Below, piece by piece: positions 1 to 64,000 of a stretch of DNA of 64,000 bases. Every line of letters starts with the position of its first letter. The stretch's first letter is position 1. Made by a program: the position numbers and the translations under genes. The notes beneath the pieces are model-generated. The model made no database searches. It was not told the origin of the DNA and worked only from the letters and a program-made list of their open reading frames with translations. The stretch is from contig CACNZU010000001.1 in assembly GCA_902624885.1 (NCBI GenBank), positions 81,535 through 145,534 on the forward strand, given 5' to 3'. Source of the DNA: an uncultured Pelagibacteraceae bacterium (GTDB lineage Bacteria > Pseudomonadota > Alphaproteobacteria > Pelagibacterales > Pelagibacteraceae).

Positions 1-100
1 CTTCGTAACATGTTCCACCCATCAAAATTACAATTAGCCATGAAAATGCTTTACCAACTGAAGTTGATAATTGATCTGCAAAATGAATAAATCCCCTCAT
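1..100 (-). CDS. TRAP transporter small permease (DctQ-like), N-terminal fragment truncated by window edge
   Basis: Reverse-strand reading MRGFIHFADQLSTSVGKAFSWLIVILMGGTCYE, downstream of a TRAP solute-binding gene. Confidence 0.7.
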   Translation of the reverse strand, partial: MRGFIHFADQLSTSVGKAFSWLIVILMGGTCYE

Positions 101-137
101 GAATTTTTAAAGTATTCTAATTTTTTTGTAATTTCCA

Positions 138-171
138 TAAAAAAAGGGGGCGTAAAAACGCCCCCTTTTAT
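138..171 (-). terminator. Intrinsic-terminator-like hairpin between dctP and dctQ
   Basis: On the minus strand GGGGGCGT-TTTT-ACGCCCCC followed by a T tract. Confidence 0.8.
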
Positions 172-184
172 GTTTAAAATATAA

Positions 185-1333
185 TTAAATTTTAACTTTT
201 GCTATTGAGCCGAATTCATTCTCGTAAGCCAACTTATAATTTGGTTGATTCATGAGTAAGTACTTCATAACTCTCTTAGCGTATTTCTTCTGTGAATCTA
301 CAATCTTTTTAAAGAATGGATCTTTCTTATTGAAATCTCCGATTACTTTATCCCAACCTTTTAACTGTTGAGCTAAAATCGCATCAGATGTTTGATACAC
401 ATTTACTTTATGCTGGTTCATCAATTTAGATAAGTCAGCTGAGTATCTTACTAATGCTTTAAAGTAGTTATCACTGTTCGCAGCATAAGCAGCATTTTTT
501 AGGATTGCCTGATGTTTAGGCGATAATCCGTTAAATGTCTTCTTATTTACTGGGATTTCAAACATCTCTTGAGATTGGTGGAAGCTTCCTAAGTGATAAT
601 GCTTAGAAACATCTTGCATACCAAACTGAGAGTCTGATGTTGGGTTGTTAAACTCAGCAGCTTCAATCAAACCTGTCTTCATTGCAGGCTGAATTTCACC
701 ACCTGGTAATTGTCTTACAACCATTCCCATTGCTGTTAATACGTTAGTAGCTAATCCTACTGTTCTGTACTTCATACCTTTTACATCAGATACTTTTGTT
801 ACGTTCTTTTTGAACCATCCAAAAGGCTGTGCAGGCATTGGCATATGGAAGAAACCAATATAGTCGAAACCAACTTTTGCAAGTGTTTCATCATAAAGTT
901 TTCTACCTCCACCATACTCTATCCATCCCATAATTTCTTGAGATGACATTCCGTATGACGGACCAGTACCGAATAGAGAAGCTGCTGGATTTTTTCCATA
1001 CCAGTAAGCTGTTACCCAGTGTCCCATATCAAGTACACCTGAACTTACTGCTTGTCCAATCTCCGAAGTCTTAACTACAGCTCCAACTGGCTGAAGATCA
1101 ATTTTTAATTCACCTCCAGACATGTCGCCTACCATTTTTGCGTAGTCGCCAGCCATTTCAAAGAAAATGTTAGCGCCTGACGGCCAAGCCGCTTGCATCT
1201 TTAAAGTTTGCGGAGCACCAAATGCAATGTTAGGCATTGCAACTGTTGCTGCTGCTGCAGCACCCGTAGCTGCTGCTGCTTTAAAGAACTTACGTCTTGA
1301 TGGAGTTTTTACTCCTTTTTTTATTTTTGACAT
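185..1333 (-). CDS. dctP: TRAP transporter solute-binding protein (DctP/TakP-like) with Tat-type signal
   Basis: RRKFFKAAAATG signal; PGGEIQPAMKTGLIEAAEF motif typical of the TakP/lactate-type SBP family; AGGAGG-like SD (cggaggacatATG). Confidence 0.85.
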   Translation of the reverse strand: MSKIKKGVKTPSRRKFFKAAAATGAAAAATVAMPNIAFGAPQTLKMQAAWPSGANIFFEMAGDYAKMVGDMSGGELKIDLQPVGAVVKTSEIGQAVSSGVLDMGHWVTAYWYGKNPAASLFGTGPSYGMSSQEIMGWIEYGGGRKLYDETLAKVGFDYIGFFHMPMPAQPFGWFKKNVTKVSDVKGMKYRTVGLATNVLTAMGMVVRQLPGGEIQPAMKTGLIEAAEFNNPTSDSQFGMQDVSKHYHLGSFHQSQEMFEIPVNKKTFNGLSPKHQAILKNAAYAANSDNYFKALVRYSADLSKLMNQHKVNVYQTSDAILAQQLKGWDKVIGDFNKKDPFFKKIVDSQKKYAKRVMKYLLMNQPNYKLAYENEFGSIAKVKI

Positions 1334-1438
1334 ATGTCCTCCGTTAGTTAATTAACTGAAATATTTAAGCACAATCTCAATTCAGAGTCTCGCTCTTTTT
1401 AGAATTATTTTAAATTGCAGATTCAATCTCTAGGTGTA

Positions 1439-2395
1439 CTAATTCACCTGATCTTTAGGATTCTTACCAGAAAAAAAATCTTCAAGATTTTTTGTTGCCC
1501 TAAATGCCATATCCCACCTCGTTCTTTTTGTTGCGCTTCCTAGATGAGGAAGTAAAAAAATATTTTTTAACTTCAAATATTCCGGATGAATTTTTGGCTC
1601 ACCATTGTAAACGTCTAAACCGTAAGCGAATACTTTTCCGCTTTTTAATGCTTCGATCATAGCATCATCGTCAACTATATCTCCTCTTGCTGCGTTACCT
1701 ATAACAGTATTTTCTTCCAGATAGCTTAGCGTTTCTTTATTCACAAGTTTTGTTGTTTCTGGAGTTGCTGGACAATTGATTGATAAAAATTCACTTTGCT
1801 TAAAAAGACTTTTTAAATCTTTATGATAAATTGCACCATCCTCAAGTTCTGGTGAAAGTTTAGATCTGTTATGGTAATGAATTTCCATATTAAAAGCCTT
1901 GGCTCTTTTAGCGACTGCTCTGCCTATTCTACCCATTCCTAAAATTCCTAATTTTTTATTGGACATTTGTTTTCCTAACAAAAAATCCCATGACCACTTC
2001 CAACTTTGGGTTTCGGCCGCTAAACGTCCCTCATAAGCTTTTCTTGAAGCACCTAATAAAAGTAAAATCTGAATATCTGCTGTAGCATCTGTAAGTACAT
2101 CAGGTGTATTCGTCACGGTAATTCCTTTTTCTTTTGCAGCCTTTATATCTATATTTCCAAAGCCAACTGCGCCGTTAGCAATAATTTTTATAGAACTAGA
2201 AAGTTTAGAGATAGTATCAGCATTAATAGGATCGGAAACAGAACTTAATATCCCGTCAAAATTTTTTGAGCCATTTATTATTTCTTGAGGCTTATAAATC
2301 TTATCGTCTTTATTTAAAGTAACTTCAAATAATTCTTTAAGTTTCTCCTCGTTTTCTTTGAGAAGTCTTCTTGTAACAAAAATCTTTTTTTTCAT
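1439..2395 (-). CDS. D-isomer 2-hydroxyacid dehydrogenase (glyoxylate/hydroxypyruvate reductase type)
   Basis: GxGxxG motif LGILGMGRIGRAVAKRAKAF and NAARGDIVDDDAMIEAL motif. Confidence 0.88.
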   Translation of the reverse strand: MKKKIFVTRRLLKENEEKLKELFEVTLNKDDKIYKPQEIINGSKNFDGILSSVSDPINADTISKLSSSIKIIANGAVGFGNIDIKAAKEKGITVTNTPDVLTDATADIQILLLLGASRKAYEGRLAAETQSWKWSWDFLLGKQMSNKKLGILGMGRIGRAVAKRAKAFNMEIHYHNRSKLSPELEDGAIYHKDLKSLFKQSEFLSINCPATPETTKLVNKETLSYLEENTVIGNAARGDIVDDDAMIEALKSGKVFAYGLDVYNGEPKIHPEYLKLKNIFLLPHLGSATKRTRWDMAFRATKNLEDFFSGKNPKDQVN

Positions 2396-2396
2396 T

Positions 2397-3695
2397 TTAA
2401 AAATTATTTAACTTATATGGCTTAGGGCCTCCGGTAAACCAATCAAGCAACTCTACAGTATGAATAATTGGTATTCTAGTGCCAGCTGATATTTGTGTCA
2501 TGCAGCCTATATTACCTGTTGAAATAAAATCAGGTGAAATTTTTTCTATATTATTTACTTTATTTTTTAAAAGTGATTTTGCCATTTTTTGGTGTAAAAT
2601 ATTGTAAGTGCCCGCGGAGCCACAACACAAATGTCCTTCCGGAATATCTATTACTTCGTTACCAGTTTTTGAAATTAAGTCTTTTGGTTGATCGTGAACT
2701 TTTTGTCCATGTTGCATCGAACATGCTGAATGATAGGCTATTCTATATTTTTTTTCTGAGTTTAAATTTATGTTTAATTTTAAATTTTCGTCGAGGTACT
2801 CAGTAATATCTTTAGTTAATTCTGAAATTTTTTTTGCTTTCTTTTTTAAGTCTTTATCGTTTTTAAAAATATGACCATAGTCTTTTAGTGTTGTCCCACA
2901 TCCAGATGTATTACTTATTATCGCATCTAATCCATTTTTAAGATACTCTTCGTGCCAGCTCTCAATATTATTTTTAAATGACTCGTGTGCTAGTTTTTGT
3001 TTCCCCAAATGATGATTTAAAGACCCACAACAATTAATATCCGGCATCACAACAACTTCAACATTATGCCTATTTAAAAGTCTTATTGTAGCCTCGTTTA
3101 TTTCAGGAGAAATAACTCTTTGGACACATCCAGTTAATAAAGCCACTCTTGAAACCTTCTTGCCTTTATTGACCTCGTAAACTTTTTGATCTTTTAATTT
3201 TTTTCCTGGGATTTTATCTGGCATTAAATTTAATGCGTTTCTTATAAATTTTGGAAATAAAAAACTAAATGGTTTTATTATTTTAGATGATAAAGCCATT
3301 AACAAAAATACTTTTGGTCTTGGTAATACAAAAGAAAGTATATTTCTAAATACTCTATCTAAAAAAGGCCTTTTGTAAGTTTCTTCAACATAATTCCGAC
3401 CGTGGTCAATTAAATGCATATAGTTCACTCCTGAAGGGCAAGTCGTCATACATGAGTAACAGGATAAACAACTATCTATGTGTTTTGCTATTTCTTTTGT
3501 GGCCGGTTTTTTATTCTCTAACATATCTTTTATGAGATATATTCTTCCTCTTGGTCCTTCTAACTCCTCTCCATTTACTTGATAAGTAGGGCAAGTAGCA
3601 TTACACATTCCACAGTGAACGCATTTCCTTATAATTGTTTCACTCGTTTTATTGTCTTTGTCTTGAAGTTGTTTATCTGTAAAAGATGTTTGCAT
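2397..3695 (-). CDS. glcF: Glycolate oxidase iron-sulfur subunit
   Basis: Two 4Fe-4S motifs CVHCGMCNATCP and CLSCYSCMTTCP; CCG motifs; adjacent to glcE and glcD. Confidence 0.93.
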   Translation of the reverse strand: MQTSFTDKQLQDKDNKTSETIIRKCVHCGMCNATCPTYQVNGEELEGPRGRIYLIKDMLENKKPATKEIAKHIDSCLSCYSCMTTCPSGVNYMHLIDHGRNYVEETYKRPFLDRVFRNILSFVLPRPKVFLLMALSSKIIKPFSFLFPKFIRNALNLMPDKIPGKKLKDQKVYEVNKGKKVSRVALLTGCVQRVISPEINEATIRLLNRHNVEVVVMPDINCCGSLNHHLGKQKLAHESFKNNIESWHEEYLKNGLDAIISNTSGCGTTLKDYGHIFKNDKDLKKKAKKISELTKDITEYLDENLKLNINLNSEKKYRIAYHSACSMQHGQKVHDQPKDLISKTGNEVIDIPEGHLCCGSAGTYNILHQKMAKSLLKNKVNNIEKISPDFISTGNIGCMTQISAGTRIPIIHTVELLDWFTGGPKPYKLNNF

Positions 3696-4955
3696 TTAAA
3701 TTCCTGTGTACATTTTCCCTGGATTAAAAATCCTTTTTGGATCAAAACTCCTTTTAATTTTTTCACTTATTTTATACTTAATTGGATCTATTGTAAAAAT
3801 ATCAGCAGAGGCTTTAAGATCGTCCTCTATTTTAATTAAAGTGATATATCCTTGGTGTTTTTTTACAATATCCTTAATATCACTTAGTATTTTGGCGTCT
3901 AATGTTTCAAATGCTGCCCAAATCAGACTCCCTCCCCAATCAACAAAATATTTTATATCATAACTTTTAAGTTTTTGAATAACCTGTAAGGTTTCACTTA
4001 TTGGAAGAACTATCCTTAATAGATTACTTTCTAATTTTTTAAAAACCTCCAAATTTTTGGTCCTGTTCCAAAAGATATTACTTTGTTCATTTTCTAAAAT
4101 AGAAAGCTCTTGATCCAAAAGACCTAATTCTTTAGACAGTCTCTTTACTCTTTGATCAACAGAATTTGTTGGACCTTCAATTCTTATAGCAGTTAAACCT
4201 CCATCGTGTGTGAGATCATTAAGAACAAAATCTTTTCCAAAATAGTCTGGATAAAAAACTCCGCCAGATGGATCTGTAGAAGATGACAATGCTTTTCCAA
4301 GAAAGTCTAGTGCTTTTTTTAGATGAGGATTCTTTATCACTAAAGTTTTACTTGTTTCTGGTTTTGGTAAAACTTTTATAGAAAGCTCAGTTAATATCGT
4401 GAGTGTTCCAAAAGATCCTGATATTAATTTACTTAAATCATATCCAGTAACATTCTTAACTACTGTTCCCCCAGATTTGATAGTTTCACCTTTTCCGTTA
4501 ATCCCTTGAAAACCAAGTATGTGATCTCGAACACTTCCAACTTTAAATCTTCGTGATCCAGCAAAATTACATGAAACGACTCCACCAATCGAACCGCTGT
4601 TACTTTCTCCAGAAAATAAGTATCCAAAATCATTCGGTTCAAAAGCTAATTGCTGATTATTTTTATCTAGCTCCTTTATTATTTCTTTCAAAGGTGTGCC
4701 GGCTTTAACTTTGATATAGAGCTCTTCAGGTTTGTAATCAATTATACCTTTATAATCAGAGAGATCTAAAGTTTTTTCAGATTGAAAATTTCTTCCAATT
4801 TTATTTTTTGATTTTAATCCATTGATTTCAAGTGGTATATTTTTCTTATAACAAGTTTTAACTATCTCAACTATTTCCTGTCTAGAGGTAGGTTTAAAAA
4901 TATTTTGATTAAAATCTAGGGATGTCTGGGAATTTTGTTTTTCCTCCATGGACAT
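3696..4955 (-). CDS. glcE: Glycolate oxidase FAD-binding subunit
   Basis: FAD-linked oxidase fold (PTSRQEI...LEINGLKSK; GGVVSCNFAGSRR); the track's ORF runs to 4976, an internal ATG (MSMEEK) at 4955 is a plausible start. Confidence 0.88.
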   Translation of the reverse strand: MSMEEKQNSQTSLDFNQNIFKPTSRQEIVEIVKTCYKKNIPLEINGLKSKNKIGRNFQSEKTLDLSDYKGIIDYKPEELYIKVKAGTPLKEIIKELDKNNQQLAFEPNDFGYLFSGESNSGSIGGVVSCNFAGSRRFKVGSVRDHILGFQGINGKGETIKSGGTVVKNVTGYDLSKLISGSFGTLTILTELSIKVLPKPETSKTLVIKNPHLKKALDFLGKALSSSTDPSGGVFYPDYFGKDFVLNDLTHDGGLTAIRIEGPTNSVDQRVKRLSKELGLLDQELSILENEQSNIFWNRTKNLEVFKKLESNLLRIVLPISETLQVIQKLKSYDIKYFVDWGGSLIWAAFETLDAKILSDIKDIVKKHQGYITLIKIEDDLKASADIFTIDPIKYKISEKIKRSFDPKRIFNPGKMYTGI

Positions 4956-6411
4956 GGACTCTCCCTTCCTCAGCACATTTTCTAAGTATTGGATAAACTT
5001 TGCCTGGATTTAATAATGAATTTGGATCTAAAGCAACTTTAATTGTTAATTGTTGTTGTATATCTTTATCATTGAATGCTTCACACATTAATTCTCTTTT
5101 CTCTATACCAACTCCGTGTTCACCAGTAAGAGCCCCGCCGACCTTTACACAATATTTTAAAATATCAGCTCCAAACTCCTCACATTTCCTCAAAGACTCT
5201 TTGTCATTTGCATCAAACATAATTAAAGGATGAAGGTTTCCGTCCCCTGCATGGAATGCGTTGGCTACTGGCAAATTATATTTTTTAGACAGTCTTGAGA
5301 TTTCATTTAAAACCTCAGCAAGTTTTCCTCTAGGTATTGAGCCATCCATACACATGTAATCAGGCGCTAAAACTCCACAAGCCGGAAAAGCTGCTTTCCT
5401 ACCAGCCCAAAATTTTAATCTCTCTTCATTTGATTTACTGATTTTTAAACTTGATGAATTATTTTTTTCAGCAATCTCTTTTGTCTTTTGAATGTAAGCT
5501 TCAACTTCATGTTCTGTTCCATCAAATTCTACAATCATCATCGCTTCTGCATCAGTTGGGTAACCTGCTTTAGAATAATCATTAGTTGCTTTGGTCAGAG
5601 CTTTATCCATTATTTCCATCCCAGCCGGGATACATCCCTCTGCAATTATTTCAGCAACACAGTTTCCTGCATCTTCAATTGATGGAAAACCAACTAAAGC
5701 AGCTTTAACAACTTCAGGTGACTTTAAAATTTTTACGGTAACCTCTGTGATAACACCAAGTAAACCTTCTGAACCTGTCATCAAGCCTAAGAAATCATAT
5801 CCCTCCGCGTCCATAGCTTTACCACCAAATTTAGTTACAGTTCCATCCATTAAAACTACTTGAATACCCAAAAGGTTATTTGTAGTAGCACCATATTTAA
5901 GAGAATGAACTCCGCCAGAATTTTCAGCTACGTTTCCGCCTATGGAACATGCAATTTGACTTGATGGATCCGGAGCATAATAAAAACCTTTGTCTTGAAC
6001 AGCATGAGTGATTGCTAAATTTGTTACGCAAGGTTGCGTTACCACACATCTATTTTCGTAATCAATTTCAATTATTTTATTAAATTTTCCCATTGCCATT
6101 AGAACACAATCTTCTAAAGGCATCGAACCACCAGATAAACCAGTACCTGCTCCTCTTGGAACTACTTTTACTTTGTTCTCATTGCAATATTTTAAAATTT
6201 GACTAACTTCCTCAACTGTCTCTGGCATAACTACTAAAAGAGGCATTTGTCTATAAGCCGTTAAGCCGTCAGTTTCGAATGGTCTTAGTTCATCAGGATT
6301 CGAAAGAACATTTTTAAAATTGATAATTCTACGAAGATCTGAAGCAATTTTATCTTTTTTAGACATAATTGCGTTATCGACTTTTGGCATTTGTAAACTA
6401 CTCATAATCAA
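4909..6411 (-). CDS. glcD: Glycolate oxidase subunit GlcD (FAD-linked)
   Basis: VVPRGAGTGLSGGSMPLEDCV, HAGDGNLHPL, GEHGVGIEKRELM motifs; FPDIPRF C-terminus. Confidence 0.94.
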   Translation of the reverse strand: MIMSSLQMPKVDNAIMSKKDKIASDLRRIINFKNVLSNPDELRPFETDGLTAYRQMPLLVVMPETVEEVSQILKYCNENKVKVVPRGAGTGLSGGSMPLEDCVLMAMGKFNKIIEIDYENRCVVTQPCVTNLAITHAVQDKGFYYAPDPSSQIACSIGGNVAENSGGVHSLKYGATTNNLLGIQVVLMDGTVTKFGGKAMDAEGYDFLGLMTGSEGLLGVITEVTVKILKSPEVVKAALVGFPSIEDAGNCVAEIIAEGCIPAGMEIMDKALTKATNDYSKAGYPTDAEAMMIVEFDGTEHEVEAYIQKTKEIAEKNNSSSLKISKSNEERLKFWAGRKAAFPACGVLAPDYMCMDGSIPRGKLAEVLNEISRLSKKYNLPVANAFHAGDGNLHPLIMFDANDKESLRKCEEFGADILKYCVKVGGALTGEHGVGIEKRELMCEAFNDKDIQQQLTIKVALDPNSLLNPGKVYPILRKCAEEGRVHVHGGKTKFPDIPRF

Positions 6412-6413
6412 TC

Positions 6414-7577
6414 CTACTTAAGCATTTTTGATATTTTATCTAGTGCTTTTTGAATGTTATCCCTCGATGCAGCGAAGCTAAAACGTACATAATCTACTGA
6501 TGTTTTGCCAAATGCTGTTCCTGGAACAATTGCCACACCTGCCTCATGCATACATTTCTTTGAAAATTCACTTCCACTCATACCTGTTCCCTTTACATTT
6601 GGAAAAGCGTAAAACGCTCCGCCAGGCATACTGCATTCAACTCCAGGTAAATCGTTTAAACCTTTGTGAATTAATTTTCTTCTTTGATCAAACTTTTCCA
6701 TCATATGATGTATAGAATCGTCTGGTCCATCTAATGCTGCTATTCCAGCAAATTGTGAAGGCGCATTTACACAAGAAAAACTATTTATAGCTAATTTAGT
6801 TACATGAGGAATTAAATTTTCTGGCCACACGCTCCATCCCATTCTCCAGCCAGTCATAGAGTAAGCTTTGCTCCATCCATCTAAAACAATCAACCTGTCT
6901 TGTAAATCTGGGTAATTGAAAAAAGTCGGCATCTCTTTTCCATCGAAAATTTGTCTGCTATAAATTTCGTCACTAAGAATTGTGACGTGTGGATGTTTCT
7001 TTAAACCTTCAGCAAGAAAATCAATTGCAGGTTTTTCAACAAAACTTCCTGTTGGATTATTTGGATTAATCAGAATTATAAGACGAGTTTTGTCTGTTAT
7101 CAAAGATAAAATTTTTTCAGGATCAAATTTTAAATCCTTTTCTTTTGTTAAATCATATGGAACTGCTTTGGCACCAGTATAATTGATCATAGACTCATAA
7201 ATTGGAAAACCAGGTGTTGGATGAACTATTTCTGCACCAGGCTCTCCAATCATTTGAATAGCAAAGTACATTGTAGGTTTTCCACCTGGCATAATCATAA
7301 TCCGCTCAGGACTTACCTCTTTTTTATATAAACTTTTTATTTTTCTTGAAACTGCTTGCCGGCATTCAGCAATCCCGTTAGCTAAGACATATCCATGATG
7401 CCCGTCATCTATAGCTTTTTTTGCTGCATCCATAATATGTTTAGGTGTCATAAAATCTGGCTGACCTAAACCTAAGTGAATCATTTCTTTGCCTTGAGCC
7501 TCAAGTTTCTTTGCTTCAGCTAAAACACTAAAAGCTGTCTCAGTTCCAAGCCTATCTAAATTTTTCGCTAATTTCAT
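6414..7577 (-). CDS. Class I/II pyridoxal-phosphate aminotransferase
   Basis: NPNNPTGSF motif, SDEIYSRQIFDG, PLP-lysine motif SKAYSMTGWRMGW. Confidence 0.92.
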   Translation of the reverse strand: MKLAKNLDRLGTETAFSVLAEAKKLEAQGKEMIHLGLGQPDFMTPKHIMDAAKKAIDDGHHGYVLANGIAECRQAVSRKIKSLYKKEVSPERIMIMPGGKPTMYFAIQMIGEPGAEIVHPTPGFPIYESMINYTGAKAVPYDLTKEKDLKFDPEKILSLITDKTRLIILINPNNPTGSFVEKPAIDFLAEGLKKHPHVTILSDEIYSRQIFDGKEMPTFFNYPDLQDRLIVLDGWSKAYSMTGWRMGWSVWPENLIPHVTKLAINSFSCVNAPSQFAGIAALDGPDDSIHHMMEKFDQRRKLIHKGLNDLPGVECSMPGGAFYAFPNVKGTGMSGSEFSKKCMHEAGVAIVPGTAFGKTSVDYVRFSFAASRDNIQKALDKISKMLK

Positions 7578-7626
7578 ATATTTAACCTAATATTTATTAT
7601 CACTTTTGAAAACTAGTTTTTTCGCA

Positions 7627-8775
7627 TCACCTATATGCAATTTTTGTTTTATTTAGCTCTTTTATGCTTTTACATCCTAATAAAATCATATCTCTTCTAA
7701 TTTCATCTCTCATTCTTTTAAGAATTTGTTCTACACCTTTTTGACCACCAGCTCCTAATGCAAACAGAAAACCTTTTCCAAAACTGCAAGCTGTTGCTCC
7801 AAGGGATAGAGCTTTAAGAACATGTGTTCCTCTTCTTATTCCACCATCTAAAATAATTTCTATTTTTCCTCCAACTGCTTCAGCTATCGCAGGTAACTGA
7901 TCAAATGGAGATCTCGATCCATCGAGTTGTCTTCCACCATGATTTGAAAGCATGATAGCAGATGCGCCAATATCAACTGCTCTTTTAGCATCTTCAACTG
8001 ACATTACTCCTTTTAAAGCGAAAGGCCCTCCCCATTTCTTCACTACATACTCTGCATCCTTCCAGCTCATAGCTGGATCATATTGCTCGTTAATATAATC
8101 CATTACGCCTTTAGCAATACTTGATCCTTTTTTTGTCCAATGAGAAACGTTTGCTAGTTGAAATTTTTCATGCGTTAAATAATTAAACGCCCATTTGGGA
8201 TGCATTGCAAAACTCATTAGACTTTTTAAAGTGAGTTTTGGTGGAGTTGTAAAACCCCATTTATGATCTCTTTCGCGATTTCCAGCCACAACTGTATCAA
8301 CTGTAAGACACATTGCTTTAAATCCAGAACTTTTACATCGGTCAATTAAATTATCAGTTAATCCTTGATCTTTATGAATATAAAGTTGAAAAAGTTTAGG
8401 TCCCCCGGAGATGTTAGAAACTTCCTCAATAGATGAAGTTGCCATTGTAGACATACTATAAAAAGTTCCAAATTTTTCTGCGGCTCTAGCTGAAGCTTTA
8501 TCGCCATCATGATGATAAAGTCTTTGCATAGCTGTCGGTGATAAAAAAATAGGTAGATCAATCTTTTGGCCGAACACTTTTGTCGAAAGATCTGGCTCGC
8601 CAACACTTGCTAGAATATTTGGAACTAAATCACATTTTAAAAAAGACTCAGTATTTCTTTTTAAAGTAGTCTCATCGTCCGCTCCACCATCTATGTAATG
8701 AAAGATTGGGGCTGGTAAGTTTTTTTTTGCTAATTTTCTAAAATCTTCAAAATTATAACAATCATTTAAATTCAT
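7627..8775 (-). CDS. FMN-dependent alpha-hydroxy-acid oxidizing protein (LldD/glycolate oxidase family)
   Basis: SNHGGRQLDG active-site motif; FHYIDGGADDETT N-terminus; ILDGGIRRGTHVLKAL. Confidence 0.92.
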   Translation of the reverse strand: MNLNDCYNFEDFRKLAKKNLPAPIFHYIDGGADDETTLKRNTESFLKCDLVPNILASVGEPDLSTKVFGQKIDLPIFLSPTAMQRLYHHDGDKASARAAEKFGTFYSMSTMATSSIEEVSNISGGPKLFQLYIHKDQGLTDNLIDRCKSSGFKAMCLTVDTVVAGNRERDHKWGFTTPPKLTLKSLMSFAMHPKWAFNYLTHEKFQLANVSHWTKKGSSIAKGVMDYINEQYDPAMSWKDAEYVVKKWGGPFALKGVMSVEDAKRAVDIGASAIMLSNHGGRQLDGSRSPFDQLPAIAEAVGGKIEIILDGGIRRGTHVLKALSLGATACSFGKGFLFALGAGGQKGVEQILKRMRDEIRRDMILLGCKSIKELNKTKIAYR

Positions 8776-8780
8776 TGTTA

Positions 8781-9299
8781 CTAAAAGTTTTTTGAAAAAG
8801 TTATTTGTTGATTATCTGTACCTGGATTAGTTTCACCCCAGTCATTGTTTGAAATATGACTATAACTATATCCTAGCTTGGAGTTCTCAAAAATATCTAT
8901 ACCGACTTTAATCTCACTTTTAAATTCTAAAGCACTTCCTAGATCTTTACCGCTGCCCTTTTCATAAAATCCCGGGGTAAAACTAGGTAAAATTTTAAAT
9001 GGTCCTATTCCATACTGAGCCTCTACTCCTGAATAAATATAGGCAGAATCTTTTGCGGTAATGAATGCCCCTGTAATTGGTTTGAACTTTCCTAGAAATG
9101 TGTCCCTAAATAATTCTGGATTTTTATGTTCAATACCAAACAAAGTTGTCTTGTCATCCCCCTCCTTGTCAATAACATCAAAGGTTCCTGTATAGAAAGA
9201 TAATTCGTTATTCGACTCTTCAGCATGAAATGGAGACGAAAATAAAACAATAAAAAGTATTTTAAGAAAAATTTTAATTTTCATGAAAAAAAAATACAA
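8781..9299 (-). CDS. Acyloxyacyl hydrolase / lipid A 3-O-deacylase (PagL)-like outer membrane protein
   Basis: Signal peptide; C-terminal LGYSYSHISNNDWGETNPGTDNQQITFSKNF resembling the PagL H-S-N region. Confidence 0.65.
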   Translation of the reverse strand: MYFFFMKIKIFLKILFIVLFSSPFHAEESNNELSFYTGTFDVIDKEGDDKTTLFGIEHKNPELFRDTFLGKFKPITGAFITAKDSAYIYSGVEAQYGIGPFKILPSFTPGFYEKGSGKDLGSALEFKSEIKVGIDIFENSKLGYSYSHISNNDWGETNPGTDNQQITFSKNF

Positions 9300-9333
9300 T
9301 TAAATGACGAATATGTACAGACTACTTTTAAAT

Positions 9334-9702
9334 TTAGCCCTTTTTTCTCCTAATAAAGTGGAAAATAATTAACGCACCACCCACGAGAACAATATATGGG
9401 AATATCCAAAGAATAAAATTTTGTTTACTGAATTGAGGTTTATAAACTATCCAGTCCCCGTATTTATCTGCCATAAAAGAGTATATCTCATTTTCCGATT
9501 TTCCTTCTTTAATTAAATCTTTAACAACCAGTTTAATTGTTTGTGCAAAATCAGAATTAGAGTCTGAAATTGACTGACCTTGACAAACTAAACACCTTAA
9601 ATTTTTATAAATTTGATTAATGTCCAAGGATTTTTCACTAGCTAATAAATTATTAAAAACAAATATTATAATTAAAAAAATTATTCTTATCTTCATTATC
9701 AA
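9334..9702 (-). CDS. ccmH: Cytochrome c-type biogenesis protein CcmH/CcmL
   Basis: LRCLVCQGQSISDS motif, C-terminal TM helix, ccm context. Confidence 0.92.
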   Translation of the reverse strand: MIMKIRIIFLIIIFVFNNLLASEKSLDINQIYKNLRCLVCQGQSISDSNSDFAQTIKLVVKDLIKEGKSENEIYSFMADKYGDWIVYKPQFSKQNFILWIFPYIVLVGGALIIFHFIRRKKG

Positions 9703-10214
9703 TTTATAGTTTTTATAATTTGACTGTAATCCTCATCTTTTAAGGGACCAATATACTTATTCAGAATTACCAATTCCTTATTAATCAAAATACTTTCTGG
9801 AATTCCATAAACCCCAAAATTTATAGAAATTTTTCCATATTCATCTTTTGCTATAAAGTGATATGGGTTACCCAACTCTTTTAGAAAATTCTTAGCATTA
9901 ACTTGTTTATCTTTAAAATTTATTCCTACTAATTTTAATTTTGATGTTTTATTTAGTATCATTAATGTAGAGTGCTCTAGTCTACATGGGCCGCACCATG
10001 ATGCCCAAAAGTTAATTAGGGTGAAATCGTTTTTCTTAAGTTCTTCTACATCCAAAAAATCATTTCCATCAAAACGCTCTAATATAATTTTATCTAATTT
10101 TTTTCCGACTAAACTTTTAGTATTATAACTTTTTTCTTTATTTAAGCTTAAATAGAATATTCCAATAATAAATAAAAAAAATGTAAGCGTTAAAATTTTA
10201 ATTGTTGTTTGCAT
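9699..10214 (-). CDS. ccmG: Thiol:disulfide interchange protein CcmG/DsbE
   Basis: Thioredoxin-fold WASWCGPCRLEH motif; ccm operon. Confidence 0.92.
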   Translation of the reverse strand: MQTTIKILTLTFFLFIIGIFYLSLNKEKSYNTKSLVGKKLDKIILERFDGNDFLDVEELKKNDFTLINFWASWCGPCRLEHSTLMILNKTSKLKLVGINFKDKQVNAKNFLKELGNPYHFIAKDEYGKISINFGVYGIPESILINKELVILNKYIGPLKDEDYSQIIKTIN

Positions 10215-12081
10215 TTTTAAAAACTCTTAAAAAACCTCCCAAACTTAACATAATAACTGAAATCCATATCCAAATCATCATGGGTTTTTTTTGAAATTTA
10301 ATATTATAAAATTCTGATCTGTCTATGTTGCTCATAGTTAAATAGTAGTCTTTAATTAAATTTGTTTTTATTGCCGCTTCATAAGTCAATGTGCTTGGAT
10401 TGTCATAAATTCTTATTTCAGGACTTAAAATATTTACTTCCCCTAGTTTCATGTTTTTAACCTCAAGATTTCCAATCACGGCTTTATAATTAGAAAAATC
10501 TTTTAAACTCAATCTTTTTAATTTTATTTCATAATTATCAAAACTGATTGTCTCACCTACTTTTAAATTAAAGTCCTTTTCGATCGAAAAATTATGATTT
10601 AAACCGATAAATAAAACTAAAAATCCAAAAGATAAGTGTGAAGTTATTCTAGCTAAATCAAAATTTGAATTTTTAAAACATTTGACCAGATCAAACATAG
10701 TTGAGATAATTAAGAATAAAGAAGAAATAATTATTAAGTTAGATATTACTGTATAACTCTTAAAGAAAAATACTATCAAAAAATTTATAACTAAAGCTGA
10801 AGCCAAAAAAAATAAAAAATTCTTTATATCATTAAATTTGTTTTTTATCCATTTCGTGTTAGGACCAATGGCCATGAAAAAGAGAAAAACAGCAACTACC
10901 GGAAATATAACTGCGTTATAAAAAGGCGGTCCAACTGAAATTTTGTTATTCGTAAGAGCATCAGTAATAATTGGGTACAAGGTTCCAATTAGAACCGTTA
11001 ATAAGTAAAAGAGCATGAACCAATTATTGATTAAAACAAAAGTTTCTTTGCTATTTGAGTTAATGAAACTATTTGATGTTTTATATTTCTTAAATAGTAG
11101 ATAGATTGAACTAAAAATCATTAAGCTTAAAAAAATTAATATAAAAACTCCTCTACTTGGATCACTTGCAAAAGTATGTACTGAATTTAAAATTCCAGAT
11201 CTTACTAAAAAGGTTCCAGTCACACTTAGTATAAAAGTCATTAAACAAAGAGTTATTACCCAAAAATATAACTGATTTCTTTTCTCTAAAACTATTACCG
11301 AATGAAAAAGTGCTGTCATAGCAAACCAAGGTAATAGAGACGCGTTTTCAACCGGATCCCAGAACCAGAAACCACCCCAGCCTAATTCATAATAAGCCCA
11401 AATCGAACCAATCAAAATTCCTAAAGACTGGAAACCCCAAGAGACCAAAACCCAATTTTTGATAGAGTAAGCAAATTGTTTTTCTGAGTAATCGGTTACC
11501 AAAGATGCCATTGCCGCCGAAAAATAAATTGAAGAACCTACAAAACCTATATAAAGCAGTGGTGGATGAATGACTAAAGCTGGATCTTGAAGAATTGGAT
11601 TGAGACCCAATCCTTCTTTAGGCACAGGTGAAACTGTTGCAAAAGGATTAGAATTAAAAAGTATAAAGAACAAAAAACCAAGAATTATAATATTTTGAAA
11701 AATTAAAGTGTACAATCTATAATTTTTAGGATGATTTTTATTTTTAATTAAAAAAAGAAAAGAAAATATAGTCAAAATTATAATCCATAACATCAAGCTA
11801 CCCTCATGACTGCCCCATGTGCCAGCTATTTTGTAAAATAAAGGCTTTTCAGAATGTGAGTTTTCATAAACGTTAACAAGTGAAAAATCAGAAATGATAA
11901 AAGCCGCAACTAAAGTGAAAAAGCAGCTCATTACAAAGGAGGTTTGAATCAAACTTATTTTAAATATTTTTGAAGGTATTGTTTCACCAACGGATTTAAT
12001 ACTTTTTGAAGAGAAGTAAATAATTATGAAACTAAAAATTGCGTTCAAAAATAATAAAGAATTTCCCAAATTACTTAACAT
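10198..12081 (-). CDS. ccmF: Cytochrome c-type biogenesis protein CcmF
   Basis: WGGFWFWDPVENASLLPW heme-handling motif, many TM segments. Confidence 0.95.
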   Translation of the reverse strand: MLSNLGNSLLFLNAIFSFIIIYFSSKSIKSVGETIPSKIFKISLIQTSFVMSCFFTLVAAFIISDFSLVNVYENSHSEKPLFYKIAGTWGSHEGSLMLWIIILTIFSFLFLIKNKNHPKNYRLYTLIFQNIIILGFLFFILFNSNPFATVSPVPKEGLGLNPILQDPALVIHPPLLYIGFVGSSIYFSAAMASLVTDYSEKQFAYSIKNWVLVSWGFQSLGILIGSIWAYYELGWGGFWFWDPVENASLLPWFAMTALFHSVIVLEKRNQLYFWVITLCLMTFILSVTGTFLVRSGILNSVHTFASDPSRGVFILIFLSLMIFSSIYLLFKKYKTSNSFINSNSKETFVLINNWFMLFYLLTVLIGTLYPIITDALTNNKISVGPPFYNAVIFPVVAVFLFFMAIGPNTKWIKNKFNDIKNFLFFLASALVINFLIVFFFKSYTVISNLIIISSLFLIISTMFDLVKCFKNSNFDLARITSHLSFGFLVLFIGLNHNFSIEKDFNLKVGETISFDNYEIKLKRLSLKDFSNYKAVIGNLEVKNMKLGEVNILSPEIRIYDNPSTLTYEAAIKTNLIKDYYLTMSNIDRSEFYNIKFQKKPMMIWIWISVIMLSLGGFLRVFKNANNN

Positions 12082-12499
12082 TTTTTTTGATAATCTCCTT
12101 AAGTTCTGGCGGCATGTAATTTTCGTCGTGTTTAGCTAGGATCCGGTCTGCAATAAAGTATTTTTTATCTTGGAGCTTTCCTTCTGCAACAACTCCTTTT
12201 TCTTCAGAGAATAAATTGGGTACTGTTCCGCTATAACTTACTCTTATTTCATTTTTAAAGTCGGTAATTGTAAATTTTATTTCTGCTCCACTGATTATTA
12301 GAGAGTTTTTTTTTACCATTCCACCTACCCTAATTTTTTTATTTATACTGTTATCTTGACTATTTTTGATATCTGTAGGCGATTTAAAATATAGGATATT
12401 GCTGCTTAAAGTTTTCAATATAATAAATATAGCTATTAAAGATGAGAAAAGTATTGCTGTTAAAAGAGCAGCTCTTTTTTTAACTTTTTTTGGAAGCAT
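12071..12499 (-). CDS. ccmE: Cytochrome c maturation protein CcmE
   Basis: KKIRVGGMV...; AKHDENYMPPELKE motif with heme-binding H/Y. Confidence 0.93.
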   Translation of the reverse strand: MLPKKVKKRAALLTAILFSSLIAIFIILKTLSSNILYFKSPTDIKNSQDNSINKKIRVGGMVKKNSLIISGAEIKFTITDFKNEIRVSYSGTVPNLFSEEKGVVAEGKLQDKKYFIADRILAKHDENYMPPELKEIIKKNVK

Positions 12500-12507
12500 T
12501 AAATGCT

Positions 12508-12741
12508 TTAGAAAGTTTTATTATAAGTTGAAAAAACTTTAGAGGCAACTTTAGATTTTTCCAAAGCTATTTTTTTCCGCTCTACTGAAAGTTTTTCAAT
12601 TTCAATAGCAAATTCTTTTTCGTACTTTTTGAGTGTTTTACGCGTTTTATAATAAAAAACTGCACATACTAGAAAAGTTAAAACAAAGGATGACCAAACG
12701 AATATGCCATATCCATCCATGTAAATTAAATTATTAATCAT
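12508..12741 (-). CDS. ccmD: Heme exporter protein CcmD
   Basis: Short single-TM protein (GYGIFVWSSFVLTFLV) between ccmC and ccmE. Confidence 0.8.
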   Translation of the reverse strand: MINNLIYMDGYGIFVWSSFVLTFLVCAVFYYKTRKTLKKYEKEFAIEIEKLSVERKKIALEKSKVASKVFSTYNKTF

Positions 12742-13445
12742 AATCTTTTTAAATTATTTTTCTTAATTCTAATGATTTCTGTCTTATATTTCATCAGAAA
12801 AATTAGCGCACAATACAAAATTAATACTAAAAACATGAGCAATAAGGGCATTAACATTGAGGCGTGAATAGTACTTGTGCCTGTTATCTTAATACTAGCT
12901 GGTTGATGAAGAGTGTTCCACCACTCTACAGAATATTTTATAATTGGAATATTTATAAAACCTACAGCAGCTATTATGCTTGAAATTTTATTTGCTTTAT
13001 CTTCATCAGAAATTAGTTTTTGCGTAAGTATAAATAAAAAATAAAATAAAGCTAAAATTAACATTGAGGTAATTCTGGCATCCCAAGCCCAAAAAGTTCC
13101 CCAGGTAGGTTGACCCCAAATAGATCCTGTGACTAAAGCAATACAAGTAAACATTAAGCCTATAGGTGCAATACTTTTTGATATTAATTTAAAATTTTTG
13201 ACTTTAAATATAAAATTTAAAATAGATAACAAAGCAATACAAGTAAATGAGGCTAGACCTATCCAAGCAGCAGGAACATGAATGTACATTATTCTGACAC
13301 TATCGCCTTGTAAATAATCCGGTGGAGAAAATATTAGTGCAAATGATAGAGCCACTAAAAGTAGAGCAAAGAAAATTGAGTTGATAAAATTTATTACTCT
13401 CTCAATCCAAATGAATATATTACTGTTATAAAAAAAATTAAACAT
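12738..13445 (-). CDS. ccmC: Heme exporter protein CcmC
   Basis: WGQPTWGTFWAWDARITSMLIL tryptophan-rich motif. Confidence 0.94.
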   Translation of the reverse strand: MFNFFYNSNIFIWIERVINFINSIFFALLLVALSFALIFSPPDYLQGDSVRIMYIHVPAAWIGLASFTCIALLSILNFIFKVKNFKLISKSIAPIGLMFTCIALVTGSIWGQPTWGTFWAWDARITSMLILALFYFLFILTQKLISDEDKANKISSIIAAVGFINIPIIKYSVEWWNTLHQPASIKITGTSTIHASMLMPLLLMFLVLILYCALIFLMKYKTEIIRIKKNNLKRL

Positions 13446-13457
13446 CAGCTTTAACTA

Positions 13458-13565
13458 CTATAATAATATTTTTTTGTGAAGTTCTATTATAGGCCCAATT
13501 AAGAATGGGAGGGAGTAATATAAGAAGTTTATTCCTAATTGGGCTAAAACGATATAAAAGTACAT
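13458..13565 (-). CDS. Candidate small hydrophobic ORF, 35 aa (MYFYIVLAQLGINFLYYSLPFLIGPIIELHKKILL)
   Basis: Manual translation of the hspQ-ccmC gap; the frame is open back to the hspQ stop; weak SD; not in the supplied track. Confidence 0.35.
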   Translation of the reverse strand: MYFYIVLAQLGINFLYYSLPFLIGPIIELHKKILL

Positions 13566-13619
13566 TAATTCTGTGTTCCAGATTTGAATAAATATTGTTT
13601 TATTTATGGCGATCGTAAA

Positions 13620-13943
13620 TTAGTTAGAAATCTTGAAGTAACTGGCACCCCTTTTTCCTGAAAAAATTTCCTCTATGAGTGGATGTTTCACCGGCTTTTT
13701 AGACTTATCTAATAATAAGTTTTGTTCAGAAACATAAGCTTCGTATGTCACATCGTTACTTTCAGCTAGAAGGTGATAAAAAGGCTGATCTTTTCTTGGT
13801 CTAACATCTTTTGGAATTGACTGATACCATTCTTCAGAATTATTAAACTCAAAGTCAACATCATAGATTACTCCTCTAAAATCGAAATGCCTATGTTTGA
13901 CTACTTCACCGATTGAAAATTTAGCATTATTGCTTATTGCCAT
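13620..13943 (-). CDS. hspQ: Heat shock protein HspQ / hemimethylated DNA-binding YccV family
   Basis: FSIGEVVKHRHFDFRGVIYDVDFEF ... DQPFYHLLAE motif. Confidence 0.92.
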   Translation of the reverse strand: MAISNNAKFSIGEVVKHRHFDFRGVIYDVDFEFNNSEEWYQSIPKDVRPRKDQPFYHLLAESNDVTYEAYVSEQNLLLDKSKKPVKHPLIEEIFSGKRGASYFKISN

Positions 13944-14023
13944 ATCTCATAGTTAATAATTTTTTTATCAAAATCAATATCTAAATTGTTAAAATCTCAT
14001 AATATGTTAGTCTCTATCTTATT

Positions 14024-14569
14024 GTGAATAAGTCATTTTTAAAATTTATAACTGACTTTGGGCCATTACTAATTTTTTTTACTATTTATTACAAGAGCGG
14101 AAATAACCTTACAGCGGCTATCCCTCCTTTAATTATTGCAACTATTATAGCTGTTGCAATTATGTATTTTATAGAAAAAAAAATTCCATATGTCCCACTA
14201 ATAGGTGGTGTAATCATAACGTTATTTGGAGGTTTAACTTTATATTTTAATAACCCGGTCTTTATTTATATGAAACCAACGATAGTAAATATAATTTTCG
14301 CTTTAATTTTAATTATAAGCAAAGTTGTTTTTCAAAAAAACTTTCTGAAATTTTTTTTACAAACAGCTTTTCAATTAAATGAAACTGGCTGGAATAAACT
14401 GAATTTTAGATGGGCTTATTTTTTTATATTCTTAGCAATATTGAATGAAATAGTTTGGAGAACACAGCCAGAAGCATTTTGGGTAAATTTTAAAGTATGG
14501 GGTATCTTGCCTATCACTTTTGTATTTACCGCCTTTCAAATACCGTTAATCAACAGATATAAAATATGA
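14024..14569 (+). CDS. Inner membrane septation protein A (YciB/IspZ family), GTG start
   Basis: DFGPLLIFFTIYYKSG N-terminus; AYFFIFLAILNEIVWR C-terminal motif. Confidence 0.9.
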   Translation: MNKSFLKFITDFGPLLIFFTIYYKSGNNLTAAIPPLIIATIIAVAIMYFIEKKIPYVPLIGGVIITLFGGLTLYFNNPVFIYMKPTIVNIIFALILIISKVVFQKNFLKFFLQTAFQLNETGWNKLNFRWAYFFIFLAILNEIVWRTQPEAFWVNFKVWGILPITFVFTAFQIPLINRYKI

Positions 14570-14913
14570 ATAAAATTAAATTGATCATAAATAATGACCT
14601 AAAAAAAAAAGAAAGAGAAAGATTTTTTATAAAAAAAGAACTTAAATGTATTTTAAATCTTTATGCAAAAATGGTATCAAATGGATCTTGGAGAGATTAT
14701 GCATTTTCAACAGGATCAAGAGAAGTTTCATTTGATGTTTATCAAAGAACATCTGAAAAACCTGTGCTTAGAATTACGAAAAACTTAAAGCCTGTTTATT
14801 TAAACGAAAAGTATTTTATAAAAGATAAAGATGGAAAAATTATTAAAAAATCAGAAAACCTCGATTACCTAATCACAAAAACTAGTTGGAATAAATTAAG
14901 GTTAATAAAGTAA
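14566..14913 (+). CDS. DUF2794 family protein
   Basis: ELKCILNLYAKMVSNGSWRDYAF...VSFDVYQRTSEKPVLRI pattern. Confidence 0.8.
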   Translation: MNKIKLIINNDLKKKERERFFIKKELKCILNLYAKMVSNGSWRDYAFSTGSREVSFDVYQRTSEKPVLRITKNLKPVYLNEKYFIKDKDGKIIKKSENLDYLITKTSWNKLRLIK

Positions 14914-14918
14914 CTATT

Positions 14919-15671
14919 CTATCTTCTCTGACCAAAAAGTCTAAGAAGCATGATAAAAAGATTTATAAAATCAAGGTATAGTGTTAAAGCGCCCATAACA
15001 GCTTTTTTACCCATCAATTCACCGCTGTCACTGACTAGGTACATATTTTTTATTTTTTGAGTATCATATGCTGTCAGACCTACAAACACTAAGACACCAA
15101 TTATTGAAATGACAAAATACATCATCGAAGATTTCATAAAAATATTTACTAGAGATGCGATTATAATTCCAAAAAGTCCCATCATTAAAAATGAACCTAG
15201 TTTAGTTAGATCTCGTTTTGTTGTATAACCGTAAATACTCATAGCTCCAAAAGTGCCGGCAGTAATAAAAAATACTCTTGTTATACTTGCGCCAGTGTAA
15301 ATTAAAAAAATTGATGAGAGAGATGCTCCCATTAAAGCAGCGAACACCCAAAAAGTAGTTTGAGCTTTAGCTGCTGACATTTTAGCTATTCCGAAGCTCA
15401 TATAAAAAACTATTGCAAGCGGCGCCAACATAATTACCCATTTTAAGCCTGAAGCATATATCGTGTTACCAAAATTAGTTAGTCCTATTATTTGACCCTC
15501 CGCTGAAGTCACGACAGCCATCTTAAAAAACAATAATGCAATAAACCCTGTTAATAGAACGCCCGAAGCCATGTAGTTATAGACCTTTAGCATATAAGAT
15601 CTTAATCCTTGATCTATAATAGCTTCTGATGCCGATGAACGAACAGTTGATCTTTGTTTATTGATTTCCAT
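14919..15671 (-). CDS. Bax inhibitor-1/YccA family membrane protein
   Basis: Seven TM segments; GLTAYDTQKIKNMY motif; start trimmed to MEINKQ. Confidence 0.9.
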   Translation of the reverse strand: MEINKQRSTVRSSASEAIIDQGLRSYMLKVYNYMASGVLLTGFIALLFFKMAVVTSAEGQIIGLTNFGNTIYASGLKWVIMLAPLAIVFYMSFGIAKMSAAKAQTTFWVFAALMGASLSSIFLIYTGASITRVFFITAGTFGAMSIYGYTTKRDLTKLGSFLMMGLFGIIIASLVNIFMKSSMMYFVISIIGVLVFVGLTAYDTQKIKNMYLVSDSGELMGKKAVMGALTLYLDFINLFIMLLRLFGQRR

Positions 15672-15752
15672 AATTGAATATATAAGTTTTTTTAAATACT
15701 TTTCAATAGGCAAAAATTGACCTAAAAAAACTGTTATAAATATTACAATTTT

Positions 15753-16790
15753 ATGAAATTTAAAAAATTAGGCACTACAGATTTGGACGTCAGTTTAATA
15801 TGTCTGGGAACTATGACATGGGGCACTCAAAATAGTGAAAAAGATGCCTTTGAGCAAATGGATTATTCTTTAGGAGAGGGAGTAAATTTTTTTGATACAG
15901 CTGAGCTTTATTCAGTACCTCCTAACTCAGACTCCTACGGTAAGACTGAGACTATAATTGGAAATTGGTTTGAAAAAAGAAAGAACAGAAAAAAAATAAT
16001 TTTAGCTTCAAAAGTTGCGGGTCCTGGATGTAACTGGATAAGGGGTGGTAAAAATAATTTTGATGAAAAGACAATTGGCAAAGCCATTGATGGCAGCTTA
16101 AAAAGACTTAAAACAGATTATATAGATTTATACCAATTGCATTGGCCTGAAAGATCAACCAATTTTTTTGGATCAAGAGAATATACAATCGATAATGATG
16201 AAGGTGCATGGAATAGCTTTGAGAATGTTCTTGAAGCGTTAGATAAATTTATAAAAAGTGGTAAAATTAGATACGTTGGCATGTCTAATGAAACACCTTA
16301 TGGTCTTTCAAGATATATTGAATTATCTAAAAGTAAAAAATTACCTAGGATGATGTCAGTCCAAAACCCTTACAATCTAGTCAATAGGACTTACGAAATT
16401 GGTATGTCTGAAATTTCAATAAGGGAAAAATGTGGTCTTCTAGTTTATTATCCTCTTGCGACAGGTGCTCTATCAGGAAAATATAGAAATGGTCAGATGC
16501 CTAAAAATTCTAGACAAGCTTTGTTCAGAGGTTGGGAAAGGCATCTAAATCCTTTAGCTTTAAAAGCGTATGAAGAATATTTTAAACTAGCTAAAGAAAG
16601 TGATATGACAATGGCTCAACTAGCCCAGGCCTTTGTAAATACCAGGCCTTTTGTTACAAGTAATATAATAGGTGCAACAACGATGGAACAACTAAAGGAA
16701 AATATAGATAGTGTTAATATTGAGTTGTCCGACGAAATTATGAATAAGATTAATATTATACATAATAATAATCCAAATCCATCTCCTTAA
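15753..16790 (+). CDS. Aldo/keto reductase
   Basis: FFDTAELYS, LYQLHWPE, and NIIGATTMEQLKENI motifs. Confidence 0.92.
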   Translation: MKFKKLGTTDLDVSLICLGTMTWGTQNSEKDAFEQMDYSLGEGVNFFDTAELYSVPPNSDSYGKTETIIGNWFEKRKNRKKIILASKVAGPGCNWIRGGKNNFDEKTIGKAIDGSLKRLKTDYIDLYQLHWPERSTNFFGSREYTIDNDEGAWNSFENVLEALDKFIKSGKIRYVGMSNETPYGLSRYIELSKSKKLPRMMSVQNPYNLVNRTYEIGMSEISIREKCGLLVYYPLATGALSGKYRNGQMPKNSRQALFRGWERHLNPLALKAYEEYFKLAKESDMTMAQLAQAFVNTRPFVTSNIIGATTMEQLKENIDSVNIELSDEIMNKINIIHNNNPNPSP

Positions 16791-16833
16791 TTCAAGGCAT
16801 TGAAATAGATAATTTTTAGTATAAAAATAAAAT

Positions 16834-17334
16834 ATGGCAGTCAAAAAACTTTTTATATTTCTAATATTGTTTTTATTTTCTGTAGACGCGTTCGCGGTTA
16901 CACCAAGATCTACAGGAAAATACAAAAACTGGGAAAGCTTCGTAGCAGAAACTGATAAAGGGAAAATTTGCTTTGCTCAAACTATACCAACCAAAAGAGC
17001 ACCAGCGGCTATTAAAAGAGATAAATCTAAGCTATTTGTTACCTTTAGACCTTCTGAGGAAATAAAAGATGAAGTAAGTTTAACTAGTGGTCACGATTAT
17101 AAAACATCTAGTGTGACTGCTAGCTCAGGAAAAAGAAGGTACTCTTTCTTTTCTCAAAAAAACTTTGCGTGGCTATTAGATGATCAAGAGGAGAAAAAAT
17201 TTATTCAATTGATGAAAAAAGCAACTGACATAATTGTAAAAGCAAGAACCACAAAGGGAGCGGAGACAACTGATCACTACTCAATGATGGGATTTACTAA
17301 AGCTTATAACACAGCAAAAAAAGCTTGTAGCTAA
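16834..17334 (+). CDS. Invasion-associated locus B (IalB)-like secreted protein
   Basis: Signal peptide, W-x-KICFAQTIP, GFTKAYNTAKKAC pattern. Confidence 0.65.
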   Translation: MAVKKLFIFLILFLFSVDAFAVTPRSTGKYKNWESFVAETDKGKICFAQTIPTKRAPAAIKRDKSKLFVTFRPSEEIKDEVSLTSGHDYKTSSVTASSGKRRYSFFSQKNFAWLLDDQEEKKFIQLMKKATDIIVKARTTKGAETTDHYSMMGFTKAYNTAKKACS

Positions 17335-18519
17335 ATGAAAAAAATTGTTTTAGCCTATTCAGGCGGTTTGGATACATCTATAATTTTAAGATGGTTACAA
17401 GAAAATTATAAAGCTGAAATAATAGCTTACACCTCTGATATTGGACAAGTCTTAGATAAAAAAAAAATTATTAAGAATGCTAAAAGACTAGGCGTTAAAA
17501 AAATAATTATTGAAAATCTTAAAAATATCTTTGTGAAAGATTATGTTTTTCCAATGATAAGAGCTCATGCAGTTTATGAGGGGGTATATTTATTAGGCAC
17601 ATCTATTGCCAGACCGTTAATTGCAAAAAGACAAGTTGAAATTGCAAAAAAATTTAAGGCTTTTGCAGTTTCTCATGGCGCGACAGGAAAAGGCAACGAT
17701 CAAGTGAGATTCGAGCTTGGTTACTCATATTTTGGTAAAAACAAGATTAAAACAATAGCGCCTTGGAGAGAATGGAAATTACAATCAAGAGCGGATTTAA
17801 TTAAATATGCAAAAAAAAACAATATACCAATTCCTAAAGATAAAAAAGGTGCTCCACCATTTTCCGTAGATGACAATATTTTTCATACCTCAACAGAGGG
17901 TAAAATTTTAGAGGACCCAAAAAACTCAGCACCTGAATTTATTTATCAGAGAACAGTTGCGCCACAAAAAGCTCCTAACAAACCTACAAAAGTAAAAATT
18001 ACTTTTAAAAACAGTGACCCGGTTGCCGTAAATGGAAAAAAATTAAGTCCTGAAAAGCTTTTAATTAAATTAAATATTCTTGCTGGAAAAAATGGAATAG
18101 GGAGAGTTGATTTAGTTGAAAATAGATTTATTGGAATTAAATCCAGAGGTGTTTACGAAACTCCAGGTGGTACTGTGTTATATACCGCACATAGAGCTAT
18201 AGAGTCTGTAACTCTTGATAAAGAAACCGCTCATAAAAAAGAGAGAATAATGCCAGAGTATGCTGAGCTAGTATATAACGGCTATTGGTTTTCAAAAAAG
18301 AGGCTTAAATTACAAAAATTAATTGATAAAAAAAGAAGCAAAGTATCTGGTGACATTGTTTTAAGTTTGTGTAAGGGGAACATAACTGTTCTGTCAAGAA
18401 GAACGAAAAATAAAGCATATTCAATGAAAAAAGTTTCTTTTGAGGAGAATAAAACCTTTAATAAAAGAAAAGTTGAAAATTTTATAAAATTTCACTCTAA
18501 ACAGTTAAATAAAGCCTAA
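17335..18519 (+). CDS. argG: Argininosuccinate synthase
   Basis: KKIVLAYSGGLDTSIILRWL; HGATGKGNDQVRFE. Confidence 0.97.
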   Translation: MKKIVLAYSGGLDTSIILRWLQENYKAEIIAYTSDIGQVLDKKKIIKNAKRLGVKKIIIENLKNIFVKDYVFPMIRAHAVYEGVYLLGTSIARPLIAKRQVEIAKKFKAFAVSHGATGKGNDQVRFELGYSYFGKNKIKTIAPWREWKLQSRADLIKYAKKNNIPIPKDKKGAPPFSVDDNIFHTSTEGKILEDPKNSAPEFIYQRTVAPQKAPNKPTKVKITFKNSDPVAVNGKKLSPEKLLIKLNILAGKNGIGRVDLVENRFIGIKSRGVYETPGGTVLYTAHRAIESVTLDKETAHKKERIMPEYAELVYNGYWFSKKRLKLQKLIDKKRSKVSGDIVLSLCKGNITVLSRRTKNKAYSMKKVSFEENKTFNKRKVENFIKFHSKQLNKA

Positions 18520-18541
18520 ATTTTTGATAGATTAATATTAA

Positions 18542-18928
18542 ATGAACAGTTCGATTCGAAATATTCAGTTAGTTGCGGTTATAGTTGTTCTTGTATCAAC
18601 TATTATTGCTTTCTTTTTAGAAATGAAAGAAATGTACGAAAACAAAGACATTACATTAGCTGATTTGCTTTTAATGTTCATTTATATCGAGGTAATTGGT
18701 TTAGTGAGATCTTATTGGGAAACTCAATCCGTAAGAATAACATATCCTTTAATCATAGCTATTACAGCGCTAGCTCGGTTCATAATATTACAAGATAAAG
18801 AGAGTGACCCTGCCAATCTGATTTATATTTCTCTAGCTATTTTAATAGTCGCGATTGCTACAGTAATTATAAGATTTAGAAATAGTAAGTACTTAAAAAT
18901 TGAAAAGTCTAGGTCAAGCGAGCTTTAA
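18542..18928 (+). CDS. Phosphate-starvation-inducible PsiE family protein
   Basis: Four TM segments; LADLLLMFIYIEVIGLVRSYWE motif. Confidence 0.82.
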   Translation: MNSSIRNIQLVAVIVVLVSTIIAFFLEMKEMYENKDITLADLLLMFIYIEVIGLVRSYWETQSVRITYPLIIAITALARFIILQDKESDPANLIYISLAILIVAIATVIIRFRNSKYLKIEKSRSSEL

Positions 18929-19751
18929 AACACGTTAAAGTATTCTTTAATAAACATGCAATCGTCATTGGTCCTACACCTCCAGGAACAGGAGTTATCG
19001 CTTTAACATTATCTTTTAATTCATCAAAGTTCACATCTCCTACTATCTTTTCTCCTACTTTATTTATACCAACATCTATAACAATAGCATTTTTTTTTAC
19101 CCAGTTTTTTTTGATCAAATTAGGAACTCCGACAGCTGCTACTAAAATATCTGCTTTGAGGCACTCATTTTGTAAGTCATTGGTTTTTGAATGAACTATA
19201 GTCACTGTGCAATTTTCCTTTAATAATAATTGAGCCATTGGCTTTCCATTTAAATTAGATCTTCCTATTATGACAGCATGTTTACCTGCTAAGTTTGGTT
19301 CTATCTTTTTAATCAATAAAAGACATCCTAAAGGGGTGCAAGGAACAATTGAGTCATAACCTGATGAAAGGTTGCCTACATTTATTGGGTTAAAGCCATC
19401 AACATCTTTTGATGGATTAATTGCATTAATAATTTTCTTTTTGCTAATTTGGCTCGGCAACGGAAGCTGAACTAGAATACCAGAAACTTCATCGTTTTTA
19501 TTTAGTTCTTTAATTTTCTCTAAAATATCTTTTTCACTCACATTTTTCGGATATCTAACTATTTGAGAGTTGATACCAACCTCTCTAGCGCTTTTTTCTT
19601 TATTCTTTACATATAAAAGACTGGGCGCGAAATCGCCGATTAAAATAACTGTTAGACTGGGTGTTTTACCCTTCTTTTTCTTTAAATCTGAAATTTCTCT
19701 TCTGATTTCATTTCTTATAATCTCTGCTTCCTTTTTTCCGTCAATAATCAT
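18909..19751 (-). CDS. folD: Bifunctional methylene-THF dehydrogenase/cyclohydrolase
   Basis: GILVQLPLPSQI, PCTPLGCL, TPVPGGVGPMTIACLL. Confidence 0.97.
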   Translation of the reverse strand: MIIDGKKEAEIIRNEIRREISDLKKKKGKTPSLTVILIGDFAPSLLYVKNKEKSAREVGINSQIVRYPKNVSEKDILEKIKELNKNDEVSGILVQLPLPSQISKKKIINAINPSKDVDGFNPINVGNLSSGYDSIVPCTPLGCLLLIKKIEPNLAGKHAVIIGRSNLNGKPMAQLLLKENCTVTIVHSKTNDLQNECLKADILVAAVGVPNLIKKNWVKKNAIVIDVGINKVGEKIVGDVNFDELKDNVKAITPVPGGVGPMTIACLLKNTLTCFKARLT

Positions 19752-20044
19752 CTTAAAAATAATCCTGGTGCAAACATTTCAAAAACTATATTCCTAAAAA
19801 ACATTAATCCTAAGATCAGAATCACTGGAGAGATATCTATAGATCCTAAGTTGGGTAAAAATCTTCTGATGAAATTTAAAGGTGGAGCTGTAAGCTTGTA
19901 AGAAACATCTAAAACAGAATAGACAAATCTATTACTTGTATTTAAAACATTAAAAGCAACCAGCCAACTAAATATTACGTGGATAATTAATATCCAGATG
20001 TAAAGACTCACTATGTTGTCGAATAGAATTAATATCGACTTCAT
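19748..20044 (-). CDS. YggT family membrane protein
   Basis: Two TM helices with LTAPPLNFIRRFLPNLGSIDISPVILIL. Confidence 0.88.
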   Translation of the reverse strand: MKSILILFDNIVSLYIWILIIHVIFSWLVAFNVLNTSNRFVYSVLDVSYKLTAPPLNFIRRFLPNLGSIDISPVILILGLMFFRNIVFEMFAPGLFLR

Positions 20045-21135
20045 TAATTTTTCTCCACATAAATTGATGTACTTGGAAAAGCAAAAGAAGCTTTATGTTT
20101 TTCAACAATATTTTTTATTTCAATTGCAAGAATATCTTTTACTTTCATCCATTCTAAATAGTTTTTAGTTTTGGTAAAACATATTAATTTAATATCTATA
20201 GAGCTTGCTGCAAACTGATCAATTTTCACAGAGAGAATAGTTTTATCAGAAGTAGTAAAATGTTCGCTTTTTTTGATGTATTCTTCAATTTCTTTTTTAA
20301 TATCAGAAAGTTGCTTGCTAGTTGTTCTATATTCAAGACCTATAATCCAATTAATTCTTCTATTGGTGATTTGAGAATTATTGATTACTGCCTTCTCAGC
20401 GAATTGAAAATTCGGTATTGTGGCTAAAGATTTATCAAATCTTCTAACAACAGTAGATCTAAAGCCAATAGACTCAACTGTTCCCTCTATAACATCTTCT
20501 ACAAAAATCCAATCTCCAACTTGAAATCTTCTTTCGACTAAAACTAAAATTCCTGAAATAAGATTCTTAAATAGATCTTGCGCTCCTAATGCAACTGCGA
20601 CACCAAATAAACCTAAACCAGCGATGATTGGACCAATTTTAATTCCCCAAAGTTCTAATACTGCAGCTACTCCTAATATAAAAATTAAAACTTTAATTGC
20701 TTTTATTATCCAGTTCACAAGATCACGAGAAATAAGATCTCCTATTGATTTTATGACCACTGAAAATGGGCCAATTATTTGATGAAAAGTCCAAAAAATT
20801 AAAATTGTTATCAAGGATCGATTAATAGTTTCAAGAAATTCTGCTGCTTGATTTTCAATAGTTAAATAACTTGTAGATACAAAAAACCCTAAAACAATTG
20901 GAAAGAACTTTGCAGGGCCCTCCATAGAAAAAACTAATGAATTATCAAAATTATTTGTAGTCTTTGATACGTAATTTTCTAATCGCTTAATAACAAATTT
21001 TGAGAAGATGCCCCTTAAAAAAAGAAAAAAAAGGAATATTAACAAAGCTATAACAATTTCGGAAATATTAACTCCAGATATTCCCTTGTTCCAAACATCA
21101 AAAAATAAATTTTTAAAATTTTCTAATACTTCCAT
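20044..21135 (-). CDS. MscS-type mechanosensitive ion channel
   Basis: GLGLFGVAVALGAQDLFKNLISGILVLVERRFQVGDWI. Confidence 0.93.
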   Translation of the reverse strand: MEVLENFKNLFFDVWNKGISGVNISEIVIALLIFLFFLFLRGIFSKFVIKRLENYVSKTTNNFDNSLVFSMEGPAKFFPIVLGFFVSTSYLTIENQAAEFLETINRSLITILIFWTFHQIIGPFSVVIKSIGDLISRDLVNWIIKAIKVLIFILGVAAVLELWGIKIGPIIAGLGLFGVAVALGAQDLFKNLISGILVLVERRFQVGDWIFVEDVIEGTVESIGFRSTVVRRFDKSLATIPNFQFAEKAVINNSQITNRRINWIIGLEYRTTSKQLSDIKKEIEEYIKKSEHFTTSDKTILSVKIDQFAASSIDIKLICFTKTKNYLEWMKVKDILAIEIKNIVEKHKASFAFPSTSIYVEKN

Positions 21136-21139
21136 TCAA

Positions 21140-21838
21140 TTATTTCTTTAGTTTTGTCAATTCTTCTCCAACTTCGAAAAGTTCTAACCTTTTCCAACCA
21201 GTCTGCTTAAACACATTTAAAACTTTTTCACTTATACACATAACTTTTGAGTCTGTCATTAGCCCTTTAAGTGAATATTTTTTCATAAGTTCATCAAAGC
21301 TTTCTGCGCTCCTTTTTGAGTAAACAAAAATTATGTCAGGAGGATGATCCTTTATTAAATTATTAGTATCTTGGTTCAATTCTCTAATTTTTTCTGAAGT
21401 ATAATTGATAATTTTATCTATTTGAAAACCCTCTTTTTGCAGCTCAAGGTCTAAGTCTGAGGTAATATTATCTCCACATAAGTACGCTAAGACTTTTTTT
21501 TTATCTAAATCACCTGAATTAACAATTAAATTTTTTAAAGCATTTATCGTCCCGCCAGCTGAAATTGTATTAATAAAACCTTGTTGTCTTACAATCTTTT
21601 CTGTAATTGCTCCAACGCAAAAACAAAGCTTACTAATATCTGGTTTTAAAAGTTTAAGACTCCTTATTGCATTGGCGCTTGTAAATATAAATGCATTGTA
21701 TTTCTCAGAGTCAATAGGATCTAGTTCTGCTTTAGAGATCTTTAAAGTAGGTACATGAATAATTTTATGACCTAAAGAAAATAATTTACCCATTAAATCT
21801 TCAGAGTCTATTAAAGGTCTTGTTATTATAATATTCAT
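21140..21838 (-). CDS. hemD: Uroporphyrinogen-III synthase
   Basis: FTSANAIRSLK; adjacent to hemC. Confidence 0.85.
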   Translation of the reverse strand: MNIIITRPLIDSEDLMGKLFSLGHKIIHVPTLKISKAELDPIDSEKYNAFIFTSANAIRSLKLLKPDISKLCFCVGAITEKIVRQQGFINTISAGGTINALKNLIVNSGDLDKKKVLAYLCGDNITSDLDLELQKEGFQIDKIINYTSEKIRELNQDTNNLIKDHPPDIIFVYSKRSAESFDELMKKYSLKGLMTDSKVMCISEKVLNVFKQTGWKRLELFEVGEELTKLKK

Positions 21839-22752
21839 TTTTTTTTAAATTTTTGTCCAGCTAAATCTAATAATTTTTCACCAACACTTTTTCCAATAAA
21901 AGAGGCGTCTATCTCTCTTCCTGTAAGTTCGTATTCAAAACTCTCCTTACCGCAGTCTGAAAAAAGCTGAGCTTTAAGTTTTAAATTATGGTTTTCAATT
22001 TCAGCTAACCCACCTATTGCAGTATCGCAATCACCTCCAATAGTTTGAAGCATTTTTCTCTCAGCTATTGCGCAAAGACTAGTTGCATTATCGTTAATTC
22101 TTCTTAATAAATTTTTAACTTCATCTTCCTTTCTACACTGTACAGCAATAATTCCTTGTCCTACTGCTGGCAAAATATGTTTACAATTAAAAGTTAAGCT
22201 AATTTTTTTATCGAGTTTTAATGATTTCACTCCTGCAGCAGCAAGAATGATGCCATCTAAATTATTCTCGTTGATTTTATTTATTCTGGTATCAATATTT
22301 CCCCTTATATTGATCACAGAAATTTTGTTATTAATTTTTTTTAATTGAAGTTCTCTCCTTTTCGAACTTGAGCCGATCTTTACACCATCACGTAAATCAG
22401 AAATATTTTTGATTTTTTCACTTATAATTACGTCTCGGTAATCGTTTCTTGCTAAATATGCTCCAATCAAAAGATTCTCATTTTCAAAAGCCTCCATATC
22501 TTTTAAAGAATGGACAGCAATATCGATTTCTTTTTTTAATAAGCTTTCTTCAATTTCTTTACAAAATAAATTTTTTCCACCTATTTCTGAGATGTTCTTA
22601 TTTAGATTCAAATCACCTGTCGTTTTTATGACCTTAAAATTAATATTTTCCTCTTTAAGCTCATTATTGTTTTTTACTAAAAGCTCTTTAACTTTAGCCA
22701 CATAGGCTAATGAAAGTTTACTACCCCGAGCTCCAATTGTAATTTTTGTCAT
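21835..22752 (-). CDS. hemC: Porphobilinogen deaminase
   Basis: IGARGSKLSLAY; HSLKDME; GGDCDTAIGG dipyrromethane site. Confidence 0.96.
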   Translation of the reverse strand: MTKITIGARGSKLSLAYVAKVKELLVKNNNELKEENINFKVIKTTGDLNLNKNISEIGGKNLFCKEIEESLLKKEIDIAVHSLKDMEAFENENLLIGAYLARNDYRDVIISEKIKNISDLRDGVKIGSSSKRRELQLKKINNKISVINIRGNIDTRINKINENNLDGIILAAAGVKSLKLDKKISLTFNCKHILPAVGQGIIAVQCRKEDEVKNLLRRINDNATSLCAIAERKMLQTIGGDCDTAIGGLAEIENHNLKLKAQLFSDCGKESFEYELTGREIDASFIGKSVGEKLLDLAGQKFKKK

Positions 22753-22807
22753 TAATTGATTATATATTTGATAGAAGTATTTTATACTATTTTAATTTTT
22801 TATAGAG

Positions 22808-23884
22808 ATGACAAAAAAGATTACATTTTTAGGAATTGAAACCAGTTGTGATGAAACTGCAGCATCTGTAATTAGAGAAAATGATAAGGGTACTGCAGAC
22901 ATTTTATCTAATATCGTCTCAAGTCAGATTTCAGAGCATAAAAAATTTGGAGGAGTGGTACCTGAAATAGCTGCTAGAGCGCATATAGAAAGTATTGAAT
23001 ATATAATCAAGGCTGCTTTAGAGGAAAGTAAAGTTTCTTTAAATGAAATAGACGGTATTGCAGCTACTGCGGGTCCAGGTTTAATTGTCTGTTTAACAGT
23101 TGGACTCAATATAGGTAAATCAATAGCTGCATTTTCAAACAAACCATTCGTTGCGGTTAATCATTTAGAAGGTCATGCTCTAAGTCCAGGACTAGAAAAT
23201 AATATTAAATTTCCTTATTTACTTTTATTAATTTCTGGAGGTCACTCTCAATTTTTAATTGTGAAAGATGTAAACAAATACGAGCAATTGGGTACCACAA
23301 TCGATGATGCTTTAGGTGAAGCTTTTGATAAAACTGCAAAAATGCTTAACCTAGGTTATCCAGGTGGGCCGAGTGTTGAAAAAGCTTCAAAACTGGGAGA
23401 TAAAAATTTTTTTTCACTTCCTGAACCAATAATAAATAAAGCAGGATGTAATTTGTCATTTGCTGGACTTAAAACTGCAGTTTTAAGGGAGTCAAAAAAA
23501 ATAATTGGAAATGATAAATTAAAATTTAATCTTGCAGCATCTTTTCAATATACCATAAATAAAATTCTTTATAAAAAAACAAAAATTGCGGTCGAAATGT
23601 TTAAAAAAAAAATTAATACGTCAAATATTAATTTAGTTGTAGCTGGAGGTGTAGCTGCAAATATTTCGATAAGAGAAAATTTAAAAAAACTTTCAGGAGA
23701 ATTAGGATTTAAAACTGTTTATCCTAATTTAAAATTGTGCGGTGATAATGCTGCTATGATTGCCTGGGCAGGTATAAAAAGATTTAAAAAAAATTTGTTA
23801 AATAATATAGATATTGAAGCTAAATCTCGATGGCCTTTGGATGAAAATGCTCCTTATATGAAGGGACCAGGTTTAAAGTTATAA
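22808..23884 (+). CDS. tsaD: tRNA N6-threonylcarbamoyladenosine transferase TsaD
   Basis: LGIETSCDETAASV; NHLEGHALSP; LLLISGGHSQ; CGDNAAMIAWAG. Confidence 0.97.
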   Translation: MTKKITFLGIETSCDETAASVIRENDKGTADILSNIVSSQISEHKKFGGVVPEIAARAHIESIEYIIKAALEESKVSLNEIDGIAATAGPGLIVCLTVGLNIGKSIAAFSNKPFVAVNHLEGHALSPGLENNIKFPYLLLLISGGHSQFLIVKDVNKYEQLGTTIDDALGEAFDKTAKMLNLGYPGGPSVEKASKLGDKNFFSLPEPIINKAGCNLSFAGLKTAVLRESKKIIGNDKLKFNLAASFQYTINKILYKKTKIAVEMFKKKINTSNINLVVAGGVAANISIRENLKKLSGELGFKTVYPNLKLCGDNAAMIAWAGIKRFKKNLLNNIDIEAKSRWPLDENAPYMKGPGLKL

Positions 23885-23903
23885 TGAAATATTGGTTACT
23901 TAA
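23884..23903 (+). repeat. Duplicated 5' start of the EVE gene (fossil start), left junction of island
   Basis: ATGAAATATTGGTTACTTAA versus ATGAAGTACTGGTTACTTAA at 27748-27767 (18/20 identical; both differences synonymous). Confidence 0.8.
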
Positions 23904-24004
23904 ACCAACACTTGCGATACATCGTTAAGGCTCTACCGACTCCCACCAACCTTTACCTTATCTTTACAATTAAAAATGTTGATTATATCTAATTAATAAA
24001 CTTA

Positions 24005-24029
24005 AATGTGGGGTACGTTGTGGGGTACG
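24005..24029 (+). repeat. 25-bp direct repeat, left copy (AATGTGGGGTACGTTGTGGGGTACG), containing two TGGGGTACG units
   Basis: 24/25 identical to 27651-27675. Confidence 0.92.
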
Positions 24030-24067
24030 ATTATTTGTATTAAATGATATAAAAACTAATTAATTTA

Positions 24068-26179
24068 ATGACTCAAACTTTAATAGAAAACTTATCAGAA
24101 TTTAAAACAAAAAATAAAAATAAAAAGAATATCAAATGTCTTGTTCCTGTTGATCTAAAAAACGACATAGAAGTACCAATTAAGGATTCTAGAGGCGAGT
24201 TTAATGAACAATTCTATAAATGGCAGTTTATAAATGCATTAATTGATTGTAAATATTTTAAAAAAAAACAAATCGGAACTGAAGTTTATTTTCCCAAGGG
24301 AAATACAAATAACTATTTAAAAGTTGATGCAGTTATTTTTGATGATGAAAATTGGTTTGAAACATATAAAAAATTTAGAAAAGAAAAAGATATATCTTCC
24401 TTAGATTTATTGCGAAAAAAGATTATATGTGCAATAGAATTTAAAAGACAAGATGGCAAAGATATTGAATGGTATTATTCTACACAACTAAAACCAGCCT
24501 TAAAGGAATCCGAAAGAGATTATTCTATAGGAATTATTTATGACAAAGAAAAGCTCTTTCTATTTAAAAAAAATAAAAATAATGTGATTAGATACAATCA
24601 TTCATTAAACTCCAAAGGTGATGAAAGTTCAACAAAAGAGATGAATTTGCATATACCAGATGCATTTAGATATATTCCAACTTTTAGAGAGCTTTTAGTT
24701 CAGGCTGGCATATCAAATATACCAAAAGATAAAAGGTCATTATCTGATTTATCTGAAGTTTCGGGTGCTCATTCAAAGTTTATTAATGATGCAATGTCAC
24801 AAATATTAAGAACTATGGACCAAAACTCACTAGCTGACACTAGAGGATATGAAATTTTAATACAGGCCATTGCTATGAAAATTTTGGATGAACGTAAATC
24901 AGAAAAAAAAAATAGCGAATTGGAATTTTTTATTTTGCCTGATGAAAGCGGTTTTAATTCAATAAATGATTCATCAATATCAAAATTTATAAAACGAATG
25001 AAAGGTCTCTATGCATTTGCAAAAGTGGAATATAAAAATTTTTTAAAAGGTAAAATAGAATTAAACTTTTCTGATAAAAGGCACATTAAATTGTTAGCCA
25101 AAATTGTGGAACAATTTCAAGATTTTTCATTTATAAAATCTTACAAAACTGACCTTTATCAAATAATTTTTTATAGATTTGCAAATGAATTTAAAAAAGA
25201 TGCAAAAGGACAGTTTATAACACCAATTCCATTAGTAAATTTTATTGTAAATATCGTTAATCCTAGGGGCAATGAAACTCTATGTGACCCTACAGTAGGA
25301 ATAGGTGATTTTTTAAGTAATGCATATGTTTCTTCCAAACCTAAGCTAAAAGACAATAACCTATTTGGAATTGATAATGACGATCAGATGGTAATGCTTG
25401 CACAATTAAATATGTTATTAAACGGTGATGGTAATGCAAACATTTTTTTTTATGATAGTCATGGAAGTATTAATTCTAAAATATCCGAAGATAATAAAAA
25501 GTTAACATTAAAACATCATCTACATAATAATGGAAATTGGGATAATTGGAATGATGATAGTTTAATCAAAAAGTTTGACGTAATTCTTACCAACCCGCCA
25601 TTTGGCGAAGATAGAAAATTTGAGCCTAAGACTACTAATGAAAAAAATATTGCAAAATTATACGAACTTTGGAACGTAGCAAGTTCTGGTAAGTCTATTG
25701 ATCCTGGCTTACTTCATCTTGAAAATTCTGTAAGACTACTTAACGAAAACGGAAGATTTGGAATTATTTTATCAAACTCTTTGGCATCAATTGATAAATG
25801 GCAAAAAGCAAGGGAGTGGCTAATGGAGAAAATTAGAATTGTTGCAATATTTGACTTACCAGCAAATGTCTTTGCAGATACAGGAGTAAATACTTCAGTC
25901 ATAATTGGTTACAAACCTTCAAAAAATGAATTGGATAAAATAAAAAAAGATAATTATGAAATTTTTTCTAGAGAAATTTTAGAAGTTGGTTATGAGGTTA
26001 AGACTTACAAAAGAGTAAAAACCTTTGTAAACAAGTATAAGTATTCTGAGTTAGATTTTGAAGTTAAAACCGATGAAAATGGCTCTCCTTTATTAATTGA
26101 AGATTTCACTAGCACAATCAAAGATTTTAAATATTGGGCATCTAAACAAGAAAAAAAACTTAAAGAAATTTTTATTTAA
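24068..26179 (+). CDS. Putative restriction-modification fusion: N-terminal PD-(D/E)xK-like domain plus N6-adenine DNA methyltransferase (Type IIG/IIB-like)
   Basis: D87 (VDAVIFDD) ... E124-F-K126 (CAIEFKRQ) in the N-terminal domain; FITPIPLVNFIV, CDPTVGIGDFL (SAM motif I) and TNPPFGED (motif IV) in the MTase domain. Confidence 0.82.
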   Translation: MTQTLIENLSEFKTKNKNKKNIKCLVPVDLKNDIEVPIKDSRGEFNEQFYKWQFINALIDCKYFKKKQIGTEVYFPKGNTNNYLKVDAVIFDDENWFETYKKFRKEKDISSLDLLRKKIICAIEFKRQDGKDIEWYYSTQLKPALKESERDYSIGIIYDKEKLFLFKKNKNNVIRYNHSLNSKGDESSTKEMNLHIPDAFRYIPTFRELLVQAGISNIPKDKRSLSDLSEVSGAHSKFINDAMSQILRTMDQNSLADTRGYEILIQAIAMKILDERKSEKKNSELEFFILPDESGFNSINDSSISKFIKRMKGLYAFAKVEYKNFLKGKIELNFSDKRHIKLLAKIVEQFQDFSFIKSYKTDLYQIIFYRFANEFKKDAKGQFITPIPLVNFIVNIVNPRGNETLCDPTVGIGDFLSNAYVSSKPKLKDNNLFGIDNDDQMVMLAQLNMLLNGDGNANIFFYDSHGSINSKISEDNKKLTLKHHLHNNGNWDNWNDDSLIKKFDVILTNPPFGEDRKFEPKTTNEKNIAKLYELWNVASSGKSIDPGLLHLENSVRLLNENGRFGIILSNSLASIDKWQKAREWLMEKIRIVAIFDLPANVFADTGVNTSVIIGYKPSKNELDKIKKDNYEIFSREILEVGYEVKTYKRVKTFVNKYKYSELDFEVKTDENGSPLLIEDFTSTIKDFKYWASKQEKKLKEIFI

Positions 26180-27645
26180 TGAATACATATATTAATTCTT
26201 ATATTTGTACCTATAAAGATATTATTAAAAATAAAAATTCACTTTCAGCTTCAACTTACCAAAAAATTAATATTAACTATAAAAAATTAAAAAAAATAAA
26301 AGATTATTTTTCTAGAGATTTAGACAACTCAGACAAAGGATTTGAGCCAGGGTCTATAAGCTATATTGGAAATTCAAAATATAAATTTGTAAGATCAAAA
26401 GCTTTGCAGAATAATCTTTTTATATGTGATATAAAAAAAAATACTTTTAAACCTATTCACCAAAAACATTTCAAAAAAAATAATTTTAAAATTAATGATG
26501 TTTTAATAACAAAAGACTCAAATGTTGGAGCATCTGGTATATTAAAAAATAGCACAAAAAATCTTTGTTTTTCAGGTGCTTTTTTGAGAGTCCCTTTAAA
26601 AAAAGAAGATAAGTTTTATGTATATTCTTTCTTGAAAAGTAAGTTTTATTTTGAACAATTAAAGTTTCTTATACCCAAAGGATCAACATTATCTCATGGA
26701 AAAGATATAATTTTTGAGGCACAAATACCTGATTTACATGTATCAGACCAAAGACGAGTTGATTTAGAATTTTTAATTAGATTAAGAACTCTCTATGAAC
26801 AAAGGGTGAAATTCAAATCTAAAATAATAAAAAAAATTATTAAGCACGAAATAGAAAATAATCAAAAACAAAAAAAATTTATTTTTAATTTTCCAAATTA
26901 TAAAGATATTTATTTGTCTAAAAGATTGGATAGCTCAACATATAGTTATGATTATAAAAAAAATAATTTTGAAATCATGAATTATAAATTTGGCTATAAT
27001 GATTTGAATTCCTATGGATATAGAGGTATTAGAGGTTCTTCTTTAGAAATTAATTCAATAAAAGTTCGACTAGACTCAGATGTTTACAAAAAAAACTTTT
27101 ATAAACTGGTAATACCAACAAATATCTCAGAATATTTTACTGTTACTGAAACTAATTATATAGGAACTCCAGTAAAATTAAAAACTATAAGAAAAGGTGA
27201 CATAATTTTTGGAGGAGAAGGATTTTCAAAAGGTAGAAGCTATGTGGTTTGTGACGATGAAGAAAATATTGCCACAAACTATCATGGAATTAGAATAGTT
27301 AATAACAAATCTGATTTGGATGATTCTATTTTTGTAAATTGTTTTTTAAGTTTCTGGAGAGATAAAGGAATGATTGATGCCATAGGCGTTGGAGGTTCAG
27401 GAGGACATTGCTCACCTGAATATTTTCATATGATATTAATTCCCAATTTTAAAGAAAACATAAAAAAAAAAATAAAAGAAATATATTTGAGTAATTCCGA
27501 AATTGATTTAAAAAAAATTAAAAAAAAATTTAAAGATTATTTTTTTAATTTGGGAATTTATGAATTAGACCTATTAATGCAAAAGATCGACCAGCTAATT
27601 AAGAAAAAACAAGATGAGATATTATTTAATAAAAAAATTAATTAA
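26179..27645 (+). CDS. Type I-like specificity (S/HsdS) subunit
   Basis: ATG overlaps the stop of the preceding gene; two half-repeats with TRD-like pattern (GSTLSHGKDIIFEAQIP ... GGSGGHCSPEYFHMILIPNF) each followed by Lys-rich coiled-coil-like segments. Confidence 0.78.
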   Translation: MNTYINSYICTYKDIIKNKNSLSASTYQKININYKKLKKIKDYFSRDLDNSDKGFEPGSISYIGNSKYKFVRSKALQNNLFICDIKKNTFKPIHQKHFKKNNFKINDVLITKDSNVGASGILKNSTKNLCFSGAFLRVPLKKEDKFYVYSFLKSKFYFEQLKFLIPKGSTLSHGKDIIFEAQIPDLHVSDQRRVDLEFLIRLRTLYEQRVKFKSKIIKKIIKHEIENNQKQKKFIFNFPNYKDIYLSKRLDSSTYSYDYKKNNFEIMNYKFGYNDLNSYGYRGIRGSSLEINSIKVRLDSDVYKKNFYKLVIPTNISEYFTVTETNYIGTPVKLKTIRKGDIIFGGEGFSKGRSYVVCDDEENIATNYHGIRIVNNKSDLDDSIFVNCFLSFWRDKGMIDAIGVGGSGGHCSPEYFHMILIPNFKENIKKKIKEIYLSNSEIDLKKIKKKFKDYFFNLGIYELDLLMQKIDQLIKKKQDEILFNKKIN

Positions 27646-27650
27646 TTTGT

Positions 27651-27675
27651 AATGTAGGGTACGTTGTGGGGTACG
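27651..27675 (+). repeat. 25-bp direct repeat, right copy (AATGTAGGGTACGTTGTGGGGTACG)
   Basis: 24/25 identical to 24005-24029. Confidence 0.92.
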
Positions 27676-27747
27676 TGTTTTAAAAAAACCAAGGAAAATG
27701 AAACACCGATGATTCAAAATTGTCGTAAACATTGGAGAAACAACTAA

Positions 27748-28161
27748 ATGAAGTACTGGTTACTTAAGTCTGAGCCCGATGTTTGGTCGATTGATCAGCA
27801 AATAAAAGCTGGTGTAAAGGGTGCTGCCTGGGATGGAGTTAGAAATTATCAGGCTGCAAATAATTTGCGAAAAATGAAAAATGGCGATTTGTGTTTTTTT
27901 TATCATTCAAATATTGGAAAAGAAATTGTAGGTATAGTTAAGGTAATTAAATCAGCGTTTATCGATAAAACTGATAAGAAAAAGAGATTTGTGGCCGTTC
28001 AAGTTAGGTTTGTAAGTAAATTTAAAAAGGCTATTTCTTTGGAAAAAATTAAAAAAAACAAGAATATTTCTCATTTACCGTTGATAAAACAAAGTAGGTT
28101 GTCAGTAATGCCAATAGATTATAAAAGCTGGAAAATAATTTGTAACATGGGTAAAGTATAA
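27748..28161 (+). CDS. EVE domain-containing protein
   Basis: [17 protein letters not shown]...[31 protein letters not shown]. Confidence 0.95.
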
Positions 28162-28178
28162 AAAATTTAGGGGTATTT

Positions 28179-30302
28179 GTGGCTAAAAAGAAAAAAAGAA
28201 AGAAATCTAAAGTAAAAAAGTCTAGGAAAAAATCTAGAAGAGTCAAAAAGTCTAGAAAAGTTAGAAGGCCTATAAGGAAAAATAGAAAATCTAAAAAAAG
28301 AAAAAAAACTAGAAAAGCAAGACGAATTAATTTTAAAGCCCCTACTTACTCAAAAGATAGTGACGGTAATTCAGTTATAAAAGTTTCAGACAGTTGGGCA
28401 AATCATGCTTATGTGAACGAATCAAAGTATAAAAAGAAATACAAGATGTCCATTAAAGAAAACGATAAATTTTGGGCTAAAGAGGGAAAAAGAATTACTT
28501 GGATGAAAAAGTACACAAAAATTAAGGACGTAAAATATAGTAAGGATGAGGTAAAAATAAAATGGTATTATGATGGAACTTTAAATGCTTCAGTTAATTG
28601 TATAGATAGACATTTAAAGAAAAATCCAAGCAAAACAGCAATCATTTGGGTCGGCGATGATCCTGCTGATACAAAAAAAATTTCTTACAAAGAATTACAC
28701 CAAAATGTATGTAAAGCTGCTAACGGTTTAAAAAGTTTAGGCATTCAAAAAGGAGATAGAGTTACAATATATCTAACCATGATCCCCGAATTAGCTTACA
28801 TTATGTTAGCTTGTGCGAGAATTGGTGCTGTTCACTCAATTATTTTTGGTGGTTTTTCACCTGACTCCATAGCTACTAGGATTACTGATTGCGAGTCTGA
28901 ATATTTGATAACTGCAGATGAAGGAGTTAGAGGTGGAAAAATAATTCCACTAAAAAAAATTGCTGATGAGGCTTTAGATCAATGCCCTGGAGTTAAAAAA
29001 TGTGTGGTTGTTGAAAGAACTGGCAATCAAGTTGATTGGAATAATGAAAGAGATGTTTCTTACAAAGATTTAATTTCATCTGTTCCATCAAAATGTGATC
29101 CTGAGGAAATGAGCGCAGAAGACCCTTTGTTTATTTTATATACTTCTGGTTCTACTGGAAAACCTAAAGGTGTTTTACACACTACGGGTGGGTACATGGT
29201 TTATGCATCAATGACCCATCAGTATATTTTTGATTATAAAGCCAATGATATTTATTGGTGCACAGCTGACATAGGTTGGGTAACAGGTCATAGTTATATT
29301 ATTTACGGGCCTCTATCTAATGGAGCAACAACTATTATGTTTGAAGGAGTTCCAAATTATCCAGATAGCTCTAGATGGTGGCAAATAGTAGATAAATATA
29401 AAGTAAATATTTTTTATACAGCTCCAACAGCAATTAGAGCTTTAATGCGTGAGGGAGATAAGCCTGTAAAAAAAACAAGTAGAAAAACGTTAAAATTATT
29501 AGGAACTGTTGGAGAGCCCATAAATCCAGAGGCTTGGATGTGGTATTACAAAACAGTTGGGGACTCTAGATGCCCGATTGTTGATACTTGGTGGCAAACA
29601 GAAACTGGAGGAATTTTAATTGCACCTCAACCCGGAGCAATAGATTTAAAGCCAGGATCAGCCACAAAACCTTTTTATGGAATTAAACCTGTTTTAGTTG
29701 ATAAGGATGGTAAAGTGGTAAAAGGAGAAGGTAAAGGTCGACTATGCATGGCAGCATCTTGGCCTGGACAAATGAGAACTGTTTATGGCGATCATCAAAG
29801 ATTTATTGATACTTATTTTTCCCAATTTGATGGAAAATATTTTACTGGTGACGGATGTAGAAGAGATAAGGACGGTTACTACTGGATAACTGGAAGAGTA
29901 GATGATGTAATTATAGTATCTGGGCATAATCTGGGAACTGCTGAAATAGAAAGCGCGTTTGTAGCTCATCCTAAAGTGGCCGAGGCAGCTGTAGTTGGTT
30001 TTCCTCATAGCATTAAAGGTAATGGCCTATATTGTTACGTAACTTTAAACGCAGGAGAAAATCCTACTGGTGATCTAGAAAGAGATTTAAAACTTTGGGT
30101 AAGGAAACAAATAGGACCAATAGCTACTCCCGACGTGATTCAATTTGCTCCTGGATTGCCAAAAACAAGATCAGGAAAAATAATGAGAAGAATTTTAAGA
30201 AAAATTGCTGCTAATGAGCCTGACAACTTAGGTGATACCACAACTCTTGCTGATCCAAGTGTTGTAACTTCCCTTGTGGAGAATAGACAAAATAAAGGCT
30301 AA
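28179..30302 (+). CDS. acs: Acetyl-CoA synthetase with highly basic N-terminal extension
   Basis: [51 protein letters not shown] start with AGGGG SD. Confidence 0.95.
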
Positions 30303-30940
30303 TCAAATTTTAAATCTCTTGTTAATTTTTTAAACTCATCCTTCATTAATCCCCATTTTAAATGAATAGAGTTCAAGACTATTTTTTTATCTAGTGATTT
30401 CAATTCATCTGCGATAGGTGACCAGTAATACAATGCTTGACCACTCTCTTTAAAAGGATCATTTATATGATAGTTTGAAAAATTCACTTTATCTAATCTT
30501 TCTAAAAAATTTCTTTTACCTGTATCAAAAATTTCATCGCTTAATCCATTTTTTTTTTCATTTTCTAAAATATTTAGAAAAATTTCTTTGCAATCATTTT
30601 CTTTCATATTTTTTTCTGAGATAAGGTAGGAGAAAACATAAAAAGCACAATCTGCTAATGCAACGACATAAATATTCCATTTTGCGATATTGATAGATTT
30701 TAAAAATACTTCATCTTCCATCATAGCAATATACTTAACTCCAATCCTTGTTTTTAGGTAACCGTATAGGGTTGTTTGAGAAACATGAGCAGATCTCTCT
30801 TGAATAAAATTTTCTAAGTCTTCTTTTGATTTAATTCTTTTAAATAGACCTGAAATTTTCCAAATAGGGATTACGTACTCCCAGATGTCAATTAGAGTGG
30901 TTCTAAGAGTGTTTCGCAATTTATCTAGATTCAATTTCAC
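30299..30940 (-). CDS. Uncharacterised protein of about 213 aa
   Basis: Long ORF with coding-like composition; no family recognised with confidence. Confidence 0.6.
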
Positions 30941-31055
30941 GTTGTATTTAAAAAACCCTTTATTTACTTGTCTTATAGCATTTCAAATTGGTTTTGGGGT
31001 CCTTTTTTCTCTTTTAATTCAACTCATAATCAGTATGCTCCCCAGCAATAAGAGT

Positions 31056-31073
31056 ACTTTTTACGTAAAAAGT
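31056..31073. promoter_or_regulatory. Perfect 18-bp palindrome ACTTTTTACGTAAAAAGT upstream of the symporter operon
   Basis: Exact self-reverse-complement, 22 bp upstream of the ATG at 31096. Confidence 0.45.
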
Positions 31074-31095
31074 TAAAAAATAAATAGGGGGAAAT

Positions 31096-31353
31096 ATGTC
31101 AAATAAAGACGCATATTGGAATAAGACCAAAAACCATATGATAGTAACATTGGTTCTTTGGGCTTTCTTCTCATTAGTGATCTTCATGTTTGGTTCAGAA
31201 CTGAACACGATGTCTTTTCTTGGCTATCCATTAGCATATTACATGACTGCGCAAGGTTCACTTCTTGCCTTTGTGATAATTTTGTTTTGGACTGCAAATA
31301 AACAAGAAAAAATCGACGAAGAACATGGTTTCTCAGAAAGAGAGGATGACTAA
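31096..31353 (+). CDS. DUF4212 small subunit of sodium/substrate symporter
   Basis: YWNKTKNHMIVTLVLWAFFSLVIFMFG ... adjacent SSS-family large subunit. Confidence 0.88.
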   Translation: MSNKDAYWNKTKNHMIVTLVLWAFFSLVIFMFGSELNTMSFLGYPLAYYMTAQGSLLAFVIILFWTANKQEKIDEEHGFSEREDD

Positions 31354-33209
31354 TGTTTAAAGGAGATTTTATACAAAACCTTCCTAAAATATATGGTACC
31401 TACACTGGTGGCTTTTTAGTGTTCATCATTTTGATGGCATTAGCAGAGCAAGCAGGTGTGTCAGCTAAAAACATCGGAGTGATGTTCGTAGCTTTCACGG
31501 TATTGATTTATGCCTTAATCGGATATTTATCAAGAACCGTTCAAGTAGATGCCTACTATGTTGCAGGAAGACAAGTGCCAACCGTATTTAACGGAATGGC
31601 AACAGCAGCTGACTGGATGTCAGGTGCTTCATTCGTAGCTTTAGCGGGTGGAGTTTACTTTGGTGGTTATACTTACATGGCCTTCTTAGTAGGTTGGACA
31701 GGTGGATACGTGCTTGTTGCAACTTTAATGGCTCCGTACCTAAGGAAGTTTGGATGTTACACAGTTCCTGATTTTATCGGAACACGATACGGTGGTAATC
31801 TCGTAAGAGCTTGCTCTGTATTCGTGCTTTTCATAGCATCATTTACTTACGTAACAGCACAAATTAATGCTACGGGAACAATTGCTTCTAGAGCTCTTGG
31901 AATTCCGTTCGAAGCAGGAGTATGGGTAGGATTAATAAGTATCCTTATCTGTTCAATGCTTGGTGGAATGAGGGCCGTAACTTGGACGCAGGTTGCTCAG
32001 TACATTGTATTAATCATCGCATACTTAATACCAGTATTCTGGATTAGTTCTAACGTAGGTGGAGGAATTTTCCCTCACTTAATGTTAGGTGATGAAGTTG
32101 CAAGACTTGGCGAACTTGAACAACAATTTGGACTAGTTAAAAACAGCGCCGCAGATATGAAAGCAGCTGGGGTACCAGGAGGATTGAAATATATCTCTGG
32201 AACTCACTCTGGAGTACCTGAAGGTGGAATGGCTGTCTGGAAATACTTATCGTTAGCGATTTGTATGATGGTGGGAACTGCATCGTTACCTCATATCTTA
32301 ATGAGATACTTTACAACTCCTACAGTAAGAGCAGCAAGAAAATCAGTAGCTTGGTCGCTATTCTTTATTTTCTTACTTTACTCTTCAGCACCTATGTTAG
32401 CGACATTGTCTAAATTAGCATTGATGGATCCAAATCTACCAACTGGAATTATCGGAAAATCTATTTCTGAAGTTCAGTCGATAGAGTGGGTACAGAGATG
32501 GTCTGAAGTTAAACAAGTATTTATAGCAGACTTTAATGGTGACGGAATACTTCAGTTGAACGAATGGTTCATGAGAGGTGACGTTGTAGTATTAGCTACT
32601 CCAGAAGTAGCAGGTCTACCGTTCGTAATCTCAGGACTAGTGTTTGCTGGTGGTATGGCTGCTGCCATGTCAACTGCAGATGGATTAGTTCTTGCGATCT
32701 CAAATGCGTTATCACACGACATTTACTACAAGATCATTAATCCAAAAGCGGAAACTGCTAAAAGACTATTAGTTGCTCGTACACTTCTAGTAATAATCGG
32801 AGCTGCTGGTGCTTACATAGCCTCATTCAGGCTAACAAGTATCTTAGGTTCGGTTGCTTGGGCATTCGACTTTGCAATGTCAGGTTTATTCTTCCCACTT
32901 GTACTTGGTGTATGGTGGAAGAGAGCTACTAGAGAAGGTGCAATCGCTGGTATATTGGCGGGAATTATTTCAGGAACAGTTTACTTAACGTGGGTGTTCC
33001 CTAAATTCTCAGTTCCAATATGGGGCGGTGTAAATACTCCTTTCTTAGGTATTGACCACTTAAGATTTGGTTTAATTGGAGCACCAATTTGTTTAGTTGT
33101 AATGGTGGTAGTCAGTTTAATGACTAAAGAACCAAGTCCAGCTACTCAAAAATTAGTAGACGATACAAGAATACCAACAGGTAAGGCTATTCTTGGTAAG
33201 CAACACTAA
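31353..33209 (+). CDS. Sodium:solute symporter (ActP-like cation/acetate symporter)
   Basis: DAYYVAGRQVPTVFNGMATAADWMSGASF; FVISGLVFAGGMAAAMSTADGLVLAISNALSHD. Confidence 0.93.
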   Translation: MFKGDFIQNLPKIYGTYTGGFLVFIILMALAEQAGVSAKNIGVMFVAFTVLIYALIGYLSRTVQVDAYYVAGRQVPTVFNGMATAADWMSGASFVALAGGVYFGGYTYMAFLVGWTGGYVLVATLMAPYLRKFGCYTVPDFIGTRYGGNLVRACSVFVLFIASFTYVTAQINATGTIASRALGIPFEAGVWVGLISILICSMLGGMRAVTWTQVAQYIVLIIAYLIPVFWISSNVGGGIFPHLMLGDEVARLGELEQQFGLVKNSAADMKAAGVPGGLKYISGTHSGVPEGGMAVWKYLSLAICMMVGTASLPHILMRYFTTPTVRAARKSVAWSLFFIFLLYSSAPMLATLSKLALMDPNLPTGIIGKSISEVQSIEWVQRWSEVKQVFIADFNGDGILQLNEWFMRGDVVVLATPEVAGLPFVISGLVFAGGMAAAMSTADGLVLAISNALSHDIYYKIINPKAETAKRLLVARTLLVIIGAAGAYIASFRLTSILGSVAWAFDFAMSGLFFPLVLGVWWKRATREGAIAGILAGIISGTVYLTWVFPKFSVPIWGGVNTPFLGIDHLRFGLIGAPICLVVMVVVSLMTKEPSPATQKLVDDTRIPTGKAILGKQH

Positions 33210-33228
33210 TAAATAATTATTTAAAATT

Positions 33229-33260
33229 AAAAGGGGCGATTTATTCGCCCCTTTTTTTTT
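33229..33260 (+). terminator. Rho-independent terminator after the symporter gene
   Basis: AAAAGGGGCGA...TCGCCCCTTTT followed by T run. Confidence 0.92.
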
Positions 33261-33285
33261 ACTTAAATCGTGGTAATTTACAAAT

Positions 33286-33621
33286 ATGATACCAACTTGG
33301 GCAATTGTTTTAGACTACGCTTTAGGAACTATTATGTGGACTTTAATAGGTCGTGCATTCATGAATATCTTTCAAAGAGAAGATTCTAGTTTTTTTTTCA
33401 TGAGAATATTTGTTAAAACAACTAATCCGATAATAAATTTATTTAAATTTATTACTCCTAGCTTTTTATTTGGTCCGTTCATAGCTTTGTATGTTGCGTG
33501 GTTCTTTTACCTATTTAGATTCTACGCAATGCCTTACATTTTGGGGTACGATGTCTGGGGAATGCTTGCTTTTCCTTTAGAAAGTGATTTTTCGAGACAA
33601 TTATATCAACTGTTTAATTAA
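33286..33621 (+). CDS. Small membrane protein (YggT-like), uncharacterised
   Basis: Two hydrophobic segments, compact 111 aa. Confidence 0.6.
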   Translation: MIPTWAIVLDYALGTIMWTLIGRAFMNIFQREDSSFFFMRIFVKTTNPIINLFKFITPSFLFGPFIALYVAWFFYLFRFYAMPYILGYDVWGMLAFPLESDFSRQLYQLFN

Positions 33622-33664
33622 GCTTATTTTTTGACAAAGTTTAGTATTAAAATATAAATAAGTA

Positions 33665-34327
33665 ATGACTGTTCCAATTAAAATTTCTCCTTCTATATTA
33701 TCAGCCGATTTTAGTAAATTAGGTGACGAAGTTGTTTCCTTAGAAAAGGCAGGCGCAGATTACATTCATATTGATGTAATGGATGGTCATTTTGTACCAA
33801 ATTTAACAATTGGTCCCGAGGTTATTAAAAAACTTAGGCCTTTAACCAAAAAAATATTTGATGTTCATTTAATGATTTCTCCTGTTGATAATTTTATAAA
33901 TGATTTTGCAGCAGCAGGTGCAGATATAATTACATTTCATCCGGAGGCAACCGAAGACATTTCAAAAACTATTGAGTTAATTAGAAAGCAAAATAAAAAG
34001 GTTGGCATCTCTCTTAAGCCAAAATCTAAAATTGATTTAATAAAAGATCATTTGGATAAAATAGACTTAGTTCTAATTATGAGTGTTGAACCAGGTTTTG
34101 GTGGACAAAAATTTATGCCAGAAGTTCTAGAGAAAACAAAAAAATTAAAAGAAATACTTAATGAAAAAAAATTAAAAGTTGATATTGAAATTGACGGGGG
34201 AATAAATTTTGAAAATTGTAGCTTGGCAAAAGCGGCTGGCGTTAATATCATTGTTTCTGGCTCCACAATCTTTAAAGAAAATAAAGGCGATCTAAAAAAG
34301 AATATAGAAATTTTAAGAAAAAATTAA
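33665..34327 (+). CDS. rpe: Ribulose-phosphate 3-epimerase
   Basis: ISPSILSADFSKLGDEV; HIDVMDGHFVPNLTIGP; VEPGFGGQKF. Confidence 0.97.
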   Translation: MTVPIKISPSILSADFSKLGDEVVSLEKAGADYIHIDVMDGHFVPNLTIGPEVIKKLRPLTKKIFDVHLMISPVDNFINDFAAAGADIITFHPEATEDISKTIELIRKQNKKVGISLKPKSKIDLIKDHLDKIDLVLIMSVEPGFGGQKFMPEVLEKTKKLKEILNEKKLKVDIEIDGGINFENCSLAKAAGVNIIVSGSTIFKENKGDLKKNIEILRKN

Positions 34328-34330
34328 TAA

Positions 34331-35965
34331 ATGTTTGGCTTAAAAGTTGCCTATTATTATTTAGTAGCTATTCAAGTTACATTGATAAAGTTTTTAAAAA
34401 AAATCTATTTCACTACAAATCGTTATAATGACTCTTTAAAATCAAAAATTCCTGTTCAAGTTTATTTTAATCCTAATCCATACTTACTCTCTATAATTTC
34501 TCCGTATAAAAAAGAATCTTTTAAAATAAGTGATATAAACCCTTCAGAATTTTGGTTAGAAAATAAAAATAAAGATATCAAAAAATATCACAATTTTTTA
34601 TGGCTAAATTTAATAGATAGAAAAATTGATGGAAAGATTATTCAAAAAGTAATTTATCTTTGGATGATTAAGTATTCAAAATTTAAAAGAGAAGTTTGGG
34701 AAGCTTCCACTTTAAGCTCTAGAGTAATAAGTTGGATACTTAATATCGATATCATAATAAATAATGGAACATTTGACTTTAAAAAAAATTTTTTCCAAAA
34801 TATTATTAGCCAATGTAATCATTTAAAGAAAAACTTCCGATATGAAAAAAATATTACTAAAAAGGCAGAGATTTTTACTGCTTTAATCTTGTCTGGTATT
34901 GTTTTTAAAGAGTATAAAGAAAATTATAACATTGCAATTTTTGAATTAGAAAAATTTGTTAAAGCAAACTTTGACAACAATGGTTTCCCTTTATCTCGAA
35001 ACCCTGATGATCTTGTTTTTCTAACAAAGTATTTACTATTATGTAAAGAAACTATTAAAGAGGCTCAACAATATAGTCCTGAATTTTTAGATACTATTAT
35101 TAAAAAAAACCTAGAATGTATAAAAAATATAAGGACTCCTTTAAATCAACTTCCTCTTTTTAATGGAGGAGCAGAAATTGATTTAACAAATTTAGATAAA
35201 TATCTTGAAGGATTAAAAACAAACAAACAAAATATTTTTGGACAAATATTCCATTTAAAGTTTAAACAACATGATTTGTACTTTGATATTGGCAGCCCAC
35301 CACCTAAAAATTTTTCAAACAATTACCAATCAGGTCCACTTTCATTTGAATATTTTTTAGATGGAGTAAAAATTATTACAAATTGTGGGTTTGGTAAAAA
35401 TATTTCCTCAAAAGCTGAATTAATAAGCAGACTTACCGCAAGTCAATCTACACTAACTATTAATGATACTAGTATAACTAAATTTGAAAGAAATAAATTA
35501 GTAAATAGAATATACGGTAACTCAATAAAAAATTTTTTTAAAATTGATGACATAAAAATTAATAATGATAAAAAATTTATTGGTTGTTCAGCGTCACATA
35601 ACGGATATGAAAAAAATTTTAATTGCATTCATAAAAGAGAACTTTATTTTGATAATATAGATAATAGTTTTAAAGGAGTAGACCATATTTTAAAGAAAAG
35701 TGATGGCATACCTATTAGATATGTTTTAAGATTTCATTTAAATCCAGAACTTACTGCAGTTAAGACGATGAGTGGTAACAGTGCTTTAATACAGATTTCA
35801 AAAAATAAATCTTTAATTTTTACTATTAAAGATGAAAATCTGGAAATTGAAAAAAGTATATTTTTAGGAGGAAAAAAAATTCTAGATAATACTTGTATAA
35901 CAATCTCAGGTGATTTAGTTAATAAAAACAAATCTTTTAATTGGGAAATTAAAAAAAAAATATAA
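34331..35965 (+). CDS. Heparinase II/III family protein
   Basis: SSRVISWILN, GFPLSRNPDDLVFLTKYLLL, GPLSFEYFLDGVKIITNCG. Confidence 0.88.
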   Translation: MFGLKVAYYYLVAIQVTLIKFLKKIYFTTNRYNDSLKSKIPVQVYFNPNPYLLSIISPYKKESFKISDINPSEFWLENKNKDIKKYHNFLWLNLIDRKIDGKIIQKVIYLWMIKYSKFKREVWEASTLSSRVISWILNIDIIINNGTFDFKKNFFQNIISQCNHLKKNFRYEKNITKKAEIFTALILSGIVFKEYKENYNIAIFELEKFVKANFDNNGFPLSRNPDDLVFLTKYLLLCKETIKEAQQYSPEFLDTIIKKNLECIKNIRTPLNQLPLFNGGAEIDLTNLDKYLEGLKTNKQNIFGQIFHLKFKQHDLYFDIGSPPPKNFSNNYQSGPLSFEYFLDGVKIITNCGFGKNISSKAELISRLTASQSTLTINDTSITKFERNKLVNRIYGNSIKNFFKIDDIKINNDKKFIGCSASHNGYEKNFNCIHKRELYFDNIDNSFKGVDHILKKSDGIPIRYVLRFHLNPELTAVKTMSGNSALIQISKNKSLIFTIKDENLEIEKSIFLGGKKILDNTCITISGDLVNKNKSFNWEIKKKI

Positions 35966-37515
35966 TGAAATTAAAAATCAAAAATGCTTTAGTATCTGTT
36001 TCTGACAAGGATAAGATTACGTCTCTGTTAAAAGTTTTCAGGAAATACCGAATAAATATTATAAGTTCTGGTGGAACTTACAAAGAAATTAAACGATTAG
36101 GATACAAATGCACAGAGCTATCAGAGTATACTGGTTTTAAAGAAATGTTAGATGGAAGGGTTAAAACACTTCACCCAAAAATACATGCTGGAATTTTGCA
36201 CGATAGACAAAACAAAAGTCATACAAAAGAAATGTATAAAAATAACTTTCCTTCAATTGATTTAATTATTGTAAATTTTTATCCATTTCAAAGATTAGTA
36301 ACTGAGTCCAAAAATCCAAAAAAAATAATAGAAAATATAGATATTGGTGGGCCGACAATGGTTAGGGCTGCAGCCAAAAATTTTAAAAATGTTGCAATTT
36401 TAACAAATAAAAATGACTACAAAAATTTAATAGATGAACTTAAAAGACATAAAGGGAAGACAAGTCTTAAATTCAGAGAGACAATGTCTTCTAAGGCTTT
36501 CGGCTTAACTGCATATTATGATGCAATGATAGCAAACTGGTTTAATAAAAAGTTGAAAATTGAATTTCCTGAGAGAAAAACTATTTTTGGAAGAAAACTC
36601 AAAAAGTTAAGATATGGTGAAAATCCACATCAAGAAAGTTCTATTTATGTTAGTGATTATAACGATAGAGAGCTAGGTTTTACACAATTACATGGGAAAG
36701 AGTTAAGTTATAATAATTACAATGATATGTTTTCATCATTAGAGATTTTAGATACTATAAAAGGAGATTCAAGCACAATCATTACAAAGCATGCCAACCC
36801 ATGCGGTGTATCAAAAAATAAAAATTCATTAATATCTTTCAAAAATGCTTTTGCATGTGATCCGATAAGTGCGTTTGGGGGAGTGATAGCTTGTAATTAT
36901 AAATTAAATAAAAAGATTGCTTTGGAAATGTCGAAAAATTTTCTTGAGGTAGTGCTAGCAAAAGGATTTGATAAAGAAGCATTGAATATTTTGAAAAAGA
37001 AAAAGAATTTACGAATAATTGATATTTCTAAATATAAACTCAAGAATATTTCATCAATAAGAAATTTTGATAGATCTTTTATTCTCCAAAATAAAAATAA
37101 AATAATCCTAGACAAAAAAAAAATTAGGTGTGTAACTAAGCTTAAACCAAGTAAAAAAGAGCTGGCAGAAGTTGAGTTTGCGCTTAATATTTGTAAGTTT
37201 GTGAAATCAAATGCAATAGTTCTTTGCAATAATTTTTCTACTATTGGAATAGGTGCTGGTCAACCAAGCAGGCTTGATAGTTGTAAAATAGCTATTCAAA
37301 AAGCGAAGCAATTTAAAATTGATAAAATTAGAAATTCTATAGCAGCCTCAGACGCATTCTTTCCTTTTGAAGACGGTGTGAAAACTTTAATTAAAGCAGG
37401 TGTGAATATCATTGTTCAGCCTGGTGGATCAATTAGAGATAAAGAAGTAATAAATGCCGCTAACGCAGCAAAAATAAAAATGATCTTTACAGGGATAAGA
37501 CACTTCAATCACTAA
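35965..37515 (+). CDS. purH: Bifunctional AICAR formyltransferase/IMP cyclohydrolase
   Basis: ALVSVSDKDKI; DGRVKTLHPKIHAGIL; KHANPCGVS; IGAGQPSRLDS. Confidence 0.97.
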   Translation: MKLKIKNALVSVSDKDKITSLLKVFRKYRINIISSGGTYKEIKRLGYKCTELSEYTGFKEMLDGRVKTLHPKIHAGILHDRQNKSHTKEMYKNNFPSIDLIIVNFYPFQRLVTESKNPKKIIENIDIGGPTMVRAAAKNFKNVAILTNKNDYKNLIDELKRHKGKTSLKFRETMSSKAFGLTAYYDAMIANWFNKKLKIEFPERKTIFGRKLKKLRYGENPHQESSIYVSDYNDRELGFTQLHGKELSYNNYNDMFSSLEILDTIKGDSSTIITKHANPCGVSKNKNSLISFKNAFACDPISAFGGVIACNYKLNKKIALEMSKNFLEVVLAKGFDKEALNILKKKKNLRIIDISKYKLKNISSIRNFDRSFILQNKNKIILDKKKIRCVTKLKPSKKELAEVEFALNICKFVKSNAIVLCNNFSTIGIGAGQPSRLDSCKIAIQKAKQFKIDKIRNSIAASDAFFPFEDGVKTLIKAGVNIIVQPGGSIRDKEVINAANAAKIKMIFTGIRHFNH

Positions 37516-37847
37516 TTAATTTTGTCAATTTTGGCCGCTAAAATAAAATCACTCTCTGCTAAACCTTTAATAGCATGAGTAAAAATTTTAATTTTGCAAT
37601 ATCCCCAACCAAAAGATAGGTCTGGGTGATGATTTTCGTTTTCAGCAATTTCGCCAACTTTGTTTATAAAGTTTTGACTTTCTTTAAAATTTTTAAAAGA
37701 AAATCCTTTGATTAAATAAAAGTTTCCGTCCTCACTTTTAACTTCCCATCCATTGATCTTTTTCAAATATTTGTGAATCTCGCTTTTGTCAAACGCTGGT
37801 ATATTTCCTTCACAAGGAACACATTTTTTATTTGCTAAGTCACTCAT
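37512..37847 (-). CDS. 4a-hydroxytetrahydrobiopterin dehydratase
   Basis: NENHHPDLSFGWGYCKIKIFTHAIKGLAESDFILAAKID; start trimmed to MSDLANKK because the longer ORF runs into a tRNA. Confidence 0.93.
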   Translation of the reverse strand: MSDLANKKCVPCEGNIPAFDKSEIHKYLKKINGWEVKSEDGNFYLIKGFSFKNFKESQNFINKVGEIAENENHHPDLSFGWGYCKIKIFTHAIKGLAESDFILAAKIDKIN

Positions 37848-37853
37848 TTTAAA

Positions 37854-37928
37854 TGGAGCGGGCAAAGGGACTTGAACCCTCGACCTTCTCGTTGGCAACG
37901 AGACGCTCTACCACTGAGCTATGCCCGC
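37854..37928 (-). tRNA. tRNA-Gly (anticodon GCC), CCA encoded
   Basis: GCGGGCATAGCTCAGTGGTAGAGCGTCTCGTTGCCAACGAGAAGGTCGAGGGTTCAAGTCCCTTTGCCCGCTCCA folds as a full cloverleaf. Confidence 0.97.
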
Positions 37929-38013
37929 ACTTTTGAAGAAGTATAATATACCATACTTAGAATGGTCAACCTTAATAAAATGTCACTACCACATAAGTAA
38001 AATTTTTATTATA

Positions 38014-38640
38014 ATGGTTAATATGAAAACTTTTCCAAGTGTAATTCCAGTTTTTCCATTAAGTGGGGTAATCTATTTTCCTAAAACAAATCTCCCATTA
38101 AACATATTTGAACAAAGATATTTGGATTTAGTGAATGACACTTACAGTAAAGATAAGCTTATGGGCATGGTTCAGTCTCAAAGAGAGGGAAATGAAGTTT
38201 ATAAAGTAGGGTGCCTTGGAAAAATTAGTGATTTGCAAAAAAGTAAGGATGGTAGAATTCTTATAAATCTCACCGGAATAACAAGGTTCAATATCTTACA
38301 AGAAGTGCAAAACAAAAAATTATATAGGGAATTCAAAGTTGATTATAAAAGATATGAGCAAGATTTAAACGAGAATACGGATGATCAAAATACTGAAGGT
38401 CTTATGAACAAGGCCAAAATATTTTTTAAAAAAAATGGTTTATTATTAAATTGGAGAGAATTTGAGAAATTAGATAAAACTCAAAGAATTAATACTTTAT
38501 CAATGATTTCACCAGTCACAAACGAGGAAAAGCAGAAACTTTTGGAGTCACTTACTGTTAAAGATAAAATAAATACTTTAGAAAACATAATTAGTTTTTA
38601 TCTTTATGACGTAAATTTTAATAACCAAACTATTCAGTAA
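38014..38640 (+). CDS. LON peptidase substrate-binding domain protein
   Basis: IPVFPLSGVIYFPKTNLPLNIFEQRYLDLV; start moved to ATG 38014 since the longer ORF begins inside the tRNA. Confidence 0.9.
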   Translation: MVNMKTFPSVIPVFPLSGVIYFPKTNLPLNIFEQRYLDLVNDTYSKDKLMGMVQSQREGNEVYKVGCLGKISDLQKSKDGRILINLTGITRFNILQEVQNKKLYREFKVDYKRYEQDLNENTDDQNTEGLMNKAKIFFKKNGLLLNWREFEKLDKTQRINTLSMISPVTNEEKQKLLESLTVKDKINTLENIISFYLYDVNFNNQTIQ

Positions 38641-38641
38641 A

Positions 38642-39916
38642 TTAATTAGCAGATTTGTTCATAGAGTCAAAAAAATCTGAATTATTTTTTGTATTTTTTA
38701 GTTTTGATATTAAAAATTCAATACCATCCATTGTTCCCATAGGACTAATTATTCTTCTTAAAACATTCATTTTTGATAGTTCATCTTTAGCAAATAACAA
38801 TTCTTCTCTCCGTGTGCCAGATCTTGTAATATCAAGAGCCGGATAAATTCTTTTATCAGCGACTTTCCTATCAAGGATCAATTCTGAATTACCGGTTCCT
38901 TTAAATTCCTCAAAAATAACTTCGTCCATTCTACTTCCTGTGTCTATTAAAGCAGTTGAGATTATTGTTAAAGATCCTCCCTCTTCTACGTTTCTAGCTG
39001 CTCCAAAAAATCTCTTAGGTCTCTGAAGTGCGTTTGCATCAACACCTCCGGTGAGAACTTTACCAGAGCTAGGTATTACTGCATTGTATGCCCTTCCAAG
39101 TCTAGTAATAGAATCTAACAATATTACAACATCTTTTTTGTGTTCTACTAATCTCTTAGCTTTTTCAATTACCATTTCAGCAACAGCTACGTGCCTTGAT
39201 GCTGGTTCATCGAAAGTTGAGGCAACTACCTCGCCTTTAACAGATCTTTGCATGTCTGTAACTTCTTCAGGTCTTTCATCAATCAATAATACCATTAAAT
39301 AACATTCTGGATGGTTAGCAGTAATTGACTGAGCGATGTTTTGAAGGATAATTGTCTTACCCGCTCTTGGAGGGGAAACTATTAAAGATCTTTGACCTTT
39401 TCCTATTGGGCTCACAAGGTCAATAAGTCTTGCTGTATTATCTGGTTTTTTTTCAACTTTAGTTGACTCTACCTCTAATTTAATTCTTTCGTTAGGGTAA
39501 AGTGGAGTTAAATTATCGAAAGCAATTTTATTTTTTCCTTTATCTGGATTATCAAAATTTATTTTATTAACTTTCAAGAGAGCAAAATATCTCTCAGCAT
39601 CTTTTGGACCTCTTATTTCTCCTTCTACAGAGTCCCCCGTCCTCAAACCAAACCTTCTTATTTGGCTAGGACTTACATAAATATCATCGGGGCCAGGAAG
39701 ATAATTGGACTCGATGGCTCTTAAAAAGCCGAAGCCATCTTGTAATACTTCTAAAACTCCAGTTGCAGTGATTTGTTCATTTTTTTCTGCTAATTTCTTT
39801 AAAATAGCGAAGAGTATTTCCTGTTTACGAAGTGTACTAGGATTTTCAATACCAAGCTTTTCGGCTTCGCTAATAAGCTCCGCAGGATTTTTTTGCTTTA
39901 ATTCTTGTAAATTCAT
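38642..39916 (-). CDS. rho: Transcription termination factor Rho
   Basis: [68 protein letters not shown]. Confidence 0.98.
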
Positions 39917-40099
39917 GTGATTGTTTATTTTTAAGGCGTGTATTAAAAATATATGTTTTTTTTTAAGAATTTCAAGCCTGAGATTTAGTTAAATTTTCAA
40001 AAAATAGGTGTAAATTTAGCTATTTATGGATTTAGGTATTAAAATGTTAAAAAATCTTACAAAAAATCAGAAATCTCGAATATTTTTAATTAATTTTTT

Positions 40100-40621
40100 T
40101 TATATTTCGTCAAACTCCTTTATGAATTTTCTCACACTATGCCAATCGGTAAACTCATAAGTATTATTTGTGTTCGTGGGTCCGCTTGTAATAAACATTA
40201 TAAATCTTATAACGCTTCTGTTAATAAAGCCCAATTTGGGATAGTCTATTTTCCCAGCAAATACACCAAGTTTTTTTGGTAGCCAATTACTTTTTTTTAA
40301 AAATTTTCTAATGTAAGGATTAGTGTCAGGAGTATTTTTCTCAGGCTTACGTGCAACAACATTTACTGAAAAAAATGCGCTCTTTTTTTTATCTAAAATA
40401 TATTTGTTATTTTGAATAAATTTATAAACTCTTGGATTGTGTCTTCCATATCTAATGCTTGCACCGATTATTATATTTTCATATTTTTCTACCTCTTTAT
40501 GAAATGCTTCGTCCAAAGAGATAATTTCATATGAGCTTTTGTTGATAGAGTTATTTTTTAATGTTTCACAAATCTTTTTAGTCTGACCGTCAGTTGATGA
40601 ATAAATTATTAGAGAATTCAT
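40100..40621 (-). CDS. hemG: Flavodoxin-type protoporphyrinogen IX dehydrogenase (HemG-like)
   Basis: LIIYSSTDGQTKKI; GASIRYGRHNP; adjacent to hemH/hemE. Confidence 0.85.
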   Translation of the reverse strand: MNSLIIYSSTDGQTKKICETLKNNSINKSSYEIISLDEAFHKEVEKYENIIIGASIRYGRHNPRVYKFIQNNKYILDKKKSAFFSVNVVARKPEKNTPDTNPYIRKFLKKSNWLPKKLGVFAGKIDYPKLGFINRSVIRFIMFITSGPTNTNNTYEFTDWHSVRKFIKEFDEI

Positions 40622-40627
40622 TTCTAT

Positions 40628-41623
40628 TTAATAAATATGTTTTTTTAAAAGATATTCAAGCAAGTCTATATGTGGGTAACTATCGTTTAGACATGGCACA
40701 AGATCAAAATTTTCTCCTCCACTTTTTATAAAACTTTCCCTTCCAGCCATGTTTATTTCCTCTAAAGTTTCTACACAATCGGATGCAAAACCTGGACAAA
40801 TAATAAGTAAATTTTTTATCCCTTTTTTTGGTAAATCTTCTAATGTTTTATCTGTATATGGCTTCAACCATTCTTGAGGTCCGAATCTTGATTGAAATGT
40901 AGTTTTGATCTCAATTTTACGAAATTTTTCATTCATTAATCTTGTAGTCTTTTGACAGTAGCATTGATAAGGATCTCCTTTATCAAAGTAGGATTTTGGA
41001 ATTCCGTGGTATGAGGAAATAATTAAATCTGGCTTCCAATTTATTTCTTTAATTTTTGTTTCAATGCTTCCTACTAGAGCATCTATATACTTCGGCTCAC
41101 TTTCATAATGCGGTATAATCTGTAGGCTTGGTTGCCACCTCATTCTCATTAAAGATCTATATACCTCGTCACAAACTGTTGCGGTTGTTGCTGCAGCGTA
41201 CTGGGGATATAGAGGTAAAATAATTATATGCTCACAACCGCTATCCTTAAGTTTAATTAAACGTGAATTAATGCTTGGATTGCCATAACGCATCGCAAAA
41301 TCTACCATTAATCTGTCGCTACCGATCCTGCCATTAAGTTTTTTTGCCTGCTCCCTTGTAAAAAATAATAGTGGTGATTCATTATTTTCTTTTCGCCAGA
41401 TTTTTTTATATGCTTTAGCAGTTTTTGCAGGTCTGAAGGTTAATATAAACAGATTTAATATTATTTGCCAAATTATTGGATTTACTTCTATAACTCTTCT
41501 GTCTGATAGAAATTCTCTCAAATATTTTCTAATATCCCACCAATTTGTTGAATCTGGAGTTCCAAGATTAATGATAAGAACACCGGTTTTGCCAAATTTT
41601 ACTTCTGGGTGATCTTTATTCAT
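40628..41623 (-). CDS. hemH: Ferrochelatase
   Basis: GVLIINLGTPDS; YPQYAAATTATVCDEV; SYHGIPKSYFDKGDPY. Confidence 0.96.
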   Translation of the reverse strand: MNKDHPEVKFGKTGVLIINLGTPDSTNWWDIRKYLREFLSDRRVIEVNPIIWQIILNLFILTFRPAKTAKAYKKIWRKENNESPLLFFTREQAKKLNGRIGSDRLMVDFAMRYGNPSINSRLIKLKDSGCEHIIILPLYPQYAAATTATVCDEVYRSLMRMRWQPSLQIIPHYESEPKYIDALVGSIETKIKEINWKPDLIISSYHGIPKSYFDKGDPYQCYCQKTTRLMNEKFRKIEIKTTFQSRFGPQEWLKPYTDKTLEDLPKKGIKNLLIICPGFASDCVETLEEINMAGRESFIKSGGENFDLVPCLNDSYPHIDLLEYLLKKHIY

Positions 41624-42626
41624 TATAATTCCTATAAAAATTAATTAACATTTTTACTTTATCAGGATCTGTTTCTGGAAGTAAACCATGTCCAAGATTG
41701 AAAACGTATGGAATATCTTTAAAAGCTTTTATGTATTTCGTCGCTACCTCTAAAATAACTTCGTCAGTTTGCAATAAAATCTTTGGATCTAAACCTCCTT
41801 GGATAACAACGTTCTTTAGATTATTTTTAGCCCACTGAGGATCTAGTTCGGCGTCTAAATTAATTCCGTCTGGTCTAACAAAATTATTAAATACTTCGTA
41901 ATTCTTTTTTAATCCTTTTGGAAAACAAATGGTTGCTATTTTATTACTTCTGCAAAAATCAACAATTTTTTTATTTGGAACATAACAAAAATCTTTAATA
42001 TCTTTTTCTGGTATTAGACCTGCCCAAGAGTCAAAAATTTGAACTACGTCTGCTCCTGCATTTATTTGATTTTCAATATGTGTGCACAGATAACCATTCA
42101 ATTCTAAGAGTATTTCATTAAACTGTGTTTTGTACTTATTATATTTATTTAAATCTAACCTATTATTATGTTTCTTTAACCCTAACATATAAATTAAAAG
42201 GGTCCATGGTGCTCCAATAAAACAAATTAATGATTTTTCTTTTTCTAACTTTTTTCTTGTTATTTCAATAGCTTTGTAAACTGGGTTTAATTTTTTTGAA
42301 AATTTTTCTTTATTATTTTTATTAAGAGACTCTATTCTAAATTCATTTAGTTTAGGTCCTTCTTTTTTTGTAAAAGTAATATTTTGTCCTAATGCATATG
42401 GTGTCATTAGAATATCAGAGAAAATTATCGCTGAATCTAAGTTATATCTCTTTATTGGTTGTAGTGTAATTTCTGAACTTAAATTACTATTCAAACAAAG
42501 TTTAATAAAATCTTTATTTTTTTTTCTAATTTCTCTAAATTCAGGTAAATATCTTCCTGCTTGTCTCATAAACCAAACAGATTTGCAAGAAATCTTGTTT
42601 GTTAAAATTTTTTTAAGGTTACTCAT
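41616..42626 (-). CDS. hemE: Uroporphyrinogen decarboxylase
   Basis: VWFMRQAGRYLPEFREIR; FIGAPWTLLIYML; NLGHGLLPETDPDKV. Confidence 0.96.
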   Translation of the reverse strand: MSNLKKILTNKISCKSVWFMRQAGRYLPEFREIRKKNKDFIKLCLNSNLSSEITLQPIKRYNLDSAIIFSDILMTPYALGQNITFTKKEGPKLNEFRIESLNKNNKEKFSKKLNPVYKAIEITRKKLEKEKSLICFIGAPWTLLIYMLGLKKHNNRLDLNKYNKYKTQFNEILLELNGYLCTHIENQINAGADVVQIFDSWAGLIPEKDIKDFCYVPNKKIVDFCRSNKIATICFPKGLKKNYEVFNNFVRPDGINLDAELDPQWAKNNLKNVVIQGGLDPKILLQTDEVILEVATKYIKAFKDIPYVFNLGHGLLPETDPDKVKMLINFYRNYNE

Positions 42627-42899
42627 AATTAATAAAAAGTTTTTATAAATTTTGTTAAAGTAGTAGGTCCTGTTTAATATTGTTATAACTTTTTATACAT
42701 ATCTTATACATATCAAGCTTAATAACTTTCTAAAAAAATGCCTATATAGTTGACTTTATTAACCTTATAAACACCAAAAACATAACATTATTAACATCTG
42801 ATAAAATGTTCAAATAATGTTAATTATTGTTAGCTTTTTTTCACCACTGATTAAAATAGGTGAAAAAGCATTATATATTAATTATTTATTAACAAAGAT
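42627..42899. other. oriC: Candidate chromosomal replication origin (oriC), hemE-PPSR intergenic region
   Basis: AT-rich 273-bp gap between divergent hemE and PPSR; tandem TTATACATATC x2; inverted repeats; synteny with known alphaproteobacterial origins. Confidence 0.7.
42693..42714 (+). repeat. Tandem 11-bp direct repeat TTATACATATC x2 (DnaA-box-like 9-mers TTATACATA)
   Basis: Exact tandem repeat; each 9-mer matches TTATCCACA at 7/9. Confidence 0.75.
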
Positions 42900-43718
42900 A
42901 TGAACCAAAAATACAATGTATATCTTGTGTCTGACTCTACAGGCGAAACTTTAGACAGAATATTCTTGTCTTTAAAATCCCAATTCGCTGATTTTGAGTA
43001 CAAAAAAAAAGAATTTGCATTTGTGAGAACAGAACAGCAAATAGATAGAATTGTGCAAGAGTGCACTAAAAATGAAAATTCTTTAATTTTATACACAATT
43101 GTAGAAACTAAACTTGCGAAATATATTTCGAATCAGAGTCAAGTCAAAAAAGTCCCATGTTTTGGTATTTTGGGGAATTTAATTTTAAGTTTTTCAAAAC
43201 TTTTAAATCAAAGAGCAATTCATAAACCCAGTGCGCAACATGTACTAGATGATGACTATTATAGAAGAATTGAAGCTATTCAGTTTACTATGTCTCATGA
43301 TGATGGAAAAAAAGTAGATGATTTAGAAAATGCTGATGTAATTTTACTTGGAGTAAGCAGAACTAGTAAAACACCTACGTCAATTTATTTAGCAAATCGA
43401 GGATTTAAAACGATAAATATTCCCCTAGTTTTAGATCAAAAAATACCAGAAGGATTAAAATCGAACAATAAAGCTTGTATTATAGGTTTGATAGCTGACC
43501 CTGATAGATTGGCCGATATTCGAAGGAACAGGGTAGCAATAATGAGAGACCAAAATCTTAAAGATTATACAGATTTGAAGTTTATAAAAAAAGAGGTTGA
43601 TGACTCAAAAAATCTTTTTAGAAGAAATAATTGGCCAATAATCGATGTTACTAGAAGATCTGTTGAAGAAACAGCTGCCTCAATATTAAAGATAATAGAG
43701 ATTAGAAAACAAAAATGA
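42900..43718 (+). CDS. Pyruvate, phosphate/water dikinase regulatory protein (PPSR family)
   Basis: VYLVSDSTGETLDRI; LGVSRTSKTPTSIYLANRG. Confidence 0.95.
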   Translation: MNQKYNVYLVSDSTGETLDRIFLSLKSQFADFEYKKKEFAFVRTEQQIDRIVQECTKNENSLILYTIVETKLAKYISNQSQVKKVPCFGILGNLILSFSKLLNQRAIHKPSAQHVLDDDYYRRIEAIQFTMSHDDGKKVDDLENADVILLGVSRTSKTPTSIYLANRGFKTINIPLVLDQKIPEGLKSNNKACIIGLIADPDRLADIRRNRVAIMRDQNLKDYTDLKFIKKEVDDSKNLFRRNNWPIIDVTRRSVEETAASILKIIEIRKQK

Positions 43719-44302
43719 AAATTATTTTAGCTTCAAAAAGCGGTGTAAGAAAAAAAATTTTGGATGACTTTAAAATTAACTGTGAGGTAAAAGTTTCAAA
43801 TGTAGATGAAGATGAAATTAAAGCTTCCTTGTTGGACGAGGGAGCAAACCCGATGTTGATTTCAAAAAACTTAGCAGAAATTAAATCAGTAAAAGTCAGT
43901 AGCAAAAACCCGGATATATTAGTTTTGGGAGCTGATAGTGTTATTTCACTAAATAATGAATTAATAAACAAACCTAGATCAAGACAGGAAGCTATGGAAA
44001 TTTTAAAGAAACTTAATAATTCAACGCACTACCTTATAAGCTCAGTCTGTATTTCCAAAAATGGAGCAATGATATGGAATTATACTGACTCATCGGAGCT
44101 AAGAATGAAAAATTTGACAGAACAAGAAATTTCCAAGTATCTTGATAAAATTAAAACAGAAACACTACTTGCTTATGGTGTTTATCAAGTAGAGGCCGAT
44201 GGACTAGATTTATTTGATTATATTAAAGGTGATCATAACTCTATAATGGGTCTGCCAATAAAAGAAATTTTAAACTATATTAATCAGTATAAAAATGACT
44301 AA
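43715..44302 (+). CDS. maf: Maf-like nucleoside triphosphate pyrophosphatase
   Basis: IILASKSGVRKKIL; VLGADSVISL; GDHNSIMGLP. Confidence 0.93.
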   Translation: MKIILASKSGVRKKILDDFKINCEVKVSNVDEDEIKASLLDEGANPMLISKNLAEIKSVKVSSKNPDILVLGADSVISLNNELINKPRSRQEAMEILKKLNNSTHYLISSVCISKNGAMIWNYTDSSELRMKNLTEQEISKYLDKIKTETLLAYGVYQVEADGLDLFDYIKGDHNSIMGLPIKEILNYINQYKND

Positions 44303-45116
44303 AAAATTTGGAATAATAGGAAATCCAATTAAACACTCTTTGTCACCTGTTCTCCACAATTATTGGTTTGATAAATACAAAATCGATGCACAGTATTCGA
44401 TCTTAGATATACAAGAAGCTGAACTACCAAACATAATTAAAAAAATAAAAGAAGGTGGTTTAAGTGGGATAAATGTTACATTGCCTTATAAACAAAAAAT
44501 TGTCTCACACTTAGATGTGCTTGTAAATGATGCAGAGGCAACTAGTTCTGTTAACACCATTTACCTAGACACACATAAAACTATTGTAGGAGAAAATACA
44601 GATGTATTTGGATTGCAAGCAGCTTACTTAAAAGAGGTAGATAATGCATCAAAAAAAAATTCCCTAATTATAGGAGCGGGCGGTGTATCTCCCTCGGTAA
44701 TTTTGTCACTACAAAAATCAAATGTTCAGAAAATTTCTATAGTCAATAGAACATTAGATAAATGTATTTTCCTCAAAAAAAAATTTAAAAATCTCAATAT
44801 TATTAAGTGGCAGAATTTAAAAGATGAGATACATAAATATGATATTATTGTAAATGCAACAAGTTTGGGACTTAAAAACGGAGATGATTTTGATTTTAAT
44901 TTTGAAAAAACTAAAAAAAATCTAATTTACATCGATACTATCTATAATCCATTAGAAACTAAAACTCTTAAATATTTGAAGGAAAGAGAAACAAAAGTGT
45001 ACAATGGTCTTGATATGTTTATCTATCAAGGCCAAAAATCATTTTATTTATGGAATAAAATTAATCCTGAAATAGATCAAAAATTGATAGAATTATTATT
45101 AGAAAAGCTTAGATGA
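44295..45116 (+). CDS. aroE: Shikimate dehydrogenase
   Basis: GIIGNPIKHSLSPVLHNYWF; GINVTLPYKQ; YNGLDMFIYQG. Confidence 0.96.
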   Translation: MTKKFGIIGNPIKHSLSPVLHNYWFDKYKIDAQYSILDIQEAELPNIIKKIKEGGLSGINVTLPYKQKIVSHLDVLVNDAEATSSVNTIYLDTHKTIVGENTDVFGLQAAYLKEVDNASKKNSLIIGAGGVSPSVILSLQKSNVQKISIVNRTLDKCIFLKKKFKNLNIIKWQNLKDEIHKYDIIVNATSLGLKNGDDFDFNFEKTKKNLIYIDTIYNPLETKTLKYLKERETKVYNGLDMFIYQGQKSFYLWNKINPEIDQKLIELLLEKLR

Positions 45117-45679
45117 AAAAAATAGGAATAACAGGTAGTCTTTCTTCAGGAAAAACTACGGCAAGTAAAATATTATCATCAAGAAAAGGACCACTATTTA
45201 TCGCAGATGCAGAAGTTAAAAGACTTTACAAACAAAAGAGTTTTATAAATCTAGTCTCAAGAAAATTTAAAATTAAGAAAAAAACTAACATTAAAAAATT
45301 CTTAAAAAAAAAAATTACGAAAAATGTATCAAATTTAAAAAAGCTTGAGCAGATAATTCATCCATTGGTTAGGATAGAGATGAGAAAATTTATAAAAAAA
45401 AATAGAAGAAAAAAACTACTTTTTTTTGAAATACCACTTTTAGTAGAGAGTAAATTGATGAAGTACTTTGACATTATTTTTTTAATTAAGGCGAATAGGA
45501 AAACTAGACTAAAAAGATTTATAGCCAAAGGCGGAAGTAAAATTTTCTTCAAAATTCTAGATAATAAACAGCTTAGTCACAAGGTAAAATCTCGTTATTG
45601 TGATCACACAGTTGTTAATGAAAATAATATTAAGATTTTCAAAAAAAAATTATTAGGTATATTGGAACAATATGAATGA
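45113..45679 (+). CDS. coaE: Dephospho-CoA kinase
   Basis: KKIGITGSLSSGKTTASKIL P-loop; IHPLVRIEM; FEIPLLVES. Confidence 0.93.
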   Translation: MKKIGITGSLSSGKTTASKILSSRKGPLFIADAEVKRLYKQKSFINLVSRKFKIKKKTNIKKFLKKKITKNVSNLKKLEQIIHPLVRIEMRKFIKKNRRKKLLFFEIPLLVESKLMKYFDIIFLIKANRKTRLKRFIAKGGSKIFFKILDNKQLSHKVKSRYCDHTVVNENNIKIFKKKLLGILEQYE

Positions 45680-46331
45680 AGTGTTTCTCGACACAGAAAC
45701 TACTGGGTTGTCATTTAATGAAGGGCACAGGATAGTAGAAATAGCCTGTATAGAAACTAAAGATTTAATAGCCACAGGAAAAGTGTTCCATCGTTTAATC
45801 AATCCAGAAAGAGATGTGCCGGATACAGCGTTCCAGATTCACGGATTTTCTCAAGAATTTTTAAGCGATAAAGAAAAATTTAATGAGATTGCAGAAGATT
45901 TTTTAAAATTTGTAAAAGGAAAAAAAATAATAATTCATAACGCACCATTTGATCTAAGCTTTTTAAATGGTGAGTTAGGTAAAATAAAAAAAGATTTTAT
46001 CGATAAAAAGTATGTCATAGACTCTCTTGATATTGCAAGAAATAAATTTCCAGGATCATCTAATTCTTTGGACGCACTATGTAAAAGATTTAACATTGAT
46101 CTTTCTAAAAGAACAAAACATAATGCTTTATTAGATTGTGAGCTTTTAAGAGAGACATACATAAATCTTTTAGATGTTAAAGAACCAAAGCTTAATTTAT
46201 CTTCTACCAATTTAAATAAAAATAAAAAAGGTTATGAGGATTATTTCAAAAATATATTAAGAGTTTCTGATCATGAGATAGAGTTACATCACGAATTTTT
46301 GAAAAAAGAATTAAAAAAAAATTTTTATTGA
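45672..46331 (+). CDS. dnaQ: DNA polymerase III epsilon subunit
   Basis: VFLDTETTGLSFNEGHRIVEIACIE; HNAPFDLSFLN; HNALLDCELL. Confidence 0.96.
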   Translation: MNEVFLDTETTGLSFNEGHRIVEIACIETKDLIATGKVFHRLINPERDVPDTAFQIHGFSQEFLSDKEKFNEIAEDFLKFVKGKKIIIHNAPFDLSFLNGELGKIKKDFIDKKYVIDSLDIARNKFPGSSNSLDALCKRFNIDLSKRTKHNALLDCELLRETYINLLDVKEPKLNLSSTNLNKNKKGYEDYFKNILRVSDHEIELHHEFLKKELKKNFY

Positions 46332-46774
46332 ATCCTTCTTAAATTATAAAGCTTTTCAAAGTCCACACTTTCACTGATTCTAATATCTTTAAAACCTGAG
46401 TTTTCAAATAAACTTATAAATATTTTTCGGAGCTCTGCATAAATTTCAGTAGGTACATCAATAAGTATTATTTTCTCAATTTCTTTTTTATCGATCTTAT
46501 CATTTGATATTTCAACTATTGTTGCAAATATTATTTTGGTATTTATTTTCTCAAAATTATTTTTGACAGGAGTTAAACTGATAGAGGTTTGAATTTCAAT
46601 TATTTTTTTTTCAATTTGATTACTTTTTATATCTATGTTGATTTTATAATTTTCTATATTTTTAGAAAGTAAAAAAAAAGTTTTTGCATTTGGAATACTA
46701 AAAATTAGATCTTTTATATATTTCCCAACTATTTTATAACTAATCTTTTTTGTCATCTTTAATTTCACCATCAA
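46325..46774 (-). CDS. secB: SecB-like protein-export chaperone
   Basis: YIKDLIFSIPNA motif; divergent; adjacent to dnaQ as in other alphaproteobacteria. Confidence 0.82.
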   Translation of the reverse strand: MMVKLKMTKKISYKIVGKYIKDLIFSIPNAKTFFLLSKNIENYKINIDIKSNQIEKKIIEIQTSISLTPVKNNFEKINTKIIFATIVEISNDKIDKKEIEKIILIDVPTEIYAELRKIFISLFENSGFKDIRISESVDFEKLYNLRRIQ

Positions 46775-47156
46775 TAATTTTATCTTTTTCGTAATAGTTG
46801 GGATTTGCTTTTTTCTCCTTTATTAAAATCTTAAATAAAATATTTCTTGTGAAAGGAAATAATAAGAAAAATCCTAATAAATCTGTAAAAAAACCTGGAA
46901 TAATTAATAACATAGCCGCAACAGCAATAGATGCTCCTGATACAAGTTCATATATGGGAGCTTTATTTTGATACAAGTTAATTAAACCTGACCTTAGAGT
47001 TTGAAGACCCTGCACTCTTGCGAAGTAAACACCTATAATAGCCGTTAGAAAAATTAAAAATACAGTATTTAGAGCTCCTATTGCACCACCAATCTTGATC
47101 ATAAAGAATACTTCAAGGGCCGGTAAGCCTATAAAAATTAATAAAAATGTGTTCAT
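46740..47156 (-). CDS. FxsA family membrane protein
   Basis: LPALEVFFMIKIGGAIGALNTVFLIFLTAIIGVYFARVQG; IPGFFTDLLGFFLLFPFTR. Confidence 0.92.
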   Translation of the reverse strand: MNTFLLIFIGLPALEVFFMIKIGGAIGALNTVFLIFLTAIIGVYFARVQGLQTLRSGLINLYQNKAPIYELVSGASIAVAAMLLIIPGFFTDLLGFFLLFPFTRNILFKILIKEKKANPNYYEKDKIIDGEIKDDKKD

Positions 47157-47200
47157 TTGTCAGATACAAAATTATATTATTCATGTATATTTATCAAATT

Positions 47201-47803
47201 ATGAGTAGTAGTTTTGGATATTTAGATATTATTTTACTAGGTATGATCGCGGGATTTATAATCTTGAGATTAAGAAGCATATTAGGTAGAAAAACAGGTC
47301 ACGAGTCAAAAGTTTACCCTAACTTTGCTGAAAAAAAGTTTACAATGCCTAAGCAAGATGCTGAGATTGTAGAGCAAAATCTAGATACACTAGAAGGAAA
47401 AGACAAGAAAGAATTTTTGAGAGGTGCTGAAATTGCCTATGAAAGTATTCTTACCTCTTTTGCAAGCGGTGATTTAATAAAGTTAAAGGCTTTGCTTTCA
47501 CCTAAAATGTTTTCTAATTTCTCTGAAGCTATAAAAGTAAGAAATAAAGATAATATCAAATCTGAATTTACTTTTATTGGTGTAAAAGAGTCATCTGTTG
47601 AAAAATACGAGAAAATTAAAGATAATTTATTCGCAACTGTTAAGTTTGTTGCTGAGGTGATCTCTGTAAAAAGGGATAAAGATAATAAAATAATTGAGGG
47701 AAACCCTGATAAAATAAAATTTGTAACTGATAGTTGGAAATTTACAAAAAATATTAACAATAAAAGTCCTAACTGGTATTTATCTGAAATTATCAGCCAG
47801 TGA
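47201..47803 (+). CDS. Tim44/TimA domain protein
   Basis: LDIILLGMIAGFIILRLRSILGRKTG ... FLRGAEIAYESILTSFASGDLIKLKALLSPKMFSNF; start set at ATG 47201. Confidence 0.9.
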   Translation: MSSSFGYLDIILLGMIAGFIILRLRSILGRKTGHESKVYPNFAEKKFTMPKQDAEIVEQNLDTLEGKDKKEFLRGAEIAYESILTSFASGDLIKLKALLSPKMFSNFSEAIKVRNKDNIKSEFTFIGVKESSVEKYEKIKDNLFATVKFVAEVISVKRDKDNKIIEGNPDKIKFVTDSWKFTKNINNKSPNWYLSEIISQ

Positions 47804-48215
47804 TAAAAAAAATGATCTTTCCAAAGAGGACAAAAAAATTTGGGAAGATTACATAAAAGATCCATCAGATATTTACGATAAAGATAAAAGTAATCAAAAA
47901 ATAGACAGGAAAGTAAGATTTAAATTTGATTTACATGGTTTTACGCTAGATGATGCAAACAAAAAGGTAAAAGAAATAATCTTTTTTTGTTTAAAGAATA
48001 AATATAAAGAATTGTTATTAATTACCGGTAAGGGAATACATTCCACAAATGATAATGATACTTATATTTCTAAAGATTTAGGAAAATTAAAATATTCTGT
48101 TCCTGAATTCATTAAATCTGATTCTGAACTGAGCGAATTAATCATTTCAGTTAATAAAGCTGATGTTAAAGATGGTGGTGATGGTGCTATTTTAATAAAG
48201 TTAAAGAAGCTATAA
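47800..48215 (+). CDS. Smr domain protein with out-of-frame start (candidate -1 slip or missing A at A8 tract 47805-47812)
   Basis: Reading ...[54 protein letters not shown]...[11 protein letters not shown]...; track caught only 48012-48215. Confidence 0.75.
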
Positions 48216-49586
48216 TATAAATTTACTTAGGTCAGTATCTTTAACTAAATTGCCTAAATTGTCTTGAACAAATTTTTTATCAACTGTAATTGTTTCTCCA
48301 GCTTTATCTGTAGCATTGAAACTGATATCATCTAATACTTTCTCAATTATAGTGTGCAGTCTTCTTGCTCCAATATTTTCAACAGAGGAATTAACTTCTG
48401 CGGATATTTTTGCAAGCATATCAATCCCATCATCTGAAAATTCAAGATTAACATCTTCAGTTTTTAAAAGTGCTTTGTATTGTTTAATCAAACTATTATC
48501 AGGTTCTTTAAGAATCCTTTTAAAATCATTTTCATTAAGAGCGTTCAATTCCACTCTAATTGGTAATCTTCCTTGCAACTCTGGTAACAAATCAGATGGT
48601 TTCGCTAATTGGAAAGCTCCTGAGGCAATAAACAAAATATGGTCAGTTTTTATAGGTCCATGCTTTGTACTTACCGTTGTACCTTCAATTAGCGGTAATA
48701 AGTCTCTTTGGACTCCTTCCCTAGAAACATCACCACCTACCCTATCACTCCTTGCTGAAACTTTATCAATTTCATCTAAAAAAACTATGCCATTTTCTTC
48801 AGTGGCTTTTTTGGCCTCTTTAATAATCTTATCTTCTTCAATCATTTTGTCTGATTCTTGTGCTACTAAAATTCCATGGGACTCTTTTACTGACATTTTT
48901 TTCTTTTTTCCTTTTTTTCCTCCCATAGATTTGCCTAGGATATCTCCTAGGTTTACCATTCCAACATTTCCTCCAGGCATTCCAGGTATTTCAAAACTTT
49001 GAAGTCCAGAAGACGTGTCCTGAACTTCTATTTCGATTTCATTATTGTCCAGATCACCATTTCTTAATCTTTTTCTGAAACTTTCTCTAGTAGCAACACT
49101 CGCTTTATTGCCGACTAAAGCGTCTAAAACTTTTTCCTCTGCTTTTAATTCTGCTTTAGCTTTTACCTCTTTTCTTTTTCTCTCTCTTTCCATCGCAATA
49201 GCGATTTCAATTAAGTCTCTTACTATTTGTTCCACATCTCTTCCTACGTAACCTACTTCTGTGAATCTAGTTGCTTCTACTTTTATAAAAGGAGCCTCAG
49301 CTAATTTCGATAGCCTTCTTGAAATTTCTGTTTTTCCAACCCCAGTTGGACCAATCATTAAGATATTTTTCGGTAAAACCTCATCTCTCATTTCATCTGT
49401 AAGCGCTTGTCTTCTCCATCTGTTTCTTAAGGCAACCGCTACAGCTTTTTTTGCCTCTTTTTGACCTATTACATATCTGTCTAGTTCAGAAACTATTTCT
49501 CTAGGTGAAAGAGCGCTTACTTTTGAGCTGTCATTTTTTGATCCTTTAACTAATTTAAGGTTTGTCTCTTTTTTGGATTTAGACAT
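48210..49586 (-). CDS. hslU: ATP-dependent protease ATPase subunit HslU
   Basis: [55 protein letters not shown]. Confidence 0.98.
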
Positions 49587-50126
49587 TTAAATTTTTTCCA
49601 TTGTTACGTTGTTATTTGTAAATACGCAAATATCTGATGCAACTTTAAGTGCTTTTTTTGCAATCTCCTCTGCTTTCATATCAGTTTCAATCAAAACCTT
49701 TGCTGCCGCAAGTGCGTAATTTCCTCCTGATCCAATACCTATAATTCCGTCCTCAGGCTCTAACACATCACCAGTGCCAGATATAATAAAACTATGATCT
49801 TTATCTGCGACTGCCATCAATGCTTCTAATCTTCTTAGAAATTTATCACTTCTCCAATCTTTTGCTAACTCAACAGCTGCTCTTTGTAAATTTCCTGCAT
49901 GCTTTTCAAGTTTGGCTTCAAGTCTTTCGAATAAAGTTAAAGCGTCTGCAGTTGAGCCGGCAAATCCTGCGATTACTCCTCTGCTATCAATTTTTCTAAC
50001 CTTCTTGGCTTTGCTTTTTAAAACTGTGTTACCAAGACTTACTTGACCGTCGCCTGCTACAATGGTCTCCCCACCCTTTCTAAGCAGGACAATTGTAGTA
50101 CCGTGCCATTTTTCAGCTGTATTCAT
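49587..50126 (-). CDS. hslV: ATP-dependent protease subunit HslV
   Basis: [31 protein letters not shown]. Confidence 0.98.
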
Positions 50127-50222
50127 GGAGTTATATGTGGAGATTATTTTGAGATCTTCAATAGTGATTTATTGATAAAATGACCATTTAAATATATATC
50201 AAAGGTAAATCAGGCATAGTTT

Positions 50223-50813
50223 ATGAGTAGAAAAGCAAAAATTACTAGAAAAACAAAAGAGACCAATATCTCTGTCGCGGTCAATTTAGACGGAAAAGGA
50301 AAGTATAAAATTAAAACTGGAATAGGTTTTTTAGACCACATGTTGGAGCAACTATCAAAGCATTCTCTTATAGACTTAGATGTTAAAGCAAAAGGTGACA
50401 CGCATATAGATTTACACCACACTACTGAAGATACAGGTATAGCAATTGGTGAAGCTATTAAAAAAGCAGCAGGTAATCGAAAAGGAATTACACGATATGC
50501 ATCAACAATGATCCCTATGGATGAAACTCTAAGCCGAGTTTCAATAGATGTATCAAATAGACCTTATTTAATCTGGAAAGTAAATCTACCGGTTGAGAAA
50601 CTTGGCGAGATGGATACAGAATTATTTAAAGAGTGGTTCCAAGCTTTTTCACAATCAGCTGGAGTTACTTTACACATAGAAAATATTTACGGTGAAAATA
50701 GTCACCACAAGATTGAGTCATGTTACAAAGGTTTGGCTAGATCATTAAAAGATGCTTTAGCGATTGATAAAAGAATTAAAAACTCAATACCTTCGACAAA
50801 AGGCTCTATTTAA
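50223..50813 (+). CDS. hisB: Imidazoleglycerol-phosphate dehydratase
   Basis: [45 protein letters not shown]. Confidence 0.97.
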
Positions 50814-50815
50814 AA

Positions 50816-51445
50816 TTGATGAACGTCACAATTGTTGACTACCAATCGGGCAATATAAGCTCAGTCATTAACTCTTTTACAGAGGTAGCTAAAGGTAAAG
50901 TTAATCTAGAAGTAACCTCAGATATAAAAAAAATTAAATCCAGCGATAAAATTGTTTTACCTGGGCAAGGTTCGTTTAAAAGCTGCGTGGACTCTCTCAA
51001 TAGTATTAACGGATTAGTTGATACTCTTAAAGAATTCGCGATGACAAATAATAAACCTTTATTAGGAATTTGTGTTGGTTTACAAATGTTTGCAGATGTT
51101 GGTTATGAGGAAGCAGAAACAAAAGGACTAGGTTGGATTACTGGAAAAGTTGCTAGAATTGATAATAAAAATGGAAAATTTAAACTCCCGCACATAGGTT
51201 GGAATGAAATTGAAATTCAAAAAGAAAGTAAAATATTTAAAGATATAAAAAATAAATCTCATATGTACTTTGTTCACAGTTATGAGTTTATACCTGAAGA
51301 TAAATCAGTTATTTCAGCGATAACAAATTACTCGTCAAAAATTGTCTGCTCTATCGAAAGAGATAATTTATTTGGAACTCAGTTTCACCCTGAGAAGAGT
51401 GATAAAATTGGATTAAAAGTAATTGATAACTTTTTAAAATTATAA
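50816..51445 (+). CDS. hisH: Imidazole glycerol phosphate synthase glutamine amidotransferase subunit
   Basis: VDYQSGNISSV; LLGICVGLQMFAD; FGTQFHPEKSD. Confidence 0.97.
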   Translation: MMNVTIVDYQSGNISSVINSFTEVAKGKVNLEVTSDIKKIKSSDKIVLPGQGSFKSCVDSLNSINGLVDTLKEFAMTNNKPLLGICVGLQMFADVGYEEAETKGLGWITGKVARIDNKNGKFKLPHIGWNEIEIQKESKIFKDIKNKSHMYFVHSYEFIPEDKSVISAITNYSSKIVCSIERDNLFGTQFHPEKSDKIGLKVIDNFLKL

Positions 51446-52170
51446 TGAAAGTATTTCCTGCAATAGATATAAAAGATAAGAAATGCGTAAGACTAATCAA
51501 AGGCGACTTCGAAAATAAAACTGAATACGAAATTTCACCTATTGAGCAAGCAGCAAAATTTAAAGATCATGGCTTTAAAAACTTACACATTGTTGATTTG
51601 GATGGCGCATTAACTGGAAAGACGGTTAATTTAGATATTATTCAAGAAATAGTAAGTAAATACGATTTGAAAATTGAAATAGGCGGTGGTGTTAGATCTT
51701 TCGATAGCATTAAACGATATATCGATACAGGTGTTGAAAAAGTAATTTTAGGAAGTGGCGCTATTAAAAATAAAGAATTCTTAAAAGAGTCTTGTGAAAA
51801 GTTTAAAGGTCAAATTGCTTTAGGATTAGATGCAAAAGATGGAAATCTTTCTGTGTCAGGCTGGAAAGAAAATCTTAATGTTAAAACCACAGATTTTCTT
51901 AAAGAAGTAAATAATTACGGAGTAAGTCGAATAATTTACACAGATATTAATAGAGATGGAATGAAAACTAGTCCTAACTTAGACGGGACTGTAAAAATTG
52001 CAGAGCTTTCTAATTGTCCTGTTGTTATTTCAGGAGGTGTTTCTTCAATAAATGACATTAAGAAGGCTAAAGAGTTAAATAATAAAAAGATTGAAGGTAT
52101 TATTGTTGGTAAAGCTATTTACGATGGTGATATTAAGCTTGAAGAGTTAGCAAAGGAGATTAATGCTTAA
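51445..52170 (+). CDS. hisA: HisA isomerase
   Basis: [37 protein letters not shown]. Confidence 0.97.
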
Positions 52171-52921
52171 AAATAGAATTATACCTTGCCTTGATGTTAA
52201 AGATGGAAGAGTTGTTAAAGGTATTAACTTTGTTGAATTAAAAGATGCTGGAGATCCAGTAGAACAAGCTAAAATTTATAGCGACGGTGGCGCTGACGAG
52301 ATTTGTTTTCTTGATATTACCGCTTCAAATGAAAATAGAGAAACGCTTATTGATACTGTTAGAAAAACTGCGAAAGAATGTTTCGTTCCTTTAACTGTTG
52401 GAGGTGGAGTTAGAAATATTCAAAATATTACAGATTTATTGTTAGCGGGTGCAGATAAAGTTTCTATTAACACTGCTGCTGTAAAAAATGTTGACTTCGT
52501 TAAGGAAGCTTCAAAGAAATTTGGATCTCAATGCATTGTTGTTGCGATAGATGCAAAAAAAGTTTCAGATAATAAATGGGAAGTATTTACACATGGTGGA
52601 AGAAATAAAACTGGTATCGATGCAGAAGAGTTTGCTAAAAAAGTAGAAGAAAATGGAGCCGGAGAAATTTTATTAACTTCAATGGATAAAGATGGCACTA
52701 AATCCGGTTACGACGTAAATTTATTAAAAACAATTACGAATAACACCAATATTCCTGTAATAGCTTCTGGTGGAGTTGGAACTCTAGATCACTTATATGA
52801 TGGCATAGTTAAAGGTGGCGCAAGTGCAGTTTTAGCGGCTTCTATTTTTCATTATGGCGAATATAAAATCAAAGATGCTAAAGAATATTTGAATTCTAAA
52901 AATGTATCGGTAAGGTTATAA
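52163..52921 (+). CDS. hisF: Imidazole glycerol phosphate synthase cyclase subunit
   Basis: [53 protein letters not shown]. Confidence 0.98.
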
Positions 52922-52922
52922 A

Positions 52923-53195
52923 ATGTTTGAAAACTTAGAACAATTAATTAAAACAATCAGAGAGAGAAAAAATTCTTCTCCAGAAAAGTCTTATACTAAT
53001 AAACTTTTGAACGATAAAAACCTAAGTGTTTCAAAAGTAAAAGAAGAATTAGGCGAATTAATAGAATCTGTGGAAAAAAATTCAAATAAGATACACGAAG
53101 CTGCCGATGTGGTTTATCATTTGATGGTTTACTTAGAGGCTAACAACATAAAAATTGAAGATGTGATGAGCGAACTTAAGAAAAGACAGAAATGA
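52923..53195 (+). CDS. hisE: Phosphoribosyl-ATP diphosphatase
   Basis: KVKEELGELIESVEKNSNKIHEAADVVYHLMVYLEAN. Confidence 0.93.
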   Translation: MFENLEQLIKTIRERKNSSPEKSYTNKLLNDKNLSVSKVKEELGELIESVEKNSNKIHEAADVVYHLMVYLEANNIKIEDVMSELKKRQK

Positions 53196-53548
53196 ATTAC
53201 GACAAAAATAATATATTTGCTAAAATTCTAAGGGGAGAAATTCCCTGTAAAAAAGTTTATGAAAATGATCATGTTTTAGCTTTTCATGATATTAATCCTC
53301 AAAAGAAAGTTCATGTTTTAATTATTCCTAAAGGCGAATACGTAGATCTTAATGATTTCAACAGCAAAGCATCAGATAAAGAGATTGTAGAGTTAAACAA
53401 AGCAGTGACGCATGTCGCAAACTTAGTGGGCGCAAAAGATAAAGGATATCGAGTTTTAACTAATATTGGAAGTGATGGTGGTCAGGAGGTTCCTCATTTA
53501 CACTTTCATATATTTGCAGGCGAAAAGATCGGAAAGATGGTTAGCTGA
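53192..53548 (+). CDS. HIT family protein
   Basis: IFAKILRGEIPCKKVYEND; QEVPHLHFHIFAG. Confidence 0.96.
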   Translation: MNYDKNNIFAKILRGEIPCKKVYENDHVLAFHDINPQKKVHVLIIPKGEYVDLNDFNSKASDKEIVELNKAVTHVANLVGAKDKGYRVLTNIGSDGGQEVPHLHFHIFAGEKIGKMVS

Positions 53549-54054
53549 TGGTTTCAAGAATAAAAAGATATTTTTTAGAAATTAGAGATTTTTCAAAAAC
53601 AGTTGATTTAAATCTTCCAGAAAATTTTCAAATTATTTTGGATGATAAAGATAATTTTCACTTAAATAGATTTTTTTACAAACAAATCGGCGTAGATCAT
53701 TATTGGAGAGACAGATTGTTATGGTCTGATAGTGAATGGGTAAAATATGTTACCAATAAAAATTTAGAGACCCATGTTCTTAAAAAAGGTGAAGATCTAG
53801 TAGGATATTACGAACAAGAATATCATCCTGGATCAAACGAAGTAGAACTTATCAACCTAGGAGTTCTTAAAGAATTCAGAGGTTTGAAGCTAGGCTCAAC
53901 ACTTGTAAATCATGCTATTGCCAGTGCATCTAGAAAAAATCCTAGTAGAATGTGGGTTCATACTTGTAGTTTAGACCACAAACATGCATTACAAAATTAT
54001 AAATCCAAAGGTTTTGAAATTTTTAAAGAAGAAGAAATTGATTTTGTGGCTTAG
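53548..54054 (+). CDS. GNAT family N-acetyltransferase
   Basis: NLGVLKEFRGLKLGSTLVNHAI; YKSKGFEIFKEE. Confidence 0.9.
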   Translation: MVSRIKRYFLEIRDFSKTVDLNLPENFQIILDDKDNFHLNRFFYKQIGVDHYWRDRLLWSDSEWVKYVTNKNLETHVLKKGEDLVGYYEQEYHPGSNEVELINLGVLKEFRGLKLGSTLVNHAIASASRKNPSRMWVHTCSLDHKHALQNYKSKGFEIFKEEEIDFVA

Positions 54055-54638
54055 TTTACTTCAGGCACTTTAAAGGTACCTTTTTTAAAAACGTCATTTT
54101 TAGCAACAATGTTTAGGGAGAAATTTATATTATTGTTGTATTGATCTTTAATCTCCCACCCTCTCAAATCTAGATTTTTTTTGTCAAAAAAAATTGTAAT
54201 TTCGTTATCACCAAAATAAACAAGCTTAACTATTTGATCACTTACCTTTAATTCCCCTGATTGTATAATTTCTAAAAGTTTATCTTTATATAAAATATTT
54301 AAGAATGGAGATTTTGAAACAGGATAATGATAAGTTTTATTATACCTTTTCTGCGTTATTGCTAACCTTTTATTATTAATAATCAGTTCTTTTTTTTTGT
54401 CATCAAAGTAATTGCATTTTAATTTTCCAGGAAACTCTAAAAGACAACTACCTTTCTCTGTTTTTTCATTGATTAATTGATTAAATGTAAATTCTAAAGA
54501 ATCTAGACTATTTAATTGTGCAACTATTTGATCTTTTTCATTAGCTAGTAAACTCGTTGTTATCAATAGAAAAAACGAGATTAAAAATCTTTTTTTAAAG
54601 AACTTCACGTTTACCAACATGATTTGCCTTGCTAACAA
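54051..54638 (-). CDS. lolA: LolA-like outer-membrane lipoprotein carrier protein
   Basis: Signal peptide; GSCLLEFPGKLKCNYFDDKKKELIINNKRLAI; adjacent to ftsK. Confidence 0.85.
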   Translation of the reverse strand: MLARQIMLVNVKFFKKRFLISFFLLITTSLLANEKDQIVAQLNSLDSLEFTFNQLINEKTEKGSCLLEFPGKLKCNYFDDKKKELIINNKRLAITQKRYNKTYHYPVSKSPFLNILYKDKLLEIIQSGELKVSDQIVKLVYFGDNEITIFFDKKNLDLRGWEIKDQYNNNINFSLNIVAKNDVFKKGTFKVPEVN

Positions 54639-56679
54639 TACCTTTTTCTTCCATCATATCAATAATTCTAGCAGCTCTATTGTATCCTATCTGTAATTTT
54701 CTTTGTAAAAAGCTTGTAGAGGCTTTCCCTTCTGCTTTAATAATTTCTACAGCCTGATTAAATAATTCATCTTCGTCTCCCTCACTTCCAGGAGTTAACG
54801 AGTTTTCAGTTGTTTCTTGGGAAGTAATTTCTTCCATATAATCTGGCTCTCCTTGCGCTCTTAATGAGTTTGTTATTTTCTCAATTTCTTGTTCAGAAAC
54901 ATAAGGACCGTGAATTCTAACTATTCTGTTTGCTGATGACATAAATAACATGTCTCCTTTACCAAGTAATTGTTCAGCACCCTGCTCCCCCAAAATTGTT
55001 CTACTATCAATCTTGGAACTTACTTGGAAAGATATTCTTGTTGGGAAATTTGCTTTTATTGTACCTGTTATTACATCAACACTTGGTCTTTGCGTAGCCA
55101 TGATGATATGAATGCCTGCAGCTCTTGCCATTTGTGATAATTTTTGAATGTAGTTTTCAATTTCTTTTCCAGCTACAAGCATTAAGTCTGACATCTCGTC
55201 AACGACTACAACGATGTATGGCATTTTAAGTTTGTGCTTAGCATTATAACCATCAATGTTTCTAACTCCTACCTTACTCATTAATTTATATCTGCTGTTC
55301 ATTTCTTTAACTGTCCATGATAAAGCTGATGTTGCTTTCTTAGCATCAGTTATAACCGGAGTTAATAAATGAGGTATTCCTTCGTAAGTAGATAACTCTA
55401 ACATTTTTGGATCAATTAAAATAAATTTGCAAAGATCCGGACTTAATTTGTAAAGCAGTGAAACGATTATAGTATTAATACAAACAGACTTCCCTGAACC
55501 CGTTGTACCAGCGATTAAAAGATGAGGCATCGAAGTTAAATCACCTACAATTGGCATTCCAGAAATACTTTTACCTAATGCAATTGGAAGTCTCACATCT
55601 TTTTTTTGAAACTTATCATAAGAAATTATCTCTCTTAAAGATACACCTTCCCTTTCCTCGTTTGGAATTTCTATCCCAACGGTATTTTTTCCTGGGATGA
55701 CGGAAACTCTTGTAGAAGTTGAGCTAGTGTTTCTTGCTAAATCCTCAGATAAATTAATAATTTTTGATACTTTAACACCAGGCGCTGGTTCAAACTCATA
55801 AAGGCTTACCACAGGACCATTATTAATTGTTTTAATTTTACCGTTTATACCAAAATCTAATAATATTTTTTCCATAAACTCAGCATCAGGACGGTTTTTA
55901 TTTCCATCTGAACTAAGTTTAGATAAATATTTTTCTAAATAATTTATATCTGGTAACTTATATTTAGTTTTTGCAGTAACTTGTTCTGTTTTAGAACTTG
56001 TGTCAGTATCAAACGAAAAAGATTGCTGTGGTTTTCCCAAAGTCTGTGGCTGATCTTCAATATTAATTTTAGTAAAATCCGGTTCAATATTTTCCACAGG
56101 TTTTCTTCTAAAAAGTGAAATAATTACTGAGATTACTTTTTTATAATTTATATCCGCTGAAAATGAAAAAAAAATTATAGTTAATAAAAGTAGTCCATAA
56201 ATTGAATATGTATTATCAATCCACGGAGCCCAAGTATTAATAATGTTATATGTTATTTTTCCAACAAAACCTGAATTACCATTGTCAATTAACCAAAAAG
56301 AATTATCGAATGTTAAATAGATAAAAACTGTTCCAACAATTAAATAGGCTACAACTAAAAATAATTTTAAAATTATTCTTCTTAATTCTTTTTTTATTAT
56401 TAAATCTAATCCCCAAAATAAAAAATTAAGTAATAATAAAAAAGAAGCTAAACCAAAACTTTGCAACAAGAAATCTGCAATACTGCTTCCGTAAATCCCA
56501 AAAAAATTTTGGATCTCAAAACTTCTATCTCCATAAACAAATGAAGGATCTTCAGGAGAATATGTTGTAAAGGCGATCGCAAGTGCGACACTTGATAAAA
56601 CTAAGATTAAACCTAGCAATTCAAAGGTTCGCTTTTTCAAAAAATTTGTTACACTATCTAAAAAGTTTGTATTCATCAC
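54595..56679 (-). CDS. ftsK: DNA translocase FtsK
   Basis: LIAGTTGSGKSVCINTIIVSLLYKLSP; HIIMATQRPSVDVITG; C-terminal gamma-like winged helix. Confidence 0.97.
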   Translation of the reverse strand: MMNTNFLDSVTNFLKKRTFELLGLILVLSSVALAIAFTTYSPEDPSFVYGDRSFEIQNFFGIYGSSIADFLLQSFGLASFLLLLNFLFWGLDLIIKKELRRIILKLFLVVAYLIVGTVFIYLTFDNSFWLIDNGNSGFVGKITYNIINTWAPWIDNTYSIYGLLLLTIIFFSFSADINYKKVISVIISLFRRKPVENIEPDFTKINIEDQPQTLGKPQQSFSFDTDTSSKTEQVTAKTKYKLPDINYLEKYLSKLSSDGNKNRPDAEFMEKILLDFGINGKIKTINNGPVVSLYEFEPAPGVKVSKIINLSEDLARNTSSTSTRVSVIPGKNTVGIEIPNEEREGVSLREIISYDKFQKKDVRLPIALGKSISGMPIVGDLTSMPHLLIAGTTGSGKSVCINTIIVSLLYKLSPDLCKFILIDPKMLELSTYEGIPHLLTPVITDAKKATSALSWTVKEMNSRYKLMSKVGVRNIDGYNAKHKLKMPYIVVVVDEMSDLMLVAGKEIENYIQKLSQMARAAGIHIIMATQRPSVDVITGTIKANFPTRISFQVSSKIDSRTILGEQGAEQLLGKGDMLFMSSANRIVRIHGPYVSEQEIEKITNSLRAQGEPDYMEEITSQETTENSLTPGSEGDEDELFNQAVEIIKAEGKASTSFLQRKLQIGYNRAARIIDMMEEKGIVSKANHVGKREVL

Positions 56680-56731
56680 GAATCGATTACGTACTTTTTA
56701 CCATTTTTATGAAAGTGTTAAAAATTGTTAT

Positions 56732-57841
56732 ATGATAAAACAGAGAATATGCATTGTCGGAGACGGTCTTTCAGGCCTAATGACAGCTGCAATCTTAGCT
56801 AAAGTACCAGGTATAGAGGTAAATCTAATAGCAAAAAAAGACACAAAAAACACAGATAAAAGAACTACTGCAATTTCAGATACAAATTTTAAGTTCATCA
56901 ATCAAAATATCACTACTTTAGGACAAAAATTGTTCTGGCCCTCTAAAAAAATTGAGCTCTTTTACGAAACTTCTAAGGAGAAGATAAACTTTTTAAATCT
57001 TAACGAAACTAACTCAAATCTTATGTATGTCTTTGAAAACGACAAAGTTAAAAGTTTATTATTCAAAGAAATTTCAAAAAAAAAAATTAGACTTATAAAA
57101 AAGGATGTAAAAAACCTAGAAGAATTAAAAAATTATGATTTAATTATCCTCTGTATAGGCGGACAATCTAAAATTTATGATAAAATAATTAAGACAAGAT
57201 CTATTAAGAAGAATTATAAAGAAATAGCTATAACAGGCTATGTAAGGCACAATTTCAAAACTTTAAACACAAGCCAATTCTTTTTAAAAGAAGGGCCATT
57301 AGCCATACTCCCTTTTTCAAATAATTATTTCTCATTTGTTTGGAGCGTAAAAAAATATTTCTTTGAGAATAATACTAAAAAAATTAAAAATTTAGTTAAA
57401 GAAAAAATAATAGAGATACTAAAGTGCAAACAAGATATAACTATTAGCAATATTCAATCTTATCCGATCTCACTTACTTTGAGAAGACAGTACCATCAAA
57501 AAAATATATTAATTCTTGGAGAGGGTTTGCATACTATTCATCCTGTAGCTGGACAGGGGTTTAATCTTGTTCTTAGGGATATTAAAAAATTAAAAGAGAT
57601 CATTAAATATTATGTGGGCTTAGGTATATCTATAAAAAATAGCTATGCGTTAAATGATTTTTATAATAGCAGAAAACCCGAAAATACTATCATGAGTTTA
57701 GGTGTTGATGCTACTCATAGCTTCTTTAAACAAAATAAATATTTAGATCCATTAAAAGAAATAATTGTAAAAAATATCAAGAACAACCAGACATTAAAAA
57801 AATTCAGTAAAATTATCTCTAATCGAGGTTTATCATTATAA
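56732..57841 (+). CDS. UbiH/UbiF-family FAD-dependent monooxygenase
   Basis: CIVGDGLSGLMTAAIL; ILILGEGLHTIHPVAGQGFNLVLRDI. Confidence 0.9.
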   Translation: MIKQRICIVGDGLSGLMTAAILAKVPGIEVNLIAKKDTKNTDKRTTAISDTNFKFINQNITTLGQKLFWPSKKIELFYETSKEKINFLNLNETNSNLMYVFENDKVKSLLFKEISKKKIRLIKKDVKNLEELKNYDLIILCIGGQSKIYDKIIKTRSIKKNYKEIAITGYVRHNFKTLNTSQFFLKEGPLAILPFSNNYFSFVWSVKKYFFENNTKKIKNLVKEKIIEILKCKQDITISNIQSYPISLTLRRQYHQKNILILGEGLHTIHPVAGQGFNLVLRDIKKLKEIIKYYVGLGISIKNSYALNDFYNSRKPENTIMSLGVDATHSFFKQNKYLDPLKEIIVKNIKNNQTLKKFSKIISNRGLSL

Positions 57842-57845
57842 CTCA

Positions 57846-59174
57846 ATGAACATTTATGCTTTATCTTCGGGTAGAGGACCCTCCGGAATAGCTGTCGTTA
57901 GAATATCAGGCAGTGAAACACTTAAGATTTGTAAAAATTTGACTAAGTCTGAAGATATTAAGTCAAATGAAGTAAATTTTTGTAAGTTTTATGACCCTAA
58001 AAATGACAATGTAATAGATCCAGAGGCTCTATTGTTGTGGTTTCCCGGGCCAAATAGCTATACTGGGGAGGATTTAGCAGAACTACAAATCCATGGAGGT
58101 AATTCAGTTATAAACGCTTTATTGAAAGTTTTATCCGAGCAAAAAAATTGTAGATTAGCTGAGCCAGGTGAGTTCACTAAAATTGCTTTTCAAAATGATA
58201 AAATCGATTTGTTAAAAGCAGAAAGTATAGGAGATCTTATTCATTCTGAAACAGAACTACAAAGGCAGCAAGCAATAAAATTAGTTCAGGGAAACGCTTC
58301 AAATTATTATAATAATCTGAGGGAAAAAATAATAAAATCTCTTGCTTTTATAGAAGCAAAAATTGATTTTGCAGAGGAAGATCTTCCAGAAAAAGTACTA
58401 AAAGATGCCCATAAATCAATAAAAGAAATTCATTCAGAAATTACTAAAATTATTGAAGATAATAAAGTTGGAGAAAAAATTAGAGACGGTTTTAGAGTTT
58501 CAATTACAGGAGAAGTTAATGCGGGTAAATCATCATTATTAAATTTACTTTCAAAAAGAGAAGTAGCAATTGTTTCAGATAAAGCCGGCACAACAAGAGA
58601 TGTTATTGAAACCTATTTAAATTTAGATGGATATCCTGTCCTTTTAGCTGACACTGCTGGTATAAGAGATACTAAAAATGAAGTAGAGAAAAAAGGAATT
58701 TCATTAGCCCTTGGCAAATCAAAAGAAGCAGATTTAAATATAATTGTCATTGATAATTCGTCTAAAAAAATTAACAGTGAAGTACAGAATATGATAAATA
58801 AAGATACTATAATTTTTTTAAATAAATCAGATGTTTCAGATAAACAAAATCATAAATTTAACGTTGATACTGTTTTAGCTTCAGTAAAAAATAATAAAAA
58901 TATCGATAAATTAATAGATTTGATTAAAGTTAAGTTAAGCAAAAAATTTACATCCAATAATAGCATTTTAATTACTAGAGAAAGACACAGAGTTAAGCTT
59001 AATGATTGCTTAAATGAAATTGATAAGTTTCTTAAAAAGGATCAAAACAAAGACCTCGAATTAGCTGCAGAAGACCTTAGAATGGCCACACGGCATCTTG
59101 GTAGTATCGTCGGAAAGGTAGATGTGGAAGAAATACTTGGATCTATATTCAAAGACTTCTGTATCGGTAAATAA
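57846..59174 (+). CDS. mnmE: tRNA modification GTPase MnmE
   Basis: YALSSGRGPSGIAVVRISG; GEVNAGKSSLLNLLSKREVAIVSDKAGTTRD; C-terminal CIGK. Confidence 0.98.
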   Translation: MNIYALSSGRGPSGIAVVRISGSETLKICKNLTKSEDIKSNEVNFCKFYDPKNDNVIDPEALLLWFPGPNSYTGEDLAELQIHGGNSVINALLKVLSEQKNCRLAEPGEFTKIAFQNDKIDLLKAESIGDLIHSETELQRQQAIKLVQGNASNYYNNLREKIIKSLAFIEAKIDFAEEDLPEKVLKDAHKSIKEIHSEITKIIEDNKVGEKIRDGFRVSITGEVNAGKSSLLNLLSKREVAIVSDKAGTTRDVIETYLNLDGYPVLLADTAGIRDTKNEVEKKGISLALGKSKEADLNIIVIDNSSKKINSEVQNMINKDTIIFLNKSDVSDKQNHKFNVDTVLASVKNNKNIDKLIDLIKVKLSKKFTSNNSILITRERHRVKLNDCLNEIDKFLKKDQNKDLELAAEDLRMATRHLGSIVGKVDVEEILGSIFKDFCIGK

Positions 59175-59216
59175 AAAACTTCTTGTAATCTTAATCTAGA
59201 CGTTTACATTCACAGA

Positions 59217-61085
59217 ATGACCAAACAAAGATATGATGTAGTAGTAATAGGTGGAGGACATGCCGGATGTGAGGCAGCAGCAGCTTCCGCTAGAATGGGC
59301 GTGAATACTGCTCTTTTTACCCATAAAATCCAGACTATTGGTGAAATGTCATGTAATCCTGCAATAGGAGGACTTGGAAAAGGGCATCTTGTGAGAGAAA
59401 TCGATGCTTTAGATGGTGTGATGGGTGTAGTAGCTGATAAATCAGGTATTCAATTTAGATTACTAAATAGAAGTCGTGGTCCAGCAGTGCAAGGACCAAG
59501 GACTCAATCAGATAGAGCTCTTTACAAAGATCATATGCAAAAGATTTTATTAAATTATGAAAATTTAGAGGTTGTAGCCGATCCAGTAGTAAAATTCTTG
59601 TTTGATAACAACAAAGTTATAGGATTCATTTGTCAGAGCGGCAAAGAAATAAGTACTAAAGAACTAATACTTACTACAGGAACTTTTTTGAATGGTTTAA
59701 TACATATAGGCGAAACACAGATACCAGCTGGCCGATATGATGAAAAACCATCTACCGGTTTAAGTGAACAACTAGCAAAGTTTAAAATGCAAATTGGAAG
59801 ATTAAAAACAGGAACACCTCCTAGACTAGATGGCGATACAATTAATTATGATGACTTAGAAATGCAGCCTGCCGATGATGATCATTACTATTTCTCTTTC
59901 TTGACAAACAAGATTGAAAATAAGCAAATTAAATGTGGGATGACTTACACAAATAATGATGTTCATAAAATTATTAGTGATAACATTTCAAGAAGCGCCA
60001 TGTATTCAGGAAACATAAAAGGAGTAGGGCCTCGGTATTGTCCATCTATAGAGGATAAAATTGTTAAGTTTAAAGAAAAAGAAAAACACCAAATATTTCT
60101 AGAACCGGAGGGCTTAAAGGACAACACTATTTACCCAAATGGTATATCAACCTCACTTCCAGAGGAGATACAACTCAAAATATTAAGCAAAATCAAGGGT
60201 TTAGAGCATGTTAAGATGAAGAGGGCTGGATATGCAATAGAGTATGATTTTGTGGACCCAAGAGAGTTAAAAGCTACATTAGAAACCAAAAAAATTAATT
60301 CTCTATTTCTTGCCGGTCAAATTAATGGAACTACTGGGTATGAAGAAGCTGCAGCTCAAGGTTTGATAGCTGGGATAAATGCAGCTTTAAAAGTTCAAAA
60401 CCAGGAGGAGTTTATTTTAGATAGATCAACTTCTTATATAGGTGTCATGATTGATGACCTTATTACTAAAGGTGTTACAGAACCTTATAGAATGTTTACA
60501 TCAAGAGCTGAATATAGATTAACTTTAAGAGCCGATAATGCTGATCAAAGACTAACCGAATATGGTATCAATTTAAATTTAGTAAAGTCTGAAAGAAAAA
60601 AAATTTTTATTGAAAAGAAAAAAAATATTTTAGCTCTTAACTCAGTTTTAAAAAATAATTATTTGACTCCCAATCAAGCTAAGAAGTTTGATATTAAAAT
60701 TGCTATGGATGGGGTTAAAAGATCCTGTTTAGAGATTATGGGTCAGCGGAAAGTAAATATGGCAAAAATAAGGCAAGCATTTAGTAATATTCCCAATTTT
60801 CCAAAGCATATAGAAAACCAAGTTGTAACGGATGCTCACTATATGGGATATCTAGAAAGACAAGACAGAGATATAGAGGCCTTTAAGAAAGATGAGTCGG
60901 TTATTATACCCGAGGGTATAAATTACGAGAGACTAAGTGGTTTATCTAACGAAATTAAAAGTAAACTGCTTCAAGTAAAGCCTAAAACGTTAGGTCAAGC
61001 AATTCGTATTGATGGCGTTACACCTGCAGCTATAATAATTCTTCTTTCACACATAAAAAAACTCAGATATAAAGCTTCTGCTTAA
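59217..61085 (+). CDS. mnmG: tRNA uridine-5-carboxymethylaminomethyl synthesis enzyme MnmG
   Basis: [41 protein letters not shown]. Confidence 0.98.
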
Positions 61086-61699
61086 TGCATAAGCTTGAAG
61101 TTATAAAAATTCTTAAAAAAGACCTTAATTTTACAGATCGTTCAATTGAAAAGCTGAACAAATTTACAAATTTAGTTTTAATTGAGAATAAAAAACATAA
61201 CTTAATTTCAAAAAGTACAGAAAGCCAAATTTGGATGAGACATATACTCGATTCAGCTCAATTGGTAAGATTTATTGATTTTAACTCGAACTCATTAGCT
61301 GATCTCGGCACTGGAGCAGGATTTCCAGGATTAGTGCTGGATATATATAACAAAAACAAAGATTTTCACGTGAAATTGTACGAAAAATCACCTGTTAAAA
61401 GAGAATTTTTAAACAAGGTTATCAGTGAATTAGGTTTAAATGCAGAAGTTTTAGGAGACATTAGACAAGAGGAGATAGACACGGACATAATAGTATGCAG
61501 GGCCTTTAAAAAAATCGACAAAATAATACAAGTTTCACGTGAAATTGCTAAAAAGCCACATAAATTAATGATTTTAAAAGGTCAAAATGCACAGGAAGAC
61601 CTAAAAAATTCTTTGAAAACTGAGAGATACCCTTATAAGTTAGAAAATAGCATGACAAATAAAAATTCAAAAATAGTTTTGATGGAGATTAGCAACTAA
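61085..61699 (+). CDS. rsmG: 16S rRNA (guanine-N7)-methyltransferase RsmG
   Basis: ADLGTGAGFPGLVLDIY; HNLISKSTESQIWMRHILDSAQL. Confidence 0.96.
   Translation: MHKLEVIKILKKDLNFTDRSIEKLNKFTNLVLIENKKHNLISKSTESQIWMRHILDSAQLVRFIDFNSNSLADLGTGAGFPGLVLDIYNKNKDFHVKLYEKSPVKREFLNKVISELGLNAEVLGDIRQEEIDTDIIVCRAFKKIDKIIQVSREIAKKPHKLMILKGQNAQEDLKNSLKTERYPYKLENSMTNKNSKIVLMEISN
61362..61377. promoter_or_regulatory. parS: parS-like site 1 (ATTTTCACGTGAAATT)
   Basis: Perfect 12-bp core palindrome TTTCACGTGAAA; 12/16 to TGTTTCACGTGAAACA; upstream of parAB. Confidence 0.82.
61531..61546. promoter_or_regulatory. parS: parS-like site 2 (AGTTTCACGTGAAATT)
   Basis: Perfect 12-bp core TTTCACGTGAAA; 13/16 to consensus. 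Confidence 0.85.
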
Positions 61700-62497
61700 A
61701 TGTCATCACCAACAATACTTTCAATCATAAATCAGAAGGGTGGCGTGGGAAAAACAACCACAGTAATAAATCTTGCTGCTTCACTGTCCATAATGGGTCA
61801 AAATAATTTAGTGATTGATTTGGATCCACAAGGTAATGCTACTACGGGATTAGGTAAGAATAATAATGATGAAGATAGAAATATTTACAATCTTTTAATA
61901 AAAAAAATTAACATTGAAAATTTAATTCAAAAAACTGATATTGAAAATCTAGATTTAATAGGTTCTCATGTGAATCTGTCTGGTCTCGAGGTTGAAACTG
62001 CGAATGACTCTAACCGAGCATTTGTATTAAAAGAAATTTTGAATTCCAAAAAAGACAGCGTATTAAAAAAATATGATAATATTTTTATAGATTGTCCCCC
62101 GTCATTAAGCTTACTCACTATAATGGCATTAGTTGCTTCAGATGAATTATTGGTGCCACTTCAAACAGAATTTTTTGCATTAGAAGGCATTACTCAACTT
62201 GTGAAGACCATTGACAGAATAAAAGAGAATCTAAACCCTATTCTAAAGATCAGAGGTATTTTGCTGACAATGTTTGATAAAAGAAATAAACTCTCTTCTG
62301 AGGTTGATAGAGAGGCTCGAAATTATTTTAAAGAAAAAGTTTATCAAACAGTAATTCAAAGAAATGTTCGGCTATCAGAGGCTCCCTCACATGGTTTACC
62401 TTGTGTTGTGTATGATAAAAATTGTGCTGGAAGTAAATCATATTTTAAACTAGCTGAGGAATTTTTAAAAAAGAATCAAATTGAAAGTGCTGCATGA
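61700..62497 (+). CDS. parA: Chromosome partitioning ATPase ParA/Soj
   Basis: INQKGGVGKTTTVINLAASL; DLDPQGNATTGLG; IDCPPSLSLLT. Confidence 0.98.
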   Translation: MSSPTILSIINQKGGVGKTTTVINLAASLSIMGQNNLVIDLDPQGNATTGLGKNNNDEDRNIYNLLIKKINIENLIQKTDIENLDLIGSHVNLSGLEVETANDSNRAFVLKEILNSKKDSVLKKYDNIFIDCPPSLSLLTIMALVASDELLVPLQTEFFALEGITQLVKTIDRIKENLNPILKIRGILLTMFDKRNKLSSEVDREARNYFKEKVYQTVIQRNVRLSEAPSHGLPCVVYDKNCAGSKSYFKLAEEFLKKNQIESAA

Positions 62498-63348
62498 ACT
62501 CCGGAAAGAAAAAGGGATTAGGTAGAGGCTTATCTGCATTATTTGGAGACTCATCACCTAGGGAAAATTCAAAAGTAACGAGTAAAGTTAATGTGGTAGG
62601 TATTGCTGATTTATCCCGAAATCCTTATCAACCAAGGCAAAATTTTAAAGAGGAAAAGTTGGAAGAGTTAGCAAATTCAATCAAAAAAAACGGTATAATT
62701 CAGCCTATAGCCGTAAGACTTAGTAAGTCAAATTTAGAAAAATATGAGATAGTTGCGGGCGAAAGAAGATGGCTAGCTGCTCAAAGAGCAGGGTTGCATG
62801 AAATTCCTGTTACAATACTAGATTTATCAGATGTAGAGTCTCTTGAAGTTGCAATTGTTGAAAATATACAAAGAGATGATCTCAATCCAATTGAGGAAGC
62901 AAGAGGATACAAACGTTTAAATGAAGAATTTAAATATGATCATGAAAGCATATCTAAACTAATGTCAAAAAGCAGAAGCCACATAAGTAACACCTTGAGA
63001 CTTTTGACTTTACCAAAAGATGTTGTTGCAATGCTTGAGGAAGGCTCTTTGACTTCAGGACAAGCAAGGCCATTAATTGGTATATCAAATGCATCTAGTA
63101 TTGCAGAAGAAATAGTAAGTAAGAATTATAGCGCAAGAAAAGTTGAATATTTAATTAGAAATAAAAAAAGCAATGTTAAGGGAAAATCAATCGACTCAAA
63201 TATTCTAAAAGCCCAAGAAAAAATACAAAGAGCGCTTGGTCTCAAAGTAAATATCTCCAATAAAAAAAATAATTCAGGAAAAGTGATTATAGAATATAAA
63301 GATCTTGAACAATTTGATTTAATTTCAAATTTATTAACTAAGCATTAG
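62494..63348 (+). CDS. parB: Chromosome partitioning protein ParB/Spo0J
   Basis: GLGRGLSALFGD; NPYQPRQNF; VAGERRWLAAQRAG; VENIQRDDLNPIEEARGY. Confidence 0.98.
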   Translation: MNSGKKKGLGRGLSALFGDSSPRENSKVTSKVNVVGIADLSRNPYQPRQNFKEEKLEELANSIKKNGIIQPIAVRLSKSNLEKYEIVAGERRWLAAQRAGLHEIPVTILDLSDVESLEVAIVENIQRDDLNPIEEARGYKRLNEEFKYDHESISKLMSKSRSHISNTLRLLTLPKDVVAMLEEGSLTSGQARPLIGISNASSIAEEIVSKNYSARKVEYLIRNKKSNVKGKSIDSNILKAQEKIQRALGLKVNISNKKNNSGKVIIEYKDLEQFDLISNLLTKH

Positions 63349-64000
63349 CGACCAAACAAAGGTCAATTATCATTTTTTTTAATAGAATGTTCTTTTTAAT
63401 TACTGGATTCGATTTAATCGCTATTTCAACTTTATATGTTTCATTGAGCATTTTTTTGAGTTTTTCTTTGTTCCATAGTTTAGCTTGATTTATAAAGTTT
63501 GCTTTATCTTTCCAAAAGATAGGCGGCTTTAGTTGCTCAATAGCTTTTTCTATGTCTTTATTTTCAACTTTGCATACTAGATTTAATCTATTTAAGGTCT
63601 GATTTATTGAGTTCACATAAAAGACATTCTTATCTTCTTCTATCACGGTGTCGCTTAACAGATTATTAGTTTTAGCTAAATCGCCTGCTATTGCTGCATT
63701 TTTTAAGGCATTAAAATCATTATTTACTCTTGTGTTAAGCAATTTACCTAGCTTTTCTTCATCTAGTTCTTTATTTTGAAAACAAGCTTTTATTTTATCG
63801 ATTTCATTGTTTAATTTCACCCTATCAAGGTTAGAATTTTCTAAAATTAAATTAATTATATAGCTATTTAATCCTTTAAATTCTTTGAGTTGTTCTTGAA
63901 TAATTTTTCTTATACCTATTTCATTATCAGGATAACACGCAACGACAGCATACTTTTGAGACTTTTCTAAAAAATTTCTTAATTTTGATTTTTTATCTAA
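63338..64000 (-). CDS. holA: DNA polymerase III delta subunit, truncated by window edge
   Basis: Frame stays open past the track's 63820 start to the window end (LDKKSKLRNFLEKSQKYAVVACYPDNEIGIRKIIQEQLKEF...), typical HolA N-domain pattern. Confidence 0.82.
   Translation of the reverse strand, partial: LDKKSKLRNFLEKSQKYAVVACYPDNEIGIRKIIQEQLKEFKGLNSYIINLILENSNLDRVKLNNEIDKIKACFQNKELDEEKLGKLLNTRVNNDFNALKNAAIAGDLAKTNNLLSDTVIEEDKNVFYVNSINQTLNRLNLVCKVENKDIEKAIEQLKPPIFWKDKANFINQAKLWNKEKLKKMLNETYKVEIAIKSNPVIKKNILLKKMIIDLCLVANA

What the first reader, a model, noticed from the sequence alone, without database searches (positions are those of the whole stretch)
24068..27645. Compact two-gene R-M system: putative nuclease-methyltransferase fusion plus S subunit, no translocase
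The 703-aa protein has an N-terminal region with PD-(D/E)xK-like residues (D87, E124-F-K126; candidate helix E44/E47) before a Type I-like N6-adenine MTase domain (DPTVGIGDFL, NPPF). The second gene is a two-TRD S subunit. There is no HsdR helicase/translocase in the window. This arrangement resembles Type IIB/IIG (BcgI-like) enzymes. SAR11-like genomes are generally considered poor in R-M systems, so a small self-contained one on a mobile cassette is notable.
Basis: partly seen in the sequence, partly recalled or inferred. Interest (0 to 1): 0.78.

Follow-up and report, generated by a model that had tools for sequence, protein, structure and literature searches.

The report
Two-gene Type IIB-like restriction system, SAR11
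A marine SAR11-type bacterium carries a two-gene DNA-cutting and DNA-marking defence system, a far relative of the lab enzymes BsaXI and BcgI, on a 3.9 kb cassette that inserted into the start of a host gene and rebuilt it; the kind is known, but finding it in this host is unusual.

Summary
ORF 24068-26179 (703 aa) is a nuclease-methyltransferase fusion; ORF 26179-27645 (488 aa) is a two-TRD S subunit. A genome scan gave 59 related loci: a strict two-gene operon with no recurrent third gene, HsdR included. In 46 full-length relatives from about ten phyla, E47, E72, D87, E124, K126, Q140 and NPPF are invariant. AlphaFold gives the N-terminal domain a PD-(D/E)xK-like topology (pLDDT 94). BsaXI, a Type IIB enzyme, is the top PDB match by sequence profile, by full-length fold and (weakly) by the N-terminal domain alone. 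The two TRDs swap independently between relatives with over 90% identical M. A Type IIB-like (BcgI/BsaXI) system is well supported; cleavage and methylation are untested. In nearby SAR11 genomes tsaD directly abuts the EVE gene; here a 3.86 kb insert sits in the EVE 5' end, leaving a 20-nt remnant on the left and a restored gene on the right: a site-specific, integrase-less cassette. Among sampled family genomes 19/297 match Methylase_S and 12/297 match HsdR-N, so R-M is rare in SAR11 but not absent. New member of a known kind.

The parts
24068..26179 (+). RM subunit: fused PD-(D/E)xK nuclease and N6-adenine methyltransferase, 703 aa
24068..24715 (+). N-terminal nuclease domain (about residues 1-216), no Pfam family; invariant E47, E72, D87, E124, K126, Q140
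24206..24487 (+). Candidate catalytic residues: E47 (24206-24208), E72 (24281-24283), D87 (24326-24328), E124 (24437-24439), K126 (24443-24445), Q140 (24485-24487)
   Evidence: 46 of 46 identical
24716..25147 (+). Helical connector domain (about residues 217-360)
   Evidence: secondary structure of the model; boundary approximate
25148..25987 (+). Gamma-type N6-adenine methyltransferase domain: DPTVGIGDFL at 25286-25315, NPPF at 25592-25603
25988..26176 (+). C-terminal tail with two helices, the likely S-docking tail
   Evidence: analogy to the RM+S group in PMC11997821
26179..27645 (+). S (specificity) subunit, 488 aa, 1-nt overlap with the RM gene (TAATG)
26179..26736 (+). TRD1 (approximate)
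26887..27462 (+). TRD2 (approximate)
23884..23903 (+). Left core repeat: orphaned first 20 nt of the EVE gene (ATGAAATATTGGTTACTTAA)
27748..27767 (+). Right core repeat: restored 5' end of the EVE gene, with two silent differences (ATGAAGTACTGGTTACTTAA)
24005..24029 (+). Left inner repeat AATGTGGGGTACGTTGTGGGGTACG (tandem GTGGGGTACG), possible recombinase arm site
27651..27675 (+). Right inner repeat, 96% identical and in the same orientation

Best explanation
This is a self-contained Type IIB-like (BcgI/BsaXI kind, the multimeric branch of Type IIG) restriction-modification system. Two RM subunits assemble on one S subunit. The two TRDs of S read a bipartite DNA site. The methyltransferase domains put m6A on each half-site of host DNA. 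On unmodified incoming DNA, the N-terminal PD-(D/E)xK domains cut at a fixed distance from the site, most likely on both sides, without ATP or a translocase. The two genes came in on a 3.86 kb cassette by site-specific recombination into the first codons of the EVE gene; the cassette brought a replacement for those codons. Shown by computation: domain anatomy, invariant active sites, two-gene operon, TRD exchange, insertion boundaries. Inferred: stoichiometry, cleavage on both sides, methylation motif, anti-phage role, the recombinase used.
For: Of 58 related loci analysed, 55 have S downstream of M, mostly within 20 bases, and no recurrent third gene. E47/E72/D87/E124/K126/Q140 and NPPF are invariant in 46/46. 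AlphaFold pLDDT is 86 for the whole protein and 94 for the N-terminal domain, with helix-strand-strand-helix-strand-helix-strand topology carrying D87 on strand 83-91 and E124/K126 at the end of strand 119-125. Best PDB profile hit is RM.BsaXI (1.4e-22). The top three Foldseek hits of the full model are BsaXI (1.6e-21). The N-terminal domain alone finds BsaXI first, then Cas4-type nucleases. S matches HsdS over both TRDs. Relatives with 93-94% identical M have TRDs 22-46% identical, or one TRD shared and the other not (L023/L029: 93% and 42%). In close SAR11 genomes tsaD and EVE abut.
Against: No activity data. N-terminal Foldseek hits are individually weak (E 0.01-0.1), and no sequence family covers that domain. 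One-sided cutting, or methylation only, cannot be excluded from sequence. The 70% complete genome leaves room for an unseen hsdR.
Confidence: 0.85

Rival explanations
1. It is the M and S part of a classical Type I system whose hsdR lies in the missing part of the genome or has been lost.
For: The methyltransferase and S parts resemble HsdM and HsdS; the genome is 70% complete; other SAR11 genomes do carry hsdRMS operons.
Against: M carries its own N-terminal domain with an invariant nuclease site; hsdR does not recur beside the pair in 58 loci; no HSDR_N in the held genome; best match is BsaXI, not HsdM.
Confidence: 0.05
2. It is a Type IIG-like enzyme that cuts on one side only, or whose nuclease domain gives another outcome (nicking, modification-dependent cutting).
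For: Cut geometry cannot be read from sequence; the nuclease domain has no family match and is only weakly similar to solved folds.
Against: Separate S with two TRDs and a Type I-like methyltransferase is the organisation of the enzymes known to cut on both sides (BcgI, BaeI, BsaXI; PMC3874165; PMC11997821).
Confidence: 0.12
3. It is an epigenetic or regulatory methyltransferase pair whose nuclease domain is inactive.
For: Most Pelagibacter methyltransferases studied have no partner nuclease (PMC9516812).
Against: The nuclease motif residues stay invariant at 42-53% protein identity, and TRDs change between close relatives, as expected for restriction rather than a fixed regulatory motif.
Confidence: 0.05
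4. It is part of a MADS-like (MAD2/MAD5) multi-gene defence system.
For: NCBIfam MAD2 and MAD5 models hit M (152 bits) and S (50 bits).
Against: Both are far below the curated cut-offs (720 and 400 bits), and no other recurring genes are present here or in relatives.
Confidence: 0.01

Closest known systems
BsaXI (Type IIB, RM + S)
   Same: N-terminal PD-(D/E)xK nuclease, helical connector, gamma methyltransferase, separate S subunit; best PDB match by profile and fold
   Different: BsaXI RM is about 916 aa with extra 'knob' and 'paddle' elements; this RM is 703 aa and only 16-18% identical in the structural alignment
BcgI (Type IIB archetype) and the RM+S group named with it (BveI, Hso63250II, HpyUM)
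   Same: Same gene organisation; a Type I-like methyltransferase with a helical C-terminal tail is described for this group
Type I hsdRMS systems of SAR11 relatives
   Same: N6_Mtase and two-TRD S subunit
   Different: They carry a separate HsdR translocase and sit at other loci; this one has none
Integrative elements that insert into the 5' end of a gene and restore it (e.g. SXT/R391 in prfC; from memory)
   Same: Target-gene 5' end duplicated at the two junctions, gene restored
   Different: Only 3.86 kb, no integrase or transfer gene inside

Membership tests
Type IIB (BcgI/BsaXI-like) R-M | Nuclease domain fused N-terminal to the methyltransferase, PD-(D/E)xK site | tested here: met
   (fold match weak by E-value, but nucleases on top)
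Type IIB (BcgI/BsaXI-like) R-M | Gamma-type N6-adenine methyltransferase with NPPF | tested here: met
Type IIB (BcgI/BsaXI-like) R-M | S component with two TRDs | tested here: met
Type IIB (BcgI/BsaXI-like) R-M | No HsdR/translocase partner | tested here: met
   No recurrent third gene in relatives, none in the held 70% genome; activity itself not tested
Type IIB (BcgI/BsaXI-like) R-M | (RM)2S assembly | not testable with these tools
   needs biochemistry or structure
Type IIB (BcgI/BsaXI-like) R-M | Cuts on both sides of a bipartite site | not testable with these tools
   needs cleavage assay
Type IIB (BcgI/BsaXI-like) R-M | m6A on both strands of the site | not testable with these tools
   needs methylome data
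Type I R-M | Separate HsdR with helicase and nuclease | tested here: not met
MADS (MAD2/MAD5) | MAD2 and MAD5 models above cut-off, plus other mad genes | tested here: not met
Autonomous integrative element | Own integrase inside the element | tested here: not met
   No ORF other than M and S fills the cassette; the only tyrosine recombinase found in the genome is on another contig

The most novel reading that the evidence does not exclude
The 3.86 kb unit is an active non-autonomous integrative cassette: core repeats plus paired inner repeats at both ends, moved by a recombinase acting in trans, that delivers a minimal stand-alone restriction system into streamlined SAR11 genomes while repairing the gene it lands in.
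Probability: 0.3. Interest if true: 0.6.

Novelty: new member of a known kind. Interest (0 to 1): 0.45.

Why it matters
SAR11 is among the most abundant bacteria in the ocean and under constant phage attack, yet reported R-M systems are scarce; one survey states that none had been reported (PMC9516812). A two-gene, ATP-free system is about the cheapest restriction defence that fits a streamlined genome. The precise insertion into and repair of EVE suggests how such defences enter these genomes. The wider family (59 loci, about ten phyla, TRDs swapped freely) is a source of uncharacterised Type IIB-type enzymes with a nuclease domain that has no Pfam model.

Tried and rejected
Viral contigs held no relative. 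A candidate attP pattern hit 8 viral contigs, but all share one unrelated conserved stretch without tsaD, EVE, M or S: chance. The inner repeat GTRGGGTACGTTGTGGGGTACG was not found elsewhere in the own genome, in 297 family genomes or in viral contigs. Plasmid and phage searches gave only methyltransferase-domain hits at 22-29% identity. MADS membership rejected by cut-offs. EVE as a functional part of the system was rejected: EVE is next to tsaD in nearly all relatives without the cassette. Assembly chimera rejected: both junctions fall on the same 20-nt EVE sequence and both flanks are SAR11. Direct HsdR_N kinship of the nuclease domain is only suggestive (61% probability against one HsdR set, none against another). 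The promoter scan is no better than shuffles.

Full report
OBSERVATION. The RM gene ends in TAA and the S gene starts with the last A of it (TAATG), the same one-base overlap reported for EcoKI hsdM/hsdS (abstract of PMC3510504). The window lies in an 0.82 Mb, 31-contig, 70% complete assembly. A SAM-V riboswitch in it, absent from all 14 control genomes, together with about 30% GC, supports the SAR11 assignment; that SAM-V is typical of Pelagibacter is from my own knowledge.

THE RM PROTEIN. Pfam and PDB see the methyltransferase. No Pfam family covers the first 216 residues, even over 46 members. A full-length relative in another family of the same class (42% identity) gave a seed alignment. 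The genome scan then returned 59 loci from Bacteroidota, Bacillota, Campylobacterota, Aquificota, Spirochaetota, Patescibacteria-type bacteria, Methanobacteriota and others. Over 46 full-length proteins, E47, E72, D87, E124, K126 and Q140 never change, nor does NPPF; E44 does. The tree does not follow host phyla, which fits horizontal transfer, and the window protein sits on the longest end branch (1.21), at most 53% identical to anything found.

FOLD. The full-length model (pLDDT 86) finds BsaXI in its top three places (E 1.6e-21 to 7e-19), then HsdM proteins and BpuSI. The A2 profile also has RM.BsaXI as best PDB sequence hit (1.4e-22). The separate N-terminal model (pLDDT 94) has the order helix 47-60, strand 69-76, strand 83-91 with D87, helices 96-118, strand 119-125 with E124/K126, helix 133-146, strand 152-159 in full-length numbering. 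Its best hits are BsaXI, two Cas4 nucleases and a TT1808-type fold, but with E of only 0.01 to 0.4. I read this as a divergent PD-(D/E)xK domain; topology and invariance carry more weight than those E-values. In BsaXI, E73, D90, E105 and K107 are needed for cutting (PMC11997821). E72, D87, E124 and K126 here are the plausible equivalents, but I could not align the two directly.

THE S PROTEIN. It is weakly recognised on its own (PADLOC Specificity_I 1.7e-11; 24 of 48 members match PF01420), but its profile aligns with Type I HsdS over both halves (97%). The two halves match each other (E 3.6e-5). Relatives with nearly the same RM differ sharply in one or both TRDs (L029/L034: RM 93%, TRD1 22%, TRD2 31%; L023/L029: TRD1 93%, TRD2 42%). 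That is the signature of swapped specificity modules.

NO TRANSLOCASE. S follows M in 55 of 58 loci, mostly within 20 bases. Gene clustering over the flanks (up to 8 kb each side) finds no third partner beyond a small HTH-like gene in six loci. HSDR_N is absent from the held genome.

THE CASSETTE. In most of the nearest genomes the tsaD stop codon overlaps the EVE start codon (TAATG). In the window, tsaD runs into ATGAAATATTGGTTACTTAA, the commonest EVE start among the relatives, and then into foreign sequence. 3,864 bases on, EVE is whole again and begins ATGAAGTACTGGTTACTTAA, with two silent differences. A transposon target duplication would normally be perfect; two diverged copies suggest that the right copy came with the element, with crossover in the shared TGGTTACTTAA. 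Just inside both ends lies a 25-base direct repeat made of tandem GTGGGGTACG (96% identical), found nowhere else searched. It looks like recombinase arm sites, but this is inference. There is no integrase in the cassette; the one tyrosine recombinase found in the assembly is on another contig and has no such repeats.

SAR11 CONTEXT. PF01420 matches 19 of 297 and PF04313 matches 12 of 297 sampled family genomes. Of the eight regions opened, at least six hold hsdRMS-type operons at other sites. The RM protein itself was found in full only in the own genome among 397. PF01420 misses the window's S, so these rates are lower bounds. The statement that SAR11 has no reported R-M (PMC9516812) is therefore too strong, but this type is unusual there.

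VERDICT. A well-supported new member of the Type IIB (RM+S) kind on a precise, integrase-less cassette. Cleavage, motif and mobility remain to be shown.

Noticed in passing
L110 893-3360 and L111 89-3813 (tsaD-EVE junction in two other genomes of the genus): Other cargo sits between tsaD and EVE: one 308-aa gene in L110, three genes in L111. The junction may be a recurrent insertion site.
   Followed up: partly
L132 6171-12073, L133 5812-11764, L135 8511-12195: Type I-like R-M genes lie next to groES/groEL in three genomes of two genera: a possible defence hot spot in SAR11.
   Followed up: partly
L136 4955-8111 (-): A different compact pair in a SAR11-family genome: a 587-aa HSDR_N_2 plus N6_Mtase fusion and a 467-aa S protein, about 8 kb from the acs gene.
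   Followed up: partly
L013, L014, L019, L052, L056, L060, upstream of M: A 104-111 aa helix-turn-helix-like gene precedes M in six loci, possibly a controller protein.
   Followed up: no
L020, L038, L052, L055, L056, L059 (M) and L026 (S): In several relatives the M or S reading frame is broken into pieces: decay, phase variation or sequencing error.
   Followed up: no
L115 1444-2397 (own genome, contig C15): The only tyrosine recombinase found in the assembly, 317 aa, beside an ogt-like gene and glycosyltransferase/FkbM-type genes; no GTGGGGTACG repeats near it.
   Followed up: partly
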